64,000 nt of DNA, taken from Bacteroidia bacterium (GTDB lineage: Bacteria > Bacteroidota > Bacteroidia > Cytophagales > Cyclobacteriaceae). This document shows positions 1 to 64,000 of the stretch, one piece after another. Location: contig JAUILA010000007.1 of assembly GCA_030432655.1 (NCBI GenBank), forward strand, positions 62,001 through 126,000. The letters are read 5' to 3'. Numbering within the stretch: position 1 is the first letter of the stretch; every line of letters starts with the position of its first letter. The position numbers were made by a program, and so were the translations under genes. The notes beneath the pieces were generated by a model. It made no database searches. It saw only the letters and a program-made list of their open reading frames with translations, and was not told the origin of the DNA.

Positions 1-1348
1 TAAGCTGACTGATCACAATGAAAGTCGCCATAACCAGGGCGCCGGAGACAGCAAACTGGAATATGACCAGACCGCGACGCAGATTGACCCCTTTACGGGT
101 CCCTCCGATTTTTGTTTTGAGCACTTCTGCCGGCTGATACCCGGAGAGAATACGGGAAGGATAGAATCCGGCAAAAAAAGTTATCAGAATGATCAGGACA
201 CTCATTCCAATGAGCATTGGCGGGGTGAGAAGTGAACTCAATTCATAGTGTTTACCCATCAAATCATTGAAAAACGGCAGCAAGAGATCAATAAATAGCG
301 CTACAAGACAAAAGGAAATAACCGTCACAACAAATACTTCCACCTGGAACTGCCAGAAAACCGCACTCCGGGAAGAACCGACAATTTTTCTCATCCCCAC
401 CTCGCGCGCCCTGTATACCGACCGGGCCGTTGACAGATTAATGTAATTGATACAGGCAAGGATGAGGACAAAAAGCGCAATGGCACTTACCAGGTACACC
501 TGGTCGATTGAGCCGTCGGGTCCGAATCCGTTGGCAAAATCCGATCGCAGATAAATGTCATTAAGCGGGATCAGTCCGACCGACAGGTCGACGCCAAATT
601 GATCCAGCATATCCCCGACTCTTTCGCGGTACAATTCAGCGGCTTTCGCTGACAGGTCCTCGACGGAAGCATTCTCCCGCAACAACAAATAGTTGCGTAC
701 ATTAAAATTTCCCCAGCCTTCAGCATATGAGAAATCTGAACTCAGCCGTTCAAAAGTGGCAAAGGACACCAATCCTTCAAACTGAATATGAGAATGACCA
801 GGCACGTTTTCAATTACCCCGGTCACTTCAAATTCCAGGCTGTCACGAATAAGAAGCGTTTGTCCCAGCGCTTTTCCTTCAGGAAAGTACGCATCCCTGA
901 GATCACGGGTAAGCACAATTGTAAAGGGTTTGGCCAGAGCCTCAACCGGATCACCTTCAATAAAATCAAAACTGAAAATTCGGAAAAATTCATTGTCCGC
1001 ATAGAACATTTCATGTTCGTGTCGCTTGTTTTCGTGGAAAATCATCATTGACGGACCGGTGCGCCGGGTATAGGTGGTGCTCTCGACTTCCGGATATTCC
1101 TCTGCCAGGATCCTGGCCACCGGCCAGCTGTTGGTTTCCATTCCGCCACCTTCTGTGTTGACGGTAACTATTTTATAAATCCTGTCCTTTTTATCGTGGA
1201 AATTATCAAAGGACAATTCATCCAGGACAAACAGCAATATCAGGACAGAAACCGTCAGTCCGAGAGCCAGTCCTGCCACATTGATGATTGAGTATATCTT
1301 AAACCTCCAAAGGTTTCGCAACGCGATTTTTATATAATTTCGGATCAT
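1..1348 (-). CDS. MacB/FtsX-type ABC transporter permease, C-terminus off the window
   Basis: The gene reads from ATG at 1348 for 449 codons and runs off the left edge, so roughly the last 40-50% is missing (family members are about 800 residues). It begins MIRNYIKIALRNL, followed by a hydrophobic segment, a large periplasmic MacB_PCD-like region and then FtsX-type membrane helices. The motif REVGMRKIVGSS at about 370-410 is typical of Bacteroidota FtsX permeases. Such proteins work in the inner membrane with a separate ATPase in export or mechanotransmission; no ATPase gene is visible here. A perfect 16-bp palindrome lies about 100 bp upstream, between this gene and mscS. Confidence 0.88.
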   Translation of the reverse strand, partial: MIRNYIKIALRNLWRFKIYSIINVAGLALGLTVSVLILLFVLDELSFDNFHDKKDRIYKIVTVNTEGGGMETNSWPVARILAEEYPEVESTTYTRRTGPSMMIFHENKRHEHEMFYADNEFFRIFSFDFIEGDPVEALAKPFTIVLTRDLRDAYFPEGKALGQTLLIRDSLEFEVTGVIENVPGHSHIQFEGLVSFATFERLSSDFSYAEGWGNFNVRNYLLLRENASVEDLSAKAAELYRERVGDMLDQFGVDLSVGLIPLNDIYLRSDFANGFGPDGSIDQVYLVSAIALFVLILACINYINLSTARSVYRAREVGMRKIVGSSRSAVFWQFQVEVFVVTVISFCLVALFIDLLLPFFNDLMGKHYELSSLLTPPMLIGMSVLIILITFFAGFYPSRILSGYQPAEVLKTKIGGTRKGVNLRRGLVIFQFAVSGALVMATFIVISQL

Positions 1349-1450
1349 AACAGAAGATGAATCGAATAGAATGCCAGATGGTTATAAAGCCAATTTTACA
1401 CAATCTGACCCATTCCTGATGTAAACCAGTGTCCATTCACACTCCATCGA

Positions 1451-1466
1451 TGTCCGCATGCGGACA
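1451..1466. promoter_or_regulatory. Perfect 16-bp palindrome, candidate operator
   Basis: TGTCCGCATGCGGACA is its own reverse complement. It sits in the divergent region between the permease gene (start 1348, minus) and mscS (start 1544, plus). A perfect palindrome of this length suggests a site for a dimeric activator or repressor. A degenerate half-site (TGTCC) occurs about 20 bp to the left. Which gene it controls cannot be told from the sequence. Confidence 0.5.
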
Positions 1467-1543
1467 CTTTTGATCTTTGGTTTTTTGGTGACCACCTGTT
1501 ACAATCCATTTTTTTGGTTAATTTTCGTGCATTCACAATTCCT

Positions 1544-2473
1544 ATGGATATCAACCTGGTAGAATGGATTGAAGAGCACTGGATGATAAGGCCGGTGATC
1601 CAGTACAAGATTTTTTACAGTGTACTTGTGATCCTGGTCCTGTCAGGACTACGGTATATTGCCAATAAGCTAATCTACCGCACCGTCAATGATGTAAAAG
1701 TCAGGTATCAGTGGCGAAACGGCATCAAGAATACCGTCTATGTGCTGACGATTGTGATCATCCTGACTATCTGGATGGAGAATATTGATTCGCTGGCCAC
1801 CTTCCTGGGACTGGTAAGTGCGGGTCTGGCCATTGCCCTGCAAACACCAATCGTTAACCTGGCCGGCTACCTCTTCATCATAATTCGCAAACCATTTGAA
1901 GTAGGTGACCGGATCCAGATCGGCGAGCATGCCGGTGATGTGATTGATATCCGGTTTTTCCAGTTTACAATCAACGAAATAGGCAACTGGGTAGATGCAG
2001 ACCAAAGTACAGGCAGGATTATTCATATTCCGAACGGACAGGTTTTCAGGATCAGCCAGGCCAACTATAACCAGGGGTTCAGTCACCTCTGGCATGAGAT
2101 TGGCGTGATGGTCACATTTGAAAGTGACTGGCAAAAGGCTAAATCAATTCTGGAAGAAATTATCAACAAGCACGCAGACCAGCTATCGGAACGTGCTGAG
2201 CAGAAATTACTGGAAGCTTCCAAGAAATTTCTCATTTTTTACAGTCAGCTCACCCCATTTATATACATTAAAGTGAAGGACAGTGGTGTAATGCTTACTA
2301 TCCGCTACCTGACCCTGCCTAAGCGTAAACGAATAACCGAACACAAGATCTGGGAAGATATCCTGAATCGATTTGCCCGGGAAGACGATGTTGATTTTGC
2401 CTATCCTACACAACGTATTTACTACAACCTGAAAGAAGGTAAACCCGGCACCAAACCACCTGGTGAAACCTAA
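1544..2473 (+). CDS. MscS-family mechanosensitive ion channel
   Basis: A 309-residue inner-membrane channel predicted to open under membrane tension and release solutes on hypo-osmotic shock. Three hydrophobic segments lie in the first 110 residues. The third is the pore-lining MscS helix, rich in Gly and Ala (FLGLVSAGLAIALQTP). The beta-domain follows, with the signature KPFEVGDRIQIGEHAGDV, and then a soluble C-terminal alpha/beta domain. I chose ATG 1544; an in-frame TTG at 1514 would add ten polar residues. It is transcribed alone, divergent from the FtsX permease. The length is typical of short MscS proteins. Confidence 0.92.
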   Translation: MDINLVEWIEEHWMIRPVIQYKIFYSVLVILVLSGLRYIANKLIYRTVNDVKVRYQWRNGIKNTVYVLTIVIILTIWMENIDSLATFLGLVSAGLAIALQTPIVNLAGYLFIIIRKPFEVGDRIQIGEHAGDVIDIRFFQFTINEIGNWVDADQSTGRIIHIPNGQVFRISQANYNQGFSHLWHEIGVMVTFESDWQKAKSILEEIINKHADQLSERAEQKLLEASKKFLIFYSQLTPFIYIKVKDSGVMLTIRYLTLPKRKRITEHKIWEDILNRFAREDDVDFAYPTQRIYYNLKEGKPGTKPPGET

Positions 2474-2553
2474 TTCAGCCTTTGCAATTCAGCCCTTACC
2501 CGTTGTTTGGGCTGAAAAGATCTGTTCTCTATAGAAACGAAACGCGTGGGTAT

Positions 2554-2580
2554 AAAAAAACCGGTAATTGCTTACCGGTT
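2554..2580 (-). terminator. Rho-independent terminator
   Basis: A perfect 9-bp stem AACCGGTAA / TTACCGGTT with a 4-nt loop. Read on the minus strand it is followed by a run of seven T, so it ends the M28 peptidase transcript. On the plus strand it may also help stop mscS transcription, but the T run is poor there. Confidence 0.85.
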
Positions 2581-2603
2581 CTTACTACATGTTTGCTGTT
2601 GAA

Positions 2604-4160
2604 TTAATCCTCTGAATCCAGTCCGCCTCTCCGGTTTGGCGATCTCGTCTCAGGCCAGCTGTATTTTTCGCCTGTCCTGGGATTCACTGGCAGCACACTC
2701 TTTTCCCGGGAAGTATGTTCCGGATCCTCCGATGCCATGTATGTCAGGATCGCCGTCAGTATGGCGTTATTACGTACATCATCAAATACGATCTTGTCAT
2801 ATGTATCCAGGTTGGTATGCCAGGTATAATTCCAGTAACTCCAGCTTAATGAACTTAGTGAAAATGCGGGGGCTCCCGCAGCAACAAACGAAGCATAATC
2901 CGAACCTCCACCACCCGGCCGGCCGGGGAAACTGGTTTCGATGTGACGGCTTATATCCCTGGGAACAGCGTCCAGCCATCGCCCGATATAGTCGTACGAA
3001 TGCAGGAATCCCTGACCACTGATATTTACCACACGACCCGTTCCGTTATCCTGGTTAAATAAGGCCTGCAGGTTGGCCACAATTTCCGGATGGTCCTCCA
3101 CATAGGCGCGTGATCCATTAAGACCTTGCTCTTCGCTTCCCCAGTGTCCGGCAATGATCGTCCGCTTTGGATTAGGGTACACCTCCTTCAGAATGCGCAT
3201 GGCCTCCATCATTACCATGGTACCTGTACCATTGTCGGTCGCGCCGGTGGCCCCGTCCCAGGAATCAAAATGGGCGGATAAAATAATGTATTCATCAGGT
3301 TTTTCAGTGCCTGGAATTGTCGCGATCGTATTGAAGGTAGGCTGAGGACCCAGGTCCTTCGATTCAGCAACTACTCTGATCTCAGGCTTATCACCATATT
3401 CAGCCATTCTCCATAGCATTCCGTAATCCTCAAGAGACAGGTCAATAGTCGGTATTTCTTTGGTTGAGGCACCGAATATCTTATTGGCACCGAATCCGCG
3501 CGACCAGTAACTCATGATGATTCCGGCAGCACCTGCTTCTTCCAGTGCAACCGGCAATGAACGGCGTCCGTAGCCGGTCTTTGCGGTTCGCTCTCTCCAG
3601 GCACTGTTCATTGCATCCCGCTCTTCCTTCATTTTTTCAAATGATTCTTCGGTAGCAAATTCTTCCCAGTTCTCATCCGGACGGCCTGTCGGCTGGGGCA
3701 TGGAGATCATTACAAATTTATCCTTGACATTGGGCAGCCAGGATGCGAACGCCGCCGAATCAGTTACATCAGGCAGGGCGATAACCTCGGCCGTAACCCC
3801 TTTTTTTCCAGTACCCGGACTCCAGGCAAGCATCATTCCATTCAGTGTCCGTACCCGTGGTGAGATCAGGTCAATATGGGTTATTCCCCTCTCCCAGCCT
3901 CGCCATTCTCCCCATTGCTGGTTTTCGGCGTCAATTCCCCATTCTTTGTACTGGTTAACCGCCCAGTCATGGGCATTTTTCATTTCCGGAGTGCCAACCA
4001 GTCTCGGTCCGACCACGTCCATCAGTTCATGCGCCAGACGTTCAAGCTGTGATTGCTGAGTTGCCTCCTTCACGATCGCTTCCACAACCTGATCCTGGTC
4101 CTGAGCAAGGACCGGAACAGTTACAATTGCTAATAAAAATATGATTAGTCTTCTCTTCAT
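2604..4160 (-). CDS. Secreted M28-family zinc aminopeptidase
   Basis: A 518-residue exported peptidase predicted to remove N-terminal amino acids from peptides in the periplasm or outside the cell. ATG 4160 gives a clean signal peptide (MKRRLIIFLLAIVTVPVLAQ); the reading frame extends further upstream without one. A PA-like insert lies in the first half, then the M28 catalytic core: HFDSWDGATGATDNGTG (first His and bridging Asp), the catalytic and metal Glu pair in GSEEQGLNGS, and a C-terminal WHTNLDTYD with the last His ligand. A close relative is encoded at 25211-26770. It is monocistronic and ends at a strong terminator. Confidence 0.93.
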   Translation of the reverse strand: MKRRLIIFLLAIVTVPVLAQDQDQVVEAIVKEATQQSQLERLAHELMDVVGPRLVGTPEMKNAHDWAVNQYKEWGIDAENQQWGEWRGWERGITHIDLISPRVRTLNGMMLAWSPGTGKKGVTAEVIALPDVTDSAAFASWLPNVKDKFVMISMPQPTGRPDENWEEFATEESFEKMKEERDAMNSAWRERTAKTGYGRRSLPVALEEAGAAGIIMSYWSRGFGANKIFGASTKEIPTIDLSLEDYGMLWRMAEYGDKPEIRVVAESKDLGPQPTFNTIATIPGTEKPDEYIILSAHFDSWDGATGATDNGTGTMVMMEAMRILKEVYPNPKRTIIAGHWGSEEQGLNGSRAYVEDHPEIVANLQALFNQDNGTGRVVNISGQGFLHSYDYIGRWLDAVPRDISRHIETSFPGRPGGGGSDYASFVAAGAPAFSLSSLSWSYWNYTWHTNLDTYDKIVFDDVRNNAILTAILTYMASEDPEHTSREKSVLPVNPRTGEKYSWPETRSPNRRGGLDSED

Positions 4161-4287
4161 AACAGGTTGATTTAACATGATGGGCGTAAAGTAAACCATC
4201 ATATTGTTCTGTGATAATACTATTACATAAGTGGTCATTTAAAAAAATTTCAGGTTTACTGAAACTAAGGTGCGTATATTTCCGTTC

Positions 4288-4303
4288 AGTTGTATATACA
4301 TCT
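4288..4303. promoter_or_regulatory. Putative MarR operator, copy 1 (upstream of marR)
   Basis: AGTTGTATATACATCT contains the perfect palindrome TGTATATACA (4291-4300). It lies 5 nt before the marR start codon. A copy with one mismatch precedes the next gene at 4758. The pairing of a palindrome with a MarR-family gene suggests autoregulation. Confidence 0.65.
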
Positions 4304-4308
4304 ATATT

Positions 4309-4746
4309 ATGAAAGATCCGAAATCATTAGAAAACAACTTACTTTTCCTGGCCGGAGAAGTGACCAGAAAGGTGAATAATGAGATCAAAGCTGCTTTCCG
4401 GGGAGCAGGTTACGACATAACAGTCGAGCAGTTTTCCATACTTGCAGTACTCTGGTACGAGGAAGGCATTAACCAGCAATTCCTGGCCGACCATCTCGAC
4501 CGGGACAAAACTACCATCACCAGAGTCGTTAAAAACATGGAAAAGAGCAATCTGCTGGTCCGGGTGCCGGATCAGGCAGATAAGCGCAACAATCTGATCT
4601 ACCTGACCAGCAAGGGAAAGGAGCTTCAGAATGACCTGATCCTGCTATCAGGTAAGACCTATGTTCAGGCGCTGGGCAATCTGCCTGAGGACAACTTAAA
4701 CCAGGCGATTTCCCTGTTTCAGAAAATTCTAAATAATCTGAAATAA
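4309..4746 (+). CDS. MarR-family transcriptional regulator
   Basis: A 145-residue winged-helix dimer protein that would bind palindromic operators and often responds to small phenolic or oxidising ligands. The body shows the MarR pattern: helix 1-2 dimerisation segment (residues 5-40), recognition helices around QQFLADHLDRDKTTITRVVKNME, and the wing LLVRVPDQADKRNNLIYLTSKGK. ATG 4309 was chosen because it fits the family N-terminus (MKDPKSLENN). It precedes a membrane protein gene by 40 nt, and both genes carry the same operator-like box just upstream of their starts. The box suggests autoregulation and co-regulation. Confidence 0.92.
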   Translation: MKDPKSLENNLLFLAGEVTRKVNNEIKAAFRGAGYDITVEQFSILAVLWYEEGINQQFLADHLDRDKTTITRVVKNMEKSNLLVRVPDQADKRNNLIYLTSKGKELQNDLILLSGKTYVQALGNLPEDNLNQAISLFQKILNNLK

Positions 4747-4757
4747 TTTAATTTATT

Positions 4758-4773
4758 AGTTGCATATACATCT
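4758..4773. promoter_or_regulatory. Putative MarR operator, copy 2 (upstream of membrane protein)
   Basis: AGTTGCATATACATCT differs from copy 1 (4288-4303) at one base and lies 13 nt before the ATG at 4787. Because it lies between the two genes, the membrane protein could have its own MarR-controlled promoter in addition to read-through. Confidence 0.6.
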
Positions 4774-4786
4774 TAATTCAATTGTC

Positions 4787-5707
4787 ATGATACGCTCATC
4801 TCTCCGTTATCTCCTGTTAACCGTAATATATCTTGTCACCTGGCTTGCCGGCGTGACCACCGGTATTACTTTACTGACTCCGGCCTCAGCGCCGGCCTCC
4901 GGCTCTGAGTCTGCCTTTGACCCGATGCTGTTGGTGGTGGCAGCATTACATACCCTGGTCCTGGTTATATATCTTCGCCACACGGACCTGCGAGGCTGGC
5001 GAATGGTGCTCAGGCTGGCAGCCATTTCATTCGGTCTTACCTTCCTGATCACCCAGGTGGAATCGTTATGGTTTATCAATCCGTTGAATATGGAAAAAGG
5101 AATGGTCTACGGTCTCATGGCCGGTGGATTGGCATCCTCTCTCATCTTTGCCTGGGCAGCGGTACGTATTATTCCTGCCCGGAAGGAAGTGCGCATGTTG
5201 CAGCCGGCGGGTATCGCGGCGAACCGGAAAAGTATTCTCCTTCTACTCTTCCTGATCGTAATTGCCTGGCCGGCGCTTTACTTTCTTGCAGGGTATTACA
5301 TTGCCTGGCAGTCCCCTGAGCTACGGGAGTATTACAGTTCGACCGTTGAAATGAAATCTTTCCTGGAAATGATGGAAATCAATATCCTGGAAGGTCTCTA
5401 CACGTTCCAGGTATTGAGGTCACTGATCTGGCTGGCCCTGGCGTACATTATTCTCCGTCCGCTCGATCCGGCAACAGTTGTAACCAAAATGATACTTACG
5501 GGATCCTTATTTGCCGTGCTTGGTAGCAGTCAGCTGTTGCTGGAGAATCCCATTATGCCTGACACCATCAGAATTGTTCACCTGATAGAAACTGCGGTAT
5601 CCACCTTTATCTGGGGGGCTATCCTGGGGTATAGTTACGACAAGGTTGTTACTCATAACGTAACCAGCCTGTCCGCAGAGGGCAGCCAACTTCCGAATTC
5701 GTACTAG
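4787..5707 (+). CDS. Multi-pass membrane protein of unknown function, linked to marR
   Basis: A 306-residue protein with about seven hydrophobic segments and an early helix beginning MIRSSLRYLLLTVIYLV. I do not recognise the family. No transporter signature or catalytic motif is obvious. It is the likely target of the adjacent MarR regulator, because the same 16-bp box precedes both starts. It could be a small-molecule resistance or sensor protein, but nothing in the sequence proves that. ATG 4787 was preferred over an upstream in-frame TTG that falls inside the box. Its stop codon overlaps the stop of the convergent GH31 gene within a shared CTAG. Confidence 0.75.
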   Translation: MIRSSLRYLLLTVIYLVTWLAGVTTGITLLTPASAPASGSESAFDPMLLVVAALHTLVLVIYLRHTDLRGWRMVLRLAAISFGLTFLITQVESLWFINPLNMEKGMVYGLMAGGLASSLIFAWAAVRIIPARKEVRMLQPAGIAANRKSILLLLFLIVIAWPALYFLAGYYIAWQSPELREYYSSTVEMKSFLEMMEINILEGLYTFQVLRSLIWLALAYIILRPLDPATVVTKMILTGSLFAVLGSSQLLLENPIMPDTIRIVHLIETAVSTFIWGAILGYSYDKVVTHNVTSLSAEGSQLPNSY

Positions 5708-8526
5708 AAACTTACAGTTATTGCCTGTCCGTTGTACAGAACTTCCTCGCCGGTTTCAGGAAGTTCTTCCAGCGTAACCGGATTCTCCGGGGAAGCCACC
5801 ACGACCCGGAAGGTGCGTTCATCAAGCATCCCTTCGAATGCACCTTCCCTTTCTCCTATCGTCAGGGTTGAACCGGCATCGTCCCAGCTGAGGGGAATGG
5901 TGCTGAATTCACCTTTTTCATAGCCATAGGAAGTACCGTCATCCTCATATATGTCGAATGTCCCGTCGGCTCCTGAAAATATAACAAGGGTAATCGGGTC
6001 TGCAGGTTTCTGGGTGACAAATTCGATCTCAGGACCTGTCGGGAGAATGGAACCTTCTTTCACAAAAACCGGCATACTTTCATAGGGTGCATCCGCCTCG
6101 ATGGTTTGTCCGCCTTCCAGGTATTCTCCGCTAAGCCCGCTGTACCAGCCGATTCCTGCGGGCAGGTATACCTGCCGTTCCCTGGCCTTATATTCCGTAA
6201 CGGGATTTATCAGGAGCGACGGACCAAACATAAACTGATCCCCTACCTCCCAGGTGTTTTCATCATCTGAAAAATCCATGGCCAGTCCGCGCATTATGGT
6301 ATAGTCCTTATGATGCGTCCATCCGGCCAGGCTGTAAATGTACGGCATCAGCCGGTATCGCAGCTTATTATATTTCAGCATCGAGGAATAGGCAGGATGG
6401 CCCTCTGGAGCAATATTCCAGATCTCACGGAACGGATATTGGCCATGTACCCTGAAAAGCGGGGCAAAGGCTCCAAACTGATACCAACGTGCATTCAGTT
6501 CACGCCACTCCTCCATATCCTTGCTCCCTTCCTGTGCATTTTCATATCGCTTTTCCACACAAAAGCCACCTATGTCCATTGTCCAGTAGGGAAGTCCGGC
6601 CATCGCAAAATTAAGCCCGGCCGTAATCTGGGCTTCCATATCCTCCCACCGGGTTCCGATATCTCCGCTCCAGGTAACGGCCCCGTACCGCTGAATCCCT
6701 GCAAATCCTGATCGCGTCAGAATGAATACACGCTCATCAGGGTTCTCTTCCCGCTGGCCATCGTAAATTCCCTTGGCATTCATGAGTGCATAGGCATTGA
6801 AGTATTGTTCCGCCGGACCCAGAGCGGTCGGGTCCATCAGGTCTTTGCGGTATTCGATACTTGCATTGGAGAGTATATCCGGCTCGGTGGCATCCAGCCA
6901 CCAGGCATCAAATCCTTTGGTGTACAGGTGCTCCCTGATCTGTTCCCAGAATAATTGCCTCGCATCCGGATGATAGGCATCATAAAATGACCCGATATAG
7001 CCCGGATAGATCCAGTCGCGGATACTGTCTTCAGCCGCCTGCTTATACATCCAGCCATTGTCATTGAACTCCTTATAGTGATCCGTGGTAATGTAAAATT
7101 TTGGCCATACAGACACCATAATCTGTGCGTTGGCCTCATGAACCTGGTCAATCATTCCTGAGGCATCAGGAAACCGATCCAGATCAAATTCATGGCTGCC
7201 CCACTTATCCACCGGCCAGTATGACCAGTCAAGCACAATGTTATCCAGCGGAATTTTACGCTCCCTGAATTCACTCAGCACATCGAGCAATTCTTCCTGG
7301 GTTTTGTAACGTTCACGGCTTTGCCAGAAACCCATTGACCATTTTGGCATAACCTGTGCTTTGCCGGTCAGTTTGCGGTACTGGCTGATGACCCCGTCCA
7401 TCGAGTCATCATACAGGAAGTAATACCGCATTTCATTGCCCATCTCTGATGAAAACGTAACATCATCGGGATTATAGATATCTGTGGGGGTATGTACTTT
7501 CAGGCCGATATACGACGTTCCTCCGTCCGGCACCCATTCCATTTTGATATGACGTTTCTCCCCCTGGGCCAGCTCCACATCAAATTTGGCAACCGACGGA
7601 TTCCAGGCAGTTCTCCAGTGATAGAATTGAAGTTCGCCATCCACCCACACTTTCGTATATCCTGCATAGTAACAAAGGAAATGATACAAACCAGGTGTTT
7701 CAGAGGAAATATCTCCTTCCCAGGTAATCAATGCGTTGTTGAAATTCACATTATCAGGAAACCGGCTGATCGTCTCCAGGTTTTCATAATCGACTATGGA
7801 TTCAGTGCGCTTTACAGTCACCTCATTGTTGTCCTTATTGAGGTACGTTGCGGTCAATCCACCAGGGTTCCCGTCGGCATCAAACAGGTCCAGCGCCTCC
7901 AGATTTTCATAAGGCCGTGGGTCGCCAAAACGGCTCAGGGAATAATTGTCCCACAATATCCCGTAGTTCTGTGTAGATACAATGACCGGGACCGAAACCT
8001 TTGTGTTATATTGAAACAGCTCTTCACTTTTTCCTTTGTAATTCATTTCATGCGCCTGGTGCTGACCCAATCCGTAGAGCGCCTCGTTTTCCGGGGTATT
8101 AAATTTTTGCATCAATGCGTAGCCCGAAGTACCCTCAACCTCCCTGGCTGTAAACTGACGGCCATCCTCGGCCTCTGCAACGATCTGACTTCCATCCGGT
8201 TTGTAAAAACTTACCCGTCCGTCTGCCCGGTTGATTTTTACCGTAAGCGATACAGTACTTACGGTCACCTCATCCTCGTTTTCTGCAGTGGTAAAATCAA
8301 CCTCCGGTAATCCCGTAATATCCACCAGGCTCTCGTCTTCTGTAAACGCAGAATCCGGGGTGGATTCCACCTTAATTATACCATCTGAAAGAACAGTGAC
8401 TCTTGTGAGCAGTTGATTCTCATCAGACCTGACAACGACCTGATTGCCTTGCCTTGGCAGGTTGGTTTCAGTAGTACAGCCAATAAAAACGGATACAGCC
8501 AGAATTGCCGTAAGGATTCTTTTCAT
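5704..8526 (-). CDS. GH31 alpha-glycosidase (alpha-xylosidase-like) lipoprotein with PA14 insert
   Basis: A 940-residue exo-glycosidase predicted to release alpha-linked glucose or xylose from oligosaccharides at the cell surface or in the periplasm. The N-terminus is a lipoprotein signal ending in VFIGC. An N-terminal beta-sandwich follows, then a PA14-like insert (about residues 240-370, with VDGELQFYHWR), as seen in some alpha-xylosidases. The GH31 barrel carries the nucleophile Asp545 in WWLDATEPD and the acid/base Asp622 in TWSGDI, and C-terminal beta-domains end the protein. It lies 61 bp downstream of the GH88 gene on the same strand, so co-transcription is likely. Substrate specificity is inferred only from the PA14 layout. 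Confidence 0.93.
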   Translation of the reverse strand: MKRILTAILAVSVFIGCTTETNLPRQGNQVVVRSDENQLLTRVTVLSDGIIKVESTPDSAFTEDESLVDITGLPEVDFTTAENEDEVTVSTVSLTVKINRADGRVSFYKPDGSQIVAEAEDGRQFTAREVEGTSGYALMQKFNTPENEALYGLGQHQAHEMNYKGKSEELFQYNTKVSVPVIVSTQNYGILWDNYSLSRFGDPRPYENLEALDLFDADGNPGGLTATYLNKDNNEVTVKRTESIVDYENLETISRFPDNVNFNNALITWEGDISSETPGLYHFLCYYAGYTKVWVDGELQFYHWRTAWNPSVAKFDVELAQGEKRHIKMEWVPDGGTSYIGLKVHTPTDIYNPDDVTFSSEMGNEMRYYFLYDDSMDGVISQYRKLTGKAQVMPKWSMGFWQSRERYKTQEELLDVLSEFRERKIPLDNIVLDWSYWPVDKWGSHEFDLDRFPDASGMIDQVHEANAQIMVSVWPKFYITTDHYKEFNDNGWMYKQAAEDSIRDWIYPGYIGSFYDAYHPDARQLFWEQIREHLYTKGFDAWWLDATEPDILSNASIEYRKDLMDPTALGPAEQYFNAYALMNAKGIYDGQREENPDERVFILTRSGFAGIQRYGAVTWSGDIGTRWEDMEAQITAGLNFAMAGLPYWTMDIGGFCVEKRYENAQEGSKDMEEWRELNARWYQFGAFAPLFRVHGQYPFREIWNIAPEGHPAYSSMLKYNKLRYRLMPYIYSLAGWTHHKDYTIMRGLAMDFSDDENTWEVGDQFMFGPSLLINPVTEYKARERQVYLPAGIGWYSGLSGEYLEGGQTIEADAPYESMPVFVKEGSILPTGPEIEFVTQKPADPITLVIFSGADGTFDIYEDDGTSYGYEKGEFSTIPLSWDDAGSTLTIGEREGAFEGMLDERTFRVVVASPENPVTLEELPETGEEVLYNGQAITVSF

Positions 8527-8587
8527 GATTTTCTCTTTTGTAAGTTGAAATAACTTATTTCTGAATGATTCTCAAAACCGGCAGCTG

Positions 8588-9763
8588 TCAATTGGCCAGC
8601 GCCAGCCCGCATTTCTGCCGCATCAGGCTTTCAATAAAGTAATAATCGGCATAGCTGAGCGGCACATCGACCTCACTTCCAGCCGGCAAATGACCTACAC
8701 AATGTTCAATGATGAAGTTTCCATTGGTACCCGGCTCAGCCATATAACCTGATTCAAGGCTGTTCAGAATTTCATCCGCTGTGGCGGCGTAATTCTTTTC
8801 AGGAAGGTATCGATCCAGTTCCAATAAAGCAGACGCCAATATGGCCGCAGCTGAGGCGTCCCTCGGGGCATCTGCCGGCGCATTAAAATCCCAGACCGGA
8901 ACCTTATCCGCCGGCAGGTTCGGATGGTTAAGCACAAATTCCGCAATTTTTCCCGCCTGTTCCAGGTAGACTGAATCTCCGGTTTCCCGAAAGGTGACCG
9001 TATACCCATAAAGTCCCCATACCTGGCCACGCGCCCAGGCTGAATCATCCGCCAGGCCCTGGGCGGTTTTCTTCTCCTGCACCTCTCCGGTCTCAGGATT
9101 GTAGTTCAGTACGTGCCACGAACTGTTATCCTCCCGAAAGTGATTTTCGATGGTGGTATTGGCATGCGTTACGGCAATATCATAAAATGAACTGTCTCCC
9201 GTGTGTTTCGTCGCCCAGAAGAGGAGCTCCAGGTTCATCATATTGTCAATAATAACCAGGAAATCTTCCGGATCGGAGTCCCACGACCGGATACAGCCTG
9301 TGACGGGCGAAAATCGGGTCGACAAAGATTTGGCGCTGTTGAGGAGAATTTCATCGTATTCCGCCGAGGGAGCCAACCTGTTGGCATTCCCGTATGGACA
9401 ATACATCATAAAACCAAGGTCATGAGTGGCTGTGTTATATTGTTCCTTTTTCAGACTGTCCATCACCACCATCGCCTCGTCCCAGAAAACGGAATCACCG
9501 GTATTTTCAAAAAGATAAATAAGCGAACCCGGATAGAAGCCGCTGCACCACCAGCCTGATCCGCTGGTTATCAATTCGCCGTTTTCAAACGATCTGGGGA
9601 ATTCCCCGGGGCTTACGTTCTCCATCATGCCCTTATACTGTACAGCTGCCAGCTCCAGCGGCTCCACGGAGGCGGAATCGATGGATTCCGAAGATTGTTC
9701 TGACGGACTCGTCTGGCAGGCCATCATCATCACCATCAGTAATAGTGAAAGAAATTTTGTCAT
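8588..9763 (-). CDS. GH88-type unsaturated glucuronyl hydrolase lipoprotein
   Basis: A 391-residue (alpha/alpha)6-barrel hydrolase predicted to remove the unsaturated uronic acid left by polysaccharide lyases, by hydrating the 4,5 double bond. The signal peptide ends in MMACQ, a lipobox. GH88-like motifs are SGSGWWCSGFYPGSLIYL, HDLGFMMYCPYGN and IDNMMNLELLFWA, which hold the two conserved Asp residues, and WARGQVWGLYGYTVTF. It is followed by the GH31 gene, suggesting a small glycan-scavenging unit. No polysaccharide lyase, SusC or SusD gene is in the window. Confidence 0.9.
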   Translation of the reverse strand: MTKFLSLLLMVMMMACQTSPSEQSSESIDSASVEPLELAAVQYKGMMENVSPGEFPRSFENGELITSGSGWWCSGFYPGSLIYLFENTGDSVFWDEAMVVMDSLKKEQYNTATHDLGFMMYCPYGNANRLAPSAEYDEILLNSAKSLSTRFSPVTGCIRSWDSDPEDFLVIIDNMMNLELLFWATKHTGDSSFYDIAVTHANTTIENHFREDNSSWHVLNYNPETGEVQEKKTAQGLADDSAWARGQVWGLYGYTVTFRETGDSVYLEQAGKIAEFVLNHPNLPADKVPVWDFNAPADAPRDASAAAILASALLELDRYLPEKNYAATADEILNSLESGYMAEPGTNGNFIIEHCVGHLPAGSEVDVPLSYADYYFIESLMRQKCGLALAN

Positions 9764-9826
9764 AAATGCGTACGGTTCGTGATCAGGCGGTCAATATAGT
9801 GAATATTTAAATTGAACCTGTAATGA

Positions 9827-10315
9827 TCACGAAATCCGGTACTCCATCTGTGTATTGCACCGGGCATATGGAGTATCGCAGCCTGTGATTTCAGTAAACC
9901 CAAGCCGTTTATACAATCTAAGCGCCGAATCCAGGATCGTATTGGTTTCAAGGTAAATACGACGGGCGCCCTTGTCCTTCGCCGCCTGAAGAACCGCCTT
10001 TCCAAGAGACTCCCCAACCCCACGGCCTCTGACCCCCGGATCCACCGCCATCTTGGCCAGTTCAAAATCAAATTCCGTATCAGGTCCGTGCCAGGGAACA
10101 AGAGCACACACACCCACCGGCGTGTCATTCTCCAGTGCCACCTTGATCGCCCCTCCCCTGTTCAGGATATACCCATCCGGGTCATTCAGCATTTTCCGGT
10201 CGGGCTCTTCCATCGTGAAGAACTGGTTTATCCAGGCTTCGTTTAAGGATTTAAAGAATGGGGCATGGACAGGCTGATAATCCACTATTCGGATGGTTGT
10301 TGTTAAATTATTCAT
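9827..10315 (-). CDS. GNAT-family N-acetyltransferase
   Basis: A 162-residue acetyl-CoA-dependent acyltransferase. The acetyl-CoA-binding motif A is seen as VDPGVRGRGVGESLGKAVLQAA, with the R-G-x-G-x-[GS] loop, preceded by strand KMAVD and followed by IYLETNTILDSALRLYKRLGF (motif B). The substrate is unknown. It is the last of five closely spaced small genes on the minus strand (12200 to 9827), 51 bp after the DUF4287 gene, and is followed 63 bp later by the GH88 gene. Confidence 0.92.
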   Translation of the reverse strand: MNNLTTTIRIVDYQPVHAPFFKSLNEAWINQFFTMEEPDRKMLNDPDGYILNRGGAIKVALENDTPVGVCALVPWHGPDTEFDFELAKMAVDPGVRGRGVGESLGKAVLQAAKDKGARRIYLETNTILDSALRLYKRLGFTEITGCDTPYARCNTQMEYRIS

Positions 10316-10366
10316 GACCTTGAATTTTGTTAATTGTAATGACCCTGACCTGAGTGAGTAAATAGC

Positions 10367-10903
10367 TTACTCTTTTGAGGATTGCCTGTACGCTTCTTTT
10401 AAAACGCCGGCGAGGTCCTCGTCCACTTCATCGGGTGAAGTAAGGATCACGCGGTTGGTACACATCGTTCCGAACGGCCCTGAATCCAGGATCCGGTCGT
10501 TCTCCGGAGCGTCATCAAACTTAAGTCCCAGGTCAATTCTTGTTTTAGTACTTGGCTGAATCAGCGCAAACTGTCGTGCTGCCCGAAGTGACACATTGGC
10601 TTTCTTTGGCACCACCTCAACATCGCTGCCGAATTGCTCTACAATTCCCAGAAGTTTGTCATAAACCTGCTTCAGCTGCTCCTTGCCCTTGTACTGAGTA
10701 GATATAAGATCGGAATCATCGATCGAACCGGCATCTGTTTCGCGCGTTTTCAGCGCCACAAAATTGGCGTAGCCGTGGGTAAATCCGTGTTTTTCCTTAA
10801 GGTATTTCACCATCTCGCCGTGCTTTTGAAATCCCTTCGGCTTTACAATGTCAATCCACTCCTGGAGTGATTTCCCGGTTTTTTCTTTAAGACCTTCTTC
10901 CAT
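10367..10903 (-). CDS. DUF4287 + DUF5655 protein
   Basis: A 178-residue cytoplasmic protein with two recognisable small domains: an N-terminal DUF4287 segment (residues 1-55, TGKSLQEWIDIVKPKGFQKH, HGFTHGYANFVAL) and a C-terminal DUF5655 segment (about 70-175, containing KKANVSLRAARQFALIQPS and DLGLKF). The function of both is unknown; DUF5655 resembles small DNA- or nucleic-acid-associated domains by context only. It has no signal peptide or membrane segment. It starts 10 nt after the ABM monooxygenase gene. Confidence 0.85.
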   Translation of the reverse strand: MEEGLKEKTGKSLQEWIDIVKPKGFQKHGEMVKYLKEKHGFTHGYANFVALKTRETDAGSIDDSDLISTQYKGKEQLKQVYDKLLGIVEQFGSDVEVVPKKANVSLRAARQFALIQPSTKTRIDLGLKFDDAPENDRILDSGPFGTMCTNRVILTSPDEVDEDLAGVLKEAYRQSSKE

Positions 10904-10913
10904 GTTGTTATTG

Positions 10914-11231
10914 TTAGTTTATGTTAATTCCTTTTCCGCCGAGAATCTCGAGCGCCTGTCCGCCGGTTGGTTTGCCCTCCAGCATGGGCATCGCTTGCGA
11001 GATCAGCTGAGGCACCCCTTCCATCGCCAGTGAGGCATCATGGTCTTCCTTCGAATCCCACACCTCGGTGACATAAATATCATCCGGACGATCAGGATCC
11101 CGGCTGACGAGGTATAGGTGACAGGTGATTGCATCATTCATAATCTGCGAAGCCTTTATCAGTATTTCAGCCAGCGAATCCCCATTCCCTTCCTTTGCCC
11201 GCAGGCATCCGTGTAATCCATATTTACTCAT
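10914..11231 (-). CDS. Antibiotic biosynthesis monooxygenase (ABM) domain protein
   Basis: A 105-residue dimeric ferredoxin-like fold protein of the ABM/quinol monooxygenase family. The pattern LRAKEGNGDSLAEILIKAS ... CHLYLVSRDPDRPDDIYVTEVWDSKEDHDASL matches the two beta-alpha-beta halves. Such enzymes oxidise small aromatic compounds without a metal or cofactor, or act as stress-related quinone oxidases; the substrate here is unknown. It is 6 nt downstream of the TfoX-like gene, in the same minus-strand run. Confidence 0.85.
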   Translation of the reverse strand: MSKYGLHGCLRAKEGNGDSLAEILIKASQIMNDAITCHLYLVSRDPDRPDDIYVTEVWDSKEDHDASLAMEGVPQLISQAMPMLEGKPTGGQALEILGGKGININ

Positions 11232-11237
11232 TTTGTT

Positions 11238-11561
11238 CTATTTAGGTTGCAGGGTCATAACATAATTATAGCTCTCATTGAGCAGCGAAGTGAGTTTCTG
11301 CGGATCGTCCCACAGCGATTCAGGCATCAGCACATAGCCCTTCATAACCGCGCCATAGGAAGTGAAATAATCAGTTCCCAACTCCTGAATATACTTTTCC
11401 TGCGTCTCTTTTGAAAACCTTATCCCCAGCTCACCATTCTTATTCAACTGGGAAAACATATAGCCATTGGCCGAAGTATACAACATGGATTTCCCCTTCA
11501 ACTCAAATCGCTCGCATCCTGACACTAATTTCCGGTACATCTCAATTTTATCGCGGGGCAT
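11238..11561 (-). CDS. TfoX/Sxy N-terminal domain protein
   Basis: A 107-residue protein resembling the isolated N-terminal TfoX domain (KSMLYTSANGYMFSQLNKNGELGIRF). In gammaproteobacteria the full TfoX protein promotes competence, but short stand-alone homologues in other phyla have no established role. ATG 11561 (MPRDKIEMYRK) was chosen; an in-frame TTG at 11585 would extend it by eight residues. It lies 36 nt downstream of the YdeI-like gene. Confidence 0.8.
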   Translation of the reverse strand: MPRDKIEMYRKLVSGCERFELKGKSMLYTSANGYMFSQLNKNGELGIRFSKETQEKYIQELGTDYFTSYGAVMKGYVLMPESLWDDPQKLTSLLNESYNYVMTLQPK

Positions 11562-11597
11562 TACACAATGACCTATATGCTTCAATTTACAATATTT

Positions 11598-12200
11598 TCA
11601 GGACCTGCGCTTTGGCTGACGGTAATGGTTGGCGCGCAGGTTCTGCCTCGCTTTCTGCACCGTTTCTTCAATACGCTTCTGACGGGTGGCTTCTCGTTTC
11701 GCATTATGCAGCCACTCAAGAATAATTTTTTTGGACGATGGAGGGAATTTTTCCCAGTTCTCCTTCGCTTCAGGTACTTCGTCAAGGGCATTCTGCAGAT
11801 CGTCCGGTACGATCAGCGCTTCCACGTCATTAAGTGCATCCCATGTCCCTGATTTTTTCGCTTCCTGTACCATTTTCATTCCTGCCGGCATCATCTTTTC
11901 CGCCGCAATCAGCTTTTCCACTTTCCTTTTATTGATCCGGCTCCAGTTGCTCCCCGGTTTTCTCCGCGAGAAAAACCGGTAGGAACTTTGATGGTCCCTT
12001 TTCTTCGGAACACTGTCGATCCAGCCGAAACATAACGCCTCATCCACCGCCTCATCATAAGTGATACTGGCCACATTGCTGGATTTGTGAAAAAATATTA
12101 GCCAAACATTCTCCTCTCTCTGGTGATTTTTTAATAACCAGTCACGCCACGCTGCTGCAGATGCCGCTTGTATTGCCGGAGAATATTCTTCAGGGGTCAT
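11598..12200 (-). CDS. YdeI/OmpD-associated family protein
   Basis: A 200-residue soluble protein. The N-terminal YdeI-like segment carries AWRDWLLKNHQREENVWLIFFHKSS, ITYDEAVDEALCFGWIDS and RFFSRRKPGSNWSRINK. The C-terminal OmpD-associated helical segment carries VPEAKENWEKFPPSSKKIILEWLHNAKREATRQKRIEE, whose parts match the family. Members have been linked to antimicrobial-peptide or bacteriocin tolerance, but the mechanism is unknown. First gene of the five-gene minus-strand cluster, with a short basic tail (QPKRRS). Confidence 0.9.
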   Translation of the reverse strand: MTPEEYSPAIQAASAAAWRDWLLKNHQREENVWLIFFHKSSNVASITYDEAVDEALCFGWIDSVPKKRDHQSSYRFFSRRKPGSNWSRINKRKVEKLIAAEKMMPAGMKMVQEAKKSGTWDALNDVEALIVPDDLQNALDEVPEAKENWEKFPPSSKKIILEWLHNAKREATRQKRIEETVQKARQNLRANHYRQPKRRS

Positions 12201-12279
12201 ACTTAAATTTCGTAATTATTGATGGACCGCCAAAACCACAAAACCGCCTTCTGAACCACCTCTTTCCCAAAATTGTTGT

Positions 12280-12293
12280 GTAACAAGTGTTAC
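12280..12293. promoter_or_regulatory. Palindrome upstream of thioredoxin gene, candidate operator
   Basis: GTAACAAGTGTTAC is a perfect inverted repeat (GTAACA / TGTTAC, 2-nt spacer). It sits 51 bp before the thioredoxin ATG and 22 bp before a TATCTTTA box (12316-12323) that resembles the Bacteroidota -7 element. I see no good -33 element at the right distance, so the promoter itself may depend on an activator bound here. Confidence 0.4.
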
Positions 12294-12344
12294 AGGCGGC
12301 TACATTAACCTTACCTATCTTTACATCTCACAAATTGAAACGAC

Positions 12345-12710
12345 ATGGCAACAGAAAAACTCACAACGCAGAAATTCAAAGACGAAATTTTTGATTATAC
12401 AAAGGAGAAAGAGTGGAATTATAAAGGGGAAAAGCCCGCGATCATTGACTTTTATGCCGATTGGTGCGGACCCTGTAAAATGGTGGCGCCCATCCTGGAA
12501 GAGTTGAGTGAAGAACATCCTGAGATCATAATTTATAAGGTGGATACCGAAGTGGAACAGGAGCTTTCGGCGGTGTTCCAGATAAGGAGCATTCCCAGCA
12601 TTCTGTTTATCCCGACGGACAACAGACAGCCAATGATGCAACCCGGGGCCATTCCAAAGCATGCGCTGGAAGAAATAATCAATAAGGAACTTCTGAGCTC
12701 TGCCTCATAA
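12345..12710 (+). CDS. Thioredoxin
   Basis: A 121-residue cytoplasmic thiol-disulfide oxidoreductase. The active site WCGPCK lies at residues 40-45, with both redox cysteines (41 and 44) present. The cis-proline is in RSIPSILFI, and FYADWCGPCKMVAPILEEL is the full thioredoxin signature. There is no signal peptide. A slightly longer N-terminus (about 25 residues before the first core strand) distinguishes it from minimal thioredoxins. It is monocistronic, with a palindrome and a TATCTTTA box upstream and a strong terminator downstream. Confidence 0.96.
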   Translation: MATEKLTTQKFKDEIFDYTKEKEWNYKGEKPAIIDFYADWCGPCKMVAPILEELSEEHPEIIIYKVDTEVEQELSAVFQIRSIPSILFIPTDNRQPMMQPGAIPKHALEEIINKELLSSAS

Positions 12711-12734
12711 TAAAACTGTTTTACCAATTCTCTG

Positions 12735-12764
12735 AAACCGCGTCCGGATAGATGCGGTTTTTTT
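12735..12764 (+). terminator. Rho-independent terminator after thioredoxin
   Basis: Stem AAACCGC / GCGGTTT with a 12-nt loop, followed directly by further T residues (seven T in total). It lies 25 bp past the thioredoxin stop codon. Confidence 0.85.
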
Positions 12765-12849
12765 ATGACCTCTTTTTCTGAGCTTGCCATAACAAGGCTG
12801 CCGCAAAATTTTTATATTGATCGTTTCTCAGTTTCGGGAGAAGCACCAC

Positions 12850-13785
12850 ATGAAAAAGATCCTTCAACAGCTACGCAGCCACCTGAAGATGACTGGTTCA
12901 CCCAGACTGTTCATCCTTCTGTTTCTGATCATGGCGGTATCACTGGCATTCAACTACGCCCTGGATTTTGAAGATCAATACCTGGATACACTGCCGCCGG
13001 TTGGACGGTGGCTGGGGCTTATGACGTTTCATATAGTTCCCTACCTGGCCATTTGCCTGGTGATCCTTCCTCAGACGCGGGAGAATGCCTGGTGGCGGCA
13101 AACGGGTTTCTGGTTGCGCTTGTTCCTTGGCTTTGGGGTGCTGGCGGCCGACCGTGCATTGCACATCCAGGATTTCCTGACAGAATTGACCGCCTGGGAC
13201 GCATATTACCTGGCGAGGGTTCTGGGGAGGCTGGTCAGCCTGGCAACCATGGTACTGCCCCTGGCTATCATTTATTTGATGTTTGACCGGGACCAGCCAA
13301 ATCGTTTCTACGGACTGGTGGTGAAGCAGTTTGATCCGCGCCCCTACCTGCTGTTGCTTGGTTTTGCTGCCCTCGCCATCCTGATTGGCGGTGCATTCCG
13401 GGACATCCAGGAGCATTATCCCAGGTACCTGGAGGTAGGCGGACCGCGATTCACCGACCGCCATGACCTTCCGGGCTGGCTCAATGTGCTGTTGTATGAG
13501 GCTGCCTACGGGGTGGATTTTATATCAGTCGAAATGTTCTTTCGCGGGTTTCTGATTTTTGCATTCTCCCGTTACCTCGGCCCCTGGGTTATTTACCCCA
13601 TGATCGCCACGTATTGTTTTCTGCATTTCGGAAAGCCGCTGACCGAATCCGTCAGCTCGCTGGTGGGCGGATATATTCTTGGTGTAATCGCCATCAATGC
13701 CCGTACGATCTGGGGCGGCGTGATGCTGCATGTCGGACTGGCCTGGTTGATGGAGCTTGTGGGGTATGTGTATCGAGTATTTTAA
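12850..13785 (+). CDS. CPBP-family intramembrane protease-like protein
   Basis: A 311-residue multi-pass membrane protein of the CAAX-protease/bacteriocin-processing (CPBP) family. The C-terminal half holds the family core: SVEMFFRGFLIFAF (usual EExxxRG), YCFLHFGKP (His) and GGVMLHVGLAW (His). The first Glu of the usual EE pair is Val here, so proteolytic activity is uncertain. About eight hydrophobic segments are visible. ATG 12850 is preceded by a GGGAG stretch and was preferred over an upstream TTG. The substrate is unknown. No bacteriocin or lipoprotein partner lies next to it. Confidence 0.88.
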   Translation: MKKILQQLRSHLKMTGSPRLFILLFLIMAVSLAFNYALDFEDQYLDTLPPVGRWLGLMTFHIVPYLAICLVILPQTRENAWWRQTGFWLRLFLGFGVLAADRALHIQDFLTELTAWDAYYLARVLGRLVSLATMVLPLAIIYLMFDRDQPNRFYGLVVKQFDPRPYLLLLGFAALAILIGGAFRDIQEHYPRYLEVGGPRFTDRHDLPGWLNVLLYEAAYGVDFISVEMFFRGFLIFAFSRYLGPWVIYPMIATYCFLHFGKPLTESVSSLVGGYILGVIAINARTIWGGVMLHVGLAWLMELVGYVYRVF

Positions 13786-13986
13786 GCAACTGCTTTCAGC
13801 GCCATTAATTTGAGTAGTAACCAACTTTACCGGTCGGGCTGGTTGATAAAAAGATTCGCTCTGGAAAGGCCTCCAGATCCACGATTAACTACGCAGATCC
13901 AGATGCCTCCCAAACCCCGCTTCGGGGCCAGCCGTTTCCCCTTCAGAACCATTTACTCAACCTGTGAGGAAAACTGGCCAGTAGGT

Positions 13987-14643
13987 TCAATTTAACATGA
14001 CTTCGAACGGACCTTGACTGCTACTTGCCTGATTATGGCCGAAATACCACTCACCTTTGTAGACCGGCTGCACACCGTTTTCTAAAGTCCCTTTTAAGGA
14101 AACCAGGTTGCCGGATTCATCATAGGTATAATTCACCTCTATAGTTGACTCATTTCGGGTCCAGGTACCTGTAAAAGTTGAACCTAGCCAACTTCCGGTT
14201 AAATTCCCGTCCGGATAAAATTCTAATTCAAATGGACCCGTTCCGGCACTTACGGTTAGTGTTCCTGTGAAAAGCCCTTGTAACGGATTACTTAAGGTAA
14301 AGTTTACTATAATTTGCCCGGCACTATTGGCGACTACAACTTCCACATTATATATGCCAAGAGGCAAGTCTTTTGTCCAGCTCAATACCCCTGTAGTGGT
14401 ATTTACACTTAAACCTGTAACCGGTGTGGCTATACTTAAGCTTCCCTGATTACCATTCCAGTTAATTTCAGGTGCTAGGGAATTTCCCGCTTGAAAAAAC
14501 GTCGCATTCAATGTTGTTTCTGAATAAGTTACCGAAGGTGGTTGTACCGGATCGTCATCGTCGTCCAGCAGACCACAAGAAGCAACCAATAAAAGCGATA
14601 CTATCAGGAAAACACTTTTTGATTTGATAATTACTGAATTCAT
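13987..14643 (-). CDS. Lipoprotein with putative Ig-like domain
   Basis: A 218-residue exported lipoprotein: signal peptide followed by LLVASCGLL, then an acidic stretch DDDDDP typical of outer-membrane lipoproteins in this phylum. Residues 35-120 resemble a cadherin/He_PIG-type Ig fold (GLSVNTTTGVLSWTKDLPLGIYNVEVVVANSAG). The C-terminal half is a beta-rich domain with repeated G-T-W motifs (GSWLGSTFTGTWTRNES). No enzyme motif is seen. It is the last of three exported-protein genes downstream of the ECF sigma/kinase pair on the same strand. A second ATG at 14655 would add four residues. Confidence 0.8.
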   Translation of the reverse strand: MNSVIIKSKSVFLIVSLLLVASCGLLDDDDDPVQPPSVTYSETTLNATFFQAGNSLAPEINWNGNQGSLSIATPVTGLSVNTTTGVLSWTKDLPLGIYNVEVVVANSAGQIIVNFTLSNPLQGLFTGTLTVSAGTGPFELEFYPDGNLTGSWLGSTFTGTWTRNESTIEVNYTYDESGNLVSLKGTLENGVQPVYKGEWYFGHNQASSSQGPFEVMLN

Positions 14644-14683
14644 GATTTCGTTCATTAAATATTACTCAATGGGCTGGTCCGAC

Positions 14684-15457
14684 TCACTCTTTGATATACT
14701 CAACAGTGGACTGGTCCTTATCCCGGTATACATAGAAGTTCCCGTCACTGTCGAATACAACTTCACCTGCCAACTCCGGATCGTCCGTGACAAACCCAAA
14801 ATGTTTTTGCCCTGCTATTTCCGATCCACCGGTCACTTCGATGTCAGTGGTTAATCCATCATCGTTAATCCGCAATGTTTTTTTACCATCGATAATGAGC
14901 AACACAACCACCCCAATGGACGCAACCTTTTCTACATTATTATCCGCTGAAATAATGACCTTATGATCGAAAGGATGCAGGCCTGTCCATTCATCCACTT
15001 CAATTGTGCTGACGCTATTGACCACCAAGGGTGCTGTCTTCGGTTTTAATTTGGGATCCGGTGGTGAAGTGGTGTATTGGATAGCGTAATCTCCTGGGTT
15101 AACCAACACTAACGAATCTTTGGAAATACGCAGGATAGGAAATTCTGCTTTTTCTTCCTTGTCCTCGATTTTAAGCGTGGCCCGGATACTATTGGTCTCC
15201 TCCAGGTACTCCCAGGTGCCATCGAATTCCATGTTCATTCTCCCGTTGATCAGATGCATAGATCCATCTTTATTAAACGTCCAGGTCTCTTTTCGCTCGG
15301 TTGGATTCATATTTGTCCCATCGGGCTGACCGATGTAATGGGCATACCATGTCGTAGTCAGAGCTTCGGTAACTTCCGTTGCATCCTGCGAAAAACCATT
15401 GTGGTTGCTTAGCAAAAATGCTGTGATCATTAATAATGTATAAATTGTTTGTCTCAT
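14684..15457 (-). CDS. Exported lipocalin-like protein
   Basis: A 257-residue protein with signal peptide MRQTIYTLLMITAFLLSNHNGFSQ (cleavage after about residue 24). Residues 25-130 resemble the lipocalin-like beta-barrel seen in Bacteroidota exoproteins (TTWYAHYIG, KETWTFNKDGSMHL, GTWEYLEETNSI, LRISKDSLVLV). The rest is an unrecognised beta-rich segment. No catalytic residues are recognised. It is part of a run of three exported-protein genes following the ECF sigma/kinase operon. Confidence 0.78.
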   Translation of the reverse strand: MRQTIYTLLMITAFLLSNHNGFSQDATEVTEALTTTWYAHYIGQPDGTNMNPTERKETWTFNKDGSMHLINGRMNMEFDGTWEYLEETNSIRATLKIEDKEEKAEFPILRISKDSLVLVNPGDYAIQYTTSPPDPKLKPKTAPLVVNSVSTIEVDEWTGLHPFDHKVIISADNNVEKVASIGVVVLLIIDGKKTLRINDDGLTTDIEVTGGSEIAGQKHFGFVTDDPELAGEVVFDSDGNFYVYRDKDQSTVEYIKE

Positions 15458-15556
15458 AATTTCAGATTGGTTAATGATGAATGTGATGCCGGCCCGGTTG
15501 AAGCAGGCTGCCGTAACAGCCCGCTTCTGACAACCGGAGCCAACAATCCTTAATGA

Positions 15557-17017
15557 TCAGTCCTGCCGGATATCACCGGATGGGTTATTACTGAAGGTAT
15601 TTCCACTTTCGTTCAAAACGGCATTTCCGGAACGTGTCCAGATACCATATGTCTGACTATTTGTTATGGAAGAATTAGTCAGGGTAAGCTGAGAACCAGG
15701 GCTGCTGCCAAACATGTAGATATTTGCACCTCGTCCGGCATCATTTCCGCCATTATTAATAACGGCCTGATTGATCAGGTTTACAGGGGTATTGGATCCC
15801 TGTATTTCAATGCCGAACCATGCACCGGCCCCATCCACCATACCATCAAATACAATTTGCTCCGATGCTGTTCCATCCGCGATAATGGCACCATCTGAAG
15901 TGACCCAAAGCCTTTTCCCGGTATCGAACAGACAAGTTACACCTGGGGCAAATGTCACTTCCGCCCTGAGTTCCGCACTGCTCAGAAAATGATATGGAAT
16001 GGCTTGTACGGGAATTGTTCCTGCATTATCAAACCGTGCATTGGTGTTTCCTGCAGATGCCACCTCTATGGCCTGAATCCCGTTTCCTGTATACACAGAA
16101 TTCTGATCCAGCATATAGATATTCTCCGCACCCAGGTGCAATGGTGCACTGGCGTTATCTGTAAAGGTATTGCTTTCAAACAGGTCTATGAGCGCATTAT
16201 TGCCATCTGAGAATATTCCATAGCCGTCGGATTGACTTATGAGTGTATTGGAAATACTTAAACGTGCGGGCACATTACTCTGCAAATGGATGGCTGTTTT
16301 TGCTGATACAAATGTGTCGGTACTTCCCGCGTGCAGGATTTGCACATGGTCTAACTTATTCTGCGTGTTGCTCGAAGCAATGGAGATCGCCCGCCAGTAT
16401 CCAGCCACCATCTCGCGGCCTCTTAAGATTATCGGCTCGCTTTCCGTTCCTTCCGCATGCAAAAACGCATTATTGCCGCTAAACCATAAGCGCACATCCG
16501 TACCGTTCTCAATTACCACACCCGGCGCCAGTGTTACCCCTGCGGTAGCATCAAGTGAGGACAGTGCATAATAATCCGGAATTGCAGGATCTTCAAACAA
16601 GTTCGGATAGCTCGTATCCGTCGTAATAGACGTGGGCAGCAATCCGCCGATATAAAGGATGATAACATCGGAAACGGTACCACCATTTTGATCATCCACC
16701 TGAATGGTAATTTCGTAAAGCCCTGCAATATCCGTATTGAAACTCGCATTGGTATTGCTGGAATTGGTCAATGCAGGATTGGATCCGTCCGGAGAGGTTG
16801 TAATGTCCCAGATAATATTGAGGGCATCACCATCCGGGTCCGAAGCAATAATGGATACATCACTTACAGATCCCGTGATCCCGATAATATCATCCCCCAC
16901 ATCCAGTGTGGGTGGATTGTTTACAGCAGTATCAGGATCATCTTCTGAACAGGAGGATAAATAAAACCCTGCCAGAATTAGTACGCAGGGTAGCATGTTT
17001 TTGATTAGATTTTTCAT
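15557..17017 (-). CDS. Lipoprotein with PKD-like domain and right-handed beta-helix
   Basis: A 486-residue exported protein. The signal peptide ends LSSCSEDD, a lipobox with acidic residues. Residues 35-130 are a PKD/Ig-like domain (NNPPTLDVGDDIIGITGSV, IIWDITTSPDGS, GLYEITIQVDDQNGG). Residues 150-480 have repeated short strands with I-x-N-x-x-I patterns (ISNTLISQSDGYGIFS, ALIDLFESNTFTDNASAPL, LTNSSITNSQTYGIWT) indicating a right-handed parallel beta-helix. It could bind or cleave surface polysaccharide, but no active site is evident. It follows the kinase gene after 124 bp, which suggests it belongs to the sigma/kinase locus. Confidence 0.82.
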   Translation of the reverse strand: MKNLIKNMLPCVLILAGFYLSSCSEDDPDTAVNNPPTLDVGDDIIGITGSVSDVSIIASDPDGDALNIIWDITTSPDGSNPALTNSSNTNASFNTDIAGLYEITIQVDDQNGGTVSDVIILYIGGLLPTSITTDTSYPNLFEDPAIPDYYALSSLDATAGVTLAPGVVIENGTDVRLWFSGNNAFLHAEGTESEPIILRGREMVAGYWRAISIASSNTQNKLDHVQILHAGSTDTFVSAKTAIHLQSNVPARLSISNTLISQSDGYGIFSDGNNALIDLFESNTFTDNASAPLHLGAENIYMLDQNSVYTGNGIQAIEVASAGNTNARFDNAGTIPVQAIPYHFLSSAELRAEVTFAPGVTCLFDTGKRLWVTSDGAIIADGTASEQIVFDGMVDGAGAWFGIEIQGSNTPVNLINQAVINNGGNDAGRGANIYMFGSSPGSQLTLTNSSITNSQTYGIWTRSGNAVLNESGNTFSNNPSGDIRQD

Positions 17018-17141
17018 AATAAAGCGTGGTTTGGTTTACTTCTACACACACGCTTTTTATGAAAAGTGGCTCAGGAAGAACTAAAAAACTTCAATAAAAA
17101 GAATTAAACTGGTTGTGGAATGTTTGATTTATGTATAGGAA

Positions 17142-19586
17142 CTACTGCACCTGGAGCAATGAATCCAGAGCGTCAACCTTCTTACTGGTTAACACAACCA
17201 GTCTGCTGGTACTGTCCAGATAGGATATATATTCCGCCAAAGCCAGCTGCAAGTAATTCCGTGCCTCCTGTAAGTCACCAGCTTTTTGGTAATATTCACC
17301 CGCCCAGTCATAAGCTTTGGCACGCTTTTGCGTGCTTATTTTTGGGGATTCGGAAACCGTTAGCGTCTTATTCACATAGTACTGAGCCGAATCCAAATTA
17401 TTCATTTTGATGAAAAGTGCTATCAGCGCATTATAGCTTGAAATATGCCAGCTGTTAAATTCATCTTTATAGACATCGTTCTGAATGGCAAGCGCCTTAG
17501 AGAAATAAAAATGAGCACTATCGTATTGATCCAATGCAGAAAAGGTATGCGCCAGATTGTAGGTATTCGTGGCAGTTTCCGCATGTTTTTTGCCGTAAAT
17601 GTTCTCTGCTATTCGTTTTGCTTTTCTGTTATAAGGAAGAGCTTCTTCTGCATTCCCGTTAGATTTAAGCAATCCGGATAACAAGTTAAGGTTAGCCAGG
17701 GTTCCAGGGAAATTGGAACCCATAATCCGTTCGCACAAATCAAGCGATTTCTTTTGATAAATAATGGCCTCATCGTATTGTTTCAGATCAACGTAAATAG
17801 CTGCCTGAATATAATAACTCTCTGCCAGCTGGATATTATAATGATCGGGCCAGATATTCTCCTCTAGTGCGATTGTTTCCTTCATTAGATATTCGGCAGA
17901 ATCAAATTTGCTTTTGTTTTTGTAAACATAGGCCAGACGTTTTAATACATCAGTGTACATGCTGTCCTCGCGTGGATAATCGATCTTCTCATATAAATTC
18001 AGCGCCCTGTTTAACAATATGGCGGATGAGTCATAATTCCCAATATCCCGCTGATATAATCCCATCTGAACTACATTACGAATAAACGGAGGAGAGATTG
18101 TCAGCATGGAATCGAGTGCTAAATTTTCCGCCTGGTTTAACACCTTTCCGGCATTATCATAATCTCCCATGTTCCGGTAAGAGCTGCTGATTGTATTCAG
18201 CAATTCAAGTTTAATCGCTGCGGGCCCATTATATCCGGATAATTGCTGATGTCCTTTTTCAAGTAATTGAAATACTGTAAGCGTATCACCCTGAGCGAAT
18301 GATGGATCTGCTTCCCTGAATAAATTACTAAGAAAATTTTTTGTAAGTGTAGCCACCTGCTCATTCTGAACAGCTTTATCCCGCTGTTCCGTGGCCTCCC
18401 TTGCCTGCCATAAACTGGCCATCAGGCCGGCGAGCAAAGAAAGAATGATTAAGGAAAAACTAATCACCTGTAGCCTGTTTCTCCGAATGTATTTTTTTAA
18501 ACGGTACCCATTGCTTTGGGGCATTGCAAACAGCGGATAACCTTCTTCGAGCCGCTTAACGTCCTGAAGCAGATCAGCTGCTGAATTGTAACGCTCATCA
18601 GGATTTGCCTGGGTACATTTCGCAATAATAGAGGCAGGTTCTGCGGGTATGGCGGAAGAGATCTGCAATTCTGGCGTGTCGGTAAGCGGTCCTATTCTGG
18701 TAAGCTGCTCGGTAGAAGCCGCATAACTTCGCACCGGTGAAGTACCTGAAAGAACAGTATGCAGCAAGATACCCAGCTGATAGATATCTGTAGCGGCAGA
18801 TAAGGGTTGTCCGGCCAGCTGTTCCGGTGCTGCGATGGAGGGTGTACCAAAAAAGGTTCCGGGCTCATGATTTTCATCTTCATTAAGCTTCATGGAAATG
18901 CCAAAATCAAGCAGTTTTATCTGTCCAAGGCTATTTACAAATATATTGGAAGGCTTCAGGTCAAGGTGCAGCGTAAACCTGCTGTGCGCAAAGGCAACAG
19001 CCTTCACAACTTCTTTGAATAGTGCCAATCTGCCGGAAGTAGCAGGCTTCATTCGTTTCAGGTAGGTATCAACTGCCTCGCCATCCACAAACTCCATGAT
19101 AAAATACAGAATACCGTTCCCTGTAATACCGGCGTCCAGAAGCCTGGCTATATTCGGATGCTGAAGTCCGGCCAGGATCTGTTGCTCAGCTTTTTTGACA
19201 TTTTCCTTCCGAACCCTGACTGATCGGGCAGGAAAACATTTAATGGCTACACGCTGTTCAAACTCCCCATCGCAACGCTCAGCCAGGTAGACATTGCTCA
19301 TTCCCCCTTTTCCCAGTAAGGAATCCACGCGATAGTTCCCAACCACTTCACCTTGTTCCAGCGTGGGGATTTCCCCCGGGGACCACCCACCTGCCAGGGA
19401 TTGTTGTAATTCCTGGAAATACGCAATCGCTGTATCTTCACTTTTAAGCATCTCACGGAGAATGGTTTTTAGCGACTCCCTGTTTCCGCATGTTTGGTCA
19501 ATAAGCTTATCACGCTCTTCAGGCGGAACGCTCAGGCATTTCTCATAAACCTGTTCCAGTTCGGCGAGTGTATATCCTTCTTTCAT
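17142..19586 (-). CDS. Membrane-anchored Ser/Thr protein kinase with TPR domain
   Basis: An 814-residue protein. A Hanks-type kinase domain occupies residues about 85-350: glycine loop GKGGMSNVYLAE, Lys116 in VAIKCF, catalytic loop HLDLKPSN (Asp209), DFG 227-229, and APEQ. The usual Arg before the catalytic Asp is Leu208, so this is a non-RD kinase. One membrane helix (about 372-394) precedes a helical region with TPR repeats (about 430-800: YNLAHTFSALDQYDSAHFYFSKAL and similar). ATG 19586 overlaps the sigma factor stop as ATGA, so the two are translationally coupled. It probably phosphorylates the partner sigma factor or a related target; that is inferred from gene pairing. Confidence 0.92.
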   Translation of the reverse strand: MKEGYTLAELEQVYEKCLSVPPEERDKLIDQTCGNRESLKTILREMLKSEDTAIAYFQELQQSLAGGWSPGEIPTLEQGEVVGNYRVDSLLGKGGMSNVYLAERCDGEFEQRVAIKCFPARSVRVRKENVKKAEQQILAGLQHPNIARLLDAGITGNGILYFIMEFVDGEAVDTYLKRMKPATSGRLALFKEVVKAVAFAHSRFTLHLDLKPSNIFVNSLGQIKLLDFGISMKLNEDENHEPGTFFGTPSIAAPEQLAGQPLSAATDIYQLGILLHTVLSGTSPVRSYAASTEQLTRIGPLTDTPELQISSAIPAEPASIIAKCTQANPDERYNSAADLLQDVKRLEEGYPLFAMPQSNGYRLKKYIRRNRLQVISFSLIILSLLAGLMASLWQAREATEQRDKAVQNEQVATLTKNFLSNLFREADPSFAQGDTLTVFQLLEKGHQQLSGYNGPAAIKLELLNTISSSYRNMGDYDNAGKVLNQAENLALDSMLTISPPFIRNVVQMGLYQRDIGNYDSSAILLNRALNLYEKIDYPREDSMYTDVLKRLAYVYKNKSKFDSAEYLMKETIALEENIWPDHYNIQLAESYYIQAAIYVDLKQYDEAIIYQKKSLDLCERIMGSNFPGTLANLNLLSGLLKSNGNAEEALPYNRKAKRIAENIYGKKHAETATNTYNLAHTFSALDQYDSAHFYFSKALAIQNDVYKDEFNSWHISSYNALIALFIKMNNLDSAQYYVNKTLTVSESPKISTQKRAKAYDWAGEYYQKAGDLQEARNYLQLALAEYISYLDSTSRLVVLTSKKVDALDSLLQVQ

Positions 19587-20197
19587 GAACTGATTTTTGA
19601 TAAATGAACGAATAACCAATTGCGCGCCATTTGCCATTTGCGCTTCACTGTTGCCGGGGATATGTTTACCACTTCAGCGGTTTCCTTGATGCTTAGCCCA
19701 GCAAAAAAGCGGCATTCCACGATTCGCCCGTAAATAGTATCCTCTGCCTCAAGCTGCAACAGCAATTCGTTAAAGTTGATCAGTTTAGCCGATGTGGCAT
19801 CTGACATCACCAGCAACTCATGGACCTCATCTATTGACTCCGTCTTAATATTCTCCCCTCTTTTAATTGCTTTTTTACTACGCGCCGCATTCAGCAATAC
19901 CTGGCGCATGGCTTTGGCCGCCACGCTGTAATAATGCTTTCTGCTTTCCCATTGCGATTCTCCTTTAGCTAGTTTTAAATAAGCTTCATGGACAATGGCG
20001 GTAGTATTTAAGGTTGCGGCGCCATGGAAATTAAAGCGGATTCCCTTAGCAATCTTCCTTAATTCATTATAGATCACGGGAAATATGAATGCATACGCTT
20101 CTTCGTCACCTTCATAAGCTTGCCGCAAATACTGGGTAATATCTTCCTTCTCCGGAGAATTATTAACCTGACGGGCCTTATTGTTTGCCTGATTCAT
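19583..20197 (-). CDS. ECF-subfamily RNA polymerase sigma factor (TIGR02999-like)
   Basis: A 204-residue sigma-70-type factor. Region 2 spans about residues 30-100 (EAYAFIFPVIYNELRKIAKGI, TAIVHEAYLKL). Region 4 spans about 140-200 (YGRIVECRFFAGLSIKETAEVVNISPATVKRKWQMARNWL), including the helix-turn-helix. The family is regularly paired with Ser/Thr kinases rather than with a classical anti-sigma factor. No anti-sigma gene is nearby. It is followed by the kinase with an ATGA overlap. The 255-bp divergent region upstream contains interlocking inverted repeats. Confidence 0.94.
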   Translation of the reverse strand: MNQANNKARQVNNSPEKEDITQYLRQAYEGDEEAYAFIFPVIYNELRKIAKGIRFNFHGAATLNTTAIVHEAYLKLAKGESQWESRKHYYSVAAKAMRQVLLNAARSKKAIKRGENIKTESIDEVHELLVMSDATSAKLINFNELLLQLEAEDTIYGRIVECRFFAGLSIKETAEVVNISPATVKRKWQMARNWLFVHLSKISS

Positions 20198-20247
20198 TAT
20201 TCTCTAAAGTGTTACGCTTAAAAAAGGGTTGATGTCGGTACCGTACG

Positions 20248-20288
20248 AAAATTCAACAGGAGGAATTGAATTTTACCGGTAATTCAAT
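20248..20288. promoter_or_regulatory. Interlocking inverted repeats upstream of the ECF sigma factor
   Basis: AAAATTCAA (20248-20256) and TTGAATTTT (20266-20274) form a perfect 9-bp inverted repeat. ATTGAAT (20265-20271) also pairs with ATTCAAT (20282-20288) around the 10-bp palindrome TTACCGGTAA (20273-20282). Three TTGAATT-type half-sites in 41 bp suggest a cooperative operator in the region shared by the sigma factor gene (minus) and the lipoprotein gene at 20453 (plus). Confidence 0.45.
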
Positions 20289-20452
20289 ATATAAAAAATT
20301 ACTGAAGACCAACAACTTATGCCGGCTCTGGTAGAGTTAAAGACCTCCAGTTCATCTAAATACTACTCCCAGGATAGTGAAAACTTACCCTTTCAAGGGA
20401 TAGCTTTCGGAGGAATTCACTGTGAAGTCTGTAAATTTCCTATCTTGAATGC

Positions 20453-21406
20453 ATGAATTATTCTAACCATTACTATTTTAACCTGATCATCATCCTCTTT
20501 TTATCCGGATGTAACCCACCGGCTGATGAGAATACTGAATCCAGCACGGATAGTGAACCGACTACAGAAAGCCAATCATTAGTCACGGAAGTCATTACCA
20601 ATGCGATGGATTTCGAATTACCGGACTCACTCCCTTCCGGCTGGCATACGTTCCGTTACATCAATAAATCCGAAGAGGTTCATTTCTTTGTACTTGAAAA
20701 AATGCCGGACAGCATTCGGTTTGAGGATTACAAAAGGGACATATTCCCTCCCTATCTGGCTGCTAACGATTTGATGATCCAGGGTGACCCGGAGGCGGCC
20801 ATGGCTCAATTTGCAGACATCCCGGAATGGTTCAGCCGGGTGGAAGTCGGTGGGGGTGTAGGACTAACCTCTCCGCAAAGCACGGCCGAAGCCACTTTTT
20901 ACCTGGACCCGGGGACCTATGTGATGGAATGCTATGTCCGGATGCCCAACGGAACCCCTCATGCCCTGGTGGGGATGATTACAGAACTTATCATCACACA
21001 GGAAGAAAGTGAAATGGACCCGCCGCAGGCAGATCTTGAGATCTCGCTCTCCACAGAGGGAATTTCTTTTCCTGACACCCTGAATTCCGGTGATCATATG
21101 CTCTCTGTGCAATTCGTGGATCAGCAAAAATACGAACACATGCTTGGCCATGATATCAATCTTGTAAGACTGGAACAGGGTGCTTCACTGGATTCATTGG
21201 CAGGTTGGTTGAATACGGTAGATTTCCAGGCATTCAGGACCCCGGCGCCTACTGGCTTTGATTTTCTCGGCGGTATGGAGGACCTGCCGGCCGGACAAAC
21301 CGGGTACTTTCCTGCATCCCTGGAACCGGGAGACTATGTGCTGATCTCTGAAATACCTATGGCCCTGGACAGAAATATGTTTCATCGGTTCGTGGTGGTT
21401 CCGTGA
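20453..21406 (+). CDS. Lipoprotein with two tandem cupredoxin-like domains
   Basis: A 317-residue exported protein with lipobox LFLSGCNPP. Two related halves (about 45-165 and 180-317) share the pattern F-x-[LF]-PD-[ST]-L-x-SG-x-[HW]-x-[LF] at their start and L-[DE]-PG-x-Y-V-[LM] near their end (AEATFYLDPGTYVMECYV; FPASLEPGDYVLISEIP). This resembles cupredoxin-like folds, but I do not see a complete His-Cys-His-Met copper site. A TATCTTGA box overlaps the region just before the ATG, so the mRNA may be nearly leaderless. It is divergent from the ECF sigma factor gene. Confidence 0.75.
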   Translation: MNYSNHYYFNLIIILFLSGCNPPADENTESSTDSEPTTESQSLVTEVITNAMDFELPDSLPSGWHTFRYINKSEEVHFFVLEKMPDSIRFEDYKRDIFPPYLAANDLMIQGDPEAAMAQFADIPEWFSRVEVGGGVGLTSPQSTAEATFYLDPGTYVMECYVRMPNGTPHALVGMITELIITQEESEMDPPQADLEISLSTEGISFPDTLNSGDHMLSVQFVDQQKYEHMLGHDINLVRLEQGASLDSLAGWLNTVDFQAFRTPAPTGFDFLGGMEDLPAGQTGYFPASLEPGDYVLISEIPMALDRNMFHRFVVVP

Positions 21407-21420
21407 GAAAGAATCTGGAT

Positions 21421-21448
21421 AGTAGTAGCGTCCACGCTACTACTTTTA
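21421..21448 (+). terminator. Rho-independent terminator
   Basis: A perfect 10-bp stem AGTAGTAGCG / CGCTACTACT with a 4-nt loop, followed by TTT. It lies 15 bp after the stop codon of the lipoprotein gene ending at 21406. Confidence 0.8.
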
Positions 21449-21540
21449 ATCGGGCATTGGTCGTAGGTACTGTCTTAAAAGTCAACTATCCGTAGACCAT
21501 CCGCCACTGTCACCCCCGTCCGATAACCTGATTGTGTGCT

Positions 21541-21757
21541 TTTTTCCTCCAGACGGGGGTCTGGGATCGGAGATCCCCGGTAGGATTTGAGAGTAGGCCT
21601 TCGTCGCTACTGGATCCCGGGTTGCCCTGTCGGGCCCCCGGGATGACAATTACGCCATTCTTCCATGCACCCGGCCTGCCGGCAATCAGGGATGAAAAAT
21701 CCCGGATAGACCTGGCATCACATACATCCCCCCTGCCCCCTTCAAAGGGGGAAGTTT
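21541..21757. repeat. Non-coding stretch with nested palindromic elements
   Basis: The 355-bp gap 21407-21761 holds no convincing gene. It contains ATCCCGGG (21614-21621) pairing with CCCGGGAT (21637-21644) around an inner GCCC/GGGC hairpin, and a second hairpin CCCCC-TTCAAA-GGGGG (21736-21751). Base composition and palindromes are unlike the flanking genes and resemble dispersed intergenic repeats of the REP/BIME kind. A G/C-block hairpin at 26787-26832 looks related. Confidence 0.5.
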
Positions 21758-21761
21758 ATGA

Positions 21762-24700
21762 TTACTCCCCGCAGCTGCAATGTACATCCATTACTTCATG
21801 CCAGTCAAATCCCGGCGAATATGGTGAAATCTCCCAGGGGAATTTCGATCGTTCCTTCTCCGTATTGCCGATCTCATTCATGGTTTCGGTATCATAAAGC
21901 CTTCCGTTGACCATGGTATAGCGAACTGTTTCCGAGTTTTCAAGATCGTCCAGCGGATTCTTGTCAAGTACGATGAGGTCGGCAAGTTTACCCACTTCCA
22001 GGGTGCCGATCTGGTCTTCCATGCCGAGCATGATCGCCCCGTTTATTGTGGCAGTTTTCAGTGCCTCCATGTTGGTCATACCACCCTGCCCCATCATCCA
22101 TAATTCCCAGTGGGCCCCGAGTCCCTGCAATTGTCCGTGAGCGCCAAGATTCACTTTCACCCCGGCATCACTCAGTTTTTTGGCCCCTTGAGCCACCAGG
22201 ATGTGTCCGTTTTCATATTCTTCGTCCGGTACCATCGTGCGGTGACGGGAGCGCGAGTCAATCGCCCCCCTCGGATAATATTTCAGCTGTTTTTCATTCT
22301 CCCAGACATTGTCCCGCTGGTAAAAGAAATATTCGCCATTGAGTCCGCCATAATTCACGATTAACGTCGGCACATAGTGAGTTTTACTGTGGCTCCATAA
22401 TTCTATCACATCCTTGTAGAGTGGTGCTACCGGGATGTTATGTTCGATTGTCGTATGACCGTCCATGATCATGGACATATTATGAAAGAAGGTACTGCCT
22501 CCTTCAGGCACCACAAGCATTTCATATTCACGCGCAGCCTGAATTACCTGCTGGCGTTGATCCCTGCGTGGCTGGTTATAACTTTTAACGGAGAATGCAC
22601 CAAATGCTTTAGTACGCCGGATAGCACTCCGTGCATCATCCAGGCTGTTGATCACTGCCTTGAAGTCCCCATCGGCTCCGTAAAGGATAATACCTGTCGA
22701 GAAAAGACGCGGTCCGACCATTTCCCCGGCACGTATCATTTCAGCCATGCCAAATACTGTTTGCGAATTGGCGGAAGGGTCATGAGCAGTAGTCACTCCA
22801 TAGGCCAGGTTGGCGTAAAATGGCCAGTGTTTCTGCGGCATAAGGCCAAAGCCGAACGAACTGGTATGTGCATGCACATCGATAATTCCCGGCATGATGG
22901 TTTTACCGGTGGCATCCACCACATAGGCATTTCGCGGTACTTCCACCGATGAGGTCGGACCCATCGCCGTGATTTTATTATCTGTAACTACTATCGTACC
23001 ATTCTCAATTACCTAATCGCCCTCCATGGTGATGATCCGGGCATTGGTGAATGCGGTGATTCCCCCGGGTACATCGGATTCAATTTCCAGCCTGATTTTG
23101 ATCCCGGTGGTATCCATTGCCGGTAAGCTGTCCGGCGCTCCCTCCAGGAAGGTGTATTTCTCAATCAGGGGGACACTGTAATACTCATCACCCAATGTCC
23201 ACCGTACCTCGCGGCTGTCCGCAGACCAGTGCAGGTTTACGCCGGCATCCCGTGAAAGCTGCGCTACCGGAACGGACTTGGTATTAGCATCCAGGTCCAG
23301 GGTTTGTCCGATCATGGGCATGGGCACAACATAGGCCTTGTGCAAATAGATGAAAGCAATCCATTTATTGTCCGGGCTCGGGATGAGCCTGTTGGCGTAC
23401 TTCGAAGTAACATGGCTGCGCTCATCCTCGCCGTTGAGGTCAACACTTTTTAGCGTTTTGGTAAGGTTTCCGAAGAAATAACCGCCCGTCTGGAAGAAAA
23501 TACGATCACCCGCGGCATTAAATGCAGGAAAACTTCCTGAATTGACCAGACGTTTGGGTTCACCCCCGGATGCCGGGATCGTATAGATTCCCGGGTCCGT
23601 ACCAAAAGCATTCGACAGCAATGACTGCTCTCCTTCTTTAACGTATACAATCGTACTACCATCCGGCGAGAATGAAGGATTACTGAACAGCCCTTTGACA
23701 GCAGTTACTTTAACAGGCGAACCGATTCGCCGGGTTGTCAGGTCGAGGGTATGGACCGCACCTAACGCTTCATCATTCCAGGAAACGAATGCCAGGCGGG
23801 AGCCATCCTGTGATAAGGAAGGGTGGTAAGCAAAGGCGTCTTCAAGGTCAACCAGGATCTCAGGTTCGCCATCCGGCAACGCCTTTCTCCAGATTTTTCC
23901 AACTGCCTGAAAAATGAGATGCTGTCCGTCCGGTGTTGTGACCGCATCCCGGATCACGTTGGCATTAAATTTCTCCGGTGCTGCATCATTTTCAAAGTGC
24001 AGTGTATTTGCGATCTGTACGCTCACTTCCGCTTCAAACGGGATCTGTGAAACTTCATAGGAGGATACGTTCACCTTATGTATCCCTCCCTTCGCCCAGA
24101 AAATGATCTGACTGCCATCATTTGTCCAGCTGAAATTCGGGTATACACCAAAAATCGCCCAGGCTTCTGACTGATCCTTATCAAGCTCATCATATACGGG
24201 CCGTTCAACCCCGGTTTCCAGGTTACGGACAAACAATACGGATTTTTCCCGCACACGACGTACAAAGGCCAGGGATTTCCCGTCAGGAGAAACGGTTGGA
24301 CGGGCCGCGCCCCCGGGTCCGCCGGTGATGGTTTCCGTCTCTCCATCCTCAAATGAATACTTTTTGATCACATAGATCTGGCTGTTGGGATCCTTGTTGT
24401 ACTGGAACATGCCTCCCGGATAAACATCCTCGCTGTAATACATGTATTTCCCATCGGGTGAAACGGACGGCTCATTTACATCCTGCTGATCATTCTTACG
24501 TTTTGTAAGCTGAATGCCGCTTCCACCGGAAATATGATACAGCCACATTTCACCGGCACCCATCGAGCGCTGGGAAGTGAAGTGCTTACGTGCGATCAGG
24601 TAATCCCCGGAGGGCATCCATTCGCTGTTGTTGAGCAGGCGAAAATCTTCTTTGGTCACCTGCCGGGCATTCTCCCCGTCAATGTCCATCACCCAGATAT

Positions 24701-25031
24701 TATCACCGCCCCCGGCATCGCTGGTAAACGATATCTTTGACCCGTCCGGACTGAATTTAGGCTGGACTTCCATCGGGATGCCCGTGCGTAACGCCGTGGC
24801 CTTTCCCCCGGAAGCAGGCATGATATAGATATCTCCGAGCAGATCAAATACAATCTGGCTGCCATCGGGACTGATATCAAGATTCATCCAGGTGCCTTCG
24901 GTAGTAGTGAAGGTATGAGTGGTATAATTGAAGGATTCTCCCGGGTCGGATACATCCCACGATTTTTTCTTGTCCTGGCCATTTCCGGAAAGGAACGCCA
25001 GCAGCAAACTTGCGGTGATCAGGTACTTCAT
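21762..25031 (-). pseudogene. TolB-propeller amidohydrolase interrupted by an in-frame TAG
   Basis: One 1,089-codon reading frame runs from ATG 25031 (signal peptide MKYLITASLLLAFLSGNGQ) to 21762 and is broken only by a TAG at 23013-23015. The N-terminal part (about residues 40-650) is a WD40/TolB-like propeller (LDISPDGSQIVFDLLGDIY, PKFSPDGSKISFTSDAGG). The C-terminal part is a metal-dependent amidohydrolase: GIIDVHAHT, then Lys in SVKSYNQP, His in TTIEHN, and LADLIVLDKNPL. The reading frame is continuous on both sides (ITMEGD, stop, VIENGTIVVTDNK), so a single GAG-to-TAG change would explain it. It may be a recent pseudogene, a read-through gene, two polypeptides, or a sequencing error. Confidence 0.85.
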
Positions 25032-25210
25032 GAAATTGGATTGGTTAACTGATCCCTGAAGATAGGTAAAATATAAAAACTGATTCAGGCAGACGCCTTC
25101 CGGTATTGAAATAATATTCATCTCTTCCTTCTGCCTCTGGTGTAATTATCCTTCGGGATATCTTAAAACATTCCGACCTTACACTTATTACAGTTTAACC
25201 TAAACACACC

Positions 25211-26770
25211 ATGATGAAATCCCTGACCACCTGCCTGCTGTTTGTTGGCGTTGTCTTTTTCGCCTCCGGACAGGAACAAATAGATTATGACGCCATTTCA
25301 AAAATCAAGACGGAAGGACTTGAGAACTCTCAAATGGAGCACATTGCATCGTACCTCACCGATGTTTCAGGGCCTCGCCTGACCAATTCTCCCGGCCTTA
25401 AAAGAGCCTCTGACTGGGCGGTGGAAGAAATGAAGAAGTGGGGCATGGAGAATGTCAAACTGGAACCCTGGGGCGAATTTGGTAAAGGATGGGAAGTGGA
25501 GAAGAGCTACGTGGCCATGACAGAGCCTTACTACATGCCGTTTATTGCAGTTCCAAAAGCCTGGACCGGCAGCACCAAAGGCGAAGTTACAGGTGAAGTG
25601 ATCCTTGTAAACATTGAAGAAGAAGAGGATATGGAGCAGTATAAAGGCAAACTGAAGGGTAAGATCGTCCTGATCGCTAATGACTACGACCTGACGGCTA
25701 CCTTCGACCCGGATGGAAATCGTTATACCGATGAAGAACTCAAGGAAATGCAAAATACACCTATCAGCCGGGGAGGCGGAGGCGATTATTCAGATCGTTA
25801 TGCCAGGTGGCGTGCAATGCGGGCACTGATGAATAAGGTAAGCACGTTCCTTACTGAAGAAAAACCTGCCCTGGTCATTAACGGACGGCGCGGAATGCAC
25901 GGAACGTTATTTACTTCCAATGGAGAATCATACGCTCCGGATGCAGAAATAGCCGGCCCTGCCCTCGAAATGGCACCTGAGTATACCAACCTGATGAAAC
26001 GATTGCTGGAAAAGGATATTACGGTAAAACTGGAAGCCGAGATTACTACAAAGTTTTTTGAAGACGATTATCAGGGCTATAATGTAATTGGTGAAATACC
26101 TGGTTCCGATCCTGAATTGAAGGATGAGGTAGTTATGATAGGTGGTCACCTTGATTCATGGCATGGAGGCACCGGGGCCACTGACAATGCATCCGGATGT
26201 GCGGTAATGCTTGAAGCGGCACGGATTATACAGGAGCTGGGACTGAACCCGAAGCGTACTATTCGTGTAGCGCTCTGGACCGGAGAAGAGCAGGGCATCC
26301 ATGGCTCACGCAACTATGTGAAAAATCATTTCGGAGACCGGGAAACGATGGCACTCAAGCCGGAACATGAAAAATTATCGGCGTACTACAACATTGATAA
26401 CGGCACCGGACGTATCCGGGGTGTGTATCTGCAGGGAAATGCTGCAGCACGGCCTGTATTTTCCAGCTGGTTCAGCGCTATGTCTGACATCATCGAAACA
26501 CCGACCATTACAATCAGGAATACCGGCGGCACCGATCACCTTGGATTTGATGCCATCGGATTGCCGGGATTCCAGTTCATCCAGGACGAAGTCGAGTACA
26601 ACACCCGTACGCACCATACCAATATGGACGTGTATGATCGTCTGGAAATGGACGATCTTAAACAAATAGCTACCGTTATTGCCATAATTGCCTACCATAC
26701 GGCTGAGCGTGAAGAGCTGATGCCGCGTGAAACCCTACCGGTAGCAGAAACACAGACCGGGTCGAATTAA
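25211..26770 (+). CDS. Secreted M28-family zinc aminopeptidase (paralogue)
   Basis: A 519-residue exported peptidase with signal peptide MMKSLTTCLLFVGVVFFASGQ. The PA-like insert (about 95-290) is followed by the M28 core: GGHLDSWHGGTGATDNASG (His and bridging Asp), WTGEEQGIHGSRNYV (Glu pair), Asp in YYNIDNGTGRI and the final His in TRTHHTNMDVYD. It is clearly related to the peptidase at 2604-4160 by domain order and motifs. It is divergently transcribed from the broken amidohydrolase and probably acts on the same peptide pool. A G/C-block hairpin lies past its 3' end. Confidence 0.94.
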   Translation: MMKSLTTCLLFVGVVFFASGQEQIDYDAISKIKTEGLENSQMEHIASYLTDVSGPRLTNSPGLKRASDWAVEEMKKWGMENVKLEPWGEFGKGWEVEKSYVAMTEPYYMPFIAVPKAWTGSTKGEVTGEVILVNIEEEEDMEQYKGKLKGKIVLIANDYDLTATFDPDGNRYTDEELKEMQNTPISRGGGGDYSDRYARWRAMRALMNKVSTFLTEEKPALVINGRRGMHGTLFTSNGESYAPDAEIAGPALEMAPEYTNLMKRLLEKDITVKLEAEITTKFFEDDYQGYNVIGEIPGSDPELKDEVVMIGGHLDSWHGGTGATDNASGCAVMLEAARIIQELGLNPKRTIRVALWTGEEQGIHGSRNYVKNHFGDRETMALKPEHEKLSAYYNIDNGTGRIRGVYLQGNAAARPVFSSWFSAMSDIIETPTITIRNTGGTDHLGFDAIGLPGFQFIQDEVEYNTRTHHTNMDVYDRLEMDDLKQIATVIAIIAYHTAEREELMPRETLPVAETQTGSN

Positions 26771-26786
26771 TTGTTAACCTCATCTT

Positions 26787-26832
26787 CCCCCCTGTCAGAC
26801 CTGAAGTCTGACGCAAAGGGGGGCCAGGGGGG
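26787..26832. repeat. Large G/C-block hairpin, possible dispersed repeat or terminator
   Basis: CCCCCCTG (26787-26794) can pair with CAGGGGGG (26825-26832) or the nearer GGGGGG (26818-26823). Inside, TCAGAC (26795-26800) pairs with GTCTGA (26806-26811) across a 5-nt loop. It lies between the M28 gene and the next plus-strand gene. Its C-block and AAAGGGGG features resemble the hairpin at 21736-21751. Confidence 0.5.
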
Positions 26833-26898
26833 TGTAAACCTGGTTTCAAAACTCCGGGGATTTTCTTATATTCTGAGGTTAATTTTAAAAACTCCAGA

Positions 26899-27603
26899 AT
26901 GTTCCAGTCTACAAGTGACCGAATCTTCTTCACCGGTACTGCATTATTCTTCCTCCTCACTAATGTAATTGGATTCACCTCTACGGTAAATTCAAGGATT
27001 GCCTCTGACGGTAGCATGGCCGGTCATATTTATATTCACGGAATATGTGCCGGGATTTGGATCCTGCTGTACTTGGTTCAATGCCTTCTGATCGCGGGCA
27101 ACCGAAAGCGCTGGCACAGGTCACTTGGGAAGGCGGGTGGAATTGTACTCGCAGCTGTGCTCATCAGCGGCTTTTATGTCGCATTTAAGGTGCCGTCCCT
27201 GTACGGTCCGCTGGAGGAATCGTCTATGATTCAACCCGGAAGAGATTTCGCCATGATCCTGATGTCTGTAATTTTTGCGATTCTGGGTATCCGTTTCAGG
27301 CATACATTTTATGTCCACAAGCGACTGATGATGTTCGCCACCCTCCTGTTGAGTTCTGCCGGAATTGCCCGTACGTTAGGGGCGATTGGTCTCGGTGGGA
27401 ACATACCCTTTATTATATCCACGTTATTTCTACCGGTAGTCGCACTTATCATATACGACTGGTTTACCTACAGGAAATTTTTCAAAGTTCACCTGATTGG
27501 CATTGTATCCATTTTACTAATTTTTGTTCTGGCCGCACCTTTTCTTTGGGAAAACCCGGTAATGCAACCTGTTCTTTATTCAATTTCTGAATGGTTATCC
27601 TGA
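26899..27603 (+). CDS. Seven-helix membrane protein, family uncertain
   Basis: A 234-residue protein with about seven hydrophobic segments. Paired histidines in YIHGICAGIWILLYLVQ and RWHRSLGKAGG, plus FYVHKRLMM, give a layout reminiscent of small DUF2306 or b561-like membrane proteins, so haem binding is possible but not shown. There is no signal peptide. The stop codon is only 3 nt before the ankyrin gene, so the two are probably co-transcribed. Confidence 0.75.
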   Translation: MFQSTSDRIFFTGTALFFLLTNVIGFTSTVNSRIASDGSMAGHIYIHGICAGIWILLYLVQCLLIAGNRKRWHRSLGKAGGIVLAAVLISGFYVAFKVPSLYGPLEESSMIQPGRDFAMILMSVIFAILGIRFRHTFYVHKRLMMFATLLLSSAGIARTLGAIGLGGNIPFIISTLFLPVVALIIYDWFTYRKFFKVHLIGIVSILLIFVLAAPFLWENPVMQPVLYSISEWLS

Positions 27604-27606
27604 GTC

Positions 27607-28413
27607 ATGAACCTGCACGAATTCATCGATTTTCATTACACGCAAGACGGCGACAGGAAGCTGGAAGAGTGGCTGAAAGACGGTGAAGAAATCAATGCGC
27701 TGATCCATGGAGAAGCTCCCATACATGTTGCTTCCCGTCGGCGCAGGAAACGGGCGACAGAAATTCTCCTTGAGCATGGCGCAGAGGTTAATATGGTCAA
27801 TGATTTCGGAAAAACTGCGTGGACCCACGCCATCAGGCGCGGATTTACGGATATTACCGGGGTACTTGAAAAACATGGTGCAAGAAAAGAATTGAATTAC
27901 GCCGACCAGCTGGCCGTAGCTATTTCCAACCTTGATCTGGAAGCTGCCCGGAAAATGCTGGCCGAGCACCCTGCCTGCGCGTTTACCGGAAACCCGGAGG
28001 AAGATCGTTTACTGGCGGATATCGCCGGTCGGGCCGAAAGCGAACCGGTGAGTTTGTTAATAGATGCCGGGGCCGATCTTACTGCTCCGGGTCTCGATGA
28101 CGGCACCCCTTTGCATATGGCCGCCTGGTTTGGCCAGCCCCAGAACGTAAAGATCCTCCTTGAAGCAGGCGCCCCGCTGGATATTTTTGACCACGTTCAC
28201 GAGAGTTCCCCGCTCGGATGGGCCATTCACGGCTCCAGGTATTCAGGAAACGCGGAAAACCGCCAGCAAGAATATACGGAAATTGTGAAAATGCTGCTCG
28301 ACGCCGGATCATCCCTGTATTATCCGGGCGACCCTGCAGGCGATGCCTATTTAAAACGCCTTCACCAGGATGCCACCCCCGTCATCCGGAAGCTGCTTCC
28401 CGATAGCTTGTAA
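27607..28413 (+). CDS. Ankyrin-repeat protein
   Basis: A 268-residue soluble protein made of about six ankyrin repeats. The pattern is clear at residues 35-90 (APIHVASRRRRKRATEILLEHGAEVNMVNDFGKTAWTHAI) and 150-235 (TPLHMAAWFGQPQNVKILLEAGAPLDIFD). The middle segment (95-145) is more divergent. It probably mediates protein binding; the partner is unknown. It starts 3 nt after the stop of the seven-helix membrane protein gene. Confidence 0.9.
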   Translation: MNLHEFIDFHYTQDGDRKLEEWLKDGEEINALIHGEAPIHVASRRRRKRATEILLEHGAEVNMVNDFGKTAWTHAIRRGFTDITGVLEKHGARKELNYADQLAVAISNLDLEAARKMLAEHPACAFTGNPEEDRLLADIAGRAESEPVSLLIDAGADLTAPGLDDGTPLHMAAWFGQPQNVKILLEAGAPLDIFDHVHESSPLGWAIHGSRYSGNAENRQQEYTEIVKMLLDAGSSLYYPGDPAGDAYLKRLHQDATPVIRKLLPDSL

Positions 28414-28468
28414 AAATATGTGACCATTCTCAGTACCAGGGTTATGAGGTTAACCAAACTTCATCGAC

Positions 28469-29131
28469 ATGGACAAAGTTTCTCTTCGGTTTGCCTGTCC
28501 GGAAAACAAAAACACAATGAATCATTGTGGTGGTGAGAACTATCATTGCGGCAGCTGTGACCGAGTTGTCCGGGACTTCACTAATGTCCACGATTTGTCT
28601 GAAATCAAAAAGGATCTTCAGAATGGTAAAAAAACGTGCGGAATATTTAACCGTTCCCAGGTTAATACATCCTTACTGAAATACGCAGCGGGCGCAGTAA
28701 TTATTTCCTCCATGGCATCATGCAAGGATGAGTCAATTAAACCGGATATTATCTCCACGGATATCTCCACGGAGATTCTGGAAGCTCCCTTAACCGGAGA
28801 TATTGAAACAATTGGATTATTGATAAATATCGAAACATTCCCGGAACCAGTTATGGGTTATGAAAAAATGTATGAGCTATTACAAAGCAGGATATCATTT
28901 CCCGAAGGCCTTACACGCAGGCAAAAAGTATTTGTAGAATTACTAATTGATGAAGCGGGTAATATAAAATCGTTTGAAATTTTGAAAGGAATCTCGGGGG
29001 AAACAGATGCCGCGATCAAACGTCAGCTGGAACAAATAAATATTGCTTTCCACCCTGGTACCATGGATGGAGTACCGGCTGAAATGAGAATGATCATTCC
29101 AATCGTATTTGAAGGACCTGTGATTGAATGA
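28469..29131 (+). CDS. Cys-rich N-terminus + membrane helix + TonB_C-like domain
   Basis: A 220-residue protein. The N-terminus has a cysteine cluster (Cys at about 9, 20, 27 and 30, then DRVVRDFTNV, and KTCGIF at about 56), resembling a small zinc- or metal-binding domain. A hydrophobic segment LLKYAAGAVIISSMASC lies at about residues 69-85. The C-terminal 95 residues resemble the TonB C-terminal fold (FPEGLTRRQKVFVELLIDEAGNIKSFEILKG). TonB proteins span the periplasm to energise outer-membrane receptors. The linker here is short, so a standard TonB role is doubtful; a regulatory or sensory role is possible. Confidence 0.75.
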   Translation: MDKVSLRFACPENKNTMNHCGGENYHCGSCDRVVRDFTNVHDLSEIKKDLQNGKKTCGIFNRSQVNTSLLKYAAGAVIISSMASCKDESIKPDIISTDISTEILEAPLTGDIETIGLLINIETFPEPVMGYEKMYELLQSRISFPEGLTRRQKVFVELLIDEAGNIKSFEILKGISGETDAAIKRQLEQINIAFHPGTMDGVPAEMRMIIPIVFEGPVIE

Positions 29132-29144
29132 AAGATAAATCCAG

Positions 29145-29531
29145 TTAGAGTGAATTGATCATATTCTCCAGCTTTGTTTCAATTTCACTGGCAATTCCCC
29201 CCAGCTCATCATTCTCAATAGCCTGCATGGATGCCATGGGGCTGACGGCAGCTACCTCAATCCCATTCTCCTTTTCCTGAACAATTACATTACAGGGCAG
29301 CATGACGCCAATCTTGTCCTCTGCCTGGAGGGCCTTGTAGGCATAGGGCGGATTGCAGGCTCCGAGAATCCGGTACGGCCGGAAATCCACATCCAGTTTC
29401 TTTTTCATTGTTGCACTCACATCAATATCAGTGAGCACCCCGAATCCTATTTCCTTCAACGCGGCGGTGACTTTGTCAATTGCTTCATCAAAAGTGAGGC
29501 CCGTAAGTGTTTTTTCGTGGTAGTATTTCAT
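29145..29531 (-). CDS. DUF302 family protein
   Basis: A 128-residue soluble protein matching the DUF302 pattern: KTLTGLTFDEAIDKVTAALKEIGFGVLTDIDV, then FRPYRILGACNPPYAYKAL and IGVMLPCNVIVQE. The two conserved cysteines (GACNPP and LPCNV) are present. The family occurs next to electron-transfer and sulfur genes in some bacteria, but its function is not established. It is convergent with the TonB_C-like gene. Confidence 0.92.
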   Translation of the reverse strand: MKYYHEKTLTGLTFDEAIDKVTAALKEIGFGVLTDIDVSATMKKKLDVDFRPYRILGACNPPYAYKALQAEDKIGVMLPCNVIVQEKENGIEVAAVSPMASMQAIENDELGGIASEIETKLENMINSL

Positions 29532-29684
29532 GGTATCTTATTTTACAGCAATGGTACGTATATCCCTGACAAGTTAACGTAACCCGGGTTACGTTTGACG
29601 CCCGACAATCGTTTAACCCGGATAACACCTGTTGTGTTTTGTGTATTGATTTTTGCATATTGTGATTTAACCCCCTGATCAACA

Positions 29685-31106
29685 ATGCGAAATAACATTC
29701 TCCTGCCGCTGGTTATCCTTCTGTGTTTACATTTTCCTTCCATAAGCCAGGATTCAATATCCGCCGAGGTGGAAAAATATGTGAGCCATCCACGGGGAAG
29801 CTATCTTCTCCAGAATCTGACCCTGGTCGATGGCACCGGGCAACCTGCCCGAAGAAATCAGGATATTCTGATCAACGGAGAATATATCGCAGAAATCGGC
29901 CAGGATCTGGATATCCCTGAGAATACCCGGGTCATTGATATGAATGGCAGATCAGCCATGCCCGGGATGGTCATGTTGCATGAACACCTGTTCTATCCCA
30001 AAAGCACTCCGGAAGCAAACTATGGGGTAGACCAGATGAGCTTTTCCTTTCCCAAGCTATACCTGGCCGGAGGGGTGACCAGTATGCGGACAGGCGGAAG
30101 TATCATGCCCCAGGCGGATGTATCCATTAAGCAATGGATCGACGAAGGACGGATCATTGGACCTAAAATGGACGTGACCAGTCCGCATATGGACCGCGTC
30201 GGAGTTCCAATAATGGAGATGTTTAATTTTGATTCACCTGAAGAGGCTGTGAGACAGGTTAACTTTTATGCTGACCTGGGTATGACTTCCATTAAAGTAT
30301 ACAATTTTCTGACCCGGGAAGACCTGAAAGCCATTGTTGATGCTGCACATGCCCGGAATATGAAAGTGACCGGCCATCTTTGCTCCATCACTTACCGTGA
30401 AGCAGCTGATATCGGGATTGACAATATTGAGCATGGGTTCGGGTCTTGTCCGGATTTCGTGGAGAATAAGGTCGCCGACCAGTGCTATCCATTCATGGTG
30501 CCGGGATTACTTGCCTCTGATCCCGGGTCTGAGGAAGTAACCGGTCTGATCAGACACCTGATTGAAAATAATGTAGCGATGACAACTACCATTAATGTCT
30601 GGGAACCCTACACCGGACGGGAGATCGTCCCGGGCGGCGGACTGGTGGCCCTTGCACCGACAGCGAAGCACATGGTTTACCAGCGCTGGGCTTCCATGCA
30701 GGGGAAAGACTCTGTGGCGATAGCGCAGTTCAATAAATTAAAACTACTGGACAAGCAATTCCATGATGCCGGCGGACTCCTGGTGGCAGGAACAGACCCC
30801 ACTTATGACGGCCGTATTGTGGCCGGGTATGCAAACATGCGCCTGCTGGAAATTTTCATTGAAATGGGCTTTACTCTTCCGGAAGCCGTGATGATCTGCA
30901 CCTACAATGGTGCCCGCTACCTTGATCTGGATGAAACCATCGGAACTCTTGAAAAGGGAAAACTGGCGGATATCGTAATAATGAAAGAGGATATTACCAA
31001 AAATGTTTCCGCTATTCGTTCCGAAAAGATCGTTTTCAAAAATGGCATCGGCTATAATTCTCGCGCCCTCTTTGAAGCGGTAAAAGGCTATGTGGGGATA
31101 CGATGA
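29685..31106 (+). CDS. Secreted amidohydrolase-family protein
   Basis: A 473-residue metal-dependent hydrolase with signal peptide MRNNILLPLVILLCLHFPSISQ. Core motifs are MPGMVMLHEHLFYP (HxH), Lys in SIKVYNFL, His in VTGHLCSI, His in DNIEHGFGS, Asp in VAGTDPTYDG, and the C-terminal GTLEKGKLADIVIM. It likely cleaves amide bonds of small extracellular compounds or dipeptides; the exact substrate is unknown. It is a distinct paralogue of the broken amidohydrolase at 21762-25031 and lacks the propeller. Confidence 0.92.
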   Translation: MRNNILLPLVILLCLHFPSISQDSISAEVEKYVSHPRGSYLLQNLTLVDGTGQPARRNQDILINGEYIAEIGQDLDIPENTRVIDMNGRSAMPGMVMLHEHLFYPKSTPEANYGVDQMSFSFPKLYLAGGVTSMRTGGSIMPQADVSIKQWIDEGRIIGPKMDVTSPHMDRVGVPIMEMFNFDSPEEAVRQVNFYADLGMTSIKVYNFLTREDLKAIVDAAHARNMKVTGHLCSITYREAADIGIDNIEHGFGSCPDFVENKVADQCYPFMVPGLLASDPGSEEVTGLIRHLIENNVAMTTTINVWEPYTGREIVPGGGLVALAPTAKHMVYQRWASMQGKDSVAIAQFNKLKLLDKQFHDAGGLLVAGTDPTYDGRIVAGYANMRLLEIFIEMGFTLPEAVMICTYNGARYLDLDETIGTLEKGKLADIVIMKEDITKNVSAIRSEKIVFKNGIGYNSRALFEAVKGYVGIR

Positions 31107-31212
31107 TATCGCCACTTTTTCCCGTCCCCGTACTTAATCGGACCTGAGTACAATCATTCTCCGTCCAAATAGAAATCACTGATATTGTACCGCTTACTTC
31201 CGATTTTCGTAT

Positions 31213-31743
31213 ATGGTAACAGACATGCTGCTCATATTTCTGTCGGTAGTGCTATTACTGATCGCAGGGCTGTTGTTTGTCCCGATCATTCTGCGGATTG
31301 ATACCGTGAATGAAGTGTATTGCGTGATGGTCCGTGGTATTATGTCCTTTCGGATAACCCAGGAGAATGAAGAACTCCTCTTTGAGCTCAGTTTGCCATT
31401 TTACCGAAAGAAAATCTTTCCCCTCCGGCCCGGCAAAAAAACCAGTGAAGAGGCCGAAAAAGCAGACGCCAAAGAACATGTTAAAAAGAAATCAACTGGT
31501 AAGAAGAAGTCCCGGATGAGCCTTTCGAAGGTAATAGCCATGTTACGGACGTTTCATATCAGGGATTTCATGTGTACAATGGATACCGGTGATTATGTAC
31601 GGAATGCCTGGCTTGTTCCCGTTTTACAGGCCGCGGATCAGTACCGGAACCGGTTAACCATCAATTTCCAGGGAGAATTTGCCATGCGTTTTATTGCATC
31701 CAATAATCTCTGGCGGCTCGGACGGGCTTATTTGACATCATAG
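31213..31743 (+). CDS. DUF2953/YtfI-like membrane-anchored protein
   Basis: A 176-residue protein with one N-terminal membrane helix (MLLIFLSVVLLLIAGLLFVP), a beta-rich section, a lysine-rich linker (about 75-100) and a C-terminal helical part. The layout and position next to a GerW/YtfJ gene match the ytfI-ytfJ pair known from spore-forming Firmicutes. It starts at ATG 31213; ATG 31225 is also possible. The sequence shows no enzyme motif. Confidence 0.72.
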   Translation: MVTDMLLIFLSVVLLLIAGLLFVPIILRIDTVNEVYCVMVRGIMSFRITQENEELLFELSLPFYRKKIFPLRPGKKTSEEAEKADAKEHVKKKSTGKKKSRMSLSKVIAMLRTFHIRDFMCTMDTGDYVRNAWLVPVLQAADQYRNRLTINFQGEFAMRFIASNNLWRLGRAYLTS

Positions 31744-31773
31744 GAACCGATTATAAACATAAATACAACAACC

Positions 31774-32139
31774 ATGGAAATGCATTTTAGTGAACTACTG
31801 GATAAGATCACCAAGTTTATCGAATCAGAAGCGCGTACTGAGACAGTCATCGGTGAGCCTTTCAAACTGGGTGAATTTGAATGTGTACCCGTCATCCGGA
31901 TCGGTATAGGATTCGGAAGCGGTGGAGGTGGCGGCAATGCGCCGAAAAATGCGGCAGGCGAAGGTGGTGGAGCCGGAGCAGGTATGGGAATTGAACCAAT
32001 AGGATTCCTGGTCACAAAGAAAGATGAGATTTCCTTCCTGGGGGTAAATAAGTCCAGCAAAGGAATGGCAGCCGCTTTTGAGAAAGTGCCGGATCTTGTG
32101 GAAAAAATAATGACCTCGAGGAAGAAGGAACCGGTGTAG
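31774..32139 (+). CDS. GerW/YtfJ-family (sporulation protein-like) protein
   Basis: A 121-residue protein with the GerW pattern: FELLDKITKF-like N-terminus, VIGEPFKLGEFECVPVIRIGIGFGSG, a glycine-rich loop (about residues 46-70), and IEPIGFLVTKKDEISFLGV. In Bacillus the homologue is a spore germination factor; this organism shows no other sign of sporulation, so the role must be different. It lies 30 bp after the YtfI-like gene and is followed by a hairpin. Confidence 0.88.
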   Translation: MEMHFSELLDKITKFIESEARTETVIGEPFKLGEFECVPVIRIGIGFGSGGGGGNAPKNAAGEGGGAGAGMGIEPIGFLVTKKDEISFLGVNKSSKGMAAAFEKVPDLVEKIMTSRKKEPV

Positions 32140-32160
32140 AAAAATCGTGAACATGTTAAG

Positions 32161-32181
32161 CCCCGGGCCCGAAGCCCGGGG
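32161..32181 (+). terminator. GC-rich hairpin after the ytfJ-like gene
   Basis: A perfect 8-bp stem CCCCGGGC / GCCCGGGG with a 5-nt loop lies 21 bp beyond the stop codon. There is no T run, so it may be a weak or RNA-stabilising structure instead of a standard terminator. Confidence 0.5.
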
Positions 32182-32242
32182 TTCAGGTAAACATCAGGCG
32201 GAAACCGTGCGTTAGTGTTATCCAACTCAACCACGCAACCTT

Positions 32243-32782
32243 ATGGATGATTTACTTAATATTTCCTGGAATTCAACAGGGAGAATTGTCTTGACTGCTG
32301 CCGGAATTTATCTGGCAGTAATCATTTTTACCCGCATCGCCGGGAAACGCAGCTTCTCCAAAATGTCCAGTTTTGATTTTGCCATGACTGTGGCAATCGG
32401 TTCGCTTTTGGCGACCACCATACTTTCATCAACAGTATCCCTGACTCAGGGCATTATTGGCCTGGCAGCTGTATATACCCTTCAGCTTGGTGCCGCCCTT
32501 TTCCGCCGGTTTAAAGTCATACAAAAGTTGATGGACAATGCGCCATTGTTGCTGATGGATGGAGATGAGATTCTCTATAAAAACCTTCGAAAGGCCAGGG
32601 TGACTGAAGGTGATTTGAGGGCAAAACTTCGGGAAGCCAATGTAATCCGGCTTGAACAGGTGAGGGCGGTGGTTTTCGAAACCACTGGTGATATTTCCGT
32701 CCTTCACACAGAAGAGGATAACACCAAACTGGAAAATTGGCTGCTTAAAGATGTACAACGCGGGAATGGGCCCGAATCTTGA
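32243..32782 (+). CDS. DUF421/YetF-like membrane protein
   Basis: A 179-residue protein with three hydrophobic segments in the first 90 residues, then the DUF421 cytoplasmic domain (APLLLMDGDEILYKNLRKARVTEGDLRAKLREANV, EQVRAVVFETTGDISVL). RIAGKRSFSKMSSFDFAMTVAIGS is the family signature. The function is unknown. It converges on the Usp gene at 32812. Confidence 0.92.
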   Translation: MDDLLNISWNSTGRIVLTAAGIYLAVIIFTRIAGKRSFSKMSSFDFAMTVAIGSLLATTILSSTVSLTQGIIGLAAVYTLQLGAALFRRFKVIQKLMDNAPLLLMDGDEILYKNLRKARVTEGDLRAKLREANVIRLEQVRAVVFETTGDISVLHTEEDNTKLENWLLKDVQRGNGPES

Positions 32783-32811
32783 TCCGGACCCATAATAAAA
32801 GCTTATGGCAA

Positions 32812-33639
32812 TTAATTACTTTCAACCAGGCTCCAGACCGGTATCTCAGAACGGTAAAGAATTGCCTCTGTTACACCAATTGCGTAACCCGGTTTCCCTT
32901 CTCTGTTACGGGTTTTCATTGCCAGTAAATCAGCTTTGCTCTCCCTGGCATAATTAAGTATGCCATTTTCAAGGGAGTGATCATTGTAAACAACATGTTT
33001 GGCATTGATCCGCCGGTAAAGCTTACCTGCATCTGATATTCTTTCCTCAATGGTTTTTGTATCAACAAACTTTGACGGAGTATTTACAAAGAGCAGGGAT
33101 ATCTCGGCATTTGCGCTGTTGGTTGTATTGATCAGCTTGTCGATCACATCACCCACCGGTTGTTCCATCGTACAGGCAAATGTGACCTTTGTCACGGACT
33201 TCGGAGAATAATCCTTTTTCACGGACAGGACCGGGCAACTTGCTTTGCGAACAACCTGTTGAGCAGTTGATCCGATATAGTTTTTTGAATCTCCGGCACC
33301 ATGGGCACCCATGACAACAAGATCTGTATCGGAAATCCGGGCATAATTAATTATCGCTTCGTGCGGAACGCCAACCAGGCTTTTTGTCCTGGCCTTTTTG
33401 CCTTCCAGTTCGCTGTCGGAGACCATTTTCTTTAATTTGTCCTCCGAATCGGTAATGCGTGCTTCTAAATCCGGATATTTCTTTTTCTCCCCGGACGGAA
33501 GACTGTTAAATTCCGAATAACCATTCACTACATGAATAAGGGTTATTTCGGCCTCGCCGTCAGTGGAGAGAAAATCAGCGGTTTGTAACGCTACTTTCGA
33601 ATATTCGGAAAAATCTACAGGGACCAGTATTTTTTTCAT
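32812..33639 (-). CDS. Universal stress protein, tandem UspA domains
   Basis: A 275-residue cytoplasmic protein with two UspA folds. The first (residues 1-145) opens MKKILVPVDFSEYSK and has the ATP-binding pattern MGAHGAGDSKNYIGSTAQQV. The second half (about 150-275) has lost it (MKTRNREGKPGYAIG). ATG 33639 fits the family start; the open frame extends 123 nt further up. It is the first of four tandem Usps in the window and sits beside a phosphotransferase and a kinase gene transcribed the same way. Confidence 0.93.
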   Translation of the reverse strand: MKKILVPVDFSEYSKVALQTADFLSTDGEAEITLIHVVNGYSEFNSLPSGEKKKYPDLEARITDSEDKLKKMVSDSELEGKKARTKSLVGVPHEAIINYARISDTDLVVMGAHGAGDSKNYIGSTAQQVVRKASCPVLSVKKDYSPKSVTKVTFACTMEQPVGDVIDKLINTTNSANAEISLLFVNTPSKFVDTKTIEERISDAGKLYRRINAKHVVYNDHSLENGILNYARESKADLLAMKTRNREGKPGYAIGVTEAILYRSEIPVWSLVESN

Positions 33640-33771
33640 ATTCTTACTCTTTGTCAATAACATACTAAACCAGTATCCCAGGTTCCATGATATGTCCTGT
33701 CTTCGTGTCAGATTTTTATCATCATGTTGCCGCGGGCATAGCCAATTGGTAAGGCCATTCAAAAAAACAGG

Positions 33772-34767
33772 TTATTTAAGCGCTGCCAGATAACTATCCA
33801 TTAGTCTGAGGTACCGGCCACACTCTTTCAGAGCTTGTTTCCGGCCATCTTCACTTTTTGCCCGGAGACTATTCACTTTTGCGCGGACATTAGCCCGGAA
33901 GGCTTTATAAAAAAGAAAGAGGTTCATGTCTCTTTTCCCGTTCATTATCGGGAAGAATTCATTGTACGCACGGATAAACCATTTGGAGAGATCTTGCCTT
34001 TGAAATGAATCAAGGTCCATACACAGAAAAGCCACTTCATTCAGGAGGTCGATGCGACGGTAATCATCATTGAACTCAATGCAATCGAAGATAACCGGAT
34101 CCTTCTTCAGAAATATATTCCTTGCGTGAAGGTCTCCGTGAACATCCCGGAACATGCCTTTTTTTCTACGAAGCTCAAGGTGGTCATTTATATGATTCAG
34201 GTAATTATTTGATTTTTCCAGCGCACGTTCAATACAATCAACACTCCAGGTGCCAAGTACTTCTGCAAGGAAGTCTTTTTCCTGTGCCAGGTCTGCGAAT
34301 TTTTCCTGAAGTCCGTAATCACCGGCGACTATATCAGATCGTTTATGAAATGAAGCCAGTGATTTTGCCAGGGTTTCCATTTGCCGGCGGCCAACCAGGT
34401 CCTTCGAGAGTAAAAGATCCATCCGGCTATCAGGATTGATTTTTTTCATGCAAACGGCAAAATCCAGTATCTCATGTACATTGGATTTAACAGACCAGTG
34501 TCCATTCTCCCGCCTTCCCACCGGAACAACTTCCAGGTATATTTCCGGGGCAAGTCTCCGGTTTAATTCCAGTTCACGGTTACAGTAATATTCCCGTTTC
34601 TCCCTGGTCGAAAAATCAAGGAAGGAATAATGAACGGGTTTCTTGATTTTGAATACCAATTCATCGCAAAGTAAGACCCAGGAAATGTGTGTTTCAATTA
34701 AATCGGGATTAATGCAGCCCGGCATTGAGCCACTCTTTATCAGCTTCTGAATTTCCCGATTATTCAT
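33772..34767 (-). CDS. Aminoglycoside-phosphotransferase-fold protein (COG2187-like)
   Basis: A 331-residue protein of the APH/choline kinase fold. The catalytic segment is FRDVHGDLHARNIFLKKDP and the metal-binding Asp follows in VIFDCIEFND. In many bacteria this domain is fused to a P-loop kinase; here the kinase is a separate upstream gene that overlaps by 8 nt. The substrate is unknown, and antibiotic modification is not implied. ATG 34767 was chosen; the frame also has a TTG at 34773. Confidence 0.9.
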   Translation of the reverse strand: MNNREIQKLIKSGSMPGCINPDLIETHISWVLLCDELVFKIKKPVHYSFLDFSTREKREYYCNRELELNRRLAPEIYLEVVPVGRRENGHWSVKSNVHEILDFAVCMKKINPDSRMDLLLSKDLVGRRQMETLAKSLASFHKRSDIVAGDYGLQEKFADLAQEKDFLAEVLGTWSVDCIERALEKSNNYLNHINDHLELRRKKGMFRDVHGDLHARNIFLKKDPVIFDCIEFNDDYRRIDLLNEVAFLCMDLDSFQRQDLSKWFIRAYNEFFPIMNGKRDMNLFLFYKAFRANVRAKVNSLRAKSEDGRKQALKECGRYLRLMDSYLAALK

Positions 34768-35254
34768 GACCAAGGTATTTCAGAGCCTCGGTCGTCATTA
34801 AGTCCAGATCACCCGATTCAAGAGTCAGGTGCCGCATATCCATCGGGTCCCACTGATTCTTTATCTGGTTATAGACACCAAAATCCGCTTCGCTGGAACT
34901 CCTTGACTTTCGGAGACGGTCCTTTATTTCGCTTTCCTTAGCGGTGATCTGAATAAAATAGGTGGCATACCTTTCAAAATGCCCGGACACTTTATTGCGC
35001 AACTCATCGCTGGAGAAGGTGGCATCAAGCACTACGGACTGATCCGATTTAAGTACCTGTATTGCCCTTTCAATCATTAGATGGTATACGATTTCCTTTT
35101 CCTTGTCAGAATAGCTACGCACTTTCAGCTTTTCAAACCGGATAGAGTCGCTGCTTATATGAACAGCATGCATTTTTTCTGACAGTGCTTTGGCAAAACG
35201 CGTTTTTCCCGCACCCGGTAGTCCCATAATAACTATTACAACAGGTTTTTCCAT
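34760..35254 (-). CDS. P-loop AAA/zeta-toxin-like kinase (COG0645-like)
   Basis: A 164-residue cytoplasmic nucleotide-binding protein. Walker A is seen as MGLPGAGKTRFAKAL (residues 10-24), and a Walker-B-like strand is SVVLDATFSS. The compact layout matches small gluconate-kinase-like or zeta-toxin-like enzymes that phosphorylate small molecules. It overlaps the following APH-fold gene by 8 nt. The two domains are fused in other organisms in the opposite order, which supports a joint reaction. Confidence 0.88.
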   Translation of the reverse strand: MEKPVVIVIMGLPGAGKTRFAKALSEKMHAVHISSDSIRFEKLKVRSYSDKEKEIVYHLMIERAIQVLKSDQSVVLDATFSSDELRNKVSGHFERYATYFIQITAKESEIKDRLRKSRSSSEADFGVYNQIKNQWDPMDMRHLTLESGDLDLMTTEALKYLGHE

Positions 35255-35336
35255 TTTCGTCTGTCAGTAAGGTCGGTACTTTTATAACAGCTGAAAATGA
35301 TAATAATTCGGGCAGCCCTCGATTTACATCACCGGA

Positions 35337-36281
35337 TCATTCTCCCCTGGTCAACAGTTTCAGAAAAGCCGCATTTTCCCCTTTTTGCTTGAAAAGAAGG
35401 ATCATCTGGTGGGGTAAAGCGGAATATACATCCTCTGCAAAACTTCCGAGGAAAAAGGCTTCCGCGAATGACTGTCCCCTGGCCCCTAATACGATAAAAT
35501 CAGCATCACTGTCCTTAATCCAGGAAATAAGGGTTTCACTTTTCTTCGCGCCAGGGATAGCAGGAATTAGCTTTTGTCTTACCGGGCTGTAGACATTCGC
35601 TGTCCTTATCTGCTCAGCGAGTTTGTGCCGGCTATACTCCATGAGTTTGTCCTTAATGAGCTGCTTTTTTTCCAGTAGAATTTCCACATCGTACGCGGTT
35701 TCCAGGTATTCTCCAACATATTTTGATGGATCCTGTGTTACATGTGTAACTGTGATCTCCGGTATTTCCAATGCAGTTGAAAGGCTGGATGCAATCTCCA
35801 GGGCACGTTTGGAGTGATTTGAAAAATCCGAGGCTATTACTGTGTGCCGCAACGGGAAAGACATTTCTCCAGGTACAATAAGCACGGAAGCACTGGTCTT
35901 GCGAACAATTTTCTTCATGACGGCACCTCTCTTCCGGCTGCTTCTTCCAAGGACAATCAGATCGGTATTGTGCTCTTCAAGAGCTGTGAGAATGGATCGC
36001 AACTTTCTTCCCTCGCGTATATCTATCTCCACCTGTTCCATCCCATTAAAAAATTCACGCTGGAATTCATGAAGACGATTAAAATAATATTCGGTTTCCG
36101 GCTGATGCAGATCCGGGTAATCTTTGAGCAGTATTTCCGGCACTTCTGTAGTTTCAATCACATGCAGTAACCGGATTGATTTTGGCTGGTAGTGACGGGC
36201 CATGGCGGCCATCTGCGTCACCAGTGCCTGGTCGTTATCATCCATTCCAAGACAAATGGTCCAATTCTGAAGTTGTTTCAT
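35337..36281 (-). CDS. Universal stress protein, tandem UspA domains
   Basis: A 314-residue protein. Here the N-terminal half has a degenerate nucleotide loop (LGRSSRKRGAVMKK), while the C-terminal half is complete (LGARGQSFAEAFFLGSFAEDV). This is the reverse of the Usp at 32812. It opens MKQLQNWTICLGMDDND. It lies 82 bp upstream of the P-loop kinase gene on the same strand and probably belongs to the same stress unit. Regulation is not visible from the short upstream region. Confidence 0.92.
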   Translation of the reverse strand: MKQLQNWTICLGMDDNDQALVTQMAAMARHYQPKSIRLLHVIETTEVPEILLKDYPDLHQPETEYYFNRLHEFQREFFNGMEQVEIDIREGRKLRSILTALEEHNTDLIVLGRSSRKRGAVMKKIVRKTSASVLIVPGEMSFPLRHTVIASDFSNHSKRALEIASSLSTALEIPEITVTHVTQDPSKYVGEYLETAYDVEILLEKKQLIKDKLMEYSRHKLAEQIRTANVYSPVRQKLIPAIPGAKKSETLISWIKDSDADFIVLGARGQSFAEAFFLGSFAEDVYSALPHQMILLFKQKGENAAFLKLLTRGE

Positions 36282-36329
36282 GGTAACTGATTGTTTTAAA
36301 CGATTTATGATTTTGAATGTCTCTGTATA

Positions 36330-37841
36330 CTATTCTCCCTGGCCAAGTGAAAAACCTCTTTGTCCGTCAAATTCGTAAAGGTTCTCGGTTTTTATGATGT
36401 CAAACCCGGCAGCATTTAATTTTGACTGCAAGTCAAGCACCTGTTCAAAGTCGACCGGTCGGTAATCGGGAACTGCCTGTTTAATGGAAGCATCACCTGC
36501 GACGAACCGGCAGCGCCAGTGGTCAGTACAAAATGTCTCATCCAGACCTTCCGGATACACTTTCACACCCCTGTTGGTGATCATTTTGAGTTTCATCTTG
36601 TAGGCTCCCACCTTGTCCAGCGCCTGACCAATGATCTGCGGATCATTTCCCTGCCAGTCGATGAAGACATCCACCCCTACCAGCGTTTTCTTCACATCTC
36701 TGCGTTCATATTCAGGGAGCGTGATGTGGCCGTTTCCATCCGACATGCGGCTGACAGGCAAATTATCAGGCTGCTTGCCGAGGCGCTCCGTAACTGCCAC
36801 CGCAAATTCGGATGTGGTTACTTTTTGAGTACTCAGTCCTTCCGTGTAGATATCCGCTGTATGAATCCCGTCTTCCAGTGTCTTCAGCCAGGCATTCCGG
36901 ATTTTATCCGCAATTTCAGTTTGTCCGAGATGTGCCAGCATCATGACGGCGGCATTCAGTAAGCCGGAAGGATTGGCGGATTGTTTGCCCGCGATGTCCG
37001 GGGCTGATCCGTGGATTGCCTCAAACATGCTCACTTCTGTTCCGATATTGGCCGACCCGGCCATGCCCACCGACCCGACGATCTCCGCTGCGATGTCTGA
37101 TATGATATCCCCGTAGAGATTGGATGTTACAATTACATCATACTTCTCCGGATGTGCCGCGAGTCGTGCAGAGCCGATATCGATGATTTGTACCTCCTGT
37201 GCTATCTCCGGATATTCCTGTCCTATCTCCGTAAAGACCGAATGAAATAGTCCGTCGGTCAGCTTCATAATGTTGTCCTTCACCATACATGTCACCTTTT
37301 TCCGGTCATAGGCGCGGGCGTATTCGAAAGCATAGCGAATGATCCGTTCACAGCCAGGTCGTGTGATCAGTTTCAGGCACTGAACCACATCGGTAGTCTG
37401 CTGATGCTCTATCCCGGCGTAGAGGTCTTCCTCATTCTCCCGGATGATCACGACATCCATGTTTTTGTGGGGAGTGGGGATGAAAGGGTCAAGGGCTGAT
37501 ACCGGGCGGACATTCGCAAACAGTCCGAGTGTTTTACGTAGTGTAACATTCAGGCTTTTGTATCCTTTTCCCTGAGGGGTGGTGATGGGTGCTTTAAGAA
37601 TGATTCGGTTTTTCCGGATCACTTCCCAGGCATTTCTGTCAATCCCGGCCGAATGGCCTGATTCATAAACTTTTTCCCCCAGCTCGATAAATTCAGGATC
37701 AATGGCGGCTCCGGCAGCTTTCAGGATGCTTAGTGTGGCATCCATGATTTCCGGACCAATGCCGTCGCCTTTGGCCACAGCCACCTTAATTTTTTTTGCT
37801 TGTTTCCCTGATGCGGATGGAGTCATGAGTGATTCTTTCAT
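36330..37841 (-). CDS. icd: NADP-dependent isocitrate dehydrogenase (long, Thermus/Rickettsia type)
   Basis: A 503-residue TCA-cycle enzyme converting isocitrate to 2-oxoglutarate and CO2. Motifs: GDGIGPEIMDATLSIL at the N-terminus, ITTPQGKGYKSLNVTLRKTLGLFANVRP with the isocitrate-binding Ser and Arg residues, VTSNLYGDIISDIAAEIVG with the metal Asp residues, and FEAIHGSAPDIAGK. A C-terminal extension of about 150 residues (from about 360) is characteristic of the long subtype. ATG 37841 was chosen; ATG 37826 is an alternative. It lies 48 bp upstream of a Usp gene on the same strand. Confidence 0.95.
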   Translation of the reverse strand: MKESLMTPSASGKQAKKIKVAVAKGDGIGPEIMDATLSILKAAGAAIDPEFIELGEKVYESGHSAGIDRNAWEVIRKNRIILKAPITTPQGKGYKSLNVTLRKTLGLFANVRPVSALDPFIPTPHKNMDVVIIRENEEDLYAGIEHQQTTDVVQCLKLITRPGCERIIRYAFEYARAYDRKKVTCMVKDNIMKLTDGLFHSVFTEIGQEYPEIAQEVQIIDIGSARLAAHPEKYDVIVTSNLYGDIISDIAAEIVGSVGMAGSANIGTEVSMFEAIHGSAPDIAGKQSANPSGLLNAAVMMLAHLGQTEIADKIRNAWLKTLEDGIHTADIYTEGLSTQKVTTSEFAVAVTERLGKQPDNLPVSRMSDGNGHITLPEYERRDVKKTLVGVDVFIDWQGNDPQIIGQALDKVGAYKMKLKMITNRGVKVYPEGLDETFCTDHWRCRFVAGDASIKQAVPDYRPVDFEQVLDLQSKLNAAGFDIIKTENLYEFDGQRGFSLGQGE

Positions 37842-37976
37842 AAGTATTTGATTGGTTCGGGGCAAATATCCGCAATCATATTCATTAATTTTTATTAATA
37901 TTTTTAATGGATAACATACACTAATACTTATGTTTTATTTATTATACCTGAATGCACATTTTATAATTCAGTGCTT

Positions 37977-38007
37977 TTTGCGGTAATAACATGAATCGCT
38001 ATCTTTC
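37977..38007 (+). promoter_or_regulatory. Bacteroidota-type sigma-A promoter
   Basis: TTTG (37977-37980), a 19-nt spacer, and TATCTTTC (38000-38007) fit the -33 TTTG and -7 TAnnTTTG consensus with one mismatch. The predicted start is about 40 nt before the ATG at 38053. Confidence 0.6.
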
Positions 38008-38052
38008 TGTCTTCCAACACCTAACGCCTTAATCAAACTAGTTCCCGGCAAA

Positions 38053-39021
38053 ATGAAAGCAGCTGTATTAACTAATTACGGGCCTCCTGAGGTTCTTAAA
38101 ATTGAGAACCTGGATAAACCTGTTCCCAGGGAAAACGAAGTACTCATAAAAGTTTTTGCCTCATCCGTCACATCGGGTGACAGCAAATTACGACGGGCAG
38201 ATCCGTTCATCATAAGACTCCTTTTCGGATTATTTAAACCCAGAAAAAACATGGTGCTTGGCAATGAGTTCGCCGGGGAAATTGAAGAAACTGGAAATAA
38301 TGTCACTTGCTTTAAAAAAGGCGATCGGGTTTATGGTCAAACGGGTATGAAGCTCGGAGCAAATGCAGAATATAAATGTATACCTGAAGACGGTCCGCTA
38401 GAACTGATACCAGCTGGTTTGAGCTACCGCGAAGCAGCCGCCCTTCCTTTTGGAGGTGGGTCATCACTGCATTTCCTGGAGGCAGGAAAAATACAAAGCG
38501 GGCAAAAAGTACTTATATATGGCGCATCCGGCAGTTTAGGTACCGCGGCGGTGCAATTAGCCAGGTATTTTGGTGCGCATGTTACCGGCGTTTGCAGTAC
38601 GTCAAATATAGAACTTGTCAAATCTCTGGGCGCGGATCAGGTACTGGACTATACCGCTGAAGGTTTCACTATTCAAGGGGAAAAATATGATGTGATTTTT
38701 GACACGGTTGGTAAAGTTTCATTCGAGGATTGTGTAAAATCATTAACGAACAAGGGTAAACTTCTCAGGGCCGCCACCATAGATATGCCATCACTGATTA
38801 AAGGATTTTGGGTATCTGCTACTACAGGGAAAAAGGTTATTGGCGGAGTTGCCAATGAAAAAAGAGAACACCTGGCATTTATCAAAAAGCTGATTGAAGA
38901 AGGCAGGTATAAACCTGTTATAGATAAAACCCATCCATTAGATCAGATTGCCGAGGCACACCGGTACGTGGATAAGGGACATAAGAAAGGCAGTGTTATT
39001 TTGGTAATTCGCGAAGAATAA
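38053..39021 (+). CDS. Zinc-independent MDR-family oxidoreductase (quinone oxidoreductase-like)
   Basis: A 322-residue medium-chain dehydrogenase/reductase. The GroES-like N-terminal half (GPPEVLKIENLDKPVP, NEFAGEIEETG) is followed by a Rossmann fold with VLIYGASGSLGTAAVQLARYFGAHV. The zinc-binding cysteines and histidine of alcohol dehydrogenases are absent, so a quinone or enone reductase using NAD(P)H is likely. It is monocistronic, with its own promoter upstream and a bidirectional terminator downstream. Confidence 0.93.
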   Translation: MKAAVLTNYGPPEVLKIENLDKPVPRENEVLIKVFASSVTSGDSKLRRADPFIIRLLFGLFKPRKNMVLGNEFAGEIEETGNNVTCFKKGDRVYGQTGMKLGANAEYKCIPEDGPLELIPAGLSYREAAALPFGGGSSLHFLEAGKIQSGQKVLIYGASGSLGTAAVQLARYFGAHVTGVCSTSNIELVKSLGADQVLDYTAEGFTIQGEKYDVIFDTVGKVSFEDCVKSLTNKGKLLRAATIDMPSLIKGFWVSATTGKKVIGGVANEKREHLAFIKKLIEEGRYKPVIDKTHPLDQIAEAHRYVDKGHKKGSVILVIREE

Positions 39022-39056
39022 TCAAAATATCTTGCTGTTGCTCCAAACACCAAACT

Positions 39057-39088
39057 AAAAAAGCCCATCGCATAGCGATGAGCTTTTT
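39057..39088. terminator. Bidirectional terminator between oxidoreductase and tRNA-Lys
   Basis: Stem GCCCATCGC / GCGATGAGC (one G-T pair) with a 3-nt loop, flanked by six A on the left and five T on the right. It therefore serves the plus-strand oxidoreductase and the minus-strand tRNA alike. Confidence 0.88.
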
Positions 39089-39091
39089 CCG

Positions 39092-39164
39092 TGATCCCGC
39101 TGGGGCTCGAACCCAGGACCCTCTCCTTAAAAGGGAGATGCTCTACCAACTGAGCTACGGAATC
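39092..39164 (-). tRNA. tRNA-Lys (anticodon TTT)
   Basis: Reading from 39164 down, the acceptor GATTCCG pairs with CGGGATC (one T-G pair). The D-arm is TAGCTCAGTTGGTAGAGC, the anticodon arm is TCTCC-CTTTTAA-GGAGA with anticodon TTT, and the T-arm contains GGTTCGAGCC. The discriminator is A, and the CCA end is not encoded. It is a single gene ending at the terminator at 39057-39088. Confidence 0.97.
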
Positions 39165-39335
39165 GGATCGTTTTTCCCTCCAAAACGAACGGTATTTGGC
39201 TGCCGTTTTGTTAATGGAGTTGCAAAAGTAAGGTCTCATGTGGTAATTGCAAAAACTTCCTTTGAAATATTTCTAAAAAATATCCTTTCCATGATCGGTG
39301 CACAGGTTATCGTACACTCTTGTATATTTGCCGTC

Positions 39336-40091
39336 ATGATACGACGTATCTGCTTAATTCTCATCATTTCCTTGTCTGCCGTAGCTCTCCGTGCCCAGGA
39401 GGCAGATCCGGTAGCTGAAGACCCCATGCCGGTTGATGAAAAATTAGTTCTGGCAGATTCCTTATTTAAAGCGAAACGATACACCCAATCCTTTGACTTG
39501 TACGAATCCATTCTTCGGGAAGACCGGAAAAGTTCGCCTGCGATGCTGCTAAAAATGGCATACATCCGCGAAGGGTTGAATAATCCGGCTGATGCCCTCT
39601 ATTACCTGAACCTGTATTACCTTAAAACATCTGACAAGGATGTCCTGGAAAAAATGGAGAAACTCGCAGGTGACAAGGGCCTCAGGGGATATGAATTCAA
39701 TGATTTTGAATTTTTCAAAACCATATTCTACCGATACTACCAATACCTGATCATTTTCCTGTTTGCGCTGGCTTTGCTGCTGCTGGCATTAGCTTACCAC
39801 CAGAAATTCAAAAAGCACAACCGGCCGGTACTGCCTGCGGCAGGGATGGTTGTGGTACTCATTTTGTTATTTTATACGCTGAATTTCGGACTTAAATATG
39901 ACAGGGGCATCATAATGGAAGACCGCACCTACCTGATGCAAGGACCCTCCGCCGGTGCTGAAGTGCTGACTATTGTAAACAAAGGCCACCGCCTGGAAAT
40001 CGATGGCGAAGAAGATGTATGGATTCGGACCAAGTGGGACAACCGAACCGTCTACGTAAAGAACAATAAACTTCGTCCGATCACTTTTTAA
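39336..40091 (+). CDS. TPR + two membrane helices + SH3-like domain protein
   Basis: A 251-residue exported or membrane protein. It begins with signal peptide MIRRICLILIISLSAVALRAQ. A short TPR region follows (about residues 35-100, ADSLFKAKRYTQSFDLYESIL). Two adjacent membrane helices lie at about 130-180, and the C-terminal SH3-like domain contains YLMQGPSAGAEVLTIVNKGHRLEI. This resembles BatE-like proteins. ATG 39336 was chosen because the upstream open frame runs through the tRNA gene. Its stop overlaps the stop of the convergent T9SS protein within TTAA. Confidence 0.86.
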   Translation: MIRRICLILIISLSAVALRAQEADPVAEDPMPVDEKLVLADSLFKAKRYTQSFDLYESILREDRKSSPAMLLKMAYIREGLNNPADALYYLNLYYLKTSDKDVLEKMEKLAGDKGLRGYEFNDFEFFKTIFYRYYQYLIIFLFALALLLLALAYHQKFKKHNRPVLPAAGMVVVLILLFYTLNFGLKYDRGIIMEDRTYLMQGPSAGAEVLTIVNKGHRLEIDGEEDVWIRTKWDNRTVYVKNNKLRPITF

Positions 40092-42769
40092 TATCTCACC
40101 GTCAGTGAGCCTTTGTACTCATGGTCGCTGTATTGAATGGTATAGTAGTAAATCCCGGGTGAGACATTCTCTCCGTCCCATTTAAATTCACGATCAATAC
40201 TTCTGTAAACGATTGTACCCCATCGATTGTAGATCACAATCTGCTCGAAATACGAATCACAGACATCTATCGGGAGACCGGTATCAATACGTTCGTTAGA
40301 CGGCGTATACCCATCAAGGGCAAAATACGGATTGTACGCATCGCCATTTGGCGTGAAAATATTGGGAGGAATAAAACTGTCCCTGTCCTGAACAAGATCA
40401 CTCATATCCACTTCCAGTTCAAGGCGTTCAAATCCGGGACTAAAACAATTATTATCTTTCAGCTCAAATGTAAACGTAAAAGTTTCATCCAGATCACCAG
40501 GTTGCAAATCTTCACAAGCCGGAATAAGCCGGAAATCCGAACTGATTTGCGAAACACCACTTACCGGCTCAAATACAAACCTCCCTTCCATGGCCGGATC
40601 AAAACTGATCAGGTCCAGTGTCATGTTATCCTGATCAAAATCCACTCCCGTTAGCCTGAGAATGATCTCATCACCAATATTCGCGGACACCCGGTCATTC
40701 TCAATAGGCAGATCAGTCAAATTCCGGTAAGAAAGAGTCGGCGGAGTTGAAACCGGCGGATCCACGAGAATATCCACCACCAGCGTATCGCGGTTGGTAA
40801 TCTGACACTTATCAAAATCCTCCACAAAGAACATCAAACGGAAAGAATCCTGGCGCGCAAGGTCGTACTGGCAATCCAGCTGAAACTGCAATGTAGATGT
40901 AATATTCTCCAGACCTCTGCCACTCACATTGTTAAACGTGGCTCCCACGTCGTCCAGGTTAAAATTCAGTCCTCTGCCATTCAGGAAAATCTCGTCATTG
41001 TCTTCATCCCTGCCTGTTACATCAAGAAGTACAGCTCGATCCAGGGGCGTCCTGATTTTTAGTAATTCCTGGTCCTGGCCTGACCTGTCGGTGAAAATCA
41101 CGGGATCCGTATTCGGCGGCAGGTTGACACGTAAATTCAGGTTTAAGAGGGAAGGCACGTCCAGGTTACATTCATCCAGGTCATTCGCAACCATCTGGAT
41201 CCTGAACGTATTTCTGTCTGAAAAACTGGTGGTCTGGCAATCATAATCCCATATAAACCTCGTTTCAATCAGCCCATCCTCATTTCGGATATTTTCAAAC
41301 CTCATCCCATACTGAGCCATATTGAACCCAAATGGAAAAATATTTAACTCAATGGCATCATCCTCCGGGTCACGAACCCTGATGACTCGTTCATAACGTC
41401 CGCCTGCTTCCTCATCGACCGTAATATTCAGCACAGACGAAAGTCCCTCATAATAGGGCTTGGCATTCGGAGGAGGCTGCACTCTTATGCTCACCACCAC
41501 GGTGTCAAGCGCAGGTAACGGACAGGCATCGTCCGTTGCTATAATTCCTATCTGGTATGGCCGGTCAGGCAAGTATGGACAATCCGGGAAACATACCGAA
41601 AACACCGCCTTGTCATCCGGTCCGGAGAGTGGTATGTTCTGGCTGATATCAATGGTAATATCCTCCAGGCTGGCATCAAAATTCATTGGGATCGCCTGAA
41701 TATTCACATTCTCCACCACATCGGAACCAACCGGAACATCCTGCACCTGGATCTCAATACATTTATTCTCTTCTGTATACTGAAAATTTATCACCTCTCC
41801 CTCCTGGTAAAAATCAGCACTACCCTCCTGCCTGGCACGGATCACAGGATCTTCATTCAGGCAGCCGTCCACCACCAGCATCTGGAAATCCCGGCGCATC
41901 AGGCCGATGCGTTTCCCGTCCCTGAATTCTTCGCACTGTACAGCGAACACAAATAATCCCGTCGCGGTCGGACGGGCCGTTAATAATCCGTCGCTGGAGA
42001 TACGGAGGTCAGGATCTCCCTGAATGATATTATTCTCATTAAACCCTTCGCCGGCACGCCAGATCACTTCCGGATAAGGCCCCGGGCTGGGAAATGGCGG
42101 TATGGCGTTAAATGTATCAAAAGTGCTGTAGGGAGTTACCATTGTGTAGACGAGCGAATCCCCGTCATCATCCACCCCGGAAAAATCGGTATAGAAATAT
42201 TTTCCAACACAACCATAATCACGAAGCGGAGGAAACAGCCGCGGCGTAGAATTTTGAAAGAAATTTCCGTCTGCATCAACTACCGGGGGGAACTCCAGGT
42301 AGAATGTCTGACCTGCCGACAGGCTGGAACCGCTGTTGGGATCATTGCTGAAAATATTATCGATCCCGTAATTACGGCAACAGCGTTCGAAAGAAACATA
42401 ATAGCCTTCCGGGTCATTAAAATCTTCAGGCGGCAGGATTATATCCGCAGAATAAACAATCCGAAGTGTCTCAAGAATATCAGAATTACAAGACGGGTTA
42501 CTGTAAGGCACATCAACGATTGTTCGGCGCGGAAGCAATACCGAAAACATCAGCTGATTGTCCGATTTGCGGTAGATGTAGACCGTGGCAGAAGGGTCCA
42601 GGGCCCCGGGCGAACCGTTTTTTTCATCAAAATAAAGGATCATATTCAGCGAATACCTGAATTCCCGGACGTGCAGCAATTCAAATTCGCCACCTACGAT
42701 ATGCGAGGCAAAAAGGCTACCTTTGCAGGCCAGAAGAATGAAAAAGGAAAGGAGTAAACGTTTCCTCAT
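40088..42769 (-). CDS. Large exported protein with gliding-motility (CHU_C) C-terminal sorting domain
   Basis: An 893-residue surface protein with signal peptide MRKRLLLSFFILLACKGSLFA. The body is a series of beta-sandwich domains with many acidic loops and paired cysteines (for example YSNPSCNSDILETLRIVYS and VSFERCCRNYG). The C-terminal 90 residues carry the gliding-motility/type IX secretion domain (FIPPNIFTPNGDAYNPYF, IVIYNRWGTIVY, WDGENVSPGIYYYTIQY). It is predicted to cross the outer membrane by the type IX system and stay surface-attached. ATG 42769 gives the clean signal; the frame extends further up without one. Confidence 0.93.
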   Translation of the reverse strand: MRKRLLLSFFILLACKGSLFASHIVGGEFELLHVREFRYSLNMILYFDEKNGSPGALDPSATVYIYRKSDNQLMFSVLLPRRTIVDVPYSNPSCNSDILETLRIVYSADIILPPEDFNDPEGYYVSFERCCRNYGIDNIFSNDPNSGSSLSAGQTFYLEFPPVVDADGNFFQNSTPRLFPPLRDYGCVGKYFYTDFSGVDDDGDSLVYTMVTPYSTFDTFNAIPPFPSPGPYPEVIWRAGEGFNENNIIQGDPDLRISSDGLLTARPTATGLFVFAVQCEEFRDGKRIGLMRRDFQMLVVDGCLNEDPVIRARQEGSADFYQEGEVINFQYTEENKCIEIQVQDVPVGSDVVENVNIQAIPMNFDASLEDITIDISQNIPLSGPDDKAVFSVCFPDCPYLPDRPYQIGIIATDDACPLPALDTVVVSIRVQPPPNAKPYYEGLSSVLNITVDEEAGGRYERVIRVRDPEDDAIELNIFPFGFNMAQYGMRFENIRNEDGLIETRFIWDYDCQTTSFSDRNTFRIQMVANDLDECNLDVPSLLNLNLRVNLPPNTDPVIFTDRSGQDQELLKIRTPLDRAVLLDVTGRDEDNDEIFLNGRGLNFNLDDVGATFNNVSGRGLENITSTLQFQLDCQYDLARQDSFRLMFFVEDFDKCQITNRDTLVVDILVDPPVSTPPTLSYRNLTDLPIENDRVSANIGDEIILRLTGVDFDQDNMTLDLISFDPAMEGRFVFEPVSGVSQISSDFRLIPACEDLQPGDLDETFTFTFELKDNNCFSPGFERLELEVDMSDLVQDRDSFIPPNIFTPNGDAYNPYFALDGYTPSNERIDTGLPIDVCDSYFEQIVIYNRWGTIVYRSIDREFKWDGENVSPGIYYYTIQYSDHEYKGSLTVRY

Positions 42770-42797
42770 ATAGTAGTATTCAAATATAGACAGGATT

Positions 42798-44219
42798 ATG
42801 AAGATAAAGAATAAAGTCCTAACGGCCATACGAATTGAAGGGATTGCTGCCGAGGGAAAATGCATTGCCCGTCACGAAGGTAAAGTCCTTTTCGTAACAG
42901 GAGCTGCTCCCGGGGATGTCGCCGATTTACGGATTACCCGTAAAAAGAAGTCCTATCTCGAGGCCGTACCATTAAAATTTCATTCTTACTCTTCCATGCG
43001 GACTGAACCTTTCTGCAGTCACTTTGGCACCTGTGGCGGCTGCAAATGGCAGCATATCCAGTACGACAAGCAGTTGCATTATAAACAACAACAGGTAGTG
43101 GATTCACTGGAGCGCATCGCCAAGGTTCCTCTTCCGGCGATCAGTCCGATCATTCCTTCTGATAAGACACGTTATTACCGGAATAAGCTGGAATACACTT
43201 TTACAGATAGTCGCTGGCTAACGCGTGAGGAGATCGACAGCGGGGAGAATCTTGAAAGAAACGGTCTTGGATTCCATATTCCGGGCCGGTTTGACAAGAT
43301 CCTGGACATAGACCATTGCTACCTGCAGGAGGATCCTTCCAATGCAATCCGCCTGTCGGTAAAAGATTTTTGTATCCGGGAGAATATTCCATTCTTCAAC
43401 CTGGTAACCCAGGAAGGATATATGCGAAACCTGATCATCCGCACCTCCTCAACCGGAGAAAGTATGGTCATCATACAGGTGGCGGGTGATGAGCCTGCAT
43501 GGCTCGAATCGATAATGGATCACATAAGACAGCAATTCCCGGAGATCACCTCTCTCAATTATGTGATCAACACCAAAAGAAACGAGACCTTTCACGACCT
43601 TGAGGTGGTCAATGCTGCCGGACGGGATCATATTCTCGAGCAAATGGCCTATGACAATCAACCTGACCATCTGCTGAAATTCCGTATCGGACCAAAATCA
43701 TTTTATCAGACAAACAGCCAGCAGGCAGCTGTTCTTTACAAAACCGCCCTGCAGCTGGCAAATTTAAGTGGTGTCGAAGTGGTTTATGACCTTTACAGCG
43801 GCACCGGAACCATTGCCAACTATGTGGCACACCTTTCAAAAAAAGTGGTTGGAATAGAATATGTTGCCGATGCCGTGGAAGACGCGTGGAAGAACAGTGA
43901 ACTGAACGGCATTGGAAATACGACCTTTCATGCCGGTGATATGAAGGACTTGTTATCCGCTGAATTCATGGATGAACACGGTCACCCGGATGTGGTAATT
44001 ACTGATCCTCCACGGGCCGGTATGCACGAGGATGTGGTTAAAATGCTGATTAAAGCATCACCCAGGCGAATCGTATACGTAAGCTGCAACCCGGCCACCC
44101 AGGCACGGGACCTGGCACTCCTCTGTCAATACTACCGGTTAACAGCCGTACAACCCGTGGACATGTTTCCACACACACATCATGTGGAAAATGTCGTATG
44201 TTTAGAGTATAATGGGTAA
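42798..44219 (+). CDS. rlmD: 23S rRNA (uracil(1939)-C(5))-methyltransferase RlmD
   Basis: A 473-residue SAM-dependent RNA methyltransferase. It has an N-terminal TRAM domain (residues 5-65), a [4Fe-4S] cluster motif (CSHFGTCGGCKWQHI with a fourth Cys in ILDIDHC), and a catalytic domain with VVYDLYSGTGTIANYVA (SAM-binding), VITDPPRAGMHE and IVYVSCNPATQARD, the last holding the nucleophilic Cys. It modifies 23S rRNA during ribosome assembly. The stop overlaps the start of the DUF2752 gene by 8 nt. Confidence 0.95.
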   Translation: MKIKNKVLTAIRIEGIAAEGKCIARHEGKVLFVTGAAPGDVADLRITRKKKSYLEAVPLKFHSYSSMRTEPFCSHFGTCGGCKWQHIQYDKQLHYKQQQVVDSLERIAKVPLPAISPIIPSDKTRYYRNKLEYTFTDSRWLTREEIDSGENLERNGLGFHIPGRFDKILDIDHCYLQEDPSNAIRLSVKDFCIRENIPFFNLVTQEGYMRNLIIRTSSTGESMVIIQVAGDEPAWLESIMDHIRQQFPEITSLNYVINTKRNETFHDLEVVNAAGRDHILEQMAYDNQPDHLLKFRIGPKSFYQTNSQQAAVLYKTALQLANLSGVEVVYDLYSGTGTIANYVAHLSKKVVGIEYVADAVEDAWKNSELNGIGNTTFHAGDMKDLLSAEFMDEHGHPDVVITDPPRAGMHEDVVKMLIKASPRRIVYVSCNPATQARDLALLCQYYRLTAVQPVDMFPHTHHVENVVCLEYNG

Positions 44220-44538
44220 ACTTCTGACTATACGGCATTTACCTTGGGAAGCAATCATCTGGATCTGCGGGCTGATATACCTGGCAGCCGGAGCTCCCGG
44301 TGGTAACTGGAGTATATGTCCGCTTGACAATCTCGGCCTTGACTTTTGCCCCGGCTGCGGCCTCGGAAAATCCGTTTCCCTGATTTTCAAGGGAGAATGG
44401 GAGCAGGCATGGGCAGCTCATCCGCTGGGTTTTGCCGCATTGCCCATACTATCAATCAGGAGTTTATCTTTACTACACAAAACAATAACCAATAATAACA
44501 ATTCACATCATGGCACGAGCACTCGATCTCTTACCTGA
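44212..44538 (+). CDS. DUF2752 membrane protein
   Basis: A 108-residue protein with two hydrophobic segments and the family motif CPGCGLGKSVSLIFKGEWEQAWAAHPLG. The two cysteines in CPGCGLG are conserved. The function is unknown. It begins inside the end of rlmD (8-nt overlap) and its end overlaps the next gene by 29 nt, so the three genes are probably translated together. The low-complexity tail (NNNNSHHG) lies in the second overlap. Confidence 0.88.
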   Translation: MGKLLTIRHLPWEAIIWICGLIYLAAGAPGGNWSICPLDNLGLDFCPGCGLGKSVSLIFKGEWEQAWAAHPLGFAALPILSIRSLSLLHKTITNNNNSHHGTSTRSLT

Positions 44539-44857
44539 AATTAAAGGAGAAGAATTACAATACATTCAGGCCGTACTGGATGGTATGTCTGAAATGGAAG
44601 CCCAGAAATTTGCGGATATCTATCGGTCACGGCGGAAAAATCCACAGGACATACTGATTTTTGCGATAATCGGTCTGCTGGTGGTTCCGGGCTTGCAACG
44701 TTTTCTATTGAACCAGATCGGAATGGGACTGCTCTATCTCTTTACGATAGGATTGTGCTTTATTGGATCCATTCTGGACCTGGTGAATTACGAAAAGCTA
44801 ACGTTCGAATACAATCAGAAAGTGGCCGAAGCAATCAAATTCGGCATGCGGGTATAA
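44510..44857 (+). CDS. TM2-domain-like membrane protein
   Basis: A 115-residue protein. The N-terminal half is polar and helical (LPEIKGEELQYIQAVLDGMSEMEAQKF). The C-terminal half holds two membrane helices with a short turn (FAIIGLLVVPGLQRFLL, GLLYLFTIGLCFIGSILD), as in TM2 proteins. The function is unknown. The ATG at 44510 lies within the last 29 nt of the DUF2752 gene. A bidirectional terminator follows. Confidence 0.85.
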   Translation: MARALDLLPEIKGEELQYIQAVLDGMSEMEAQKFADIYRSRRKNPQDILIFAIIGLLVVPGLQRFLLNQIGMGLLYLFTIGLCFIGSILDLVNYEKLTFEYNQKVAEAIKFGMRV

Positions 44858-44883
44858 CCTCCTAAATTACGAACTGCAGATAT

Positions 44884-44915
44884 AAAAAAACCGTACCTCT
44901 CCGGATACGGTTTTT
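44884..44915. terminator. Bidirectional terminator
   Basis: Stem AAAAACCGTA / TACGGTTTTT, 10 bp with a 10-nt loop. It lies between the convergent TM2 gene (plus) and the BlaR1-like gene (minus) and serves both. Confidence 0.9.
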
Positions 44916-44947
44916 CTGTTTAAACATTACGTTTATCAGCCAGTTCT

Positions 44948-47002
44948 TTAATTATCAAGCTGAATATTGATCTTTCCGTCAATATTGCCAAATCTTGACT
45001 CATACGCTCTCAGGTAACGCTGAAAGTCGCCGCCCTTGACCTTCTTACCATTGTACTTAAAATAATCCTGCGTGAGTTCGATTTTTTTCAGCTCATCATC
45101 ATTATTGAGGTAATCATCAGCCCGGAGCATCTCAGCTACTTCCTGTTCGAAACTCTGCATCCTGTTCCTGTCGAAGAACGGACGTGATTCCATTCTGATC
45201 ACACGCGCCGGCTCGCCAGGTCGCACCACTCTTATCTCACGCTGCGCACGTTCCAGCTCTCGCTGAGCCTGATGCATCTGAAGTTCTGCCTGCCGTTGTT
45301 GGGCACGCACTATTCTCTCCACTTTATCTCCATCCACAATCACCTCAAACTGCTTGCTCCTTAACTCTCTTTGCATTTCGCGCATGGCCTTCTGATGTTC
45401 TTCCATCAGTTCAGGATGTTCTTCGCGGTATTTACGCATAATTTCCCGTAATCGTTCCTGCTCTTCATGCATCTGTTCCCGGGCTCTTTGCATTTCTTCC
45501 TGCGCTTTGCGCATTTCCTCCTGTGCCTTCTCCATCATTTCCCTGTCCTCTTCACTCATCAGTGAATCACCTAAGAAGAAATTACCGGGAATTGTATCGC
45601 TAAAGTAGAAGGTATAGGCTCCCGGCTTATCAGACACCCATGTCCGCACATCGAAATCCGTATCCGGCATGACAAATGCGTAATTTCCCATATCTGTAAA
45701 CTCAAGGATTTTTTTGCTCCAGCCGCCATCCGGACCGATCCTTATTTCAAACGGACCAACTGTGTCTGATGAGTAGCTGTAAACGTGCACCGCACCATCA
45801 AGTTCAAATTCTTCCTCTATGATTTCTTCAAGTTCGAATTCAATATCCTGATCAACATCCAGATCGATAGCTATTTCTTCCTCTTCCGGAATAGTATCCA
45901 ATGGTGTGATCAGGGAAGTTGGCATTCCGGCAATTAATGGTTGCTGCTTTTTAACAACGACCGGTACTTCCGAAATGGAATTCTCACCTGGCTGGGTAAA
46001 ATAGCTGAACAGGAAGAATGAAGCAGAGAGCACGATCATTACCACCCATTTTGAACTTCCCATTTCGCCGTACGACGGATCAGTAAGTCTCCGGATCCGC
46101 GCAAGTAATTCTCCCTTTTTACCCAGTAGCATCATAGCATTGCCCGGAGCATTTACCCGGTAAAGTTCCAGTGTTGATAATGCCTCCACGTATTGACGCT
46201 CATTATGGCAAATTTCCATAGCAAGATCATCGCAACACTTTTCCCGCTCCGTGCGAAGATGATTTGAAAGAATCCATACAAACGGATTGAAAAAGAACAT
46301 CGCTTCCATGATCTGCTGAACGACATTCACCAGGTAATCATGACGCCGGATGTGGGCAAGCTCATGTGCGAAAATCGCCTCCAGCTGATCAGTTGTCATA
46401 CCGGTCAGGAGACTTACAGGTAACAGCAATACCGGTCTGGCATGACCAAATACCATCGGCATACCGATATGCGAAGAATGCAGAACACGTATATCCCGAC
46501 CGATTTCCAGCCGGCTGGCAATACGGTCAATCATGCGGATCCAGTTTTCAGGAACCGAATCTTCACTGCGCTTTACAACTTTCCGGAGATATTGATATCC
46601 ACCTGCAATGCGGAACATAAGCAGGATTGCCCCCACAGCCCATAATTTCAGGATAAATGGCATATTCTCCTGGAGAAAGAAAAGAATACTCCATCCGGTT
46701 TCTGTAGCGGCCATTCCCTGCGATACCATCTGAACAAAGGTCACTTCAGAAACAGGTTCTGAAATTCCGGAATTTGCCGGTTGCTCGGGCATCACATGGA
46801 ATAAGGTGATTCCTACCGTCATCAGGAAAACGACCAGGCCTGCCACACCCAATCCATATCTAACCCGGGGATTTCTGATGTTAAACATCCAGAGAACCAG
46901 AAAAACAAGTCCGGCGATCAGTGCACCTTGCCAGAGAGAATGAAACAGAGCCATCACCCAGCCCTCGGCAAGTGGTGACAACATTTGGGTTAAGGCGTTC
47001 AT
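44948..47002 (-). CDS. BlaR1-like M56 peptidase with long coiled coil
   Basis: A 684-residue inner-membrane protease that would cleave a BlaI-type repressor after sensing a signal. Four hydrophobic segments lie in the first 335 residues. The M56 zinc site is HELAH at 213-217, and EREKCCDD follows at about 252-259. After the last helix (about 318-336) there is an acidic beta-rich segment. A 130-residue Glu/Met/Arg/Gln-rich coiled coil follows (about residues 500-630, repeating EEM-x-x-AQ). The penicillin-binding domain of BlaR1/MecR1 is absent, so the sensed signal is not beta-lactam by sequence. It overlaps blaI by ATGA. Confidence 0.92.
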   Translation of the reverse strand: MNALTQMLSPLAEGWVMALFHSLWQGALIAGLVFLVLWMFNIRNPRVRYGLGVAGLVVFLMTVGITLFHVMPEQPANSGISEPVSEVTFVQMVSQGMAATETGWSILFFLQENMPFILKLWAVGAILLMFRIAGGYQYLRKVVKRSEDSVPENWIRMIDRIASRLEIGRDIRVLHSSHIGMPMVFGHARPVLLLPVSLLTGMTTDQLEAIFAHELAHIRRHDYLVNVVQQIMEAMFFFNPFVWILSNHLRTEREKCCDDLAMEICHNERQYVEALSTLELYRVNAPGNAMMLLGKKGELLARIRRLTDPSYGEMGSSKWVVMIVLSASFFLFSYFTQPGENSISEVPVVVKKQQPLIAGMPTSLITPLDTIPEEEEIAIDLDVDQDIEFELEEIIEEEFELDGAVHVYSYSSDTVGPFEIRIGPDGGWSKKILEFTDMGNYAFVMPDTDFDVRTWVSDKPGAYTFYFSDTIPGNFFLGDSLMSEEDREMMEKAQEEMRKAQEEMQRAREQMHEEQERLREIMRKYREEHPELMEEHQKAMREMQRELRSKQFEVIVDGDKVERIVRAQQRQAELQMHQAQRELERAQREIRVVRPGEPARVIRMESRPFFDRNRMQSFEQEVAEMLRADDYLNNDDELKKIELTQDYFKYNGKKVKGGDFQRYLRAYESRFGNIDGKINIQLDN

Positions 47003-47376
47003 TTCTTACCTCCTTCCAGTGAATCCAGGTACTCCCTGATCTTTTCCAGTTCCTGGGGCGAGGATTTTCTTGCCCCGAGGGCTCCCATCACCAGCCGCAT
47101 GGCTGATCCTTTAAAAGCAGTATCCATCAGGTCGGTGATAAGCGACGATTGTGCATCGTGTTCGCTGATGGCAGGTTCATAGATATGTGTCTTACCATCC
47201 TTTTTCCGGGTGACCAACCCCTTTTCGTGCATGATCTGCATGAATTTTAGTGTAGTGGTATAACCTACCTCCCGTTTTTCTGATAAATAATCATTTACAT
47301 CCCTGACTGTGGCCGGACCTCCCTGCCATAGCACCTGAAGGATCTCCAGTTCCTTCTCCGTTGGTTTAGCATTCAT
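46999..47376 (-). CDS. BlaI/MecI-family transcriptional repressor
   Basis: A 125-residue winged-helix repressor with the family pattern TEKELEILQVLWQGGPATVRDVNDYL (helix-turn-helix), TTLKFMQIMHEKGLVTRKKDGKTHIYEP (wing), then a dimerisation part. M56 partners cleave such repressors after a signal. The cleavage site cannot be pinpointed. Two perfect 16-bp operators with identical arms lie 32 and 88 bp upstream. It is the first gene of a two-gene operon with the M56 protein. Confidence 0.95.
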   Translation of the reverse strand: MNAKPTEKELEILQVLWQGGPATVRDVNDYLSEKREVGYTTTLKFMQIMHEKGLVTRKKDGKTHIYEPAISEHDAQSSLITDLMDTAFKGSAMRLVMGALGARKSSPQELEKIREYLDSLEGGKK

Positions 47377-47407
47377 AGTGTTGCTTATTTTGAGTTAATT
47401 TCTTATC

Positions 47408-47423
47408 TACGAACTTCTTCGTA
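47408..47423. promoter_or_regulatory. Putative BlaI operator, proximal copy
   Basis: TACGAACTTCTTCGTA: arms TACGAA / TTCGTA with a 4-nt spacer. It lies 32 bp upstream of the blaI-like start. The same arms and spacer length recur at 47464-47479. Confidence 0.72.
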
Positions 47424-47463
47424 ATACAAGTATATCCAAAACAATCCGATTACAAAAATTTAT

Positions 47464-47479
47464 TACGAAATTTTTCGTA
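47464..47479. promoter_or_regulatory. Putative BlaI operator, distal copy
   Basis: TACGAAATTTTTCGTA: identical arms to the proximal copy, with centres 56 bp apart. Two dimers could bind along the same DNA. It lies between blaI (minus) and hemA (plus), so an effect on hemA is conceivable. Confidence 0.72.
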
Positions 47480-47580
47480 GAAAGGTTATAATCTTTACAC
47501 AATTGGAATTTTTAGTTATTTAGAGTAGTTCTAAACTGAAAGCTCAACCCTGCTTTCCTGACATAAATCAGGCTCAGGAA

Positions 47581-47611
47581 TTTTCAATAATTCGCATTAT
47601 GCTTAAATTTG
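47581..47611 (+). promoter_or_regulatory. Candidate hemA promoter
   Basis: TAAATTTG (47604-47611) matches the Bacteroidota -7 consensus fully. TTTT at 47581-47584, 19 nt upstream, is a poor -33 match. The predicted mRNA start would be within a few nt of the ATG at 47621. Confidence 0.4.
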
Positions 47612-47620
47612 CAGACTAGT

Positions 47621-48895
47621 ATGACTAATATGGCTGGCTCATTCAAGTTCGTCGGTTTATCATTCAAACAGACTCCTATCGAGATTCGCGAGAAGCTTGC
47701 GCTGGATGAAACAGAGTGCAAGAAGGTGCTGGATTTCATTAAGGAGTTTACGAATGCCGAGGAAGCACTGGTTCTATCTACCTGCAATCGCACTGAAATC
47801 TACTATTCAAGTGAAGAAAACCTGACGGAAGTCATTATTAAAGGCCTTGCCACGATCAAGGGCGATCCGTCCTGGAAAATCGCCGGTTATTTTACCGAGA
47901 ATAATGAAACCAGCGATGTTGTCCGTTATTTATTCCGGGTCAGCATGGGTCTGGAAGCGCAGGTGGTTGGTGATATTCAGATATCCAACCAGGTGAAACG
48001 AGCATATCAGTGGAGTGCTGATGCCGATCTGGCTGGTCCGTTCCTTCACCGCCTGATGCACACAATTTTCTTTACCAACAAACGCGTGGTTCAGGAAACG
48101 CCCTACCGGGATGGTGCTGCCTCGGTGAGTTATGCAGCAAAAGAACTCGTGGATGACCTTTCCTCTGACATTATTAATCCGAAAATTCTGGTATTGGGGC
48201 TAGGCGAAATTGGAAAAGATGTTTGCCGCAACCTGAAGGACTCCCGTTTTAATTCGGTGACCATCATCAACCGGACCCATGAAAAGGCTGATCAGATGGC
48301 GGAAGAATGCGGGTTTAAAACCGCGCCGTTTTCGAATGTTGAACAGGAAATTGCAGATGCCGATGTCATTATTTCTTCCGTGGCAGGAAAAGGACCTTTC
48401 ATTACGAAGGAAATTATAGCCCGGATGGACATCGTAAGTGTCAAATTCTTTATTGATCTGTCCGTCCCGCGCAGTGTCGACCTGCATATCGAAGAAGTGC
48501 CAGGTGCACTCGTTTATAATATTGATCATATCTCTTCCAAAGTTTCAGAAGCACTGGAAAGACGCCTGGCGGCTGTCCCGGATGTGGAACGCATAATAGA
48601 GGAATCTCTTGGAGAATTTGAGACATGGTCCCGCGAAATGGTCGTTTCACCGACGATCAAAAAAATTAAAAATGCTCTGGAGGATATTCGAACCAGGGAA
48701 CTGGAAAAATACCTGCGGAACGCAACACCGGAAGAGGCCCGGTTGATGGACAAGGCCACAAAAGGAATGATGCAGAAGATCATGAAATTGCCTGTTCTGC
48801 AACTGAAAGCCGCATGCCAGCGTGGCGATGCAGAAAATCTCATTGATGTACTGAGTGACCTTTTCGACCTGGAAAAGGAACAGGATAAGGCCTGA
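47621..48895 (+). CDS. hemA: Glutamyl-tRNA reductase
   Basis: A 424-residue NADPH enzyme for the first step of C5 tetrapyrrole synthesis, making glutamate-1-semialdehyde from Glu-tRNA. The catalytic Cys55 lies in LSTCNRTEIYYSSEE. The motif EAQVVGDIQISNQVKRAY, the Rossmann segment ILVLGLGEIGKDVCRNLK and a C-terminal helical dimerisation domain follow. ATG 47621 was chosen (MTNMAGSFKFVGLS); a TTG at 47609 lies within the -7 box. Its upstream region is shared with the BlaI operators. Confidence 0.96.
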   Translation: MTNMAGSFKFVGLSFKQTPIEIREKLALDETECKKVLDFIKEFTNAEEALVLSTCNRTEIYYSSEENLTEVIIKGLATIKGDPSWKIAGYFTENNETSDVVRYLFRVSMGLEAQVVGDIQISNQVKRAYQWSADADLAGPFLHRLMHTIFFTNKRVVQETPYRDGAASVSYAAKELVDDLSSDIINPKILVLGLGEIGKDVCRNLKDSRFNSVTIINRTHEKADQMAEECGFKTAPFSNVEQEIADADVIISSVAGKGPFITKEIIARMDIVSVKFFIDLSVPRSVDLHIEEVPGALVYNIDHISSKVSEALERRLAAVPDVERIIEESLGEFETWSREMVVSPTIKKIKNALEDIRTRELEKYLRNATPEEARLMDKATKGMMQKIMKLPVLQLKAACQRGDAENLIDVLSDLFDLEKEQDKA

Positions 48896-48943
48896 CAGTT
48901 ATTCTTTGATTTAACCAGATCCCGCCTCAACCCCTGGATATCT

Positions 48944-48973
48944 TAGTCATAGTCTTAGTCCTAGTCTTTGTCT
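48944..48973 (+). repeat. Degenerate hexamer repeat upstream of the S1/P1 nuclease
   Basis: Five tandem hexamers: TAGTCA, TAGTCT, TAGTCC, TAGTCT, TTGTCT. It lies 35 bp before the nuclease start and next to a TATCTTTC box (48979-48986). The repeat could make the promoter spacing variable by slippage, or be chance low complexity. Confidence 0.5.
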
Positions 48974-49008
48974 TTCATTATCTTTCCACCCTAATCAGTA
49001 AATACCAT

Positions 49009-49782
49009 ATGAAGCGACTTCTCATCGTCATCTTATTACTTGGGTTTTCCATCACCGGAATGGGCTGGGGACAAACCGGTCACCGGGTTGTAGGAAAGAT
49101 TGCCTCTAAGCACCTCACTAAAAAAGCGCGAAAAGCCTTATCCACTGTTATGGGGCATGAGTCCCTGGCTGTGGCTTCCACCTGGATGGATGAGGTGAAG
49201 TCAGATTCCACCTATGACTACATGGAAGACTGGCACTGGGTCACCATTCCGGACGGACAGACCTATGCCCAGGCTGAAAAAAATCCAAATGGGGATATTA
49301 TTGCCACCCTCGAACGAATTATCAATGAGCTTGAATCAAACCGTGAATCCATGTCTGTCGGGCAGCAGCGCGAATATATACGGATTCTTGTACACCTGGT
49401 AGGTGATATTCACCAACCCCTTCATGTCGGAACAGGCCTTGACCGGGGAGGGAATGACGTAAAGATCAGCTGGTTCTGGAGCACCCCAACCAATCTGCAC
49501 AGTGTATGGGATACCCGGATCATCCAGCACAAGGAATTCAGTTATACAGAACTGGCCGAAGTAGTCGATCATACAAAAAAATCCACTGTTGAAGAGTGGC
49601 AATCGGCCACCATCCGCCAGTGGGCAGAAGAATCCATGTCTTATCGTCCGATGGTTTATGAAATACCACAAGACAATGTGCTGGCTTACAACTATGTTTA
49701 CGCCACCTGGGATACGGTACAGTTACGATTGCAACAGGCTGGTATTCGCCTGGCCGGTATACTAAACAGGATCTATGGCTGA
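49009..49782 (+). CDS. S1/P1-family zinc nuclease
   Basis: A 257-residue exported nuclease. The signal peptide ends before Trp in MGWGQTGHRVVGKIA; the free N-terminal Trp is a zinc ligand in this family. Further ligands are seen in LVHLVGDIHQPLHVGTGLDRGGNDV and NLHSVWDTRII. It cuts single-stranded nucleic acid at acidic to neutral pH outside the cytoplasm. A hexamer repeat and a TATCTTTC box lie upstream. Its end overlaps the convergent transglutaminase gene by 10 nt. Confidence 0.95.
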   Translation: MKRLLIVILLLGFSITGMGWGQTGHRVVGKIASKHLTKKARKALSTVMGHESLAVASTWMDEVKSDSTYDYMEDWHWVTIPDGQTYAQAEKNPNGDIIATLERIINELESNRESMSVGQQREYIRILVHLVGDIHQPLHVGTGLDRGGNDVKISWFWSTPTNLHSVWDTRIIQHKEFSYTELAEVVDHTKKSTVEEWQSATIRQWAEESMSYRPMVYEIPQDNVLAYNYVYATWDTVQLRLQQAGIRLAGILNRIYG

Positions 49783-50621
49783 TGATCCCGGATGATCACT
49801 TCCGTGGACATTTCAGATTTGGCAGAACCATGGTACGAACCCTGCACAGGTAAGGTGTTTGCCGGGTCATAGCTTGCCGCCAGGGGGATATGATGTTCGG
49901 TAACAAGCAATCCCAGGGTTGGATCCATAGCAAGCCAGCCTGCCCCAGGCAGGAGCACTTCGAGCCACGCATGCAGTTCATGACCATCCTTCATTCCGGG
50001 CACGTAGCTGTATCCGCTGATAAACCTGCAGGCAAATCCTTTTGATCTGAGCATGTTGATCAGCATCCAGGCCAGGTCGCGGCAAGATCCGGACTTCTTT
50101 TCAAAGCATATCGATGGCTCAAGGATATTTTCCTCTAAACGTATCGCATGATCCCATTCCCTGGCAATTTCCTGGTTTAATCCCTGAAAAAAATCGAGCA
50201 CATTCCCGGATGCCCTGCCTATAGCCTGCTCTATGAACAAATTCATTTCCGGGGTCATTCCATCATAAGACAGATATGGTTCAAGCATGGAAGTGGGCGT
50301 ATGACTGTATTTAAACCTCTCATGAATATCAAGAGGCGGATCGATAAGAAAATCGTATGGATTGAAACTGTTCAGTTCCATCACCATGGACGTCCGGATA
50401 TGTAAATGGGATACTTTATCAAGGTACCACAGCTGATAATAGACATTATTTTCCCGGTCAACCCGTCCTGCCAGCCCGGCAGGAACCGGGTCCGTTTCAA
50501 TATCATAGCTGATCAGCCGCTGGTAGGGCCGGTTCAGCGGGCGGAAATACAAATAATGGGTTCCGGGAAATACCTCCTCGCTATATTTATAATGCGTTTC
50601 ATGTTGTATTTCAACCTGCAT
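49773..50621 (-). CDS. Transglutaminase-like cysteine protease of the Anbu/ATP-grasp operon
   Basis: A 282-residue cytoplasmic protein. The N-terminal part is the bacterial transglutaminase N-domain (VEIQHETHYKYSEEVFPGTHYLYFRPL). The C-terminal papain-like core has Cys180 in KKSGSCRDLAWMLINMLRS, His217 in ELHAWLEVL and Asp233 in AMDPTLG. It probably cleaves or forms isopeptide or amide bonds. The start shares one base with the Anbu stop (TGATG). Last gene of the four-gene operon. Confidence 0.93.
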   Translation of the reverse strand: MQVEIQHETHYKYSEEVFPGTHYLYFRPLNRPYQRLISYDIETDPVPAGLAGRVDRENNVYYQLWYLDKVSHLHIRTSMVMELNSFNPYDFLIDPPLDIHERFKYSHTPTSMLEPYLSYDGMTPEMNLFIEQAIGRASGNVLDFFQGLNQEIAREWDHAIRLEENILEPSICFEKKSGSCRDLAWMLINMLRSKGFACRFISGYSYVPGMKDGHELHAWLEVLLPGAGWLAMDPTLGLLVTEHHIPLAASYDPANTLPVQGSYHGSAKSEMSTEVIIRDHQP

Positions 50622-51370
50622 CAGGAAAGTTTACGAAGCAATACATCCCCGTTCTCAGTGAGTGCCCGGTCCAGTGCTTTCACAGGCATATCTTCGATTC
50701 CCTGTCTGAGGCGTTCATTCCAGAACTCCGATATATGTCCCAGGTCTTTTTCCTGAAATCTGTGCTCGATAAGCTTATACGTGTCTTTTTCCAGGACAAC
50801 CGTATCAATGGGGTAATCAACATCATTCGCAGAAATCCGCGTAGCGTCAAATGACAGAAAGGCACTTTTCAGCGCAAACTCAAGAGTTGAATCAAAGCTG
50901 AGAGACCGGCGAAGGATTGGTTGCCCGAAACCTGAATTTCCGATAATCACATAGGGTGTATTCTCTCCCACTTCAATCCAGTTACCTTGCGGATAAAGCA
51001 TAAACAATTTAGGATGTTTATCTTTTTCCAGCTGTCCGCCAACTATGGCATACAGGTTAAAGGACATACCCGAATCGGCAAGATCAGCCTTGTCTTCTGC
51101 TGCCACCCGTTTCACCTGTTCGCCAAATTTATTCACTGCCTCATACAGCTTTTGAAATGACTGATCCTCGGTCTCAATGACTTCCCGGAAATAGGTGATG
51201 GCCTTGTCACGAACACTGCGCAACCCGGATGCCATTATAAAAAAGCTGTGCCGGTCGCGGTTGATGGTAAATAGTTTTTTGGCTGTGGTGGTCTCGGTTC
51301 CCGAGGTAATTCGCGTGTCTGCCAGCCCTACAATACCCGCCTTGGTAATTATACCCAGACAATATGTCAT
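50621..51370 (-). CDS. Anbu-type proteasome-like protease
   Basis: A 249-residue Ntn-hydrolase of the Anbu (ancestral beta subunit) family, related to HslV and proteasome beta subunits. The sequence begins MTYCLGIITKAGIVGLADTR, so Met removal would expose Thr2 as the nucleophile. TTTAKKLFTINRDRHSFFIMASG carries the following proteasome-like pattern. It likely assembles into a ring. The substrate is unknown. Its ATG overlaps the alpha-E stop (ATGA), and its stop overlaps the transglutaminase start. Confidence 0.93.
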   Translation of the reverse strand: MTYCLGIITKAGIVGLADTRITSGTETTTAKKLFTINRDRHSFFIMASGLRSVRDKAITYFREVIETEDQSFQKLYEAVNKFGEQVKRVAAEDKADLADSGMSFNLYAIVGGQLEKDKHPKLFMLYPQGNWIEVGENTPYVIIGNSGFGQPILRRSLSFDSTLEFALKSAFLSFDATRISANDVDYPIDTVVLEKDTYKLIEHRFQEKDLGHISEFWNERLRQGIEDMPVKALDRALTENGDVLLRKLS

Positions 51371-52347
51371 TCCTGTAATATTTTATCCGCCACTAAGTTA
51401 TTCTTAAAACGGAAAAAACAATCAAAAATCTCATCAGATATATGGTTCAATTTTATCTGCAGGTTATCCAGGTATTCATGCAGGCCGTGCTGGACCACAT
51501 CGCTGATATCATCATATTCAAGCTGAGAACGCAATTCACCCATCACCTTCTCTGCTTTATTTGAAAACCCCTTTTCACTATTACCGGAGATCTTATGCAG
51601 GCAATTCTCCGCTTCAGTAAGGCAGAAATAAATTGAACGTGGAAAACGGGTATCAAGCACCAGGAAATCCACCAGGCCGGACGGGGAAATATTGCCGTAA
51701 CTGCGCCGGTAGGTGTTAAATCCGCTGACAGATTTCAGGAGAGCCACCCAGTGCAAATCATCCAGGGGCGAACCTACATCCGCCGGACTTGGCAGAATAT
51801 AGTGGTATTTGACGTCCAGTACGCGGGAAGTCTTATCCGCCCGTTCCAGGAACTGCCCCAGATTAACCCAGTACCAGCCTTCAGTTCTGGCCACACTGTT
51901 GTCTGCTATTCCGTAGAGCAGCTGGATCGCATATTTAATATTCCGGATAAATTCGGCAGGATTTTCATTTTTCCACACTTCCTGCTGAATCCCCTCCTTC
52001 ATGGTAAGGTATACCTCGTTCAGTTTTTCCCAGGTTTCCTTGGTCAGGTTTTCACGGACAATCCGGGCATTCTCCCGGGCCTTGGAAACAGATGTAAAAA
52101 TTGAATTGGTATTCTCCTCGTCAAAAGCAAGAAAATAGATGGCCGACTTCCTGGAATAGGAGTCATATCGTGCTTCGTAATCCTCATAATCACCCGTAGC
52201 GGTAATCAGCGGCTTCCACTGTTCATCCATTCCCGGAGGAAGATCCAGGGAAAGGTTAAAATTCACTTCGATGAATCTGGCGTAATTTTCTGCCCGTTCT
52301 ACATAACGGCCCAACCAGTATAATGAATTAGCAACTCTGCTTAACAT
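51367..52347 (-). CDS. Alpha-E domain protein
   Basis: A 326-residue all-helical protein of the alpha-E family: MLSRVANSLYWLGRYVERAENYARF at the N-terminus, then several Glu-rich helices and RTEGWYWVNLGQFLERADKTSRVLDVKY. It is known only from association with circularly permuted ATP-grasp enzymes and is thought to act with them. ATG 52347 was chosen; the frame runs further up into the ATP-grasp gene. Its stop overlaps the Anbu start by ATGA, and the gap to the upstream gene is 14 nt. Confidence 0.92.
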   Translation of the reverse strand: MLSRVANSLYWLGRYVERAENYARFIEVNFNLSLDLPPGMDEQWKPLITATGDYEDYEARYDSYSRKSAIYFLAFDEENTNSIFTSVSKARENARIVRENLTKETWEKLNEVYLTMKEGIQQEVWKNENPAEFIRNIKYAIQLLYGIADNSVARTEGWYWVNLGQFLERADKTSRVLDVKYHYILPSPADVGSPLDDLHWVALLKSVSGFNTYRRSYGNISPSGLVDFLVLDTRFPRSIYFCLTEAENCLHKISGNSEKGFSNKAEKVMGELRSQLEYDDISDVVQHGLHEYLDNLQIKLNHISDEIFDCFFRFKNNLVADKILQE

Positions 52348-52361
52348 ATAATTTTTTTGTT

Positions 52362-53810
52362 TTAGTCTTCGTATAGTACCCACGTATCCTTGCTGCCTCC
52401 GCCCTGCGACGAGTTGACTACAAGTGATCCTCTGACTAGGGCCACCCGTGTGAGTGCCCCGGGAATAACTTCAATATTCTCCCCGTAAAGAACATAGGGC
52501 CGCAAATCCACATGCCGGCCTTCGATTGCCTTGTCAACCACCGTCGGAACTGTCGACAAACTCAGCGTGGGCTGGGCGATATAATTTTTAGGATTGTTCT
52601 TTATCAGTTCACGGAACTTATCATGTTCCTCCCTGGTCGCTTTCGGACCAATAAGCATCCCGTATCCACCAGCCGCGTTGGTTTCCTTGACCACCAGGTC
52701 GGCAATATTCTCAAGCACATACTTCCGGTCATCTTCTTCCCGGCACAAATAAGTCGGTACATTTTCAATAATCGGATCTTCATCTAGGTAATACTTGATG
52801 ATCCTGGGAACATAGGCATAAACCGCCTTATCATCGGCCACACCTGTTCCAGGCGCATTGGCCAGTCCGAGGTTGCCTGCCTTATAAGCGTCAAATAATC
52901 CGGGAGTGCCCAGCATACTGTCCTTATTAAAATGCAGCGGATCCAGGAAAGTATCATCGATCCTGCGATAGAGTACGTCCACCTGGCTCAGGCCCCTGGT
53001 GGTCTGCATATACACCTTATTCTCACGAACCACCATGTCCTGGCCAGTAACCAGTTCGATACCCATCTGCTGCGCGAGGTAAGAATGCTCAAAATAAGCC
53101 GAATTGTAAACACCCGGCGTCATGACACCCACTACCGGCCGATCCTTGCCACTGAGATGCTGAAGCATTTTAAGCAACTTCAGCGGGTAATCAGCCACCG
53201 GTCGCACGCCAAGATTATGGAACAGGTCTGGAAATACCCTCTTCACAATCTCCCGGTTTTCCAGCATATACGATACTCCGGACGGACAACGGAGATTGTC
53301 CTCCAGCACGTAAAATTTACCATCATTGTTCCGCACCAGGTCGGTTCCGGTAATATGACACCATATCCCTTTCGGGGGTGTCAGTCCGACGCACGCTTCG
53401 AGGTAGTCTTTGCTACTCAGGATCAGCTCTTCCGGCACCACACCGTCTTTCAGTATCTTACGGTCGTTATAAATATCCTGGAGAAAAAGATTCAGGGCAT
53501 GAATACGCTGCTGTAATCCTTTATCCACCACCGCCCATTCCTTTCCGTTGATAATCCGCGGAATAATGTCGAGATGAAGAATACGTTCAATCCCCTCTGT
53601 TGCATGGTAGACATTAAAAGTCATCCCCATCGACAACTGGGTTTTATCGGTTGAATACTGCAACTGAGAAAGTCGCTTTTTAGGTATATCAAGTATTTTT
53701 TTGTGGAAGGAGCCGTAATGATTCCGGACATCTCCGCCGGATTCAAACATTTCATCATATACCCCTTCCAATTGGTAATTGGAAAATTCCATCAGATCAG
53801 TTTTAGTCAT
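52362..53810 (-). CDS. Circularly permuted ATP-grasp protein
   Basis: A 482-residue predicted ATP-dependent amide ligase. The family pattern includes LTPPKGIWCHITGTDLVRNNDGKFYVLEDNLRCPSGVSYML, LYRRIDDTFLDPL, VKETNAAGGYGMLIG and HVDLRPYVLYG (ATP-grasp metal and nucleotide sites in permuted order). It may join amino acids or short peptides to a carrier that the downstream protease and transglutaminase then process; that is inference from operon structure. ATG 53810 was preferred over a GTG at 53822. First gene of the operon. Confidence 0.93.
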   Translation of the reverse strand: MTKTDLMEFSNYQLEGVYDEMFESGGDVRNHYGSFHKKILDIPKKRLSQLQYSTDKTQLSMGMTFNVYHATEGIERILHLDIIPRIINGKEWAVVDKGLQQRIHALNLFLQDIYNDRKILKDGVVPEELILSSKDYLEACVGLTPPKGIWCHITGTDLVRNNDGKFYVLEDNLRCPSGVSYMLENREIVKRVFPDLFHNLGVRPVADYPLKLLKMLQHLSGKDRPVVGVMTPGVYNSAYFEHSYLAQQMGIELVTGQDMVVRENKVYMQTTRGLSQVDVLYRRIDDTFLDPLHFNKDSMLGTPGLFDAYKAGNLGLANAPGTGVADDKAVYAYVPRIIKYYLDEDPIIENVPTYLCREEDDRKYVLENIADLVVKETNAAGGYGMLIGPKATREEHDKFRELIKNNPKNYIAQPTLSLSTVPTVVDKAIEGRHVDLRPYVLYGENIEVIPGALTRVALVRGSLVVNSSQGGGSKDTWVLYED

Positions 53811-53878
53811 AATTGAGGGCACAGAATTTACGATTTTTTAACCGTAAATTCAACAAGCCGGAACCTTGTTTCAGATAA

Positions 53879-54676
53879 TCACACCGCCACTTCCGGCAGC
53901 ATGATACTTCCTTTCATATAGGTTACAGCATTTCCTTCGATCAGTACACGGTCTTTATCCAGCGAACATGAAATAATACCATGACGTCTTGAAAGTTGCC
54001 TCGCGCTCAATTTTGATTTGCCGAGGCGTTCTGTCCAGTAAGGTATCATAGTTCGATGGGCGCTTCCCGTGACCGGATCTTCGTTAATTCCAAAGGAGGG
54101 GTAGAAACAACGCGATACAAAATCACATTCCTTGCCTGGTGCGGTAACAATCACACCGCGGACCGGCAAGGTAGCCATTTTTTGAAAATCAGGGTTCAGG
54201 GCCTGAACCTGTTCTTCCGAATCAAGAACAACCAGAATGTCACTTTTCCCCATATAGATGTCACCATGGTTAACGTGGAGAATAGGCAGGATTTCATTAC
54301 GTGAGACCTTTTGAAGTTTGTCTACAGGAAAATCCATGATATACCCGAGACCACCCCGGCGCACCTTCAGGACCCCGCTCATGGTATGGAAATCAATCTC
54401 ATCCGAATCCTCACCAAGAAATTCATAGAGAACATGGGCAGATGCCAGGGTAGCGTGACCACAGATAGCCACTTCCTTAACCGGGGTAAACCAGCGCAGG
54501 TGATATTTACCAGGCTCCTGCTTTACAAAGAATGCCGTTTCCGAAAGATTATTTTCCATGGCAATCTGTTGTAATACCATATTGTCAAGCCATTCATCAA
54601 GCGGACAAACAGCTGCCGGGTTGCCCTGGAAAATTTCGTCGGCAAATGCATCGACCTGGTAGAGTGGTTGTTCCAT
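53879..54676 (-). CDS. PhzF-family isomerase/epimerase-like protein
   Basis: A 265-residue protein of the PhzF/diaminopimelate-epimerase fold. Motifs are QVDAFADEIFQGNPAAVCPL, NNLSETAFFV with the catalytic Glu, LRWFTPVKEVAICGHATLASAHVL and GINEDPVTGSAH. The substrate is unknown; no phenazine cluster is present. It is 68 bp upstream of the ATP-grasp operon on the same strand, so it may be co-transcribed. A purine-rich tract precedes it. Confidence 0.93.
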   Translation of the reverse strand: MEQPLYQVDAFADEIFQGNPAAVCPLDEWLDNMVLQQIAMENNLSETAFFVKQEPGKYHLRWFTPVKEVAICGHATLASAHVLYEFLGEDSDEIDFHTMSGVLKVRRGGLGYIMDFPVDKLQKVSRNEILPILHVNHGDIYMGKSDILVVLDSEEQVQALNPDFQKMATLPVRGVIVTAPGKECDFVSRCFYPSFGINEDPVTGSAHRTMIPYWTERLGKSKLSARQLSRRHGIISCSLDKDRVLIEGNAVTYMKGSIMLPEVAV

Positions 54677-54687
54677 GTATTAAATAT

Positions 54688-54772
54688 AGAAAAAGAGAAG
54701 GAGAAAGAGAAAGAGTTGGGGATGGAGATGGAGAATGAGAAATGGAAACGGAGGGCAAAAGGATAAACCAGG
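54688..54772 (+). repeat. Purine-rich low-complexity tract
   Basis: An almost pure A/G stretch built from degenerate GAGAAA and GAGATG units lies in the 264-bp gap 54677-54940. The rest of the gap shows no gene or clear site. The tract precedes the minus-strand PhzF gene. Confidence 0.6.
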
Positions 54773-54940
54773 TGAAACAGGGTAATTTTTCGTCAAAGGC
54801 ATGTGGAAGAACACTGCTTCCGGTTGGTCGCGAATCCCCCTGGCGTGGCAGGGTCTTTTGCCTTCAGGGTGATCTGTCGTTCGGACTTTTGCCGGTAGAC
54901 GTAGAATTACTACCCGGGATACGAGTGGCTGGAAGATAGA

Positions 54941-55555
54941 TCAGGTTGATACCAGTTCGCCTGATTGAACTATTTGAGCCCCTTTATCAATCATTTCCTG
55001 TTTTCGTTTGCTGAAAGCTTCTGCATCGATGGGGCGCGTGGCATCCTCCACCAGGCTGGCATGAAAGCCTTCCTTTAATGCATCCATAAGGGTAAAATAC
55101 ACACAATAATCGGCCGCCAGACCGGCGATCACTACTTCAGTAACATCACGTTCGCGCAGGTACCCGGCCAATCCGGTGCTCTTGAGATGTCCGTTATCAT
55201 AAAAACCGCTGTAGCTGTCGATTCCGGGGTCCATGCCCTTTCTGAAAATTGCTTCCATCTTGTTCACTAAAAGTGAATCATGAAACTCCGCTCCGCGAGA
55301 ACCCTGCACACAGTGATCCGGCCACAGTACCTGCTCCAGCCCCTGAAGAGTGGTTACTTCGAAAGGCTTTTTCCCTTCATGATTACTGGCAAAACTCAAA
55401 TGTTCCGGGGGATGCCAGTCCTGGGTGGCCACGACCAGGTCGAATTGGGATTGAAGATTATTTACCACCGGAATGATTTGGTTTCCCCCGGGAACTTCAA
55501 GTGAGCCACCTTCAAGAAAATCATACTGAATATCTATGAGTAACAGAGCTTTCAT
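54941..55555 (-). CDS. pncA: Nicotinamidase
   Basis: A 204-residue cysteine hydrolase converting nicotinamide to nicotinate. The catalytic triad is Asp8 (LLIDIQYDF), Lys106 (IFRKGMDP) and Cys151 (GLAADYCVYFT). The metal site is Asp46 and His48 (QDWHPPEH) and His81 (WPDHCVQGS). It overlaps the upstream pncB gene as ATGA. Together they salvage nicotinamide to nicotinate mononucleotide for NAD synthesis. Confidence 0.95.
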   Translation of the reverse strand: MKALLLIDIQYDFLEGGSLEVPGGNQIIPVVNNLQSQFDLVVATQDWHPPEHLSFASNHEGKKPFEVTTLQGLEQVLWPDHCVQGSRGAEFHDSLLVNKMEAIFRKGMDPGIDSYSGFYDNGHLKSTGLAGYLRERDVTEVVIAGLAADYCVYFTLMDALKEGFHASLVEDATRPIDAEAFSKRKQEMIDKGAQIVQSGELVST

Positions 55556-56955
55556 GTTGTTTTGTGATCTTGTGCCAGTTCTGTACGCATACTCAACAGA
55601 TCCTTACTGATACCGACTTTATAAATGTGCGGGTTATCAAATCTCTTGTATTCATCAGGCAATTTTTCAAGTTGCTTGCGGCAATAATGTGCAGCTTCCT
55701 GCAGATCTGTTCTGTCCTTTATGCGGCCCTTCTCCATTACCGGAGTCAGTTGCGGATCAGCCCGGAAGCCTGACAAATCCAGCGATTTATTTGGCTCAAA
55801 CGGATCAAACATTTTCAGCGGAGCAGTTTCTTCGAACAAAGTCACCGCGTCTGCACCTATAAAGTTACCTGATTCATCAATCATCCTGTAAACCTGTTTC
55901 CTGTCAGGCAGTGTCAACTTTCGGATCGATTCTGATAACTTGATCCGTGGTCTGCCTCCGGATCTGGCCAGTTTATATACTCCGTCAAGCGCGGCATCAG
56001 GGGCACCCGTTGCAAGACTTGTTCCGACGCCAAACACATCAATGGGTGCCTGCTGACCTCTGAGACTCCTGATTACGTACTCATCGAGCTGGTTGGAAGC
56101 AACGATCTTTACCTCCTGCAGGCCCGCTTCATCAAGCATGTGACGTGCGCGTTTGGAAAGGTATGCAAGATCTCCGCTGTCCAGCCGGATTCCCCGTAGC
56201 CTGTGTCCTTTTTCAGCCAGTTCCTTTCCTACCTTAATGGCATTTGGAATTCCGCTTTGCAGGGTGTCGTAGGTATCTGCAAGAAGAACGGATGAATCAG
56301 GATAGATTCGCGCATAATCCCTGAAGGCTGACAGCTCATCCTCATATCCCTGAACGAACGAGTGAGCCATGGTACCCGTTGCATGAAGGTTGAAGTCTAT
56401 TGCAGCCTTGACGTTGCTGGTGGAATCCATTCCTCCGACCACCGAGGCCCTGGAAGCGTAATACCCTCCAGTTGACTGGGCCCGCCGTAACCCGAACTCT
56501 GCCAGAGTGCAGGTACCTGCTGCCTGCCGAAGTCTGGCAGCCTTTGTAGCAATCAGGCTCTGAAAATTGAGCATGTTAAGCAAAAGTGTTTCAATTAACT
56601 GTGCTTCCAGCAAACCAGCCTCCACCCGCAATACAGGTCTCGTGGGAAAGATAAGTCCGCCTTCTCTTGTAGAATAAACCGAACCATTAAAACGAAATGA
56701 CTTAAGGTATTCAATGTAATCTTCCTCAAATCCATTCTCTCTTAGAAACGTTAAATCCTTTTCACTAAAGTGAAGATCCTCTAAAATTTCCAACAACTCC
56801 TGCAGCCCGGCGAAGACGACATATCCCCCGTTAAACGGAATTTTTCGAAAAAAATAATCGAAAACAGCCGGGGCATCCGAACGTCCCGTTTTGAAATACA
56901 CCTGCCCCATGGTAAGCTGATACAGGTCGGTGTAGGTAGCAGTAAAGTCTGTCAA
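55552..56955 (-). CDS. pncB: Nicotinate phosphoribosyltransferase
   Basis: A 467-residue enzyme converting nicotinate and PRPP to nicotinate mononucleotide. Family motifs include [47 protein letters not shown] and [16 protein letters not shown], and GVGTSLATG. The only plausible start is TTG at 56955, since no in-frame ATG lies near and the family motif starts at about residue 9. Its stop overlaps the pncA start. In mycobacteria a pncB paralogue belongs to the dormancy regulon, which fits the stress genes just beyond. Confidence 0.94.
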
Positions 56956-57095
56956 GTAAAAAGGTGTTTTACATAAAGGTACACAGCAATCAGGCTCGAT
57001 AAAAGTTCTGATAGAAGAATCACCGAAGGTTCATTATCCGGTCAAGACCTGTCCGCCCGGCATCCTAATTTCACTTTTAATTAAATCCATATAAA

Positions 57096-57494
57096 ATGAA
57101 TCTGAAAGAAAAGAGTAAGTCACTGGCTCCGGGAGCACAAGTTAAGGGCGGACAAAATGTTCGGGAGAAATTATGGAACATCCTGAAAGACAGGCAAACC
57201 TACGGACTGGCCTTTCGCAGGAATGAGATGATCGGCCGTCACTGTGTAGATTACTGTTGCCATGCGGAAAGGATCGTTGTGGAAATTTCAGACTTTCCAT
57301 TTGAAAGTGCTGATAAAATGGACGCAACAATGGAGCGGCATATTTGTCTGATGGATGCCGGATATACCATACTTGGTTTTGATGCTTCTACCATCCACGG
57401 GAATCCACGGTACATTCGCGACATGATCAAGACACACGTCCAGATCAACCATGCAGGAAGCATGGAGCATTTTGATTTTGATCAGGGGTTTTAG
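57096..57494 (+). CDS. DUF559-family endonuclease-like protein
   Basis: A 132-residue protein of the VSR-like DUF559 family: EKLWNILKDRQTYGLAFRRNEMIGRHCVDYCCHAERIVVEIS followed by HICLMDAGYTILGFDASTIHGNP. The catalytic Asp in VDYCC and Glu in VVEIS are present, but the usual D-G-x-x-H after the Glu is replaced by SDFPF, so nuclease activity is uncertain. It converges on the Usp gene with one base between stops. Confidence 0.85.
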   Translation: MNLKEKSKSLAPGAQVKGGQNVREKLWNILKDRQTYGLAFRRNEMIGRHCVDYCCHAERIVVEISDFPFESADKMDATMERHICLMDAGYTILGFDASTIHGNPRYIRDMIKTHVQINHAGSMEHFDFDQGF

Positions 57495-57495
57495 G

Positions 57496-58314
57496 TCACA
57501 AATGAACGACGAGTACCGGATACATAAAATCCATGGCGATTTTTTTCGTGAGGCTTTTATGAAACAGCTTTTCAGCAATCGAATAGTGATGCGTATTCAA
57601 TACCAGGAGATCAGCGTCCGCATGAAGCATGAAACGCTGAATACTATCTGCATAATCTTCCGTTCTTACTATATCAAACACCACGGGCACACGAATGTCC
57701 ACCTGATTTTTTATGTTCATTTTGTGTTTTGCAAGTGTGACCTTTTCATCCTCTGTCAGTTCACGTTTCGTAAGCTGCAGGATGTGTAATTCACTATCAA
57801 AACCAGGCAACCATTGATTGAGGTCTTCCAGCGGAGGAATCCCAAGATGAAGATAATCATAGGCATAAACGATACGCTTAATGAACGAATAGCGGATTGT
57901 ATCCGGTATTAACAGCACCGGTACGCCGGATTTACGAAATACGTGGTAGGTATTTGTGCCGAAGAAAAACTGATACAGGTCGTCGGGACCGTTCGTCCCC
58001 ATAATGACCATATCAAATTCATTGCCCCGACTGGATATCAGTGATGAGAGGGATTGGTCTGAAACCTCCACTTCACTGTAACAGGAAATTTTAAAGGCGG
58101 CGGTAACTTCTTTGGCCTGGCTTTCGAGAATTTTCCTTGTATTTTCCACAGAGGGAGGATTTTTGGTTAGTATCTCTCCCGGCACCAGGGCAAATAAGGA
58201 CTGAATATTGAGTAGTACCAGTTCTGATTCAGTTTGTTGGGCAAATTTTGCTGCATATGCAACTGCATTATTTGCCGTATCAGAAAAATCTGTCGGACAA
58301 AGTATCTTTTTCAT
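57496..58314 (-). CDS. Universal stress protein, tandem UspA domains
   Basis: A 272-residue protein. The first half opens MKKILCPTDFSDTANNAVAYAAKFA and has the nucleotide loop MGTNGPDDLYQFFFGTNTYHV. The second half lacks a complete loop (LNTHHYSIAEKLFHKS). It lies 37 bp downstream of the receiver-CRP regulator gene on the same strand, so it is probably co-transcribed with it. Confidence 0.92.
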   Translation of the reverse strand: MKKILCPTDFSDTANNAVAYAAKFAQQTESELVLLNIQSLFALVPGEILTKNPPSVENTRKILESQAKEVTAAFKISCYSEVEVSDQSLSSLISSRGNEFDMVIMGTNGPDDLYQFFFGTNTYHVFRKSGVPVLLIPDTIRYSFIKRIVYAYDYLHLGIPPLEDLNQWLPGFDSELHILQLTKRELTEDEKVTLAKHKMNIKNQVDIRVPVVFDIVRTEDYADSIQRFMLHADADLLVLNTHHYSIAEKLFHKSLTKKIAMDFMYPVLVVHL

Positions 58315-58351
58315 GTCAATCGGGTTGAATGTATCATGAATCAGCGGATCA

Positions 58352-59413
58352 TCAGTGTGCGACCCCCATCAGTTTCTGTTTATCCAGGACTTTAATACCT
58401 GCTTCCGTCAGTTCCAGGATATGCTCATCCCGAAAATCAGCAAGCGTCCTGTTAAGGGACTCAGTGGCAGTCCCCACTATTCCTGACAAATCCTTACGGG
58501 AAATCCGTATAAGCGGACAATCCCCGTTTTCGTCAGACTCTTTGGTAAATAACTTCATCAGCGAACTGGCCACCCGTTGCCTGACTGACTGATATGCCAT
58601 TTCGAGGAGACGGCTTTCAACTTCAAATAAGTTATCCGCCAGAAGTTTAATAAACTGGGTGGCAATCATCCGGTTGCTGTATACGAGCGAGTTAAAATCG
58701 TTCTTACTTATCATGTAGACAACGGTATCCTCCAGAACAATAGCCGATTCGTTATAAGAAGAATTTTCCAGCAATGGCAGATACCCAATGAATTCTCCCG
58801 CTCCATGAATTCCCGTGACAAGTTCCTTACCATCCTCGGTCATCATGTAGGTTTTAACCAGTCCACTGTTGATGTAATAAAGATCAAGGGGCTCGTGGCC
58901 TTCCATGAAAATGAAATTCTTCTTTTTAATGACCCTTGACTGTAACTGGTCAGAAATACCCCGGGAGCCCCGAACCTCACGGGCCCTGGATAGAAACTCT
59001 TCTATGCTGTGAATGTCCCGGTCAAAAGCTGATTTAATTTGTTCATGTTTCTTTATCCTCATTTCGATCACGCTAAGCAACTCGGAATCATCAAATGGCT
59101 TGGTCAGATAGTCATCTGCACCCAGCATCATACCCTCCCTGATATGTGAAAAATCCGACATAGCTGTCAGGAAGACAAAAGGAATGGTGGAAGTGGATGG
59201 ATTTCGCCCAAGTATATGCAGAACGCCATAACCATCCAGCTCAGGCATCATTACATCGCATAAAATAAGATCAGGCTTTTCCTTAAGAGCAATTTCAATT
59301 CCGCGCTTTCCATTCTCCGATGTCAGTACTTCATAATGTCCCAACTCCAGTATGCTGGCAATATTCTCCAGCATATCCGGATTATCTTCAATAACCAATA
59401 TCCTGTAACTCAT
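58352..59413 (-). CDS. Receiver domain fused to CRP/FNR-type regulator
   Basis: A 353-residue protein. The receiver domain (residues 1-120) has the acidic pocket ED at 9-10, Asp53 in LCDVMMPELDG, Thr in LTAMS and Lys in LTKPF. The cNMP-binding-like fold (about 145-270) contains GEFIGYLPLLENSSYNES. The C-terminal helix-turn-helix contains RISRKDLSGIVGTATESLNRTLADF. It would link phosphorylation to a CRP-type DNA-binding output. The effector and partner kinase are unknown; no histidine kinase is in the window. Its neighbours are Usps and Hsp20. Confidence 0.93.
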   Translation of the reverse strand: MSYRILVIEDNPDMLENIASILELGHYEVLTSENGKRGIEIALKEKPDLILCDVMMPELDGYGVLHILGRNPSTSTIPFVFLTAMSDFSHIREGMMLGADDYLTKPFDDSELLSVIEMRIKKHEQIKSAFDRDIHSIEEFLSRAREVRGSRGISDQLQSRVIKKKNFIFMEGHEPLDLYYINSGLVKTYMMTEDGKELVTGIHGAGEFIGYLPLLENSSYNESAIVLEDTVVYMISKNDFNSLVYSNRMIATQFIKLLADNLFEVESRLLEMAYQSVRQRVASSLMKLFTKESDENGDCPLIRISRKDLSGIVGTATESLNRTLADFRDEHILELTEAGIKVLDKQKLMGVAH

Positions 59414-59570
59414 AGGACAGGCAGTTTAAATCCTTACACCGGTTTTTTATACATATTACGACAAGGTAATCAGCTGTACCCGGCATATCTAAAGTAGGAT
59501 AATAGGTGTTTGAAAAGTATGATTGCAGTCACCGGACAAAGTGACCTGCATCAACAAAAAAAGCATTTAA

Positions 59571-59592
59571 ACCGGGGCCAGGATGCCCCGGT
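59571..59592 (-). terminator. Hairpin ending the 152-residue gene
   Basis: A perfect 8-bp stem ACCGGGGC / GCCCCGGT with a 6-nt loop. On the minus strand it is followed by TTTAAATGC and a run of T, consistent with termination just downstream of the gene at 59608-60066. Confidence 0.65.
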
Positions 59593-59607
59593 GAATGATC
59601 ACGGCAC

Positions 59608-60066
59608 CTACAGATTTGTGATAAGATGCTTGCCTTTCTCTGCTTTCAGGATTTGATCCATGTGTTTAAATACAAGTCGTTTTGTGTTTCTGAACTTTTT
59701 AACAAATTCGACTATTTCAGATTCCAGCAACCGGTGCTCATCCAGGTAAGCAGGGTCCGCAAGTACGAACGGACTGCTGAAATGGTCACTCAGGTGCCTC
59801 AGGTGCCTCTTCACTTTTCGAATCAGTAATTGCCGATGTTCCTCCAGTTCTTTAAGTCCGCCAGTTACCAGCTGCGTCTTATCAATACCCTCCAAAAGTT
59901 GCAGGACATACCTGGACATCAGGGATCTGAAAAAAACGATCTCATCTTCAAAGAATAAAAGATCTGATTGCCAGTTTTCTGTAATAACATACAATTGTTG
60001 CCAGTTAGTCCCTGTTTCGGGGAATTTTTCCTGGCTCTGTTTTGTCCTTGCTTTCATGATTTCCAT
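59608..60066 (-). CDS. Helical protein of unknown family beside stress genes
   Basis: A 152-residue soluble protein, almost entirely helical, with clustered His and Glu residues (LEEHRQLLIRKVKRHLRHLSDHF, YLDEHRLLESEIVEF). The spacing resembles a four-helix bundle that could bind metal, but no hemerythrin motif is complete. I do not recognise the family. A second ATG at 60057 is possible. It lies between the receiver-CRP gene and Hsp20, so a stress role is likely by context. Confidence 0.65.
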   Translation of the reverse strand: MEIMKARTKQSQEKFPETGTNWQQLYVITENWQSDLLFFEDEIVFFRSLMSRYVLQLLEGIDKTQLVTGGLKELEEHRQLLIRKVKRHLRHLSDHFSSPFVLADPAYLDEHRLLESEIVEFVKKFRNTKRLVFKHMDQILKAEKGKHLITNL

Positions 60067-60152
60067 CGTTTAAGTGCTTTAACTCTCTGGAATAAAAGTG
60101 CTTTTTTCCGGACTCAGACCAAATGACTCACTTAATGAACAGGCATGATTTC

Positions 60153-60223
60153 AATCACGGGGAATGGATGTTTTTTATTATCCGTCCATTTCTCCGATCA
60201 TACTGAAAGACAAAAATCACGGG
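60153..60223. promoter_or_regulatory. Repeated AATCACGGG upstream of Hsp20
   Basis: AATCACGGG occurs at 60153-60161 and again at 60215-60223, 62 bp apart, in the 250-bp region between the helical protein gene (minus) and Hsp20 (plus). A TAAGTTTA box (60265-60272) that resembles a -7 element follows. Both repeats could be binding sites for a stress regulator. Confidence 0.35.
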
Positions 60224-60305
60224 ATACCGACAGAAATATCATGGACGTTGATAGACCCATCTGCTAAGTTTATGGCGTAATAAAAATTATTACCAACCAT
60301 TAAAA

Positions 60306-60311
60306 AAGGAG
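60306..60311 (+). promoter_or_regulatory. Strong ribosome binding site of Hsp20
   Basis: AAGGAG lies 5 nt before the ATG at 60317. It is noteworthy because most other genes in this window have no Shine-Dalgarno sequence. It suggests strong translation of the chaperone. Confidence 0.75.
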
Positions 60312-60316
60312 CAATC

Positions 60317-60763
60317 ATGACTACTGAATTAAAAAAAAGACTCCCTAACCTGTTTACAAACATGTGGAGCCCTGAATCGATTTTTGACACGGATTTATTT
60401 GACAGGTTGCCGGAATTTTATTCAAACAGGAGAATAAACATTCCTTCTGTGAACATTAAGGAAACCCCTAAAGCATTTGAACTTGACCTGGCTGCTCCGG
60501 GATTAACACGTGATGATTTTAACCTGGAAATCGCAGAAAATCTGTTGAGCATCAGTGCTGAAAAAGAGGAAACAAAAGAAGTTGAAGATGGCTATACCCG
60601 CAAAGAATTCTCCTACAATTCCTTCTGCCGGACATTCAGACTTCCTGAAAATGTTAAAGTGGAAAAAATTGATGCACGATATGCCGACGGCATGCTTAAA
60701 GTAACAATCCCAAAACTGAAGGAGAAACCAATTAGTAAGAGCAAACATATAAATGTTGCCTGA
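60317..60763 (+). CDS. Hsp20-family small heat shock protein
   Basis: A 148-residue ATP-independent chaperone. The alpha-crystallin domain spans about 40-140 (IPSVNIKETPKAFELDLAAPGLTRDDFNLEI, YNSFCRTFRLPENVKVEKIDARYADGMLKVTIPK). The C-terminus has the I-x-[IV] assembly motif variant KPISKSKHINVA. It holds unfolding proteins under stress. It is flanked by Usp genes. A strong Shine-Dalgarno lies upstream and a terminator hairpin downstream. Confidence 0.96.
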   Translation: MTTELKKRLPNLFTNMWSPESIFDTDLFDRLPEFYSNRRINIPSVNIKETPKAFELDLAAPGLTRDDFNLEIAENLLSISAEKEETKEVEDGYTRKEFSYNSFCRTFRLPENVKVEKIDARYADGMLKVTIPKLKEKPISKSKHINVA

Positions 60764-60797
60764 CACCTGGTTAATTAATGGTTTTTCTTTTAATGAG

Positions 60798-60823
60798 ATG
60801 CCTGTCCTCCGGGACAGGCATTC
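60798..60823 (+). terminator. Terminator after Hsp20
   Basis: A perfect 10-bp stem ATGCCTGTCC / GGACAGGCAT with a 4-nt loop, followed by TCTTATTTAT. It lies 35 bp beyond the stop codon. Confidence 0.75.
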
Positions 60824-60862
60824 TTATTTATCCGTTATTTCCTGAAATTATATTCACAAAAT

Positions 60863-61675
60863 TCAAACGATGAGGATGGGTGTTTCTTCGCGTTGCATCA
60901 GTGATTCGGCAACGCTGCGAGAAAAGAAGGAACTGTCATGTTCGCCGCGGCTTATTCCTATGACGTCAGCCGGATATGTCTGGATAAATTCCCCGATACC
61001 CCAAAGCTCATCGTTTGTATCGATGACATTTATGCGGAAGCTGGCCTGCGGATATTCGCTGCTGAAATATTCGAGAATATGTTCAGCTTGCCCGGATCCT
61101 GCGGAGCGACCGGTAAGATTTACATATAACAACTGAATAGTAGCACCGAAAAGTCCCGCAAACTCCACAACCCTGCCAAGGGATTCGCTTACATCATGAC
61201 TGAAAACGGAGGGGAACAATATATCCCTTATCTCAAATGCCTCTGTAACTTTTTTAGTGACAAGTACCGGTATGGTGGTATGCCTGGTAATATAACGTGC
61301 GTTCGAACCTACAAGCCACTCCTTCAGTCCGCCAATTCCATGGGTACCCATCACCACAAGGTCAATTTCATATGAATCCAGGTAATCAATTACCTTTTCA
61401 CTGCCATGGTCATACACAAAAATGGATGACGACCTGATACCTTCGGCCTCGGCCTGCTCAACCAGTTTTTCCAACCTTGCACGAGCCATCCCTTCTTTCG
61501 GATGCCGGCTGATCACATGATCAGAAAGCTGCGGAACATGAATCGGCTCTGAAAAATCGGTGAACATATGTAAAAAATAAAGATGTGCCCCTGATTTCAG
61601 CGCAATGGCATGAGCCAGCTGGACGGCACTGTCGGCACATTCAGAAAAATCAGTCGGGACAAGTACAGCGTTCAT
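60863..61675 (-). CDS. Universal stress protein, tandem UspA domains
   Basis: A 270-residue protein starting MNAVLVPTDFSECADSAVQLAHAIAL at ATG 61675. The first half has MGTHGIGGLKEWLVGSNARYI as its nucleotide loop; the second half has lost it (ISRGEHDSSFFSRSVAES). It is divergent from the phosphoribosyltransferase gene. The intergenic region holds two copies of a GGATCAT-type box. Confidence 0.92.
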   Translation of the reverse strand: MNAVLVPTDFSECADSAVQLAHAIALKSGAHLYFLHMFTDFSEPIHVPQLSDHVISRHPKEGMARARLEKLVEQAEAEGIRSSSIFVYDHGSEKVIDYLDSYEIDLVVMGTHGIGGLKEWLVGSNARYITRHTTIPVLVTKKVTEAFEIRDILFPSVFSHDVSESLGRVVEFAGLFGATIQLLYVNLTGRSAGSGQAEHILEYFSSEYPQASFRINVIDTNDELWGIGEFIQTYPADVIGISRGEHDSSFFSRSVAESLMQREETPILIV

Positions 61676-61716
61676 AGCTCTTAGATAAAAATTATCCGGC
61701 TCTTTTGCCCTGACCT

Positions 61717-61774
61717 GGATCATATACCGGTAAAATCCTTATCACCGGATCTTCAATAACAAGGATCATTATCC
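61717..61774. promoter_or_regulatory. Repeated GGATCAT-[AT]-[AT]-[AT]-CC boxes, candidate regulator sites
   Basis: GGATCATATACC (61717-61728) and GGATCATTATCC (61763-61774) are nearly identical and 46 bp apart, in the divergent region between the Usp and phosphoribosyltransferase genes. They could be bound by the receiver-CRP protein or another stress regulator; the sequence alone does not show which. Confidence 0.4.
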
Positions 61775-61826
61775 CGGCTGCCCGTCGTCATAGTCCTGGC
61801 AGGTTATAATAACGATATTTATTACT

Positions 61827-62504
61827 ATGATCCATCAACACTCATCGATAGGCAAAAAGGTCCCGTTTTTTGATCGCCGGGAAGCCGGAGAGCTTTTGGG
61901 TGAACAGCTTTATGAATATACAGGGGCCGACAAGGTGCTTGTTTTGGGGATTCCACGCGGAGGTGTTCCGGTGGCAGCCGCGCTCGCATCAAAACTCAAG
62001 CTTCCACTCATTCTTTTTCCATGTCTGAAAATCAACCACCCGGCCGATCCGCATCAAAGTATTGGCTCGGTATGTGAAGACGACGTAATTCTCCACCCGG
62101 ACTCGGAAATACCAACTGATATCATCCGCCACCAATTCAGCCGGATGCAAAAAAAGATAAATAGAGCGCTTTCTGTTTATGGACGATTGCCTCAGGACCT
62201 GCATGACGTAATCACAATATTGGTGGATGACAGACTAAAGAATGAGGACACGCTGCTTGCATGCCTGCAAAGCCTTCAGAAAAGAAATGCTAAAAAAATA
62301 ATATTGGCGGTCCCGGTAATTACCACCAGGGAAAAAGAAACCCTCAGACAAAAAGGTATTGAAGTAAAATTCCTGCTCTCGGCCCCTGCCCTGGAAAAGA
62401 CCGAAACCTATTTTGAACGGTTTGGCGAAGTCACTGATGGTCACATAAAAAGGTTGCTTGAAAAGGCGATTTCATCCAATTCTACCGCTGATAGCGGTCG
62501 CTGA
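61827..62504 (+). CDS. Phosphoribosyltransferase-fold protein with degenerate PRPP loop
   Basis: A 225-residue protein of the type I phosphoribosyltransferase fold (COG1926-like). The family N-terminus is FFDRREAGELLGEQLYEYTG and VLVLGIPRGGVPVAAALASKL. The usual PRPP loop VDDGxATGxT is changed to VDDRLKNEDTLLACL, so catalysis may be lost. In mycobacteria such proteins belong to the dormancy regulon. It stands divergent from a Usp gene. Confidence 0.85.
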   Translation: MIHQHSSIGKKVPFFDRREAGELLGEQLYEYTGADKVLVLGIPRGGVPVAAALASKLKLPLILFPCLKINHPADPHQSIGSVCEDDVILHPDSEIPTDIIRHQFSRMQKKINRALSVYGRLPQDLHDVITILVDDRLKNEDTLLACLQSLQKRNAKKIILAVPVITTREKETLRQKGIEVKFLLSAPALEKTETYFERFGEVTDGHIKRLLEKAISSNSTADSGR

Positions 62505-62599
62505 TTCTGATGATACCAGTCATTGCACAAATCAGGCTTTCATTATAATTTCTGGTATAAGTGAAACGCAATGCCGCGACATTGCATAATTCAATTATC

Positions 62600-63529
62600 A
62601 TGAAAAATTTAAGTAAAGCTTTTATTATCGGGCTTTTGTTCATGATTGGAACTGTGTTGACAACCACAGCACAAATCACACTGCCCGATGAGAATGCCCG
62701 AGCGACCTTAACTCAGGAAATCGGATTGACCGAAGTTTATTTTGAGTATACAAGGCCAGCCACCAAGGGCCACGTAATATTTGGCGAACGTATTCCCTAC
62801 GGAGAACGATGGCTTACCACAGACTGGCAATATCTCAGAGCCAGGTTTGATGACGATATGCTGCTGGATAATGGTGATCGGCTGCCTGCCGGCAATTATG
62901 CCATTGAAGTGATCCCAAATGAAAATCAATGGGTGATCATTTTTAAAAAAGGAGAATGGAAACAGGCTACTATGGCATTTTTGGAAGAGGACATGATCTA
63001 CATGTTTGAAACTGAACCGGAAACTTATTTCAGCACCGGGGCAGAGGTAGCACGCATTACTGTTATTCCGGAAAAACTGGCAGAACAGGCGGATAACTTT
63101 ACCGTTCAGCTTATGAACATCTGCACTACCTGCGCTCAGGTGCAGCTTTCCTGGGATTTCACCAGGGTAACATTTGGCATCAGCAATGAAATTGATGAAC
63201 AGGTTCAGGCTACCATTCATAAATTTACCACCAACCCTGAGCTCAAACTTTCCGGCCAGTACTACCTGGCAGCCAAATATTATCTTGATACCAACAAAGA
63301 TCTGGACAAAGCGCTTGAATGGATAAACAAATCCCTTGAGTACGGTCCGGATGCCTATTGGGTAATGCATACCAAAGCAGAAATCCTTGCTAAACAAGGT
63401 GATCTGAAAGCCGCTATTAACACCGCGGAAGAGTCACAAAAAATGGCTGAAAAGAAAGGTGACATGGACTTTGTCCGGATCAACCAGCTTGAAATTCAAC
63501 GCTGGAAAGATCAAAGAAAAGGATCCTGA
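62600..63529 (+). CDS. Exported DUF2911 + TPR protein
   Basis: A 309-residue protein with signal peptide MKNLSKAFIIGLLFMIGTVLTTTA at ATG 62600. The DUF2911 domain (about residues 25-170) contains GLTEVYFEYTRPATKGHVIFG, IPYGERWLTTDW and LPAGNYAIEVIPNENQWVIIF. A C-terminal TPR region (about 225-300) contains AAKYYLDTNKDLDKALEWINKSLEYGPD. It is common in Bacteroidota and its function is unknown. Ends at a strong terminator. Confidence 0.92.
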   Translation: MKNLSKAFIIGLLFMIGTVLTTTAQITLPDENARATLTQEIGLTEVYFEYTRPATKGHVIFGERIPYGERWLTTDWQYLRARFDDDMLLDNGDRLPAGNYAIEVIPNENQWVIIFKKGEWKQATMAFLEEDMIYMFETEPETYFSTGAEVARITVIPEKLAEQADNFTVQLMNICTTCAQVQLSWDFTRVTFGISNEIDEQVQATIHKFTTNPELKLSGQYYLAAKYYLDTNKDLDKALEWINKSLEYGPDAYWVMHTKAEILAKQGDLKAAINTAEESQKMAEKKGDMDFVRINQLEIQRWKDQRKGS

Positions 63530-63559
63530 TTCGCCATGAATTAAATGTTATAATATTGT

Positions 63560-63588
63560 GCCGCCGGATAGACACCGGCGGCTTTTTT
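63560..63588 (+). terminator. Rho-independent terminator
   Basis: A perfect 8-bp stem GCCGCCGG / CCGGCGGC with a 7-nt loop and six T directly after it. It lies 30 bp beyond the DUF2911 stop codon. Confidence 0.93.
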
Positions 63589-63602
63589 CCGTTAATACCA
63601 AT

Positions 63603-64000
63603 ATGATTACAAATCCGGTTTCATCTATCGCTGAACAACTTGAAGATGTTCTGGCCTACGTAGAATCTGAAAAAGAAAAAGCGCCAGATATTCTTGCCGT
63701 TGATAAACGGCTTAGCGCGAAAAACCTGCGGAATTACATGAAATTCAGGGAACTTGATATCGCTGAATTTCAGGCCGGACTGGGCTCGCTGGGTTTGTCT
63801 CGGTTTGCCCGGGCAGAAGGACATATTCTCCATTCCATATACCAGGTTCGTTCAATTCTCCGCAAACTGAACAATGAGGAATTAATAACAGAATTCAAAG
63901 AACAGCATCCTGATCCGGATGAGGCGCTGCAATTGCTGACCCATAATACGTACAGGTTGCTGGGTCCCAGAATGCCGGAAAGGAGAATGATGATTATGGC
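63603..64000 (+). CDS. Pyruvate kinase-like protein, N-terminal part (runs off the window)
   Basis: A frame of 132 codons opens at ATG 63603 and continues past the right edge. It reads MITNPVSSIAEQL, then LSAKNLRNYMKFRELDIAEF, LGSLGLSRFARAEGHILHSI and LTHNTYRLLGPRMPERRMMI. This matches the N-terminal region of the atypical pyruvate kinase-like proteins, in which a helical domain precedes the barrel. The catalytic part lies beyond the window, so the assignment rests on the N-terminal pattern only. Confidence 0.65.
   Translation, partial: MITNPVSSIAEQLEDVLAYVESEKEKAPDILAVDKRLSAKNLRNYMKFRELDIAEFQAGLGSLGLSRFARAEGHILHSIYQVRSILRKLNNEELITEFKEQHPDPDEALQLLTHNTYRLLGPRMPERRMMIM

Follow-up and report, generated by a model that had tools for sequence, protein, structure and literature searches.

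The analysed window is a stretch of 64,000 nt from a Bacteroidia bacterium of the Cyclobacteriaceae (GCA_030432655.1, contig JAUILA010000007.1, positions 62,001-126,000 of the forward strand). Its genes of interest encode an ECF sigma factor, a Ser/Thr kinase with tetratricopeptide repeats (TPRs) and a PKD/beta-helix lipoprotein (Table 1). The start codon of the kinase (ATG at 19586) and the stop codon of the sigma factor (TGA, 19585-19583) share the letters ATGA, and the overlap noted in the initial annotation was thus found at 19583-19586 of the minus strand. A longer open frame of the kinase, starting at 19637, is given in the ORF listing. Upstream of the sigma gene and divergent from it lies a lipoprotein-like gene of 317 aa (window 20453-21406, plus strand). 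A paralogue of this gene (37%) is present on contig C7, and a second sigma-kinase pair, elsewhere in the source genome, has a weak homologue in its vicinity (L339 4940-5806).

Table 1 Features of the sigma-kinase locus in window coordinates.
Feature	Position	Strand	Basis
ECF sigma factor, 204 aa, PF07638/TIGR02999	19583..20197	-	profile match
N-T-T of the NTTA motif (Asn64, Thr65, Thr66), region 2.2	20000..20008	-	alignment
Thr66 codon, predicted phosphosite	20000-20002	-	mechanism by analogy with systems described in the available text of PMC8999054 and PMC13147305
Membrane Ser/Thr kinase with TPRs, 814 aa	17142..19586	-	ORF and profile match
Helical module at the kinase N-terminus, residues 1-82, with helices predicted at 7-18, 22-33 and 37-66	19341..19586	-	
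Protein kinase domain, residues 85-341	18564..19334	-	profile match
Leu208 of HLD, codon CTT, non-RD residue	18963..18965	-	
Activation segment DFG...APEQ, 30 residues	18819..18908	-	
Predicted transmembrane segment, residues about 374-392	18411..18467	-	hydropathy
TPRs, about residues 446-790 (approximate limits), probably a sensor in the periplasm	17217..18251	-	profile match
PKD/beta-helix lipoprotein, 486 aa, candidate third component	15557..17017	-	

The sigma factor matched TIGR02999 with 174.4 bits (cut-off 126.15) and PF07638 with an E-value of 1e-44 (153.1 bits, cut-off 21.1). The kinase matched PF00069 (E = 2.8e-43) and TPR families, in agreement with the gene identities proposed in the initial annotation. 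Region 2.2 of the sigma factor reads N64-T65-T66-A67 in place of the acidic DAED of ordinary ECFs, and both Thr65 and Thr66 were invariant in a 19-row alignment of the sigma family (A1). In a larger set of 79 sigma rows, the column of the predicted phosphosite contained Thr in 70 rows, Ser in eight and Val in one (L063), and the four-position motif was devoid of Asp and Glu in 56 rows and kept an acidic residue in 23. The loss of DAED together with the retention of Thr or Ser at this column points to phosphorylation. Six other ECFs of the same genome were examined; region 2.2 was readable in four of them and acidic in all four (e.g. EAED and EAEE). A search of the PDB with the sigma alignment profile returned no chain at E ≤ 0.001.

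These features correspond to those of the ECF43 group, whose consensus is QTTA according to the available text of two reports (PMC8999054, PMC13147305). In the window sigma factor, DAED is replaced by uncharged residues (NTTA), a Thr (Thr66) occupies the position of EcfK T51 and of the EcfP phosphosite, and the neighbouring gene encodes a Hanks kinase, with no anti-sigma family matched among the neighbours scanned. The system is very probably an ECF43-type phospho-activated sigma factor, as assigned by motif, phosphosite and gene neighbours. The initial annotation had proposed a possible control of the sigma factor by kinase signalling; such control now appears well supported by homology to the already established ECF43 mechanism. 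While its observations stood and its interpretation was supported in part, the initial annotation had missed the decisive marker, namely NTTA with the predicted phosphosite Thr66. For EcfK of X. citri, the available text of PMC13147305 describes a T51A variant that retains its function owing to compensation by another site. Therefore, Thr66 may not be the sole switch of the window sigma factor.

The kinase retains the residues that define Hanks-type Ser/Thr kinases, namely the VAIK Lys, the alpha-C Glu, the HxD Asp, the Asn and the DFG Asp, and thus looks catalytically competent. These residues were invariant in 65 of 65 sigma-linked kinases except for one Asn-to-His replacement. A pseudokinase was rejected because the catalytic residues are intact. 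Between the kinase domain and the TPRs, hydropathy revealed a hydrophobic stretch, which is preceded by residues rich in Lys and Arg, suggesting that the TPRs are probably periplasmic. The best PDB match of the kinase was 9eed_A (residues 9-287, E = 3.6e-36, N-terminus included), an entry that corresponds to PknS in the available text of PMC13147305.

The association between the two genes is conserved over large distances. A same-strand kinase gene lies directly downstream of the sigma gene in 66 of 78 loci of the same phylum, comprising 34 of 38 within the class and 32 of 40 outside it. From the matches in phylum genomes, 40 of a longer list were taken, and from the family-genome search all places listed except G829, at a contig edge. 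A set of 80 named loci, obtained as matches to alignment A1 and drawn from Bacteroidota, Rhodothermia/Balneolaceae, Acidobacteria, Gemmatimonadetes, Phycisphaerae and other lineages, likewise gave 66 with an adjacent same-strand kinase. Such a kinase was lacking in 12 phylum loci and in 12 named loci, and two further named loci were located near contig ends. The two sets share a few loci (e.g. L182 = L160 and L183 = L161). Since the pair is kept family-wide, a chance linkage of sigma factor and kinase is excluded. Sequence identities of the sigma factors and of their kinases were correlated (r = 0.63 over 65 pairs, with 0 of 1000 permutations as high), a value that still includes shared species history.

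Close to home, the distribution of the sigma factor is patchy. It was detected in seven of 59 relatives (E ≤ 1e-10) and 32 of 245 family genomes (E ≤ 1e-15), and, at E ≤ 1e-20, in four of 395 class genomes and in 57 of 395 phylum genomes, with almost all of the latter belonging to other classes. Among named relatives, the nearest were on a contig with the label Lentimicrobium sp. (64%) and in two Marivirga species (52%). At E ≤ 1e-15, two Hanks kinases were detected in the source genome, one on contig C44 (the window kinase) and one on C46, and both adjoin sigma factors of this kind. In the second pair (L054/L339 on C46, about 18000-20930), the sigma factor has DTSA with Ser at the phosphosite and the kinase has HLD; the pair is divergent from an ordinary ECF gene (L339 3119-3619). 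In the Marivirga-type loci (L155-L161), the region upstream of the kinase-linked sigma gene contains a divergent gene for an ordinary ECF (e.g. L159 1071-1673), in some cases with an 80-aa gene behind this ECF gene (e.g. L159 851-1093).

No anti-sigma family was matched by the five window proteins and ten further neighbours scanned, as the initial annotation had stated for this locus. The neighbours listed or scanned gave no sign of the widespread anti-sigma gene beside homologues that it had named as evidence against its reading. Ordinary anti-sigma control was rejected, as no candidate was found among these neighbours; the divergent placement of ordinary ECF genes relative to the kinase-linked sigma genes, in the Marivirga-type loci and near the second pair, was also counted against it. 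Footprinting of the region upstream of the sigma gene in 11 loci gave no convincing common promoter, and a promoter pattern scan remained at chance level.

The beta-helix lipoprotein gene follows the kinase gene after 124 bp on the same strand. Acidic residues after the lipoprotein Cys are a sign of surface location, and the leader together with such residues suggests that this protein is a surface lipoprotein. It may be a target of the sigma factor or a sensor. One possible extension of the ECF43-type scheme, compatible with it and to our judgement slightly short of even odds, is that the lipoprotein forms an integral third part, either as a surface sensor feeding the kinase or as the main target of the sigma factor. 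The window's clade and its sister clade comprise 19 loci, and in 13 of them the lipoprotein gene accompanies the pair; the source genome has just one other clear homologue and a weak one. The linkage amounts to five of 11 loci in the window's clade, counting the window itself and L181, which was placed there by similarity and not by the tree, and to all eight in the sister clade, where the gene lies 1-153 bp upstream of the sigma open frame on the same strand. The orientation of the gene, which is not conserved, speaks against an integral part, as do the six Marivirga-type pairs, which have no beta-helix gene beside them although homologues occur elsewhere in their genomes. Also against it, members of the family are widespread, occurring in 62 of 245 genomes, and G825 has a copy with 53% identity to the window protein (L338 5580-7034) but no sigma or kinase gene in the 12 kb examined there.

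The two closest relatives differ from the window in this region. Exactly between the kinase and beta-helix genes, they carry a lipoprotein-like gene of 204-218 aa (L340 6330-6986 and L181 9075-9689; 41% identical to each other, with no Pfam family), where the window has nothing. In L181, the beta-helix homologue is split over two frames (9728-11216), representing a broken gene or an assembly error.

The catalytic loop of the window kinase reads HLDLKPSN. Leu208 (codon CTT) thus replaces the Arg that precedes the catalytic Asp in RD kinases, as the initial annotation had observed. The alignment of the HxD motif in homologues, which it had proposed as a check, revealed the non-RD state as a clade-wide trait, so that the Leu is no one-off. 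For this comparison, we built a kinase tree of 65 rows, made up of the window and 64 further loci. Of the 66 loci in which a kinase adjoins the sigma gene, the incomplete L066 and L169 were excluded, as were the 12 of 78 loci with no adjacent same-strand kinase. The HxD motif and the activation segment were omitted from the tree construction. All ten kinases in the window's clade (support 100/97) were HLD, and so were all nine of a second supported clade that includes the other pair of the source genome. Among the remaining rows, HLD was found in L057, which stands alone, HQD in four and HGD in one. The best tree required seven changes of HxD type, and a single origin of HLD was neither rejected (AU test: p = 0.09) nor demonstrated.

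Non-RD kinases made up 24 of 34 readable sigma-linked kinases in the class Bacteroidia (window included) compared with one of 31 outside it (Fisher's exact test ignoring relatedness: p = 6e-9). HRD was present in 57 of 65 readable kinases of the named loci. Scattered non-RD kinases outside the class were observed in L330, L327 and L323 (HCD, HGD and HQD). A PF00069 search of 198 class genomes yielded 30 loci, in which kinases with no sigma partner were mostly HRD, with a few HQD, HLD, HHD and HFD, indicating that non-RD motifs extend beyond sigma-linked kinases. No paper joining an ECF sigma factor and a non-RD kinase, and none joining a sigma factor, a threonine kinase and Marivirga, was found in the open-access literature; the clade may be described elsewhere.

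The Leu of HLD might have arisen by loose drift with no regulatory meaning, in an otherwise ordinary ECF43 pair that uses loop phosphorylation. The HxD residue is also Gln, Gly, Lys or Ser in scattered relatives, as drift would allow. However, Leu is fixed in ten of ten and nine of nine members of the two supported clades while its codon changes among CTT, CTG, CTC, TTA and TTG, a constancy that argues for selection over drift, and all other catalytic residues are retained. The activation segment averaged 28.3 aa in HLD kinases against 32.9 aa, core Thr residues numbered 0.55 per loop against 1.9, and five of 20 HLD kinases had no Ser or Thr in the loop core compared with none of 40 HRD kinases. 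RD relatives of the same class are already short-looped (mean 29.1 aa), as expected if the Leu had no regulatory meaning, and the three supported independent pairs give no significance. Therefore, we make no claim on loop length or Thr content in relation to the RD state. Taken together, drift appears a rather doubtful explanation for the Leu.

The initial annotation had further suggested that activation-loop phosphorylation may not be needed. In the window kinase, the loop core retains a single Thr and a single Ser. In the available text of PMC8463890, the plant non-RD receptor kinase EFR is regulated by activation-loop phosphorylation, and low catalytic activity in vitro is reported for non-RD kinases. 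Given the short loops of RD relatives, the Thr in the window loop and the case of EFR, an activity of the window kinase independent of loop phosphorylation stays a conjecture, possible but unproven. The stable non-RD clade suggests that switching occurs more likely by dimerisation, by the N-terminal module or by substrate docking than by docking of a phosphorylated loop on the HRD Arg.

The N-terminal module comprises about 80 residues and was predicted to form three helices (AF2 mean pLDDT 82). It marks sigma-linked kinases. Its profile matched 126 of 129 such kinases, on which it had been trained, so that this count is not independent; among the 30 background loci of the class, it was present only in the two that are sigma-linked. 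We also examined 70 of 72 kinase matches in five genomes of other classes: of 38 sigma-linked kinases, 35 had the module, against 14 of the 32 that were unlinked (odds ratio 15, p = 1.4e-5, uncorrected for common descent). The AF2 model of the module had no PDB match with an E-value below 1 and no known fold was recognised; an anti-sigma-like fold is accordingly unsupported. The N-terminal segment of PknS is conserved among Xanthomonadaceae and possibly functional, according to the available text of PMC13147305. The module is a candidate for sigma docking.

Combining these elements, the kinase could be a rebuilt non-RD receptor that works with no loop phosphorylation, in which the module docks the unphosphorylated sigma factor and the beta-helix surface lipoprotein gives or receives the signal, forming a three-part pathway from outside to the sigma factor; we consider this composite unlikely. 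Less probable still is a kinase with no catalytic action on the sigma factor, which would hold or release it through the module much as a membrane anti-sigma factor does, while the non-RD domain would serve as a conformational switch: the association of the module with sigma-linked kinases (uncorrected for common descent in the five-genome comparison) and the description of EFR as working without its own catalytic activity in the available text of PMC8463890 would fit it, but the nearly invariant catalytic residues, the loss of DAED with Thr or Ser kept at the phosphosite, and the lack of a significant PDB match to the module model stand against it.

The best explanation is therefore an ECF43-type switch, in which the membrane kinase would phosphorylate and activate the sigma factor, and we give it a probability of about 0.82. 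The sigma factor would be made in an inactive form because its region 2.2 is devoid of the acidic residues that grip the beta' subunit of RNA polymerase. The TPR domain of the membrane kinase would perceive a signal from the envelope, and the kinase would phosphorylate Thr66 of NTTA, possibly together with linker residues. The new negative charge would then enable the sigma factor to bind RNA polymerase and transcribe its regulon, and an anti-sigma factor would be unnecessary.

Sigma factor phosphorylation is a recently established transcription switch that has so far been worked out in a few Proteobacteria. The window locus extends its sequence signature to Bacteroidia. The design of the switch is already known from Vibrio and Xanthomonas; what appears new here is a conserved non-RD partner kinase, in which the HRD Arg is stably lost. 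Moreover, a single genome provides natural variants, with Hanks kinases beside a Thr-type (NTTA) and a Ser-type (DTSA) sigma factor, both kinases being HLD. These variants make testable the role of the HRD Arg in bacterial receptor kinases and the specificity between kinase and sigma factor.

The closest known system, as described in the available text of PMC13147305, is EcfK-PknS of Xanthomonas citri (ECF43). Like the window pair, it pairs the gene of an ECF sigma factor with a neighbouring gene for a membrane Hanks kinase that carries TPRs at its C-terminus and an N-terminal extension of about 80 residues, and EcfK has likewise lost the DxxD of region 2.2 and has Thr at the phosphosite. PknS phosphorylates T51 and linker sites of EcfK. 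However, PknS has a canonical H/YRD catalytic loop whereas the window kinase has HLD, and EcfK has QATE and also uses the linker Thr106 whereas the window sigma factor has NTTA. The regulon of EcfK is a T6SS, while the window pair adjoins a beta-helix lipoprotein gene. In EcfP-PknT of Vibrio parahaemolyticus, also ECF43, the motif is STTA instead of NTTA; the portions available of PMC8999054 and PMC8103513 describe EcfP as intrinsically inactive unless phosphorylated, the neighbouring PknT as phosphorylating the second Thr and thereby supplying the missing charge, and the system as responding to polymyxin. ECF59 and the former ECF60 are kinase-linked with Ser at the site, in the available text of PMC8103513; they resemble the DTSA sigma factor of the source genome, while the window sigma factor has Thr. 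Finally, the plant receptor EFR is, like the window kinase, a membrane receptor kinase devoid of the HRD Arg, but it is eukaryotic and has Cys instead of Leu at this position (PMC8463890, available text).
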